Shown here: positions 1 through 33,542 of the stretch, piece after piece
How the letters are laid out: each line of letters starts with the position of its first letter
Position numbering within the stretch: position 1 is the stretch's first letter
Assembly (NCBI GenBank): GCA_009694245.1
Contig: SHVO01000018.1
Coordinates: 1-33,542 of the forward strand
DNA from: Rhodospirillaceae bacterium
GTDB taxonomy: Bacteria > Pseudomonadota > Alphaproteobacteria > Rhodospirillales > Rhodospirillaceae
DNA: 33,542 bases
Direction: 5' to 3'
The notes under the pieces: generated by a model
What the model was told of the DNA's origin: nothing
The model's input: only the letters and a program-made list of their open reading frames with translations
Databases searched by the model: none
Program-made: the position numbers and the translations under genes

Positions 1-17
1 ATTAATTGGCGAGTTTC

Positions 18-863
18 CTAGGTTTTCGCGCGGTTCAGCCAGCTCGCCGTGTGCCTGCCCGGGCCAAGCTTGCGCGCGAGCCAGTCGCCGGCCTCGGCCA
101 TGGCATTCTCGAACTTCCACGGCGGATTGACCACGGCGAGACCTGTACCGAGCAGTCCCGCGGCGGCCTCGCCGGCTTTCGCCGCGTTCCGGGAAATTTC
201 CGAGACCAGGACCTCGGCATCGACACCGCTGAGTCCGGCGAGCAGCGAACGGTGGCGGCCCTCTTTCAAGATCGGGTACCAGACGACGAAGATGCCTTCG
301 CGCCATCTCGGCACGGCCGCCGACAGCTTTTCGGGCACCGCTGCGTATTCGCTCTTCACCTCAAAGCTTGGGTCGATCAGGACAACGCCGCGGCGAATCT
401 CCGGCGGCGTCAGCGCGACCAGGGCTTCGAGCCCGTCGCGATTATGAACGCTAATGCGCGCATCTTTGCGTGCCCAGCGGCCGAGGGCCGGATAGGCGCC
501 GGCATGGAGCTCGTTGAGGATCAGCCGATCATGCTCACGCATGAAGGCGCGCGCGATGGCCGGCGAGCCGGGATAGCGCCGCAACTCACCGCCCGGATTC
601 AGACGTTTGAGGAGATCGAGATATCCTTGCACGGCCGGCTGCGCATCGACCGACTGCCAGATGCGCTCGACGCCAGTCTTAAAGTCCCCGGTCTTTTGCG
701 CCTTGTGCGCGGCAAGATCGTATTCGCCTTCACCGGCATAAAGGTCGATCACGCAAAACGGTTTGGTCTTCTTCGCGAGGCGGGCGAGCAGCAGGCACAG
801 CGCCACATGCTTGTGGACATCCGCGACTCCGCCGGCGTGGTAGCCGTGCTGATAGCTCAGCAC
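18..863 (-). CDS. rlmJ: 23S rRNA (adenine(2030)-N(6))-methyltransferase RlmJ
   Basis: ORF 18..950(-); family-typical N-terminus (V/M)LSYQHGYHAGGVADVHKH...; 'VIDLYAGEGEYDL' and 'VVLIDPSFE' (DPP-like) motifs. GTG at 863 fits family starts better than ATG at 950. Confidence 0.88.
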   Translation of the reverse strand: MLSYQHGYHAGGVADVHKHVALCLLLARLAKKTKPFCVIDLYAGEGEYDLAAHKAQKTGDFKTGVERIWQSVDAQPAVQGYLDLLKRLNPGGELRRYPGSPAIARAFMREHDRLILNELHAGAYPALGRWARKDARISVHNRDGLEALVALTPPEIRRGVVLIDPSFEVKSEYAAVPEKLSAAVPRWREGIFVVWYPILKEGRHRSLLAGLSGVDAEVLVSEISRNAAKAGEAAAGLLGTGLAVVNPPWKFENAMAEAGDWLARKLGPGRHTASWLNRAKT

Positions 864-1220
864 GGGCGCAATCCCGCCCGGTCGGGCTTGGGATCCACGG
901 GCGTCCCGTCGCTGGGCGTTCGCAAGGCCCCGCCGGCTATCCTCTGGCAATCCATGAATCGCAATTTAACACCTGATAATGTCAATAAATAGTAATATTG
1001 ATACTATAAACAACTAATAATTGATCATATATTGCTTTTGATTCGGTGCACAAGGCCCGCTTTAAGGGGCACAGTGCCTCTGGTATAACCCCGCGCGGAA
1101 AATGCCGGCCTCGCATCCGGCTCCCGCGATCCCGGTGTTCATCTTCCCGCCATGTTTGTCGTTCAAAAGGTTGCCGCAGGCTTAGAAGAACCATGAATCG
1201 GCAAGGAAAGTCGAAATAAG

Positions 1221-3845
1221 ATGCGGATCCTGATTGCGTTGCTCGCGGTGTGTTTCGGTTCGGCGGTTCTGTGGGCCTCGCTTGATCGCCCCCTCGACGC
1301 CCCGGATTGGCGCGACGATATGAAGGGCATCTCCTATAGCCCGAGCGGACTTTACAACGAGTCACAGCTCGAGGAAGGCGTACCCGAGGCGGCCATCCGC
1401 CAGGATCTGGAAAAGTTGTCGGCCATCACCAAGCGGGTGCGCACCTATACCGTCGATCGCGGCATCGACCGCGTGCCTTACGTGGCCAAGAGCCTTGGAC
1501 TCAAAGTTTCTCTGGGCATCTGGCTGAGCGACGATCGGCCGCTGAACGAAATCGAAATCAACAAAGCGCTGATGGCGGTCGCCGATAATCCCGGCGTCGT
1601 CGATCGCATCTTTGTCGGCAACGAAGTGGTCTTGCGCGGCGAACTGACGGCCGACGAGCTCTCGGCGTACATCCTCCAGGTCAGGAAGGCCATCGCCAAC
1701 AAGAAGATCGAGATCGGCACCGTCGATGTGCCGGCGCTCTGGACCAATAATCCGAAGATGGCCAAGGAAAGCGCCTTCATCGGCATCAACCTGCTGCCCT
1801 ATTGGGAAGGCGTCTCGGCAGAGAAGTCCATGGATTGGGTCAAAGACTACGTCGAGCAGATGCAGAAGGTATTCCCGCGCAGGAAAATCGTCATTACCGA
1901 AGCCGGCTGGCCGTCCGAAGGTCGGGTGAAGCGTGGCGCCGTGCCCTCGCCGGCCATGGCGGCTTACTTCTATCGCCACTTCCTCGATCTCGCGACCGCC
2001 GAGAACTACGACTATTACGTCCTCGAGGCCTTCGACCAGCCCTTCAAGGCCGTGAAGGAAGGCGCGGTCGGTGCCTTCTGGGGCATCATGGATGCCGAGG
2101 GCAAAGCCAAATTCGATTTCACCGGCACGCTGACGTCGTTCGAGCAATGGGCCACCTATGCCGGCGTTGCCGCGGCGGGCAGCCTAATCATCGGCCTGGT
2201 CGTCTTGCTCCTCATCCCGGCCGTCGGATTGCAGGGTTATCTCATGGTCAGCGGCATTGTCGGACTGGTTGTTTCCGGCGCGCTGTTTATCGTTGAAGCT
2301 TCATCCCTGCGCTATGTCGATTGGGGCACGTTCGGCGGCGCCATGTTCATCGTGCCGGCCGGCTTGTTCACGGCGCTGCTGCTGATAACCGAGACCTCCG
2401 AATGGGCCTTGAGCCTGTGGCGCAGGGGCCGCAAACGCATGCCCGTCGGCGTGCTCGCGCATTATCCCAAAGTTTCGATCCACGTGCCCACGCACAACGA
2501 ACCGCCGCAAATGGTGATGCAGACGTTAAATGCGCTCGCGCGCCTGGATTATCCGGATTACGAAGTGATCGTTCTCGATAATAACACCCGCGATCCGGCC
2601 GATTGGACGCCCGTGGAAGCCTACTGCCAGACTCTCGGTTCAAGATTCCGTTTCTTCCACTTCGACAACATGAAGGGCTTCAAGGCCGGCGCGCTAAATA
2701 AGGCGCTGGAGCTGTCCCATCCGGATGCGGCCTTCATCGGCATCATCGATAGCGACTATCAAGTCATGCCGCATTGGCTGAAGACCGCCGTACCCGTGTT
2801 CACCGACCCGAAAGTCGCGGTCTTCCAAGGTCCGCAGGATTACCGCGACGCCGATGAAAGCCTGTTCAAGAACCTGTGTTACGAGGAATACACCGGCTTC
2901 TTCCGCATCGGCATGGTCGAGCGCAACGAGCACAATGCCATCATCCAACACGGCACCATGTGTGTCGTGCGCCGCGCGGCAATGGAAGAAGTCGGCAGCT
3001 GGGCCGAGTGGTGCATCACCGAGGATACCGAGCTGGGCCTGCGCCTTTTCGAGGCCGGCTATACTTCTCACTATACTTCCGAGACCCTGGGCCGCGGCCT
3101 GATGCCCGACACCTATGACGCCTATAAGAGTCAGCGTTACCGCTGGGTCTACGGCGCCATGCAAATCATGAAGCGCCATGCCGCGCAGATTTTCCGCGGC
3201 ACGTCCAACCTGACGCGGGCGCAACGCTATCACTTCGTCGCCGGCTGGCTGCCTTGGTTCGCCGACGGCTTTGCCTTGATATTTGGCGTGTTGGCCATGA
3301 TCTGGTCGTTGCTGATGGCGGTCGCGCCCAAATACTTCGACGTCCCCTTGACGGCCCTGTCATCGGTCGCGCTGACCATCTTCACCATCAAGACCGTGAA
3401 GACCGTTATCTTGCACCGGGCCAAGGTCGGAACCGGCATTTTGGGAGCACTGGCCTCGGCCATCACCGGCTTGTCGCTGGCCTACACCGTCGGCCGTGGT
3501 GTGCTCGCTGGGCTTTTCACCTCCGGCAAGCCATTCATGCGCACCCCGAAGTGCGAAGGCGTTGCGCCATGGACGCATGCCTTGCGTATAACCGCCACCG
3601 AAACCGCCATGCTGATCGGGACGGTTATTTCGATCATCGGCACAATCCAAATCCGGCGCCTCGAGGATCCGGCCGAACGGATCTGGGTGTCGGCGCTGGT
3701 GGTGATGGCGATCCCCTATGCGGCGTCGCTGCTGGTTGCTCTCGGTTCGACCCTAAACTTCGGCCGTCGTCCGGTGGTCGCGGTCCAAGCCGATCATGAG
3801 CCGGCGCCGGTCTATGCCGCTACCCACGCGGACTTGGCGGCCTGA
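1221..3845 (+). CDS. Bifunctional GH17-like / GT2 membrane glycosyltransferase (NdvB-like beta-(1,3)-glucan synthase)
   Basis: 874 aa; N-terminal GH17-like domain with 'GNEV' and 'ITEAGWPS'; central TM segments; GT2 motifs 'DSDYQV', 'TEDTELG', 'QRYRW'; C-terminal TM helices. Confidence 0.88.
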   Translation: MRILIALLAVCFGSAVLWASLDRPLDAPDWRDDMKGISYSPSGLYNESQLEEGVPEAAIRQDLEKLSAITKRVRTYTVDRGIDRVPYVAKSLGLKVSLGIWLSDDRPLNEIEINKALMAVADNPGVVDRIFVGNEVVLRGELTADELSAYILQVRKAIANKKIEIGTVDVPALWTNNPKMAKESAFIGINLLPYWEGVSAEKSMDWVKDYVEQMQKVFPRRKIVITEAGWPSEGRVKRGAVPSPAMAAYFYRHFLDLATAENYDYYVLEAFDQPFKAVKEGAVGAFWGIMDAEGKAKFDFTGTLTSFEQWATYAGVAAAGSLIIGLVVLLLIPAVGLQGYLMVSGIVGLVVSGALFIVEASSLRYVDWGTFGGAMFIVPAGLFTALLLITETSEWALSLWRRGRKRMPVGVLAHYPKVSIHVPTHNEPPQMVMQTLNALARLDYPDYEVIVLDNNTRDPADWTPVEAYCQTLGSRFRFFHFDNMKGFKAGALNKALELSHPDAAFIGIIDSDYQVMPHWLKTAVPVFTDPKVAVFQGPQDYRDADESLFKNLCYEEYTGFFRIGMVERNEHNAIIQHGTMCVVRRAAMEEVGSWAEWCITEDTELGLRLFEAGYTSHYTSETLGRGLMPDTYDAYKSQRYRWVYGAMQIMKRHAAQIFRGTSNLTRAQRYHFVAGWLPWFADGFALIFGVLAMIWSLLMAVAPKYFDVPLTALSSVALTIFTIKTVKTVILHRAKVGTGILGALASAITGLSLAYTVGRGVLAGLFTSGKPFMRTPKCEGVAPWTHALRITATETAMLIGTVISIIGTIQIRRLEDPAERIWVSALVVMAIPYAASLLVALGSTLNFGRRPVVAVQADHEPAPVYAATHADLAA

Positions 3846-3854
3846 CGCCGCCGA

Positions 3855-3953
3855 GCGCTTCCCGGAAAAGTGGTTTTTCGGTTTTCCGACAGGAAGCGCG
3901 CTATTCATATGGATCTGGACCCTTTCCCGATTTAAGAGAGCCGGGAAAGGGTC
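3855..3953. repeat. Compound palindromic intergenic element (two hairpins), possible bidirectional terminator
   Basis: Hairpin 1: gcgcttcc(3855-3862)...ggaagcgc(3892-3899) with inner cggaaaa(3863-3869)/ttttccg(3882-3888). Hairpin 2: gaccctttcccg(3918-3929)/cgggaaagggtc(3942-3953), 12 bp perfect. Lies between convergent genes. Confidence 0.7.
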
Positions 3954-4118
3954 TAATTGCGTTTCCGCCGCCAAACGACGAGCCGACCGCAGGATATGGT
4001 CACATAAAACTTCATTTACGCTAGATGCTGTGGCCGGACCATCACCCGGGCGGGTTTTCGCCAGCGAAGCGTAGCAGCGCGGCACTCTATATATGTTTGG
4101 CCGCGTGCGGAGCCCGCT

Positions 4119-4895
4119 TTAACCAATGGATTTATAGTCCAGCCACGCGGGGCTCAATCCGGCGATGGTCTTCAGGATGCCTGCGCGCAAGTCCCGGGGC
4201 GTCTCCTGCCATGGGGTGACCGTGGTGCGGATGGAAAAAATCACGGATGAAGTTTTCGCGAGTTTCAGGAAGCCTTGATCTTCACGGCGCAGGAACACGC
4301 CGGCAGCGGCATTCGGGTCCACGGCCGGGATCGGTTGCGGCAGGTACAAATCCGGCGAACCGGCCAATCCCCAATTGCGCCGCAGATACGCACGCTCGGG
4401 CTTCAGCCGGGTAAGAAAGCGGTCAACCGCATCGCTGAGTTCCCCGTGGTAGTCGGGCACGGGTCCATGAACCGCGAGTACATTGCCGCCGATTTTTTCC
4501 TTGAGCCGCCAGCGATTGGGGAAGCACAAGATTCCGGCGGTCAGGCGATAACCGCCGTCGCCCGGCTCGGTCAGGATGCAAAGATCCTCGGCAACGGCGC
4601 GCCCGATATCACCCAGAGTATCGAGGGGGCTATCGGTGTCTGCGAGCTTGAACCCGCGCTCCCGTAGCAGCGCGGCCAATTCGGCGATGGCTGCATAGGC
4701 CTCCGGCCGGGCCGCGATGACATCGGCAGCGTCAGCCGCGATCAGCCGGGCGCGCTCGGCGAGGATGGCATCGTCACCGGCCGCGGGCTTCAGCCACGCG
4801 GCCAAGGGCAGGGGTTCCAGGCCCATGCGCGCCGGATGCAGTGCGGTGGTCTCTGCGGCCGGTCCAATCATTGTCGCCCACTCACCAATGCCCAC
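4119..4895 (-). CDS. DUF3445 / heme-dependent oxidative N-demethylase-like protein
   Basis: 258 aa; 'FPNRWRLKEKIGGNVLAVHGPVPDYHGELSDAVDRFLTRLKPERAYLRRNWGL' resembles DUF3445 proteins. Confidence 0.8.
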   Translation of the reverse strand: MGIGEWATMIGPAAETTALHPARMGLEPLPLAAWLKPAAGDDAILAERARLIAADAADVIAARPEAYAAIAELAALLRERGFKLADTDSPLDTLGDIGRAVAEDLCILTEPGDGGYRLTAGILCFPNRWRLKEKIGGNVLAVHGPVPDYHGELSDAVDRFLTRLKPERAYLRRNWGLAGSPDLYLPQPIPAVDPNAAAGVFLRREDQGFLKLAKTSSVIFSIRTTVTPWQETPRDLRAGILKTIAGLSPAWLDYKSIG

Positions 4896-4909
4896 TCACT
4901 GGCACCCGA

Positions 4910-6535
4910 TCAGCGCTCAATCCACATCCAACGGGTACGGTTGATATCGACGGCATTGTCGGCATAGCCCTTCACGTAAGGCGCGACCAGGCTCTTGTAA
5001 GTAAAGAAACTCAAGGGCACGACGGAACCGTCGTTTAACGCGGTCTGTTCGGCCCGCGCCAGAATTTCGGCGCGTTTTTCAAGGTCCAGTGTATTACGGC
5101 CTTCATCCACTAGCCGGTCGAAGGCCGGGCTATTGTATCCGACGTAATTGTAAACGCCGGAGCGCGAATCAAGCAGATACAGAAATGTCTGAGGATCGTT
5201 GAAATCAGCGCCCCAGCGCGCTTGCGCCGCCGTGAAATTCTTCGCGCGCAGCGCGTCATAGTGAATCTTGGGTTCGTTCCCGACCAGCCGCATGACCATG
5301 CCGCATTCCTTGAGCATGGCGGCCTGGGCGACCACCGAGCGGCGCGAGTCGATGCTGATCATGTACATGTATTCGAAGGTAAACGGATTGTCGGCCCCGT
5401 ATCCGGCCTCGGCGAGCAGGCGCTTGGCTTCGGCCTGGCGTTGGTCCTTGGGCAGGGCGGCGAAATCCAGCCGGGCGGTGTTGTGGTAGTTGTCGATACC
5501 CGGCGGAACGAAGGCAAAGGCCGGAACCTGGCGGTCGCGGAGCACCTTGTCGGTGATCACCGCGCGTTCGAGGCACAGCGATACCGCCCGGCGCAGGCGT
5601 TGGTCGGTAAAGGGCGGGCGGCGGATATTCAGGGCGATATACTCGATACCCAACATCGGCGCGATGTGCGCCTCGCCAGGCATATTCTCCTGAAGCCAGG
5701 GATATTGGCCGATCGGGAAGCCCTTCGTGCCCAGATTGACGTCCAGCTCGCGCGCCCGAAACCGGTTGAGCGCCGCAGCCTGGTCGTCGGTCGGATAATA
5801 ATAAACCTCGTCGATGGCCACGTTCTTCGCATCATAGAACCGCGGATTCTTTACCACTCTGACAAGTTCGTGGGCTTTCCACTCGACAAGTTTGTAGGCG
5901 CCGTTCGAAATCATGTTTCCGGGTTTTTTCCAATCTTCGCCAAATTTCTTGAAGGCGTGTTCGGGGATCGGAAAGGCGGTGTAGTGGGTCAATAATCCGG
6001 GCAGGTAGGGCGTCGGTGATTCCAACCGGATTTCGAGCGTCAGGTCATCCAGGGCGCGCACCCCGACCTCGCTGACCGGCAGCTTGCCGTTGTTTACGGC
6101 TTCGGCATTTTTTATGGCGTATTGGATCGAGGCATATTGGGCGGCGGTTTTGGGATCCAGCAGCCGCTGGAAGCTAAAGACGAAGTTCGCGGCCGTGAAC
6201 GCCGCGCCGTCCGACCACTGGAGTCCTGGCCGAAGTTTAAAGGTCCAGGCCAGGCCATCGGGGCTCACCGTCCAGCTTTCGGCGGCGCCGGCGATCGGCT
6301 TGCCGTCCATGCTCTCGGTCGTTAGGCCGAGAAACAGGTCGCCGATAATCACGTTTTCCCAAGATGCGCCGGCCATGTGCGGGTCGAGCGTTCCGGGTTC
6401 CGACATATTGCCGCGGCGTAGAACAACCGGCTCCGCGGCCAGGGCGGCCGGGAGGAGGGCGGCCAGCGGCAGAGCGGCCGCAAGAATCAGCAGGCCCGCG
6501 TTCAAAAGGCGCCGCAATTTCAAGTTTGCCGTCAT
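4910..6535 (-). CDS. Peptide-type ABC transporter substrate-binding protein (family 5, OppA/DppA-like)
   Basis: 541 aa; signal peptide; 'LRRGNMSEPGTLDPHMAGASWENVIIGDLFLGL...' typical SBP_bac_5 N-terminus; no adjacent permeases in the window. Confidence 0.9.
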   Translation of the reverse strand: MTANLKLRRLLNAGLLILAAALPLAALLPAALAAEPVVLRRGNMSEPGTLDPHMAGASWENVIIGDLFLGLTTESMDGKPIAGAAESWTVSPDGLAWTFKLRPGLQWSDGAAFTAANFVFSFQRLLDPKTAAQYASIQYAIKNAEAVNNGKLPVSEVGVRALDDLTLEIRLESPTPYLPGLLTHYTAFPIPEHAFKKFGEDWKKPGNMISNGAYKLVEWKAHELVRVVKNPRFYDAKNVAIDEVYYYPTDDQAAALNRFRARELDVNLGTKGFPIGQYPWLQENMPGEAHIAPMLGIEYIALNIRRPPFTDQRLRRAVSLCLERAVITDKVLRDRQVPAFAFVPPGIDNYHNTARLDFAALPKDQRQAEAKRLLAEAGYGADNPFTFEYMYMISIDSRRSVVAQAAMLKECGMVMRLVGNEPKIHYDALRAKNFTAAQARWGADFNDPQTFLYLLDSRSGVYNYVGYNSPAFDRLVDEGRNTLDLEKRAEILARAEQTALNDGSVVPLSFFTYKSLVAPYVKGYADNAVDINRTRWMWIER

Positions 6536-6717
6536 GGCCTAACCCTACCGCAAAACCGCCCGGCTGGTCACGTTTCCCCTGTTCCGGGGCCGCGAATCGT
6601 TTGGCATAATAGGCTCAGCACGTCGTGGTATGTGGACAGCTTTGCTTTGGGCGCGGGGTTTCGTGATCCGGCCGCCTAAGACCGTTCGCGAGGCCTCCGC
6701 AGCATTGGGAGAACCGC

Positions 6718-8550
6718 TTGTCCGCCGCCCTCTCTCGCCGCCGCTTTCTAGCCGCAGCCCCCTTCCTGGGCGTTGCCCAGCGTCTGCGCCCCGCGGGAGC
6801 GGCCGAGGCCGATCCGCTGGCGGCAACCACATGGCTGAATGGCTGGCTTGAAACTCGTTACGACTTCTGGCTCGCCCGCGGCCCCATGGAGCAGGCCTAC
6901 CTCGGCCTCAAGACGAGCTTCGACAAGTGGGACAATCTCAGCGAGGTCCATACCCTCGACGACCTCGACCGCGTTCGCAAGGAACATGCCGATCTCATAT
7001 CGAACTTCGACGCCACGGCGCTCTCGCCGGCTGGACGCTTGAGCTACCGCCTCTACGAATACCGTTGCCAACAGATCGAGAGCGATTTTCCCTGGCGCCA
7101 CCACCAGTATCCCGTCAGTCAGTTTGAGGGATGGCAGCAGGAGATTCCCTCTTTCCTCATGAATATTCACGGCGTCCAAAGCGTCGAGGACGCCAAGGCC
7201 TATATCGCGCGCCTAAACGGCATCCCCGCTCTGATGGATCAAGTCATCGAACAGATGAAGCTCGGCGAAAGCGCGGGCGTGCTTGCACCCAAATTTGCCT
7301 ATACCCACGTGCTCCGGGACTGCCGCAATGTCTTACGGGGGGTTCCGTTCGATCGTGGCCCCGGCGGCGTCAGCCCGTTGTGGGCCGACGTCGGCGCCAA
7401 GATCGATCATCTTCCGGTCGAATCTGGCATAAAGCAGAAGCTGCGCGCGGACGCCCTGCAGGCCATGGTAACCGGCGTTCGCCCGGCGTTCCTCAAGCTC
7501 ATCGCGCTTTGCCAGGAGCAGGAATCGCGCGCCGGCTCCGATGACGGCGCGTGGAAACATCCTGACGGCGAGGCCTACTACGCCAACCGGCTCGCCGCCC
7601 ATACCACCACCGACATGTCCGCGGCCGCCATCCATGAGTTGGGCCAGGACGAAGTCGCCCGGATCCATGAGGAGATGCGCGCGATAATGCTGAGGGTCGG
7701 TTTCGGCGGCGACCTCAAGGGATTCTTCGCGCATCTTCGGACCGATCCGCGGTTCGTCTATCCGCAAACACCAGAAGGTAAGGCGGCCTACGTCGCCCGC
7801 TCCGAGGAGATCATCGCGGCCATGGGCGCGCGGCTTGGCGAGGTGTTCATGCGGCTGCCGCGGGCCAAGCTGGTTGTCAGACCGGTCGAGGCCTTCCGCG
7901 AGCAGTCCGCGACCGCCGCGTTCTACCAAAGTCCGGGAGCCTTCGACGGCCGGCCCGGCACTTACTACATCAATACCTACGACATGGCCGCCATCTCTAA
8001 GTTCGAGATGGAGGCGCTAGCCTACCACGAGGCGATCCCGGGTCATCACATGCAGATCGCGATCGCCCAGGAGTTGGACGACGTGCCGCGATTCCGCCTG
8101 TACTCAAACTATACGGCCTATGACGAAGGCTGGAGCCTCTACGGCGAGCGCCTAGCCAAGGACATGGGCTTTTACCAAGATCCATATTCGGATTTTGGCC
8201 GGCTGTCCTCGGAGCTGTGGCGGGCCTGCCGTTTGGTCGTCGACACCGGCATCCACATGGGCGCAACCCGCTGGACACGCGCGCAGGCTATTGCCTATCT
8301 CAGCGAGAACACGCCGAATTCACCCGGCGACGTCGTCAATTCGGTAGAGCGCTACATTGTTTTTCCGGGCCAGGCCACGGCCTACAAGATCGGCATGGCC
8401 AGGATCCTGGAGCTTCGCGAAAGCGCCAAGACGCGGCTTGGGGCCAAATTTGATCTGCGCGGGTTTCACAACGCCGTGCTCGGCGCCGGCTCCGTGCCTC
8501 TTCCGATCCTCGGCGATATCGTCGGTGCTTGGGTGAAGGATCAAAGCTAG
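6718..8550 (+). CDS. DUF885 family protein with Tat-like signal peptide
   Basis: 610 aa; TTG start; N-terminus 'SRRRFLAAAPFLGVA'; 'YHEAIPGHHMQIAIAQE' metal-binding-like motif characteristic of DUF885. Confidence 0.88.
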   Translation: MSAALSRRRFLAAAPFLGVAQRLRPAGAAEADPLAATTWLNGWLETRYDFWLARGPMEQAYLGLKTSFDKWDNLSEVHTLDDLDRVRKEHADLISNFDATALSPAGRLSYRLYEYRCQQIESDFPWRHHQYPVSQFEGWQQEIPSFLMNIHGVQSVEDAKAYIARLNGIPALMDQVIEQMKLGESAGVLAPKFAYTHVLRDCRNVLRGVPFDRGPGGVSPLWADVGAKIDHLPVESGIKQKLRADALQAMVTGVRPAFLKLIALCQEQESRAGSDDGAWKHPDGEAYYANRLAAHTTTDMSAAAIHELGQDEVARIHEEMRAIMLRVGFGGDLKGFFAHLRTDPRFVYPQTPEGKAAYVARSEEIIAAMGARLGEVFMRLPRAKLVVRPVEAFREQSATAAFYQSPGAFDGRPGTYYINTYDMAAISKFEMEALAYHEAIPGHHMQIAIAQELDDVPRFRLYSNYTAYDEGWSLYGERLAKDMGFYQDPYSDFGRLSSELWRACRLVVDTGIHMGATRWTRAQAIAYLSENTPNSPGDVVNSVERYIVFPGQATAYKIGMARILELRESAKTRLGAKFDLRGFHNAVLGAGSVPLPILGDIVGAWVKDQS

Positions 8551-8701
8551 CGCGGGATGATTTTAGGTTGAACCGGCGGTGATGATAATTAGGGTCGGAG
8601 TAAAAATCCGCGCTCAGCTGTCGTGAAATCCGCAAACCGCGTGCGGAATTTTACTCCGACGCTAATTATTTGACGGGCGATTCGATCTAAATCATCCCGC
8701 C
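8551..8701. repeat. Large (~150 bp) intergenic imperfect palindrome between convergent genes
   Basis: Outer arms gcgggatgattttaggttgaa (8552-8572) / ttcgatctaaatcatcccgc (8681-8700); inner arms ataattagggtcggagtaaaaatccgc (8585-8611) / gcggaattttactccgacgctaattat (8643-8669), 25/27 complementary. Confidence 0.85.
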
Positions 8702-9163
8702 CTAATGTGTCTTTCCCACACTCCGCCTCACCATGTGAATATGAGGAATGTCGGCCTCCGCGAAAACCCCGCCCTCGCGGGCAAAGCCAAGCCGGCCATA
8801 GAATCCTTCGGCGGAAAGCTGAGCATTTAAGACGACCGTGGCCTTGTCCAAACGCCGGACGATCTCCTCCATGACGGCCTTGCCCGCGCCCGTGCCGCGC
8901 CGCTCCTTCAGCACCGCGACCCGTTCGATCTTATAGATCCCGGGACCATAGGGGCGCAGGCGCGCGCAGCCCACGGGTAAGCCGTCATCCAGCACAAGAA
9001 AGTGCTCGCAGATCAAGTCTTTGCCGTCCCACTCCTCGGCCGCGGATATACCCTGCTCGTCGCAAAACACCGCCTGGCGGATCTGCCGGGCGGCGTTCAT
9101 ATGCGGAGTGTTGTCGGCGTGGAAGGCAATGACGGCAAAGGTCATGGCCGGGACGATTGCCAC
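8702..9163 (-). CDS. GNAT family N-acetyltransferase
   Basis: 153 aa; 'VGCARLRPYGPGIYKIERVAVLKERRGTGAGKAVMEEIV' acetyl-CoA-binding motif. Confidence 0.9.
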   Translation of the reverse strand: MAIVPAMTFAVIAFHADNTPHMNAARQIRQAVFCDEQGISAAEEWDGKDLICEHFLVLDDGLPVGCARLRPYGPGIYKIERVAVLKERRGTGAGKAVMEEIVRRLDKATVVLNAQLSAEGFYGRLGFAREGGVFAEADIPHIHMVRRSVGKTH

Positions 9164-9172
9164 CGGCGGCGG

Positions 9173-10207
9173 CTATTTATCGAGCCAGGTCGGCACCGGC
9201 AGATTCTTCGAGCGCAGGAACGCCGGATTGAACAGCTTGCTCTGATAGCGCGCGCCGGAGTCGGTTAGCAGTGTCACGATGGTTTTCCCCGGCCCCAACT
9301 TGTAGGCCAGCCGGATGGCGCCGGCGATGTTAATGCCGGTGGAGCTGCCGACGCAGATGCCCTCATCCTTGATCAAGTCAAAAACGATCGGCAGGGCCTC
9401 CTTGTCATGAATCTGGAATTGATCGTCGATGATCGCGCCTTCCAGGTTGGCGGTTACGCGGCCTTGGCCGATGCCTTCGGTGATGGAACTGCCTTCGGAC
9501 TTCAACTGGCCGTGGGCATAGAAATTGAACAGCGCGGCGCCCATGGGGTCGGCCAGCGCCACGACGATATTCTTGCGTTTGGCTTTCAGGCCAATGCCGA
9601 CGCCCGCGAGGGTTCCGCCGGTACCGACCGCCGACACGAAGCCGTCGATGCGGCCATCCACATCGTTCCAGATTTCGGCCGCGGTTTCACGAGCATGGCC
9701 ATCGCGATTGGCGACATTGTCGAACTGGTTGGCCCAGATCGCACCATTAGGATCGGTCCGGGCCAGTTCCTCGGCCAGGCGCTGGGAGAACTTGACGTAG
9801 TGATTAGGATCGGTGGCGGCGACCGCCTTCACTTCACGTAAATCCGCTCCCAAAAGACGCAGAAAGTCTTTCTTCTCCTGGCTCTGGGTCTCGGGCACGA
9901 CAATGACGGTGCGATAGCCCTTGGCATTGCCGACAACGGTTAGTCCGATGCCGGTATTGCCGGCGGTGCCTTCGACGATGATTCCGCCAGGCTTCAATCG
10001 CCCCTTGGCCTCGGCATCCTCAACGATGAACTTGGCAGTGCGGTCCTTGATCGATCCGCCCGGATTGGCGTATTCGGCCTTGGCAAGAATCGTGCATCCG
10101 GTCAATTCCGAGGCTTTGCGCAACTTGATCATCGGCGTGTGGCCGATCGAGGCCACGACGTCCGGATAAGGGGCGACGGAATTGGGGTGCACGGACATGT
10201 TGGACAC
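9173..10207 (-). CDS. cysK: Cysteine synthase A-type PLP-dependent enzyme
   Basis: 344 aa; 'IKDRTAKFIVEDAE', 'IVEGTAGNTGIGL', 'VSAVGTGGTLAGVGIGLK', 'GICVGSSTGINIAGAIRLA'. Confidence 0.85.
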   Translation of the reverse strand: MSNMSVHPNSVAPYPDVVASIGHTPMIKLRKASELTGCTILAKAEYANPGGSIKDRTAKFIVEDAEAKGRLKPGGIIVEGTAGNTGIGLTVVGNAKGYRTVIVVPETQSQEKKDFLRLLGADLREVKAVAATDPNHYVKFSQRLAEELARTDPNGAIWANQFDNVANRDGHARETAAEIWNDVDGRIDGFVSAVGTGGTLAGVGIGLKAKRKNIVVALADPMGAALFNFYAHGQLKSEGSSITEGIGQGRVTANLEGAIIDDQFQIHDKEALPIVFDLIKDEGICVGSSTGINIAGAIRLAYKLGPGKTIVTLLTDSGARYQSKLFNPAFLRSKNLPVPTWLDK

Positions 10208-10507
10208 TAGGGCATCTCTGGATTAAGTCTTCCAAAGCCATTGAAACTGACCGGACCGCCGCCACAAAGGTGCCTTGAGCCGATGCCGGGCGGAAAGGGC
10301 TTTTCGAGAGAAAATGTTCCTCTGATTTTGCCCCGCGCGTAGCAGTCTAGTCTCTTACGTACCTCAAAGCGAGGTTAGAGCGGCCGGGCCCCCGCCGCGG
10401 TCACGGTGTATGAGGGTTTGGTGAAGGAGGGTTTGGCGAACGCGGGCTTGATCGCGCCCTCGGATATCGCCGACAATCGCCGCCGTCACTATCCGGGAAA
10501 TTCAGCC

Positions 10508-11452
10508 ATGTCTGCCGCCTTCACCTCGCGATTCTACACTTCGCCCGACGGCCTCAAGCTGCATTACCGCGACTACCCGGGACCTCCGACCGCGCCGTTC
10601 ACCGTTTTGTGCATTCCCGGCCTCACGCGCAACGCCCGGGATTTCGAGGATCTTGCCCCGCATCTGGCCGTCAAGTACCGCGTTCTTTGCGTTGAGTTGC
10701 GGGGCAGGGGGTTGTCGGATTATGCCAAGGACCCCAATACCTATCTTCCTCAAGTCTATGTGCGCGACGTGAAGGCGCTCCTGCAATCGGCCGGTCTCGC
10801 GCGAGTCGTGCTCTTGGGCACGTCCCTGGGCGGCATTATCTCCATGATTATGGCTGCGGTCATGAGTGCCAAGGTGCTCGGTGTGATTCTCAACGACATC
10901 GGCCCGGAAATAGATCCCTCCGGGCTTGCCCGCATAGCCGGGTATCTTGGCAAGTCCAAACCCATCGCCAGCTGGGACGAGGCTGCCGGCGCCATAAAGC
11001 TGCTCGATGGAACGATCTACCCTGATTATCAACCGGCCGACTGGCTGAGGATGGCGCGGCGGCGCTATCTTCAGTCGTCCGAGGACGGGTCATTTAGACC
11101 CGACTACGACCTCAATATCTCGAAGCCCTTCGCCAACAATTCATCGGCCGTGAATCTTTGGCCATTTTTCTTGGCCATGAAAGGCTTGCCCGTCCTCGGC
11201 ATTCGCGGCGGAACCTCAGATTTTCTCAGCGCCGATGTCTTCGCGCAGATGAAGCAGGGATTACCGGACCTGCGCCAGTTTACGGTCCCGAACCACGGCC
11301 ATGCGCCCTACCTCGATGAGCCCGAGGCGATCAAGGGTATCGACAGCTTCTTGGCGGCGCTGCCGGCGCGGCTGGGTCCATTGACCGTCCTTGCGCGGAC
11401 CTTACGATCCCTGGTCTTCTTTGCTAAGCTCAAGATCAACGGCGTCGCCTAA
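10508..11452 (+). CDS. Alpha/beta fold hydrolase
   Basis: Start MSAAFTSRFYTSPDGLKLHYRDYPG; 'VVLLGTSLGGIISM' nucleophile elbow (GTSLGG); catalytic His in 'PNHGHAPYLDEPEA'. The ORF track extends to 10406, but the ATG at 10508 is more plausible. Confidence 0.87.
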   Translation: MSAAFTSRFYTSPDGLKLHYRDYPGPPTAPFTVLCIPGLTRNARDFEDLAPHLAVKYRVLCVELRGRGLSDYAKDPNTYLPQVYVRDVKALLQSAGLARVVLLGTSLGGIISMIMAAVMSAKVLGVILNDIGPEIDPSGLARIAGYLGKSKPIASWDEAAGAIKLLDGTIYPDYQPADWLRMARRRYLQSSEDGSFRPDYDLNISKPFANNSSAVNLWPFFLAMKGLPVLGIRGGTSDFLSADVFAQMKQGLPDLRQFTVPNHGHAPYLDEPEAIKGIDSFLAALPARLGPLTVLARTLRSLVFFAKLKINGVA

Positions 11453-11477
11453 TTTTCAAAGGTAAGGTGTTCTTGCA

Positions 11478-12683
11478 ATGACCTCAGCCATGCGCAATCA
11501 ACCCTTGGCGGACCTTCCCCGGCGCATCCTCATGGGTCCCGGTCCGTCCGAGGTCCACGCCCGTGTCCTTGGCGCCATGGCGCGCCCGACCATCGGCCAT
11601 CTGGATCCCGCCTTCGTAGCCCTGATGGACGAGATCAAGGCGCTGCTGCGCTACGCCTTCCGCACCGAAAATGCCATGACGATTCCGATTTCCGCGCCGG
11701 GTTCCGCCGGCATGGAGTGCTGCTTCGTCAATCTGCTTGAGCCCGGCGATTCGGCCCTGGTATGCGTTAACGGCGTTTTTGGCGGCCGCATGAAGGAAAA
11801 CGTCGAGCGCTGCGGGGCCAAGCCGATCGTGGTTGAGGACGCTTGGGGCAGGGCCGTTGACCCCCAGAAGGTGGAAGCTGCGCTGCGGGCCAATCCCGGG
11901 CTCAAGGCCGTGGCTTTTGTCCATGCCGAAACCTCCACCGGCGTCCGGTCGGACGCTGCCACCCTCTGCCGCCTGGCGCGTGACGCCGGCGCGCTATCGA
12001 TCGTCGACACCGTCACCGGGCTTGCCGGCATTCCGGTCGAAGTCGATGCCTGGGAGGCTGACGCCGTATATTCGGGCACCCAGAAATGCCTGTCGTGCCC
12101 GCCGGGGCTATCGCCTGTGACATTCAGTGCCCGCGCGGTTGACGCGGTCCGGCGACGCAAGACCAAGGTCCAGAGCTGGTTCCTCGACCTCTCATTGATC
12201 ATGGCCTATTGGGGAGATAAGGACGGCGGCGCCCGGACCTATCACCATACGGCACCCGTCAACGCGCTTTACGGACTGCACGAAGCCCTCGCGATGTTGC
12301 GCGAGGAGGGGTTGGAAGCGGCCTGGCGACGCCACGCGATTATGCATGCCGCCCTGGTCGCCGGCTTCGAGGCCATGGGTTTGGGCATGAGGGTCGATGC
12401 GGCTGTTCGCCTGCCGCAGCTCAATGCCGTCGAGGTTCCCCCGGGCATCGACGAAGCCGCCATCCGCCGGCAGCTGCTGTCGGTCTTCAATCTGGAAATC
12501 GGGTCCGGGCTTGGAGCCTGGGCCGGCAAGGTTTGGCGCATAGGGCTCATGGGGCAAAGCGCCACGCCTGCCTATGTCCTCGCCTGTCTTTCCGCGGTTG
12601 AATCGGCGTTACAAGGCGACGGCGCCAAGATCGCCCTCGGTCGGGCGCAACCCGCGGCACGGGCAGTCTTAGGCGTGAGCTAG
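11478..12683 (+). CDS. Class V PLP-dependent aminotransferase (alanine/serine-glyoxylate aminotransferase-like)
   Basis: 401 aa; '[16 protein letters not shown]', '[12 protein letters not shown]', PLP-Lys region '[22 protein letters not shown]'. Confidence 0.9.
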
Positions 12684-12732
12684 TGGATCGATTCTGACAC
12701 TTGGTTCCCCCAAGTGTCAGGCCGATCCGCTA
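12681..12732. repeat. Imperfect palindrome overlapping the aminotransferase stop
   Basis: tagtggatcgattctgacacttgg (12681-12704) / ccaagtgtcaggccgatccgcta (12710-12732). Confidence 0.8.
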
Positions 12733-12747
12733 GCCAACCTTTATGAT

Positions 12748-12799
12748 GTGGTCAAAATCCAACACGATCGATGGGATCGAAACGTTAGATATTGACCAC
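12748..12799. repeat. Imperfect palindrome, possibly same family as 12681-12732
   Basis: gtggtcaaaatccaac (12748-12763) / gttagatattgaccac (12784-12799), 14/16 complementary, with a nested cgatc/gatcg stem. Confidence 0.65.
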
Positions 12800-12809
12800 T
12801 AGGCAATGA

Positions 12810-12841
12810 AAAGCCCGCCGAGCGTTGGCTCGGCGGGCTTT
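12810..12841. terminator. Intrinsic terminator, likely bidirectional
   Basis: aagcccgccgagc (12811-12823) - gttg - gctcggcgggctt (12828-12840); 13-14 bp GC-rich stem with A-rich/T-rich flanks, between convergent genes. Confidence 0.85.
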
Positions 12842-12977
12842 CCATCACAATCGGATATCGTACCGGTACAAACTGTTCAGGGCGGAGCCCTTAAAGGGTA
12901 AACCTTCCGTTCGCGCCGATTTCGTAACCGTTCTTGTGTGCTGTCCCTTAAGAAATAAAAGTTGGCTTAAGGCCGAT

Positions 12978-13046
12978 TTACTTTTTGGCCTTCTTCTTGC
13001 CCTTTTTCTTCGCAACTTTCTTCTTCGCTTTCTTTTTAGCAGCCAT
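12978..13046 (-). CDS. 22-aa lysine-rich microprotein (MAAKKKAKKKVAKKKGKKKAKK)
   Basis: Read directly from the reverse strand: ATG GCT GCT AAA AAG AAA GCG AAG AAG AAA GTT GCG AAG AAA AAG GGC AAG AAG AAG GCC AAA AAG TAA. Shine-Dalgarno AGGGGA seven nt before the ATG (13054-13059). Both AAA and AAG are used. Below the size cutoff of the ORF track. Confidence 0.72.
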   Translation of the reverse strand: MAAKKKAKKKVAKKKGKKKAKK

Positions 13047-13817
13047 GATCAAATCCCCTGTCATGAGAGTTTAGGTTACGTCTGGACACCTCGAAACATG
13101 TAAAGAACCGAACACCACGTCCGGTGTGAAACATCCAAACATTGAAGAGATAAACGCACTTAATGAAAATTCACAAGTGATTTTGCAAGGCGGGTGAATT
13201 TTTTTCTTGATTTCTGCTTCGACAGGGTTTTCGCCGCGTGGCCGCGCATCGCACTTCAGCATCCTCGTCACATGAAATCGACGCGCAGGTCGGGGTGTCC
13301 ATGGATCGCCGCGCGAAAGTCGCGCACCTCATTCCCGCACGGCCGCGCGACGCCTTCATCGCCATCACTCACGCACGTCGTCGGCATTTTTCCGGGTTTC
13401 GCATCCGAACTTTTCACGACGCGTCCGGCTGGAATCGGGCGAGGCCAGGCATTCAGAAAGTTCAGCAATTTCGCGGATTATCGCGTGCTTTTTGAAGCCG
13501 GCGGCCGAATGATCCGGCCGGTGCCGGCGGGCCGGGCGCGAGCACTTTGAATGCGCTTCGCCGGGGCGGCTTTTGCGCAAGCGCACTCGCTCTGAAGCGT
13601 CGCACGCTCGCGCATCCTGGAGCAAAATCCAGCGCGCCATGATGTCACTGACGCCGCCGGAGTCATCTCCGCGACGCCCGAATGTGACAGGCCGGCGCGT
13701 CACGCCGCGAGGGGTTGGTAAAGGAACCGTTTACGGCCGCCGGAGGCTGCCGCCGGGGGTGCACCCCTCCAAACCGGGCGACAACGGTTAAGAATCGCGA
13801 CTCGGCGGTGGCGAGTC

Positions 13818-14882
13818 TCAGGTTACGTCGCCACTCGCCGACATGATCACGGCGACCGGGCGCGTCTTGGGGAACTGCGCCAGCACGATCATGGCTATGA
13901 CCATCAGCGGCACACTCAAGATCATCCCCGTGATCCCCCAGATGGCGCCCCACACGGACAGCGAGAGGATCATCACGACCGGACTCAAGTTCAGCGACCT
14001 GCCCGTGATCTGAGGTTCAATGACATTTTCGACAAAGGCTTGCAGACCGATCAGGCTGGCGAGCACAAAGACCGCCGTAACCGGAGAAGGGAACTGGAGC
14101 AGCGCAAGGACGGTCGGAAATAACATCGCTAAGGGCGAGCCGATGTAGGGAATGAAGTTCAGGACGAACACCAAAAGCGCCCAAAAGCCGGCAAAATCGA
14201 CCCCGAAGAGCTTGAGGACGATGTAGCTCAATACGCCGTTCAGCAGGCTGATTCCGGTCTTGATGAGGACGTAAGTTTCGATCTTTTCGCCCATGGTCGT
14301 GAGCGTTGCCCGCGCCAAATGCTCGCCGGCCGGGTCGGGGAAAACCGCCTTAAGTTTGCGGTCAAAGGTGCGCATTTCCAGGAGGAGAAAGACCACATAG
14401 GCGAAGACTTGAAAGGTGTTGGCGGCAATCGATTGAAAGGCCCCGGCGAAACGTTGGACAACAGCGCTGAGATCAATTCCTTGCGCGAGGGTCGCTAGCG
14501 TCGGGGGCTCTTCCAGCCTCAAAAGCCGCGCCGCCAGGGCCGTGCCTTGGGTAAACATATCCTGAAGGCCCTCCTGGTAACGCGGTGCGGCCTCGACCAC
14601 GGCCCGAACGTTGCCGGCGGTGATTTGGACGGTAAGCGCGATGACCAGGAGAAAGATGAGTACGGCGGCGGCGAGGCCCAGCCAGCTCGGCGGATGCCGG
14701 CCGCCGACCTTGAGCCGTTCGATGCGGTGGCCCATGGCGGCGATGAGATAGGCGATAAATACCGCGAGAACGAGGGGCATCAAGATAGCCTCGCCCACGA
14801 CCAGGAAGTAAACCGTCAGAGCCACTATCCCGAAGGCGGCGGCTAGCGTGACCACGCCGTGGCTATGCGAGGGGGTCGTCAT
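13818..14882 (-). CDS. AI-2E family (PerM-like) transporter
   Basis: 354 aa; multiple TM; 'FVLNFIPYIGSPLAMLFP' and 'ENVIEPQITGRSLNLSPVVMILSLSVWGAIWGITGMILSVPLM' are hallmark AI-2E family segments. Confidence 0.92.
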   Translation of the reverse strand: MTTPSHSHGVVTLAAAFGIVALTVYFLVVGEAILMPLVLAVFIAYLIAAMGHRIERLKVGGRHPPSWLGLAAAVLIFLLVIALTVQITAGNVRAVVEAAPRYQEGLQDMFTQGTALAARLLRLEEPPTLATLAQGIDLSAVVQRFAGAFQSIAANTFQVFAYVVFLLLEMRTFDRKLKAVFPDPAGEHLARATLTTMGEKIETYVLIKTGISLLNGVLSYIVLKLFGVDFAGFWALLVFVLNFIPYIGSPLAMLFPTVLALLQFPSPVTAVFVLASLIGLQAFVENVIEPQITGRSLNLSPVVMILSLSVWGAIWGITGMILSVPLMVIAMIVLAQFPKTRPVAVIMSASGDVT

Positions 14883-15325
14883 GACCGACTTTCCTTTGGA
14901 TCAAACGCGGCCAGCAGCGCCGTGGCCCCAAAGGTAAAAAGCAGCAGCATGTTAAGGGCGTCCGCCGTCGCGCCGGCGGATTCACGAAACGACCACAGGG
15001 CAATCGCCATCAACGCCGTGACGATCACGCCGATCCCGAGGGCATTCACCGCCATCATGAAGATGCGCGAAAGGACTTCGTTGTCGTAAGCGGGGCCGCT
15101 GGTTTCCCGCGCCGCCCGCCCGTTCTTGGCGATCACACGGACTGTCAGCCGCTCAGGTTCCGGCTCGAAGTTTTCTTCAAGAACCTGGGTGGGGCGGTCG
15201 GATTCCGCCTTGATGGCGCGGGCGGCGTCCAGGGCTCGGTCTTGTTGGCTTTGACTGAAGCGCGCATGGAGCGCCCAGCGCCCGAACGTGACGACATATA
15301 CCTCGTAATTGGTGAAGGCTTTCAT
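14879..15325 (-). CDS. Hypothetical protein with two C-terminal TM helices
   Basis: 148 aa; soluble N-terminal half 'YEVYVVTFGRWALHARFSQSQQDRALDAARAIKAE', then 'NALGIGVIVTALMAIALW' and 'NMLLLFTFGATALLAAF'; ATGA overlap with the AI-2E gene (translational coupling). Confidence 0.75.
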   Translation of the reverse strand: MKAFTNYEVYVVTFGRWALHARFSQSQQDRALDAARAIKAESDRPTQVLEENFEPEPERLTVRVIAKNGRAARETSGPAYDNEVLSRIFMMAVNALGIGVIVTALMAIALWSFRESAGATADALNMLLLFTFGATALLAAFDPKESRS

Positions 15326-15390
15326 TGACCCGCCCGCCCTCGTTAATCACGCCGCTGCCCCAGACCTTCGGCGTTAGGGCCGCGTTCGGC

Positions 15391-16158
15391 TTACTTGGCG
15401 CCGGAATGCAGCCCGGCCTTGAGCAGCAGGAGATCCCAGTTATTCATCGACTGCAGGAGGAAGTGAATCGCGTGGAGGAAGCCGGATTTGCGCCACTCAA
15501 GAATGACGCTGTCGGGCACGTCCTTAAATTTCTCCTCATCAACCCGCTTGAACGATCCCAGCGTCGAGCGTTGCCCCGGCGTCGGTTCGATCTCAAGCGT
15601 ACAGTCGACCACGATATCGGTCTTTTTCAGGGCGGCGGATAGATCGCGCGTAAACAGGAAGGCGCCGTGGAATTGGTTGCACAGGTCGAGCGCTTGGGTC
15701 ACGACCTCGGTTTCCTTGCCGTCATCCTTGAACAAGGGCCGCGCATCCTCACCGCTTGCGGCCGACGCGACATCGATGCCGAGGGTCAGCCGGTCATCGT
15801 CGCCGCCGAGCAGAATGAACGGGTGGCGACGGATATAGGCCGGTACGTAAACGCCCGCGTCCCATTGGCCCGTGGGGCTGACGAATAAATTTTGCTCGGG
15901 TTGCACGCCAAGCGCCGCCGTCGGGACCAGTTCATCGCCGAGCAGCAGGATCGGAAAGTGGCGGGCCGCCATGGTGAACTCGGGCACGGTCAAGGGCACG
16001 GTATTGGTCTTGGTGGCGAACGCGTACGCCGCCTCGGGGCGAATTTTGAGGTTCTTGTGCAGCTGCGCCGACAAGGGCTCGATGGCCGAGTAAAACATCG
16101 GCGGTACGTCGGACCTGGGCGTGCTTTGGGTGGCGGAAGTATCGGTCACGATTATCAT
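15391..16158 (-). CDS. SapC family protein
   Basis: 255 aa; 'FYSAIEPLSAQLHKNLKI...', 'IRRHPFIL', 'LFKDDGKETEV', 'SVILEWRKSGFLHAIHFLLQSMNNWDLLL' typical of SapC (PF07277-type). Confidence 0.85.
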   Translation of the reverse strand: MIIVTDTSATQSTPRSDVPPMFYSAIEPLSAQLHKNLKIRPEAAYAFATKTNTVPLTVPEFTMAARHFPILLLGDELVPTAALGVQPEQNLFVSPTGQWDAGVYVPAYIRRHPFILLGGDDDRLTLGIDVASAASGEDARPLFKDDGKETEVVTQALDLCNQFHGAFLFTRDLSAALKKTDIVVDCTLEIEPTPGQRSTLGSFKRVDEEKFKDVPDSVILEWRKSGFLHAIHFLLQSMNNWDLLLLKAGLHSGAK

Positions 16159-16313
16159 ATCCTTCGGTTAAGCGGCTCTTGGGGTTAAAGATTTTGGCCC
16201 CCTGCCGGGCAGGGAGAATAGGGCTCCAACTGCTAAACGCAAAGCGCGTTTTCGGGTCGGATTGATCGCCAAAAACCGCGGGAATCGCCATTTTCGTCGG
16301 CGTCCGGAGGCGG

Positions 16314-16949
16314 CTAAGCCCCGGTTTTCTTCACCCGGGTCGCGCCGTAATACCGCCAGAGCAAGAGAGCCGCGGCCGAGCGGTAAGGCCGCCAGATTTC
16401 CGCCCGGCTCTCCAATTCCTTGGCCGACGGTTTGGCCGGAAGTTCATCGAGCGTCTGAACGGCCAGCTGGAGGGCTAAGTCTCCGATCGGCCAGACGTCG
16501 GGCCGGCCCATGCCGAACATGAGGTAGATGTCGGCTGTCCAATTTCCGATACCCTTGAAAGCCGTGAGCGTGGCCCGGACGGCTTCATCGTCGGCGCGTT
16601 CCAACGCTTTCATATTCAGTTGCCGCGTTGCCACGGCCTCAGCCAGGCCGAGCGCATAGCGGGCCTTCTGGCCGCTAAATCCGCTCGTGCGCATGCCCCC
16701 TTCGCCGAGCTTGAGCAGACGCGGCGCGGTCACGCTTCCGCCGGCGTTTCGTTTCAACTTGGACCAGATGGCCGCGCCCGCGGCCGTCGATACCTGTTGA
16801 TTGCCGATGATCCGGATCAGCGTGGCGAAACCCGGACCGACGGTGCGCGGCTCCGGAAATCCGGTAAGCTTGATGGCTGCCGATAGCCGCCGATCGCGCC
16901 GCCTCAAGAGCGTGAGGTGCCGCTTGATATCTTCCGCGCTACTGATCAC
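16314..16949 (-). CDS. DNA-3-methyladenine glycosylase II-like (HhH-GPD, AlkA-like)
   Basis: 211 aa; 'LTAFKGIGNWTADIYLMFGMGRPDVWPIGDLAL' HhH-GPD motif including the catalytic Asp. Confidence 0.9.
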   Translation of the reverse strand: MISSAEDIKRHLTLLRRRDRRLSAAIKLTGFPEPRTVGPGFATLIRIIGNQQVSTAAGAAIWSKLKRNAGGSVTAPRLLKLGEGGMRTSGFSGQKARYALGLAEAVATRQLNMKALERADDEAVRATLTAFKGIGNWTADIYLMFGMGRPDVWPIGDLALQLAVQTLDELPAKPSAKELESRAEIWRPYRSAAALLLWRYYGATRVKKTGA

Positions 16950-16964
16950 GTGAACGCCACCTGA

Positions 16965-17738
16965 TTATTCGGTTTTGCGGCTGAAGACCAATAGCTTCTC
17001 GCCCGACGCCTCGGGATCGAAGCGATAGCCCGCGGTGTCGAAGGCCATCAGTTCGCCGGGTTTCGTCAGCCGGTGCTGGACAATGTAGCGGGCCATCAGG
17101 CCGCGCGCTTTTTTGGCGAAGAGACTGACAACCGATGCCTTACCGCCCCTAATCTCCTTGAACACAGCGTGAACGACCGGGGCCCTGAGGACCCGCGCGT
17201 CGAGGGCGGCCCAGTATTCTTGCGAGGCAAGGTTCACGATCGTCGGATGTCTCAACTTCGCGGTGACGGTGTTGACGTGAGCCGTCAATCCGGCCCGCCA
17301 GAATGCGTAAAGATCCTTCCCGCGCGCGGTTGCCACGCGCGAACCCATCTCCAGCCGATAGGGTTGGATGGCGTCCAACGGCCGCAGCAAACCGTAGAGT
17401 CCAGAGATGATGGCGACGTGTTCTTGGGCAAAGGCGATGTCGTCCTCATCCAGAGTCTTGGCGTCAAAACCCTGGTAGACATCGCCAATGAAGGCATAGA
17501 TCGCGGGCTTCGTTCCGCCGGTATTTGCCAGCACGAAATTTTGGAAGCGCTCGAAATTGAGGTCGGCCAAGGCCGGGCTGATGTCCATGATGCGCCGCAA
17601 CGCCGGACGCGTGAGCTTCTTGGCGCGCGCAGCCATCAGGGCGGCATCATCGAGAAGGGCGGGTGTGGTGGATTGGGCGAAAGCCGGCGCCAGGCCGAAA
17701 TCCAATTTCTTCGCAGGGGAGAGCAAGGCATACAGCAT
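16965..17738 (-). CDS. yaaA: Peroxide stress protein YaaA (DUF328/UPF0246)
   Basis: Start MLYALLSPAKKLDF (ATG at 17738); 'AIYAFIGDVYQGFDAKTL', 'ISGLYGLLRPLDAIQPYRLEMG', 'VNLASQEYW'. Confidence 0.92.
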   Translation of the reverse strand: MLYALLSPAKKLDFGLAPAFAQSTTPALLDDAALMAARAKKLTRPALRRIMDISPALADLNFERFQNFVLANTGGTKPAIYAFIGDVYQGFDAKTLDEDDIAFAQEHVAIISGLYGLLRPLDAIQPYRLEMGSRVATARGKDLYAFWRAGLTAHVNTVTAKLRHPTIVNLASQEYWAALDARVLRAPVVHAVFKEIRGGKASVVSLFAKKARGLMARYIVQHRLTKPGELMAFDTAGYRFDPEASGEKLLVFSRKTE

Positions 17739-17843
17739 CGGTGCCGCCGTTCGGAATTCGCTGCGCTGGGGTTTGGCCGGGTCGGCCCGACATCGGCCGG
17801 GCGCGGTCACATTGGCGGAGTATAGAGCATCGTGAGCAAAAAA

Positions 17844-18248
17844 CTAAGGCGCGGCGCCGTGCTTTCCGCCCGATCCCTTTGGATCGGGCGCAGCCGGCGC
17901 TGGAACGGTCGCCCCAGGATCGGCCTCGGGCACCTTCTCGCCTTGCGCCGCCTTGAGATCGTTGAGCAGCTTTTCCGCTACCGTGTTGGTCGTGGAGTAG
18001 CGTTCGTTCACGTGGCTCAGGTTATTGATCAGGATGGCGATTAGGGCGCAGACGGAAATTTTCTGCTGGATGGTGCTCTTGGAAATGCGGACAACCACGC
18101 TGGGCTCGATCGCGCTGATGGCCCCGGACTTCTGAATATGGCGTAGGGTCCGGCCGAAATTATGGCGACGGGAGCTTGCCGGCCGCTGCCCACGGCGGGA
18201 GGCCTGACAATCTTGTAATGGCGCGGCAAGGCCGGGGTAATGCGCCAA
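17844..18248 (-). CDS. Hypothetical small protein (start uncertain; GTG at 18098 possible)
   Basis: ORF; C-terminal part 'STIQQKISVCALIAILINNLSHVNERYSTTNTVAEKLLNDLKAAQGEK...' looks protein-like, upstream part less so. Confidence 0.45.
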   Translation of the reverse strand: MAHYPGLAAPLQDCQASRRGQRPASSRRHNFGRTLRHIQKSGAISAIEPSVVVRISKSTIQQKISVCALIAILINNLSHVNERYSTTNTVAEKLLNDLKAAQGEKVPEADPGATVPAPAAPDPKGSGGKHGAAP

Positions 18249-18411
18249 AGCGCAATTCTAGCCGGTGGTCCGGCGGTCGATGCCCGGACGGGGCTACTTT
18301 TTTCATCAGGATTCCAATAGGTTCGCTATAATGAATGCAGAATTGGCCGCCGCCCAGCTCTCCGAGCGGAACGCTGCGGCAGACCCTCAGTCGGAACGGA
18401 CCGTGACCGCG

Positions 18412-19089
18412 ATGCGCGTGCTTGTGATCGAAGACGACAAGGACGCCGCCGACTATCTGGTCAAGGGCCTGCGCGAGAGCGGCTATACCGTCGATCACGC
18501 CGCCGACGGCCGCGACGGGTTGTTCCTCGCGCTCTCCGAACCCTACGACGTCATGATTGTCGATCGCATGCTGCCCGGCCCGGACGGCCTCTCAATCGTG
18601 GAATCGGTGCGCAAGTCGGCGATCACGACGCCGGTTTTGTTTTTGAGCGCGCTCGGCGATGTCGAGGATCGCGTCGCCGGTCTCAAGGCCGGCGGCGATG
18701 ACTACCTCGCTAAGCCCTTTGCCTTTTCCGAACTGTTGGCGCGGATCGAGGCGCTCTTGCGCCGGTCCGGTGCCGCGCCGGAAAATACCTTCCTCAAGGT
18801 CGGCGATTTGGAAATGGATCTGCTAGCCCACAAAGTCTTGCGCCAAGGCAAACGCGTCTACCTCCATCCGCGCGAATTCCGGCTGCTCGAGTATCTCATG
18901 CGCCACGCCGGTCAGGTCGTGACCCGCACGATGTTGCTGGAAAACGTCTGGGAATATCATTTCGATCCGCAAACCAACGTTATCGACGTCCATATCAGCC
19001 GTCTTCGCCAGAAAATCGACAAGCCCTTCGACAAGCCGATCCTGCAGACCGTACGCGGCGCCGGATACAAGCTTGATCCCGTGACCTGA
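18412..19089 (+). CDS. OmpR-family response regulator
   Basis: Start MRVLVIEDDKDAADYL; REC domain 'MIVDRMLPGPDG', 'LTKP-like DDYLAKPFAFSELLARI'; winged-helix 'LLEYLMRHAGQVVTRTMLLENVW...NVIDVHISRLRQKI'. Confidence 0.93.
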   Translation: MRVLVIEDDKDAADYLVKGLRESGYTVDHAADGRDGLFLALSEPYDVMIVDRMLPGPDGLSIVESVRKSAITTPVLFLSALGDVEDRVAGLKAGGDDYLAKPFAFSELLARIEALLRRSGAAPENTFLKVGDLEMDLLAHKVLRQGKRVYLHPREFRLLEYLMRHAGQVVTRTMLLENVWEYHFDPQTNVIDVHISRLRQKIDKPFDKPILQTVRGAGYKLDPVT

Positions 19090-19130
19090 CCCCCCCCCGA
19101 GGCCTTTATGACGCCACCGAGGTAGGGTTC

Positions 19131-20627
19131 ATGAAGCGGCTTGGCGGCATATTCGGCTCGATTACATTCCGTTTGGCGTTGGCCTATACGCTGATCTTCG
19201 GTCTGTCGGTCGTCGCGCTCTTCACTTTCGTCTTCTTCTCGACAACGGATTTTGTCGTGCAGCAGAAGGAGGCGGCGATCGAGGCCGACGTGACCGGGTT
19301 CCAGGAAACCTTTGAGCGCTCGGGCGTGACCGGACTGATCATCGCGATCAATCGGCGGGCCAACCCCGGAACCAACCGCGACGGCGTCTATCTCCTGGTC
19401 GATTCGGTCGGCAGCACGCTTGCGGGAAACTTGCAGAGCTGGCCGCGCAACGCCGTCGCCGACGATATCTGGGTCAACTTCTCGATCGACGGCCTCCGTC
19501 AAGCCGATGCCGAGATCGCCGATGTCCGCGCCAAGCAGTATGTGATTCCCGGCGGCCAACAGAATTACATGCTCCTTGTCGGCCGCGATGTCCGCGATGC
19601 CCGTGAATTGCGCCGCCGATTGGTCGACTCGCTCAACCTCGGTCTCGCCATCACTCTGGCCCTGGGAGTTGTCGGCGGGTTCGTCTTCAGCCGCACGATC
19701 ATGCGGCGCATCGAAGCGATCACGCGCACCTGCCGCCGGATCATGTCGGGCGATCTCAGCCAGCGTGTCGTGGTGTCGCGGCAAAACGATGAGCTGGGAC
19801 AGCTGTCGCTCGGCATCAACGCCATGCTCGACCAAATCGAACGCCTGATGAACGGTATGCGCCAGGTGTCCGACAACGTCGCCCACGATTTGCGAACGCC
19901 GCTGACCCGGTTGCGCAGCCGGTTGGAAGGCGCGCTCAGGCACACCGCCAATCCGGCCGACCGCGAAACCATCGAGGGCGCCATCGCCGATGCCGACAGC
20001 CTGCTGGCGACGTTCGCCGCACTGCTCAGGATTGCTCGCGCCGAGGCCGGTTCGCAGCGCGCTTTTGTCGATTTCGACATCCATGCGCTCATTGAGGAGG
20101 TCGTGGACCTTTACAGCCCGCTGGCGGAAGAAAAGGGCCTGAAATTCATAACCCAGTTGCAGCCGGGTCTGAGCGCCCGCGGCGATCCCAATCTGATTGC
20201 CCAGGCCTTGGCCAACCTGATCGACAACGCCGTCAAATATACCGAACAGGGTTCGGTCGCTGTCGCGCTCACCACCCAAGACGGCAGGCCGGCGCTGGTT
20301 GTCGCTGATACCGGACCCGGCGTGCCCGAGGCCTTCCGGGGGAAAGTCCTCGAACGCCTCTTCCGGCTTGAACAAAGCCGGACGTCGCCGGGCAGCGGAC
20401 TGGGATTGAGCTTGGTCGCCGCCGTTGCGAAATCGCATGGCATGGAGCTCAAGCTCGAGGACAATCTTCCCGGCCTTCGGGTGACGCTACAGTTCCCCCG
20501 CCAAAAGGGGGCCGCGAGCGATTCGAAGGCTGCGGAGGTCAAGCCGGCGAAGCCGCTGACGACAAATCCACGGTCGGGTCCACCGGAACCCGATAGCGTC
20601 ACGCCGGCCGCCGCGGCCGCCGCCTGA
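19131..20627 (+). CDS. Sensor histidine kinase (HAMP-HisKA-HATPase)
   Basis: 498 aa; N-terminal TM, HAMP, H-box 'VAHDLRTPLTRLRSRLE', N-box 'NLIDNAVKYT', 'DTGPGVPE', 'GSGLGLSLV'. Confidence 0.93.
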   Translation: MKRLGGIFGSITFRLALAYTLIFGLSVVALFTFVFFSTTDFVVQQKEAAIEADVTGFQETFERSGVTGLIIAINRRANPGTNRDGVYLLVDSVGSTLAGNLQSWPRNAVADDIWVNFSIDGLRQADAEIADVRAKQYVIPGGQQNYMLLVGRDVRDARELRRRLVDSLNLGLAITLALGVVGGFVFSRTIMRRIEAITRTCRRIMSGDLSQRVVVSRQNDELGQLSLGINAMLDQIERLMNGMRQVSDNVAHDLRTPLTRLRSRLEGALRHTANPADRETIEGAIADADSLLATFAALLRIARAEAGSQRAFVDFDIHALIEEVVDLYSPLAEEKGLKFITQLQPGLSARGDPNLIAQALANLIDNAVKYTEQGSVAVALTTQDGRPALVVADTGPGVPEAFRGKVLERLFRLEQSRTSPGSGLGLSLVAAVAKSHGMELKLEDNLPGLRVTLQFPRQKGAASDSKAAEVKPAKPLTTNPRSGPPEPDSVTPAAAAAA

Positions 20628-20748
20628 CGCCTTCTAAATCCGAAGGCCGATGGCGCTGGGCCCGGCTCAATGGCCCCGCGCAAATAACGTTTCAGCGGCG
20701 CCCGGCCATGCTCTACCTTCAAGATCATTTCCCATAAATGCCGGGCTC

Positions 20749-22026
20749 ATGACCGCTGCCGCCACCGACGCCTTTGCCGCCGTTCGTCATCCGCATGTGC
20801 GGGCGCTCGCGCTCGCGCGCATGTCCGGCGTCATCGGCACCCAGATCATCAATGTCGCCGTCGGCTGGCAGCTTTACGAACGCACCGGCAGCGCTTTATC
20901 TCTCGGCCTTGTCGGACTCTTTGAACTGGCACCGGTGCTCTTCCTCATGATCCCGGCGGGCAATGCCGCCGACCGCTTTGCCCGGCGCAACATCGCCATG
21001 GCCGCGCAAAGCGTGATGTTTCTAGCCGCCGTCGGCCTGATGACGGTGTCCTGGCTCAAAGGCCCGGTGGAACTCATCTACGCCATGCTGATGTTGGTCG
21101 GCGCGGCGCGGGCGTTTTCGGCTCCCGCGGTCGGAACCATCCTGCCGCAGCTTCTCAAGCCGGATCAGTTCGTCAACGCCAACGCCTGGTTGGCTTCGGC
21201 GTTCCAGTTTGCCTCGATTTCGGGACCGGCCATCGGCGGATTGATCATCGGCTTCACGGGCGGCGCGACCGGGGCCTACAGCGTCGCCGCCTTGGGACAT
21301 TTGATTTTCATTGTCGCGCTTTCGACGCTTCCGGCCATCACGCCGGCCAAGGACCATGACCGCGCAAGGGAAAAGCGGAAATTCTCCGATGTCTTCGCCG
21401 GCTTCGGATTTGTCCGGCGCACGCCGATCTTTCTCGCCGCGATCACACTTGACATGTTTGCCGTGCTCTTGGGCGGCGCAGTGGCGCTGTTGCCGATTTT
21501 CGCCAAGGACATCTTGCAGGTGGGGCCCGAGGGCCTCGGGTGGCTGCGCGCCGCGCCTGCCATGGGCAGCCTCTCCATGCTTCTGGTCGTCACGCGCCTG
21601 AAGCCCATGGCGCGCCCGGGCTTCGTTTTGCTCGGCGTGGTCGTGGGCTTCGGCCTTGCCACCATCGGCTTCGGGCTTTCCACCAACTTCTTCCTATCGC
21701 TGTTCTGCCTATTCCTGACCGGGCTGTTCGACTCGGTCAGCGTGATCGTTCGCCTGACCTTGGAACAGGTGGTGACGCCCGACCGCCTGCGGGGCCGGGT
21801 GTCGGCGATCAACTATCTGTTCATCGGCTTCTCCAACGAATTCGGCGCCTTCGAAAGCGGCGCCACGGCCTGGATGTTCGGGCCGATTGCCTCGGTCGTC
21901 GGCGGCGGGATCGGCACCATCGCCGTGGTCATTATGGTCGCCGTACTGTGGCCGGCGCTCGCGCGCATCGGTCCGTTGCACAGCTTAAGGCCCCGCGAGG
22001 AAACCGAGGCCGGTCGCACGCGTTAG
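20749..22026 (+). CDS. MFS transporter (EntS-like exporter subfamily)
   Basis: Start MTAAATDAFAAVRHPHVRALALARMSG; 12-TM pattern, 'NAADRFARRNIAMAAQ', 'VTPDRLRGRVSAINYLFIGFSNEFGAFESG'. Confidence 0.9.
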   Translation: MTAAATDAFAAVRHPHVRALALARMSGVIGTQIINVAVGWQLYERTGSALSLGLVGLFELAPVLFLMIPAGNAADRFARRNIAMAAQSVMFLAAVGLMTVSWLKGPVELIYAMLMLVGAARAFSAPAVGTILPQLLKPDQFVNANAWLASAFQFASISGPAIGGLIIGFTGGATGAYSVAALGHLIFIVALSTLPAITPAKDHDRAREKRKFSDVFAGFGFVRRTPIFLAAITLDMFAVLLGGAVALLPIFAKDILQVGPEGLGWLRAAPAMGSLSMLLVVTRLKPMARPGFVLLGVVVGFGLATIGFGLSTNFFLSLFCLFLTGLFDSVSVIVRLTLEQVVTPDRLRGRVSAINYLFIGFSNEFGAFESGATAWMFGPIASVVGGGIGTIAVVIMVAVLWPALARIGPLHSLRPREETEAGRTR

Positions 22027-22198
22027 TTTGGTCGCTCTCTACAGCCGGCATTTTCCCCCGACCACCACGCAACCGCGGCCTTGACCCGGGCGTTCTGATT
22101 CTGACTCGCCCAGGCTGGCTTAACAGCCGTGGCGGAGTCTGGGTAAAGGGCGCGAGGTTCGCACTCCTTTGGACTTCGGGGTAAGGGGTATTGGTGCC

Positions 22199-22381
22199 AT
22201 GCCACATCTCAAATATTTTGCCTATCTCGCGATCGTCTGCGCGGTGCTGTTGGATCTGTACGGCGCCAAACCCGACACCGGGGCCTTGGCGCGCCTGGTT
22301 CTCGATACGGCGGCGCTGCTGTTCGCCGTCGCGGGTTTGGGCGGTTTGGCCATGGGACCGCCGCGAATTCGACGGCACTGA
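22199..22381 (+). CDS. Small putative membrane protein (60 aa)
   Basis: MPHLKYFAYLAIVCAVLLDLYGAKPDTGALARLVLDTAALLFAVAGLGGLAMGPPRIRRH; two hydrophobic segments. Confidence 0.5.
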   Translation: MPHLKYFAYLAIVCAVLLDLYGAKPDTGALARLVLDTAALLFAVAGLGGLAMGPPRIRRH

Positions 22382-22674
22382 ATTCGATCTTGGTCGTCGA
22401 TCCGGGCATTTTCCTTATGCTTTCTTTATGCCCGCGCGAGGGCCCAGCGGACACCCAACGCGCCGGCCGGATCTAGCTAAACTCTATAACGAAATTAACA
22501 TGTTGATCGCGTATCCCGGCCCGCTTCCGGCCCGTTCGGCGGGGCCCGGGCGATAAGGTGCCCGCCGGCGGCACCGATGATTCCTTTACGCGTCCCGGGC
22601 CATTTCCGCATCGTCTGTTTACGCGCCAAAGCGCGACGCTGCTGGCGGACAACGACAGCCAGCGGAGGATCCAG

Positions 22675-23178
22675 ATGAGCGCCTTCCAAACCGATCTCGA
22701 GACCTATCTGCCCGACCTCGCCCGGTTCGCGCGCGTGCTCACGCGCAACGAAGACGACGCTCACGACCTGGTGCAAGACGGCGTCGAGCGCGCCTTGCGC
22801 AAACGGGCCCTGTTCCAGGACGGCACCAGTCTCAAGTCCTGGCTGTTCACGCTGATGCGCAATATTTACATCAGCCAGAAACGCCGGGATGCGCTCGACC
22901 GGCGCTATGTCGCGAGCCTTGACGACGACCTGCATCGTGTCCAGCGCGCCGGCCAGATCAACCACGTCTTCCTCAAGGAGACCGTAAGGGCCTTGGGCGG
23001 GCTGCCGGCCCGCGAGCGCCAGGCGATCGTCGCCCTCGGTATTCTTGACGGCTCGCAACACGATTTCGCCCGGGCGACGCGCGAACCGGTGGGCACGATC
23101 AAGTCGCGCCTTTGCCGCGGACGCGTGCACTTGAGGAACATGCTCGGCATGGACATGGGCGCTCTGGTTACGGCTTGA
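22675..23178 (+). CDS. ECF-type sigma-70 family RNA polymerase sigma factor
   Basis: MSAFQTDLETYLPDLARFARVLTRNEDDAHDLVQDGVERAL (sigma2) and 'LGGLPARERQAIVALGILDGSQHDFARATREPVGTIKSRLCRGRVHLR' (sigma4); upstream ggagg RBS. Confidence 0.92.
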   Translation: MSAFQTDLETYLPDLARFARVLTRNEDDAHDLVQDGVERALRKRALFQDGTSLKSWLFTLMRNIYISQKRRDALDRRYVASLDDDLHRVQRAGQINHVFLKETVRALGGLPARERQAIVALGILDGSQHDFARATREPVGTIKSRLCRGRVHLRNMLGMDMGALVTA

Positions 23179-23468
23179 GGCGGCGACTGCCTCGAGCTTT
23201 CGGAATCCGCGTGATGCCCCAGCGCTCGGCGAATCCGGCGAGGTCCTCGGCGGTGGTGTAGCCCATTAGCTGCGACCAGGCCCTAGGAATGCCCCGTACC
23301 GCCAGGGTCAAGCCCAAGTCGCGCTCCTGCGCCATCCACAGCGCCTCGCGCGCGAATTGGGCAAGATCCGCGGTCGGGCTCGCTATCGCTAGCAGAAGCG
23401 GCGCGCGCGCGACCGTCGAGGAAGGTGAAAACGCCATAGGTGCGGTCGCTAGTGAACAGACGGCCCAT
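23168..23468 (-). pseudogene. Small hypothetical protein, possibly frameshifted at a GC-dinucleotide run
   Basis: N-terminal frame MGRLFTSDRTYGVFTFLDG (ATG at 23468) and C-terminal frame LLLAIASPTADLAQFAREALWMAQERDLGLTLAVRGIPRAWSQLMGYTTAEDLAGFAERWGITRIPKARGSRRLKP meet at gcgcgcgcgc (about 23400-23411). Confidence 0.35.
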
Positions 23469-23536
23469 TATGGCCGGTTCATCGCGTTCAGTAACGCCTG
23501 ATCTGGGGTAAGGGTTGCACGCCGGCGGGGTATCCC

Positions 23537-24370
23537 TCAGCTCCGCCCGCGCGCGGCGTCGGCGACCAGGCCGGCCACCAGGCTCAAGGCGAACAGCGTG
23601 GCGGCGGCGGCGACAATCGACGGACCCGACGGCGTATCCCAAATGAAGGATGCGGAAATCCCCGAGATCACCGCCGCTCCGCCGATCAGCACGGCCGCCG
23701 CTGCCATGCCTTCGGGACTGGTCGCGAAGCGCCGCGCGGCGGCCGGCGGGATGATCAGAAGCGCCGTCACCAAAAGGATCCCGACGACTTTCATGGCGAT
23801 CGCCACGGTCAGCGCCATCAAGATCATGAACGCAAGCCGCACGGGCAGGCGGCCGGCGCCTTCCACGATCGCCATGTCCTGGTCGACCGTCAGGGCGATC
23901 AGCGGCCGCCAGATCGCGGCGAGGCCCGCGAGCAGGACCGCGCCGCCGCCGTAAATCCAGGCGAGGTCGCCCCCCGTCACGGCCAGGATATCGCCGAACA
24001 AATAACCCATGAGGTCAAAGCGCACCGTACCCATGAAGCTGACGACAATCAGCCCGACGGCAAGGGCGGCGTGGGAAAGAATGCCGAGGAGGGTATCGGT
24101 CGGGATTCGCCGCTGCTGCTGCAGCCCCAAAAGCAACAGGCCCATGACCAGGCCGATGACGGCGATACCGACCGCAGGATTAACGCCGAGGACGATACCG
24201 AGCGCGACGCCGGTCAGTGCCGCGTGCGAGAGGGTGTCGCCGAAATAGGCCATGCGCCGCCAGACCACAAAGCAGCCCAGCGGTCCGGCGATCAAGACGA
24301 CGCCCAGCCCCGCGACCACGGCGCGGACAGCAAAACTATCAAAGGACATTATCTCGAGCATGGTCATCAA
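23537..24370 (-). CDS. znuB: Zinc ABC transporter permease ZnuB
   Basis: 277 aa; ABC-3 family 'GPLGCFVVWRRMAYFGDTLSHAALTGVALG', 'MKVVGILLVTALLIIPPAAARRFA'. Confidence 0.92.
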   Translation of the reverse strand: MMTMLEIMSFDSFAVRAVVAGLGVVLIAGPLGCFVVWRRMAYFGDTLSHAALTGVALGIVLGVNPAVGIAVIGLVMGLLLLGLQQQRRIPTDTLLGILSHAALAVGLIVVSFMGTVRFDLMGYLFGDILAVTGGDLAWIYGGGAVLLAGLAAIWRPLIALTVDQDMAIVEGAGRLPVRLAFMILMALTVAIAMKVVGILLVTALLIIPPAAARRFATSPEGMAAAAVLIGGAAVISGISASFIWDTPSGPSIVAAAATLFALSLVAGLVADAARGRS

Positions 24371-25212
24371 TCCCGGCCTCTCTTGTCCGCAGCATCGTCA
24401 GGGTGGTGCCCGTGATCCTGGTGCGCGTGACTATGGTGATGCGCATGATCGAGACCATCGGCTTGATCATGGCCATGGGCAACGCTGCCGTCGGGAGCAT
24501 GGGTGTGATCGTGGCTATGCGGGTAAATCGCCAGCGTCGCCGCCGCCGTCGGCCCAAACAAGCGCTGGAATTCACGGTCGCGGCTGACGTCGGCCGGGTG
24601 TCCAGAACAGCAGATATGGCCATTGAGGCAATAAACCTGATCGGTGGCCGCCATCACCACGTTGAGATCGTGCGACACCATCAATACGCCGCAACCGATG
24701 TCATCTCTGAGGCGCGCGACAATCTGATAGATCTCGACGGACCCCATGATATCGACGTTCTGCGTGGGCTCATCCAAAACCAGGAGATCGGGGTGGCGCA
24801 GAATCGCGCGGGCGAGCATCACGCGCTGCCACTCGCCGCCGGAGAGGGTGTGAATGCCGGTATCGAGGCGGTGCGGGACGCCGACGTCGGCCAGGGTCTG
24901 CTGCAGCAGGGCGACCGGTTGGCTATGCGTCAGCGTGAGAAACCGGCGCACCGACAAGGGCAGTGTCTGATCGAGCGTGATCTGTTGCGATTGGTAGCCG
25001 ATTCTTAGATTCGGTAGGCGCCGAACCTCACCGCGATCGAGGCTCTGCAAACCCAGCGCGACTTTGACCAGGGTGGATTTGCCCGCGCCGTTCGGTCCAA
25101 CCAGGGTGACGATTTGGCCCGGGCGGATATCGATGCTGACGCCGTCGAGAATCCGGCGCCCACCCAGGGTCAACGAGCCGTCGCGAATCTCGACCAGCGA
25201 TGTTCCGATCAT
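24367..25212 (-). CDS. znuC: Zinc ABC transporter ATP-binding protein ZnuC with His-rich C-terminal tail
   Basis: 281 aa; Walker A 'GPNGAGKSTL', signature 'LSGGEWQRVMLARA', Walker B 'LLVLDEP'; tail HSHDHTHAPDGSVAHGHDQADGLDHAHHHSHAHQDHGHH. ATGA overlaps on both sides. Confidence 0.93.
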   Translation of the reverse strand: MIGTSLVEIRDGSLTLGGRRILDGVSIDIRPGQIVTLVGPNGAGKSTLVKVALGLQSLDRGEVRRLPNLRIGYQSQQITLDQTLPLSVRRFLTLTHSQPVALLQQTLADVGVPHRLDTGIHTLSGGEWQRVMLARAILRHPDLLVLDEPTQNVDIMGSVEIYQIVARLRDDIGCGVLMVSHDLNVVMAATDQVYCLNGHICCSGHPADVSRDREFQRLFGPTAAATLAIYPHSHDHTHAPDGSVAHGHDQADGLDHAHHHSHAHQDHGHHPDDAADKRGRD

Positions 25213-25835
25213 GACTTTGGCCGGCGGTGGTTTGGTCGGCAGTTAGGGCAGATGCCGCCGATCTCGACGAGCTGGCTATCGATCGTAAAGCCGCGTTCGG
25301 TCACGGCTTGGTCCAGCGCCCGATTGAGGGCCGCGCTCTTAAGCTCGGCGGTCGTGCCGCACCTCCTACAGATCAGAAATTGAGCGGCGTGCGGGTCCTC
25401 GCCCAGGTGGGCGCAGCCGATGTAGGCGTTCAGGCTGGCCAGGCGGTGGATCAGGCCGTTGTCCATGAGGAATTCGAGGGCGCGGTAGACTGCCATCGGC
25501 GCGTGGCGCCCGCCGCGCGCGGTCAACGCGCGCGAATTTTGAGATGGCGGCCCGCCGCGTGCGGTCAACGCGCGCGAATTTTGAGATGGTGGCCTGTCGC
25601 CGCCGCCGGCATTGAGTTGCGCGAGAATTTCGTAGGCGCCGACCGGCACATGACTTTGCCAGACCGTCTCCAGGACTTGGCGGCGGATTTCGGTCAGACG
25701 GGTTCCGCGCGCGGCACAGACGGCCTCGGCTTTACCCAGCGCCTCGGCGGCGCAGCGCGCATGATTGTGCCCCGGCTTGGGGAAAGCCGGCGGCGCGGTC
25801 GCGGTCGTGCGTCGGGACGGGGTGCGCTCGGTCAT
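25209..25835 (-). CDS. zur: Fur-family zinc uptake regulator Zur with internal 2x14-aa insertion
   Basis: 208 aa; 'RGTRLTEIRRQVLETVW', 'MAVYRALEFLMDNGLIHRLASLNAYIGC', 'FLICRRCGTTAEL', 'VEIGGICPNCR'; adjacent to znuC/znuB and divergent from znuA. Confidence 0.88.
   Translation of the reverse strand: MTERTPSRRTTATAPPAFPKPGHNHARCAAEALGKAEAVCAARGTRLTEIRRQVLETVWQSHVPVGAYEILAQLNAGGGDRPPSQNSRALTARGGPPSQNSRALTARGGRHAPMAVYRALEFLMDNGLIHRLASLNAYIGCAHLGEDPHAAQFLICRRCGTTAELKSAALNRALDQAVTERGFTIDSQLVEIGGICPNCRPNHRRPKS
25509..25592. repeat. 42-bp unit, two tandem copies, inside zur
   Basis: 25509-25550 cccgccgcgcgcggtcaacgcgcgcgaattttgagatggcgg; 25551-25592 cccgccgcgtgcggtcaacgcgcgcgaattttgagatggtgg; two mismatches; each contains the palindromic core (gc)n-ggtcaa-(cg)n. 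Confidence 0.97.
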
Positions 25836-25854
25836 GGGCCTTCGCGGGCTTGTA

Positions 25855-25873
25855 AATGTTATAACATAACATT
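25855..25873. promoter_or_regulatory. Putative Zur box between zur and znuA
   Basis: AATGTTAT-AAC-ATAACATT, perfect 8-3-8 palindrome in the divergent intergenic region; resembles the Zur operator core (TGTTATANNATAACA-like). Confidence 0.82.
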
Positions 25874-25920
25874 ATACCAGCCGGCAGGCGTGCTCAAGCG
25901 AAGGTTTCGGGAGGTGGACC

Positions 25921-26877
25921 ATGAACGGCCGGTTGAAATGCCTCGGCACGCTCTTGCTCGCAATCGCCCTGGTGCCGGCCCTCGAAGCGCAGGCCGTGGC
26001 GCCCCTGGCCGCGACGCCCCGGGTCGTGGTCTCGATCAAGCCGCTCCACTCGCTCGCGGCCGGGGTGATGGCCGGTGTGGCCGAGCCCGAGGTTCTGATT
26101 AAGGGCGGCGGCTCGCTCCATGGCTACGCTCTGCGTCCATCCGAAGCGCGCGCATTGAGCCGGGCGGATCTGGTCTTCTGGGTTGGACCGGTGCTCGAGA
26201 CCTTTATGGAAAGGCCGCTGGCCGCACTTGCGGGAAAGGCCCGCGTCGTTGCCATGATCGCCATGCCGGGAGTCAAGGTCCAGCCGTCGCGGGAGGGCGG
26301 CCTCTGGGAGGACGGCCTCCGGAAAGACGCGGGCGAGCCGTTGCGCCATGGCGACGGCGTCGACGGTCACATTTGGCTCGACCCCGGCAACGCCGCGGCC
26401 ATCGTCGCCGGAATGGCTGAGGCCTTGGGCGCCTTCGATCAGTCCAACGCGGGACGTTATCGAGAAAACGCCGCGGCGATGCAGGCGAAGCTCAGCGCAC
26501 TTGATGGCGAACTCAGGGCCAAACTTGCGCGGGTGAAGGAAAAACCCTTCGTCGTTTTTCACGATGCTTACCAATATTTCGAAGCGAGCTACGGCCTGCG
26601 CGCCGTCGGGTCTATCACCCTGAGTCCGGACAGGGCACCCGGTGCGGGGCGGGTCGCCGAAGTCAAAAGGAAGATCGCCGGCTTGGGGCCCGTATGCGTT
26701 TTTTCCGAACCTCAATTCCAGCCGAGGATTGTTGAAATGCTGATCCGTGGCACCGCGGCAAAAACCGGGATGCTCGATCCCGAAGGCACGACGATTGGCC
26801 CCGGAGCGGAATTGTACTTCGACGTCGCGCGGGGCCTGGCCGCCAGTCTGGTCGCGTGTTTGACGGCCGGGCCTTAG
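25921..26877 (+). CDS. znuA: Zinc ABC transporter substrate-binding protein ZnuA
   Basis: 318 aa; signal peptide; 'VVSIKPLHSLAAGVMAGVAEPEVLIKGGGSLHGYALRPSEARALSRADLVFWVG', 'DGHIWLDPGNA', 'FVVFHDAYQYFEASYGL'. Confidence 0.92.
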   Translation: MNGRLKCLGTLLLAIALVPALEAQAVAPLAATPRVVVSIKPLHSLAAGVMAGVAEPEVLIKGGGSLHGYALRPSEARALSRADLVFWVGPVLETFMERPLAALAGKARVVAMIAMPGVKVQPSREGGLWEDGLRKDAGEPLRHGDGVDGHIWLDPGNAAAIVAGMAEALGAFDQSNAGRYRENAAAMQAKLSALDGELRAKLARVKEKPFVVFHDAYQYFEASYGLRAVGSITLSPDRAPGAGRVAEVKRKIAGLGPVCVFSEPQFQPRIVEMLIRGTAAKTGMLDPEGTTIGPGAELYFDVARGLAASLVACLTAGP

Positions 26878-26884
26878 CGATCCT

Positions 26885-27619
26885 TCAGATTTTCATCGGC
26901 TGCCCGCCGTGCACGACGTTGCTGACCTTGCCGGGCTCAAGGCGGAAGCTGCGGCCAAAGCGCGTGAGCGTCAGCGCATGCTCGGGTCCTTCGCCAACGG
27001 CGCGAAGGCGGCGCGCGAACTCGTTGGGCGTCGCGTCCTCGGGCAAGCGGCAGGGCGCGTCAAAATCCTTGCGCCGCCGCCGCGGTCCTTGCCACGTCTG
27101 GTCGATAACGGGAAGCGGCCTGGTTACGTCGGCGAGCTGGGGCGCGAGGCGCTTCATCAGCCTGATGAGCGCCGCGAAGGTCGCGGTATCGAGGGCGAGG
27201 CGGTCCCAGGCCGGGTCGATGGCCAAGTCCTAGAAAGCCACGATCGGTCCGCTATCGACTTCCGGTTTCATTTCATGAAGCGTGACGCCGAACCGTGTGG
27301 CGCCGTCGTAGAGCGCGAAGACCGAGGGGAAAATCCCCGGGTAGGCGGGCGGCCCAGGATGAAAATTGTAAGCCGTGCCCGACAGGCGGGCGAGGACAGC
27401 CGCCGGCACGATGACGCCCGACCCGAACGAGATCAGTCGCGTGGTTTTCGAACTGTTGGCGAGCGCGTCTTCCAATTCGGACAAGGTCACGACCAAGGCC
27501 ACGTCCACGTCCCTGGGCACGTTCCCGGGCGGCGTCAGGCCTCGAAACGCCTGCGTGATCGCGGCGAAAAAATCCTTTTGGGAGAGCAGAATCAGGCGGG
27601 CCAAAGCATGTCCATTCAA
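26885..27619 (-). pseudogene. Formyltransferase-fold protein (Fmt-like) interrupted by an in-frame TAG at 27230-27232
   Basis: ORFs 27230..27619(-) and 26885..27226(-) are in the same frame, separated by TAG-GAC; joined product '...YNFHPGPPAYPGIFPSVFALYDGATRFGVTLHEMKPEVDSGPIVAF*DLAIDPAWDRLALDTATFAALIRLMKRL...'. TTG start at 27619. Confidence 0.8.
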
Positions 27620-27630
27620 GTGTTTGCCAC

Positions 27631-27659
27631 TTGAAACTTACTAGCCCACGCCCTATTAC
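27631..27659 (+). promoter_or_regulatory. Candidate sigma-70 promoter of the SUF operon
   Basis: TTGAAA (27631-27636) - 17 bp - TATTAC (27654-27659). Confidence 0.5.
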
Positions 27660-27671
27660 ACTCGGGTTAAC

Positions 27672-27688
27672 AGGACCTATTTAGTCCT
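27672..27688. promoter_or_regulatory. Candidate Rrf2/IscR-type operator upstream of the SUF regulator
   Basis: AGGAC-CTATTTA-GTCCT; GAC-N7-GTC spacing as in the type 1 IscR site (GACTRWWWYAGTC); just downstream of the candidate -10 and upstream of the ATG at 27734. Confidence 0.6.
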
Positions 27689-27733
27689 AGATCTGCTATG
27701 GTCCGGCGATGGACCGGAAAATAGTGTAAAAAC

Positions 27734-28219
27734 ATGTTTAAAGTCAATAAGTTAACTGACTACGCCACGGTCGTGCTGATCGAGATCGCGCGCGGCACTG
27801 TCGTCCGCTCCAGCCAGCATCTTTCCGAACGCACCGGGATTCCGCTGCCGACGGTGGCTAAGATCATGAAAAATTTGAATAAAGCTGGCCTGGTCTGCTC
27901 GCAGCGGGGCGCCGGCGGCGGCTATGCCCTCGGCCGCAAGCCCGCCGATATCTCGATCGCCGATGTCATCCAGGCGGTCGAAGGCCCGATCGCGCTGACC
28001 GCTTGCGCTGACACCTCCGACGAGCACTGCGGCATTGAATTGGTCTGTCCGGTCCAAGGCAAATGGAACCGCGTCAACACGGCGGTCAGGGCCGCGCTGG
28101 CCGAGGTCACGCTCGCCGACATGGCCGAAGAGGTCGCTGCCTTTGGACTTCATCCGCGCCGCGTGGCGAGCCAAGCCGCGCCCTTTGACACCGCCGCCGT
28201 TGAAGCTGGCGTGAAGTAG
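27734..28219 (+). CDS. Rrf2-family SUF system Fe-S assembly regulator
   Basis: 161 aa; 'KLTDYATVVLIEIAR...LPTVAKIMKNLNKAGLVCSQRGAGGGYALGRKP'; Cys cluster 'CADTSDEHCGIELVCPVQ'; directly upstream of sufB. Confidence 0.92.
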   Translation: MFKVNKLTDYATVVLIEIARGTVVRSSQHLSERTGIPLPTVAKIMKNLNKAGLVCSQRGAGGGYALGRKPADISIADVIQAVEGPIALTACADTSDEHCGIELVCPVQGKWNRVNTAVRAALAEVTLADMAEEVAAFGLHPRRVASQAAPFDTAAVEAGVK

Positions 28220-28228
28220 GAACGCGTC

Positions 28229-29683
<1,455 letters not shown>

Positions 29684-29706
29684 CGGCGCTTAGGAAGGGC
29701 TGTTTA

Positions 29707-30462
29707 ATGGCACTACTTGAGATCAAGAACCTCCATGCTTCCGTCGCGGGAAAGGCAATCCTGAAAGGGATCACGCTCGCTCTGGAACCGGGAACCGTGC
29801 ACGCCATCATGGGTCCCAACGGCACGGGCAAGAGCACGCTTTCCAATGTCATCGCCGGCCGCGAAGGTTACGACGTGACCGAAGGCGAGGTCTTGCTTGA
29901 CGGCAAAAATGTCCTGGCCATGAGCGCCGATGAGCGGGCGCGGGCCGGCATTTTTCTCGCATTCCAGTATCCGGTGGAAATTCCCGGGGTCACGACCTCG
30001 GCTTTTCTCAAGACCGCGCTCAACGCCAAGCGCCGCGCCGAAGGCAAGACCGAGGTCGACGCCATGGAATTTCTCAAGCTTGTGAAAGCCAAGACCGCGG
30101 CACTCGGCATGCCTTACGACATGATCAAGCGGGCACTCAATGTCGGTTTTTCAGGCGGTGAGAAGAAGCGGGCGGAAGTCCTGCAGATGACCCTTTTAGA
30201 GCCGCGTCTCGCGATTCTCGATGAAACCGATTCTGGGTTGGATATCGATGCCCTGAAAGTGGTGTCCGAAGGCGTCAACAGCTTGCGCGCCCCGGACCGC
30301 GCGTTTCTGGTCATCACCCACTATCAACGCCTGCTCGACTATATCGTGCCTGACCATGTGCACGTTTTGGCCCATGGTCGCATCGCCGCCAGCGGCGGCA
30401 AGGAACTGGCGGTGGAACTCGAGGCCGAGGGCTATGCCAAGTATCTAGACGCGGCGGCCTGA
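29707..30462 (+). CDS. sufC: Fe-S cluster assembly ATPase SufC
   Basis: [29 protein letters not shown]; Walker A '[16 protein letters not shown]', '[14 protein letters not shown]', '[17 protein letters not shown]'. Confidence 0.97.
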
Positions 30463-30475
30463 ACCCGGTTTATCC

Positions 30476-31711
30476 ATGAAGCCTTCGGAAATCATCGATC
30501 ACCCCTTCGGCAGCGCCTATGCCATGCGTTTGGGCGCCAAGGCGCCGTGGCTCGGACATCTGCCCGGTCCGAAGACGGAAGCCTGGCGCTTCACGCCGCT
30601 CAGGACTCTGGCCAGCACGCCGTTTGTGCCCGCGAGCGCGTCCAACGATGTCGATGTGACCGAGCTACCGCGCGGCCTGCCGCTGATAGCGGGCGCGGCC
30701 CGGCTGGTGCTGGTCAACGGCGCCTACCGCGCGGACCTTTCCGACCGCGAATTCGGCCAGGGTTTGACCGTCTCCACGGCCCAGGAGTTCGCATCATCGG
30801 CGCGCTCGCCGCTCGCGCTGCTCAATGCCGCCTACGCCGCCGCCGGAATTTCGATCGATGCGGCTGGGGCCGGGCTTCGGCCGATCCACCTCATCTCAAT
30901 CGGCGCGGCCGGGGCCGAACCCTTGGCCTTTCACCCACGCCTGCGGATCACGGTTGCGCCTGCTGCGTCGCTGACCATCATCGAGTCCCATGTCGGCCTG
31001 CCCGGTCAGACTTATTTCTCCAATCCGGTGACCGAGATTGTGCTGGCGGAAAAGGCGAGCCTCAGGCGCTACGTCAGCGTCGCAGAGGACTCCGAGGCTT
31101 TTCACCTCGCGACGACCACCATATCGATCGCGGCCGGCGGCTCGCTTGAGGCTTTCCACCTTGGTCTCGGCGGCGCCTTGGTCCGCCAGGAAATCAGCGT
31201 CAGATTCGAAGGGCGCGGCGCGGCGGCGCGGCTCAATGGCGCCTATGCGCTGAGCGGGCGCGCGCATCACGATTTTACCACGGTCATGGATCACAACGTG
31301 CCGGACTGCCATTCGTCGCAAGTCTTCAAGGGCGTTGCCGACGGCGACTCTCACGGCGTCTTCCAGGGTCGCATCCATGTGGCGAGAGATTCCCAGAGGT
31401 CCGACGCCCGCCAACTGCACAAGGCGCTGTTCCTCTCGCGCGGCCCACAGATCGATTGCAAGCCGGAGCTGGAGATTTATGCCGACGATGTGCAGTGCGC
31501 CCATGGCGCCGCGACCGGCGAGATTGATCACGATCACCTGTTTTACCTGATGTCGCGCGGTATCGACCCGGCGACGGCGCGGAGCCTCTTGGTCGAGGGC
31601 TTCCTGACCGAGGCCGTGATTGAGGTCAGCGTGCCTGATGTCCAGGCGCATTTCATCGATGCCATCAGGACATGGCTTAAATCACGCGAGATCGCGCGGG
31701 GGCGGCCGTGA
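30476..31711 (+). CDS. sufD: Fe-S cluster assembly protein SufD
   Basis: 411 aa; 'KTEAWRFTPLRTL', 'FKGVADGDSHGVFQGRIHVARDSQRSDARQLHKALFLS', 'CAHGAATGEIDHDHLFYLMSRGI'. Confidence 0.96.
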   Translation: MKPSEIIDHPFGSAYAMRLGAKAPWLGHLPGPKTEAWRFTPLRTLASTPFVPASASNDVDVTELPRGLPLIAGAARLVLVNGAYRADLSDREFGQGLTVSTAQEFASSARSPLALLNAAYAAAGISIDAAGAGLRPIHLISIGAAGAEPLAFHPRLRITVAPAASLTIIESHVGLPGQTYFSNPVTEIVLAEKASLRRYVSVAEDSEAFHLATTTISIAAGGSLEAFHLGLGGALVRQEISVRFEGRGAAARLNGAYALSGRAHHDFTTVMDHNVPDCHSSQVFKGVADGDSHGVFQGRIHVARDSQRSDARQLHKALFLSRGPQIDCKPELEIYADDVQCAHGAATGEIDHDHLFYLMSRGIDPATARSLLVEGFLTEAVIEVSVPDVQAHFIDAIRTWLKSREIARGRP

Positions 31712-32964
31712 ACAATCCCATGGCGAAATCCGCGCCGGCGCAGCCCGCCTACGATGTGATGAAAGTGCGCCGGGACTTTCCGATCCTCGTGCGCGAGGTC
31801 CGCGGCAAGCCGCTGGTTTACCTCGACAGCGCGGCCTCGGCCCAGAAGCCGCGCCAAGTGATCGATGCCGTTGCCGGGGTCTATGGCCACGAGTATGCCA
31901 ATGTCCATCGCGGCACCTATTACCTGAGCGAAATCGCGACCGCGGCCTATGAAGCCGCGCGTGGAAGAGTGGCGGCATTCCTGAACGCGCCAAGCGTCAA
32001 GGAAATTGTCTTCACCAAGGGTGCGACCGAGGCCATTAACCTGGTGGCGGCGACCTGGGGCCGGCGGTTTGTTCAAGCTGGCGACGAGATCGTCCTGACC
32101 GAACTCGAACACCACTCCAATATTGTCCCCTGGCAATTGTTGCGCGAGGCGACCGGCTGCGTGCTCAGGATTGTGCCGGTGGCCCCGGACGGAAGCGTCG
32201 ATATCGGCGCGTTCGCGAAGGTCATCGGCCCAAAGACCAAGCTGGTGGCGGTCGCGCACGTCTCGAACGTCCTCGGCACGATCCTGCCGGTACGCCAGAT
32301 CGCGGAGCTGGCCCATGCCGCGGGCGCCAAGGTACTGCTCGACGGCTGCCAAGGCATTGTCCATGAACACGTCGACGTGCAGGCGCTCGGCTGTGACTTT
32401 TATGTATTCTCCGGCCACAAACTCTACGGTCCTACGGGCATCGGCGTCTTGTGGGCAAGGGCGGAACTGCTTGAGGCCATGCCGCCCTACCAGGGCGGCG
32501 GCGACATGATCGATACCGTGACCTTCGCCAAGACGACCTGGGCGCCGCCGCCGGCGAAGTTCGAGGCCGGCACGCCGCCGATCGCCGAAGCCATCGGCTT
32601 GGGCGCGGCCGTCGACTACTTGAATTCATTGGACCGGACCCTGGTGGCCGCCCATGAGGACGCGCTGTTGCGCTACGCCATGACCGCTCTGGCCCAGGTG
32701 CCCGGCGTGCGCCTTATCGGCACGGCGCGGGCCAAGACCGCCGTGCAATCCTTTGTCATGGCAGGCGCGCATCCCCACGATCTTGCGACCGTGCTCGACC
32801 GTTCGGGCGTTTGTGTGAGGGCGGGGCATCATTGCGCTCAGCCGCTGATGGATGCGCTCGGCGTAGCTGCGACCACACGCGCGTCGTTCGCGCTCTACAA
32901 CACCATGGCCGAAGTCGATGCCCTCGTAACCGCCTTGCGGCGGGCCCAGGAAATTTTGCTATGA
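31708..32964 (+). CDS. sufS: Cysteine desulfurase SufS
   Basis: 418 aa (GTG at 31708, or ATG at 31720); 'VYLDSAASAQKPRQVIDAV', 'TELEHHSNIVPWQLL', 'FYVFSGHKLYGPTGIGVLWA', 'VRAGHHCAQPLMD'. Confidence 0.96.
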   Translation: MNNPMAKSAPAQPAYDVMKVRRDFPILVREVRGKPLVYLDSAASAQKPRQVIDAVAGVYGHEYANVHRGTYYLSEIATAAYEAARGRVAAFLNAPSVKEIVFTKGATEAINLVAATWGRRFVQAGDEIVLTELEHHSNIVPWQLLREATGCVLRIVPVAPDGSVDIGAFAKVIGPKTKLVAVAHVSNVLGTILPVRQIAELAHAAGAKVLLDGCQGIVHEHVDVQALGCDFYVFSGHKLYGPTGIGVLWARAELLEAMPPYQGGGDMIDTVTFAKTTWAPPPAKFEAGTPPIAEAIGLGAAVDYLNSLDRTLVAAHEDALLRYAMTALAQVPGVRLIGTARAKTAVQSFVMAGAHPHDLATVLDRSGVCVRAGHHCAQPLMDALGVAATTRASFALYNTMAEVDALVTALRRAQEILL

Positions 32965-33461
32965 GCCTCGCCGAACCCCTCAGCGACGATCTGCGCGTGC
33001 TCTATCAGGATCTCATCCTCGATCACGGCAGGAGTCCCAGGAATTTCCGCGTGGTTGAACACCCCACCTGCAAGGCACAGGGGAACAACCCCATGTGTGG
33101 CGACCGCGTCAACGTAACGGCGCGGGTATCTCCGGCGGGCCTCTTGGAAGACATCGCATTCGAAGGCAAAGGCTGCGCGATCTCGATCGCTTCGGCTTCG
33201 ATGATGAGCGAGGCGCTGGCCGGAAAATCCGTGCCAGACGCGCATCTTTTGTATGCCACCGTCCACGCGCTGTGTACGGGCAAGATCGATGCCGACCAGG
33301 CTAAAGCCGCGGTTCCGGCCGCCATGGGCGAAAGCGTCGATAAATTAGCGTCCTTGTCGGGCGTGCGGCAATTCCCGATGCGGGTGAAATGCGCAACCTT
33401 GCCGTGGCACGCCCTGATCTCGTGTCTCGATGGCCAATCCCAGGCGACAACTGAAAAATGA
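32961..33461 (+). CDS. sufU: SUF system scaffold protein SufU / NifU-like
   Basis: Start MSLAEPLSDDLRVLYQDLILDHGRSPRNF; conserved Cys 'NNPMCGDRV', 'GKGCAISIASASMMSEAL', 'RVKCATLPWHAL'; ATGA overlap with sufS. Confidence 0.94.
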   Translation: MSLAEPLSDDLRVLYQDLILDHGRSPRNFRVVEHPTCKAQGNNPMCGDRVNVTARVSPAGLLEDIAFEGKGCAISIASASMMSEALAGKSVPDAHLLYATVHALCTGKIDADQAKAAVPAAMGESVDKLASLSGVRQFPMRVKCATLPWHALISCLDGQSQATTEK

Positions 33462-33512
33462 CCCGGATTTTGTTAGGTAACGCACGATGACACAACGCGA
33501 GAGGACCAGGCC

Positions 33513-33542
33513 ATGATGCCCCCCTATGAAATGCCGGCCGGG
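33513..33542 (+). CDS. Start of a downstream gene, truncated at the window edge (MMPPYEMPAG...)
   Basis: ATG ATG CCC CCC TAT GAA ATG CCG GCC GGG open to the window end; gagagg upstream; position suggests a further SUF-associated gene. Confidence 0.4.
   Translation, partial: MMPPYEMPAG

Follow-up and report, generated by a model that had tools for sequence, protein, structure and literature searches.

A compact gene on the minus strand

The window analyzed here, a whole stretch of 33,542 nucleotides from a Rhodospirillaceae contig, carries on its minus strand a complete ATG-to-TAA open reading frame (ORF) at positions 13046-12978 that encodes MAAKKKAKKKVAKKKGKKKAKK, a peptide of 22 amino acids (aa) with 14 lysines, one fewer than in most sister peptides. 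An earlier note made from the sequence alone had described this ORF, together with an AGGGGA Shine-Dalgarno (SD) sequence, as a lysine/alanine (K/A) microprotein gene, and rereading the interval bore out both elements. The SD lies at 13059-13054 on the minus strand, 7 nt upstream of the ATG, and is invariant in sister copies. The peptide also stands alone as had been claimed, since the entire protein is 13 to 25 aa with no longer protein attached. Because its residues are K and A with rare V, G, S, T, or R and provide no hydrophobic face, nothing favors the suggestion of a membrane-active peptide. Two peptide variants matched no Pfam or NCBIfam family, DUF1127 included, even at an E value of 10, in searches where queries of 22 to 24 aa have little power, and literature searches on the peptide strings and on small proteins rich in lysine returned nothing relevant.

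Upstream of the SD, a 5' leader stem-loop (13079-13141, minus strand) is formed by an outer stem of UGUUUGGAUG and UCCAGACG enclosing an inner CGGAC/GUUCG hairpin. It is preceded by a promoter-like block, TTGTGA-N17-TTATCT (13148-13176, minus strand), recognized by its conservation, and by a conserved A-rich block, AGAAATCAAGAAAAAAATTC (13196-13215, minus strand), which lies upstream of the -35 element and may be UP-element-like. A generic sigma-70 promoter scan of the locus called neither TTGTGA-N17-TTATCT nor the A-rich block, and the promoter is thus putative. Past the stop codon, the predicted transcript closes with an intrinsic terminator (12840-12811, minus strand) whose 12- to 13-bp stem, AAGCCCGCCGAGCC-AAC-GCTCGGCGGGCTT, is followed by U4 and is conserved with compensatory changes, in agreement with the strong terminator described before. 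The upstream neighbor, on the same strand as the ORF, encodes an AI-2E family transporter, and the gene past the terminator encodes a class V aminotransferase in convergent orientation.

Two further structures lie between the ORF and the terminator. A hairpin of 9 pairs spans the stop codon (12953-12983, minus strand) and is followed by a U-rich stretch; the earlier note had placed a weak hairpin after the ORF, and the window copy is indeed unexceptional (shuffle fraction, 0.16), while the hairpin is significant in most sisters. Hairpin and U-rich stretch recur in most copies from the window's genus and in some from other genera, and the U-rich stretch could be a cleavage site. Beyond it lies a branched RNA of about 110 nt (12842-12950, minus strand) with an ACAA/UUGU closing helix, a long internal helix, and two hairpins. 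A conserved structured region between a stop codon and an intrinsic terminator, the arrangement expected of a 3'-untranslated-region (3'-UTR)-derived small RNA (sRNA), is thus present at this locus.

Conservation of the peptide and of the RNA structures

A search with 351 bases of the locus against 60 related genomes (61 with the window's own, most of them MAGs) recovered the locus in 24 genomes, including 18 of the 19 in the window's genus when its own genome is counted. The genus consists of freshwater Rhodospirillales MAGs, and the records of matching contigs describe freshwater Rhodospirillaceae or Rhodospirillales MAGs from Lake Baikal, Lake Erken, and other sites. Many contigs of this alphaproteobacterial genus (L081, L086, L088, and others) were deposited as "Candidatus Marinimicrobia" and are apparently mislabeled. 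One genus copy (G018) was left out as unreadable because the contig end removes its ORF; the remaining 18 readable copies represent 17 genomes, two copies coming from the window's own assembly. The ORF is intact in all 17 of these genomes, where it encodes MA(A)KKKA(A)KKKVAKKKAKKKAKKK-like peptides of 22 to 25 aa; over all 18 copies, the lengths span 19 to 25 aa.

Variation among the genus copies is concentrated at third codon positions, which account for 19 of the variable columns among the 22 codons, compared to 4 at first and 5 at second positions, and for 98 minor alleles compared to 10 and 14 (24 together). In pairwise comparisons, 1,016 of 1,233 codon differences (82%) are synonymous, versus the 18 to 29% expected without constraint; these pairwise counts are phylogenetically nonindependent, and the column counts give the same bias. 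The earlier note had looked to sister genomes for a conserved start, stop, and SD separated by synonymous changes. This is the pattern observed, and insertions and deletions within the ORF are whole codons as well, which gives good support to a free-standing polycationic microprotein. The note's argument that mixed codons speak against a simple nucleotide repeat likewise held, as codon-position bias and whole-codon indels exclude such a repeat. Read in this way, the substitution pattern indicates that the 22-aa ORF is a real gene under protein-level selection. The motif also exceeds chance, as in a control search a reversed version of the pattern AGGGGA-N4-12-ATGGC(N0-3)AARAARAARGC had zero matches across 317 genomes of the order.

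The region between ORF and terminator is conserved in a different manner, with long invariant runs such as GCACACAAGAACGG throughout the genus and a single branched fold. Covariance models of this fold hit the window with E values of 2.1e-30 (R1) and 1.5e-26 (R2). The genus model found members of genus g3 at E values of about 1e-8 to 1e-9, and g18 and g7 were weak until the model was extended. In the extended alignment, which was fitted to the structure and hence is biased toward it, 93.4% of cells are paired versus 27 to 42% with partners slid, and double-sided changes occur in 15 of 32 pairs, a level reached in 0 of 500 shuffles. RNAalifold, run on a MAFFT alignment of the genus that had not been fitted to the structure, gives a concordant result. 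The 5' leader stem behaves similarly, with 92.8% of cells paired versus 25 to 44% when slid and 8 pairs showing double-sided changes; across copies its outer stem remains UGUUUGGAUG/CAUCCAGACG-like with compensatory changes. The co-occurrence of ORF and 3' RNA is strict: among 314 genomes of the order, the extended model (R2) detected the RNA in 25, which all belong to the four ORF-bearing genera, and a single weak outlier (E = 0.02) lacks the ORF and has a different sequence. The earlier reading of the locus as a peptide gene therefore stands for the free-standing microprotein and falls short for the whole, since a conserved, covarying 3' RNA and a 5' leader stem make the gene more than a peptide gene.

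Other identities for the 3' region were considered. No Rfam 15 family reached its gathering cutoff in the whole window or 12 related loci, and a further comparison gave subthreshold hits only. The genome's above-cutoff 6S RNA hit sits on contig C39, which rejects 6S RNA as the identity of the 3' RNA. A frameshifted longer protein or second ORF was also rejected, because stops and non-triplet indels in sisters break every frame; one frame is open through the region in the window copy, and none is kept in sisters. Spacer length ranges from 21 to 34 nt across sisters.

Distribution, copies, and losses

Three further genera of the family, g3, g7, and g18, carry the AGGGGA-preceded ORF, encoding peptides of 13 to 24 aa (for example, MAAKKKAKKKKKS and MAAKKKAKKKAKKKA) in which length shifts and composition stays; in total, the ORF is present in 4 of the family's 23 genera. 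A genus member that is 97% complete (G010) has neither the ORF nor the 3' RNA nor a close copy of the neighboring AI-2E transporter, and the locus is therefore dispensable in at least one relative. A second whole unit, encoding a 19-aa peptide, is present in the window's own assembly (G000:C63:14845-15068; L002, L003, and L079). It lies in a block that repeats the window's gene order at 50 to 85% protein identity, and the remaining members of the genus carry a single copy. For these reasons we reject a paralogue and consider contamination likelier, contig C63 probably deriving from a sister species.

Searching a class-wide sample of 385 genomes with the N-terminal pattern yielded 14 further matches outside the window's genome, of which 3 are starts of longer proteins and 11 are free-standing ORFs of 16 to 36 aa. 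These 11 are spread over six alphaproteobacterial families besides the window's, and a GGAG/AGGGGA-type SD precedes every one. Their 3' regions are unrelated to the 3' RNA of the window. Free-standing K/A micro-ORFs of 16 to 36 aa with an SD are found at L147, L148, L150, and L156 to L160 in families f158, f123, f35, f96, and f152; f96 and f123 are represented in part by near-complete genomes. In family f117 (L153 and L155), a similar peptide of 21 to 23 aa precedes a G+C-rich foldable stretch of a different kind that contains CUCUCCUCC, an anti-SD-like motif of a kind known from alphaproteobacterial sRNAs. When a strict pattern was scanned in a collection of 84,980 species, every match labeled as Gammaproteobacteria, Deltaproteobacteria, Chromatiales, Ectothiorhodospiraceae, or Thiohalophilus proved to be the beginning of a longer protein (at least 88 aa). 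Members of the window's genus also encode longer proteins (73 to 139 aa) with lysine/alanine-rich N termini (L127, L129 to L131, L134, L135, and L137), several of which share a C-terminal stretch like LxxALxEFxDNWEDHM. For K/A peptides as short as the free-standing ones, homology between families is indistinguishable from convergence.

Two proposed products of one gene

We favor, with roughly half of our confidence, a model in which one short monocistronic gene gives rise to two products, a polycationic microprotein and a stable structured 3' RNA. The promoter-like block and the unit's own terminator would define a short monocistronic transcript, whose translation would yield a microprotein of repeating KKK-A units, 13 to 25 aa in the family. 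Peptides of such K/A composition are expected to stay unfolded alone and to bind polyanions; the microprotein would therefore most likely bind nucleic acid by charge alone. Of the possible partners, RNA is the more probable one: a conserved RNA structure sits on the same transcript, and the ccaF1/CcsR1-4 system discussed below offers the nearest precedent for the layout. The branched 3' RNA, about 110 nt long and joined to the terminator, would probably be freed when the mRNA is cut in the U-rich stretch that follows the stop-codon hairpin, and the peptide may help to fold or protect its own 3' RNA or other RNAs. The two products could also act independently, since other families encode K/A peptides without the window's 3' RNA.

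What the sequences establish is selection on the ORF, an invariant SD, covarying 5' and 3' structures, their strict co-occurrence with the ORF, a terminator of the unit's own, and a convergent downstream gene. As an alternative, the gene might act through its peptide only, a nucleoid or DNA-binding polycation like a free histone H1-like or HupB tail, with a 3' structure that merely stabilizes the mRNA. The occurrence of K/A peptides in six other families with differing 3' regions fits this proposal, as does the resemblance of the KKKA repeats to tails of long proteins elsewhere. However, conservation of the 3' RNA, with invariant runs that extend genus-wide, exceeds what an mRNA stabilizer needs, and we regard a peptide-only gene as unlikely while giving it appreciable weight. 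Conversely, the locus might be a structured sRNA in which the tiny ORF is translated only so that ribosome traffic or stalling on poly-lysine steers folding or processing. The conserved structures of the leader and 3' region, the stop-codon hairpin in most g1 copies, and the general slowing of ribosomes by poly-lysine runs suit such a role, but a peptide that varies from 13 to 25 aa while its codons change freely and its amino acids are kept, and that exists elsewhere without the 3' RNA, makes this account doubtful.

Two more specialized roles have less to recommend them. With lysine at 14 of 22 codons and a terminator downstream, the ORF could be a leader peptide of an attenuator sensing charged tRNA-Lys. 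Yet the terminator closes the unit, a convergent gene lies beyond it both in the window and in most g1 and g3 neighbors, and neither a lysine gene nor a known leader family is nearby; g7 does have a codirectional gene downstream, but it encodes FG-GAP/VCBS-like repeats (judged by eye) and is not a lysine gene. Since the codirectional biosynthetic or transport operon that an amino acid attenuator would control is missing, gene order largely refutes this role, and we give it almost no credence. The size and charge of the K/A peptide are like those of the ribosomal mini-proteins eL41 (about 25 aa) and Thermus bTHX, a general likeness that could suggest a structural protein bound to the ribosome. 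A distribution restricted to 4 of 23 genera, with absence from G010, is too patchy for such a protein and its length is not fixed, which leaves this role very improbable.

The two-product gene can be compared to several known systems. The dual-function sRNAs SgrS/SgrT, RNAIII/delta-hemolysin, and Spot 42/SpfP likewise combine a tiny ORF with a conserved RNA structure on a short transcript, whereas the ORF at the window locus encodes a polycation and no target pairing site was identified. The peptide shares its KKKA/AKKK repeat composition with the tails of histone H1-like proteins, AlgP, and HupB, but in the window the protein consists of nothing but the repeat and lacks a folded domain. In Rhodobacter sphaeroides, ccaF1 encodes a small DUF1127 RNA-binding protein upstream of the 3'-UTR-derived sRNAs CcsR1-4; RNase E and CcaF1 itself take part in the maturation of these sRNAs (PMC8625941). 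Both loci place a structured RNA in the mRNA 3' region of an alphaproteobacterial small-protein gene; unlike CcaF1, the peptides described here are K/A chains of 13 to 25 aa without a DUF1127 match, and the RNA is single and branched. The resemblance is thus one of layout, without homology, and the locus probably represents a new mini-protein and a new RNA from one gene.

A bolder proposal, which we consider speculative and rather improbable, is that the K/A peptide of 13 to 25 residues binds its own cis-encoded 3' RNA as a minimal regulatory ribonucleoprotein and that free-standing K/A microproteins form an unrecognized, recurrent alphaproteobacterial class. At least seven alphaproteobacterial families carry K/A peptides, which makes the class directly testable in culturable relatives. 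Such peptides escape gene finders and ORF cutoffs as well as proteomics based on trypsin or Lys-C, which cleaves at lysine. The locus indicates that an almost pure lysine/alanine peptide, even one of 13 residues, can be a gene product maintained by selection, alongside a new conserved RNA.
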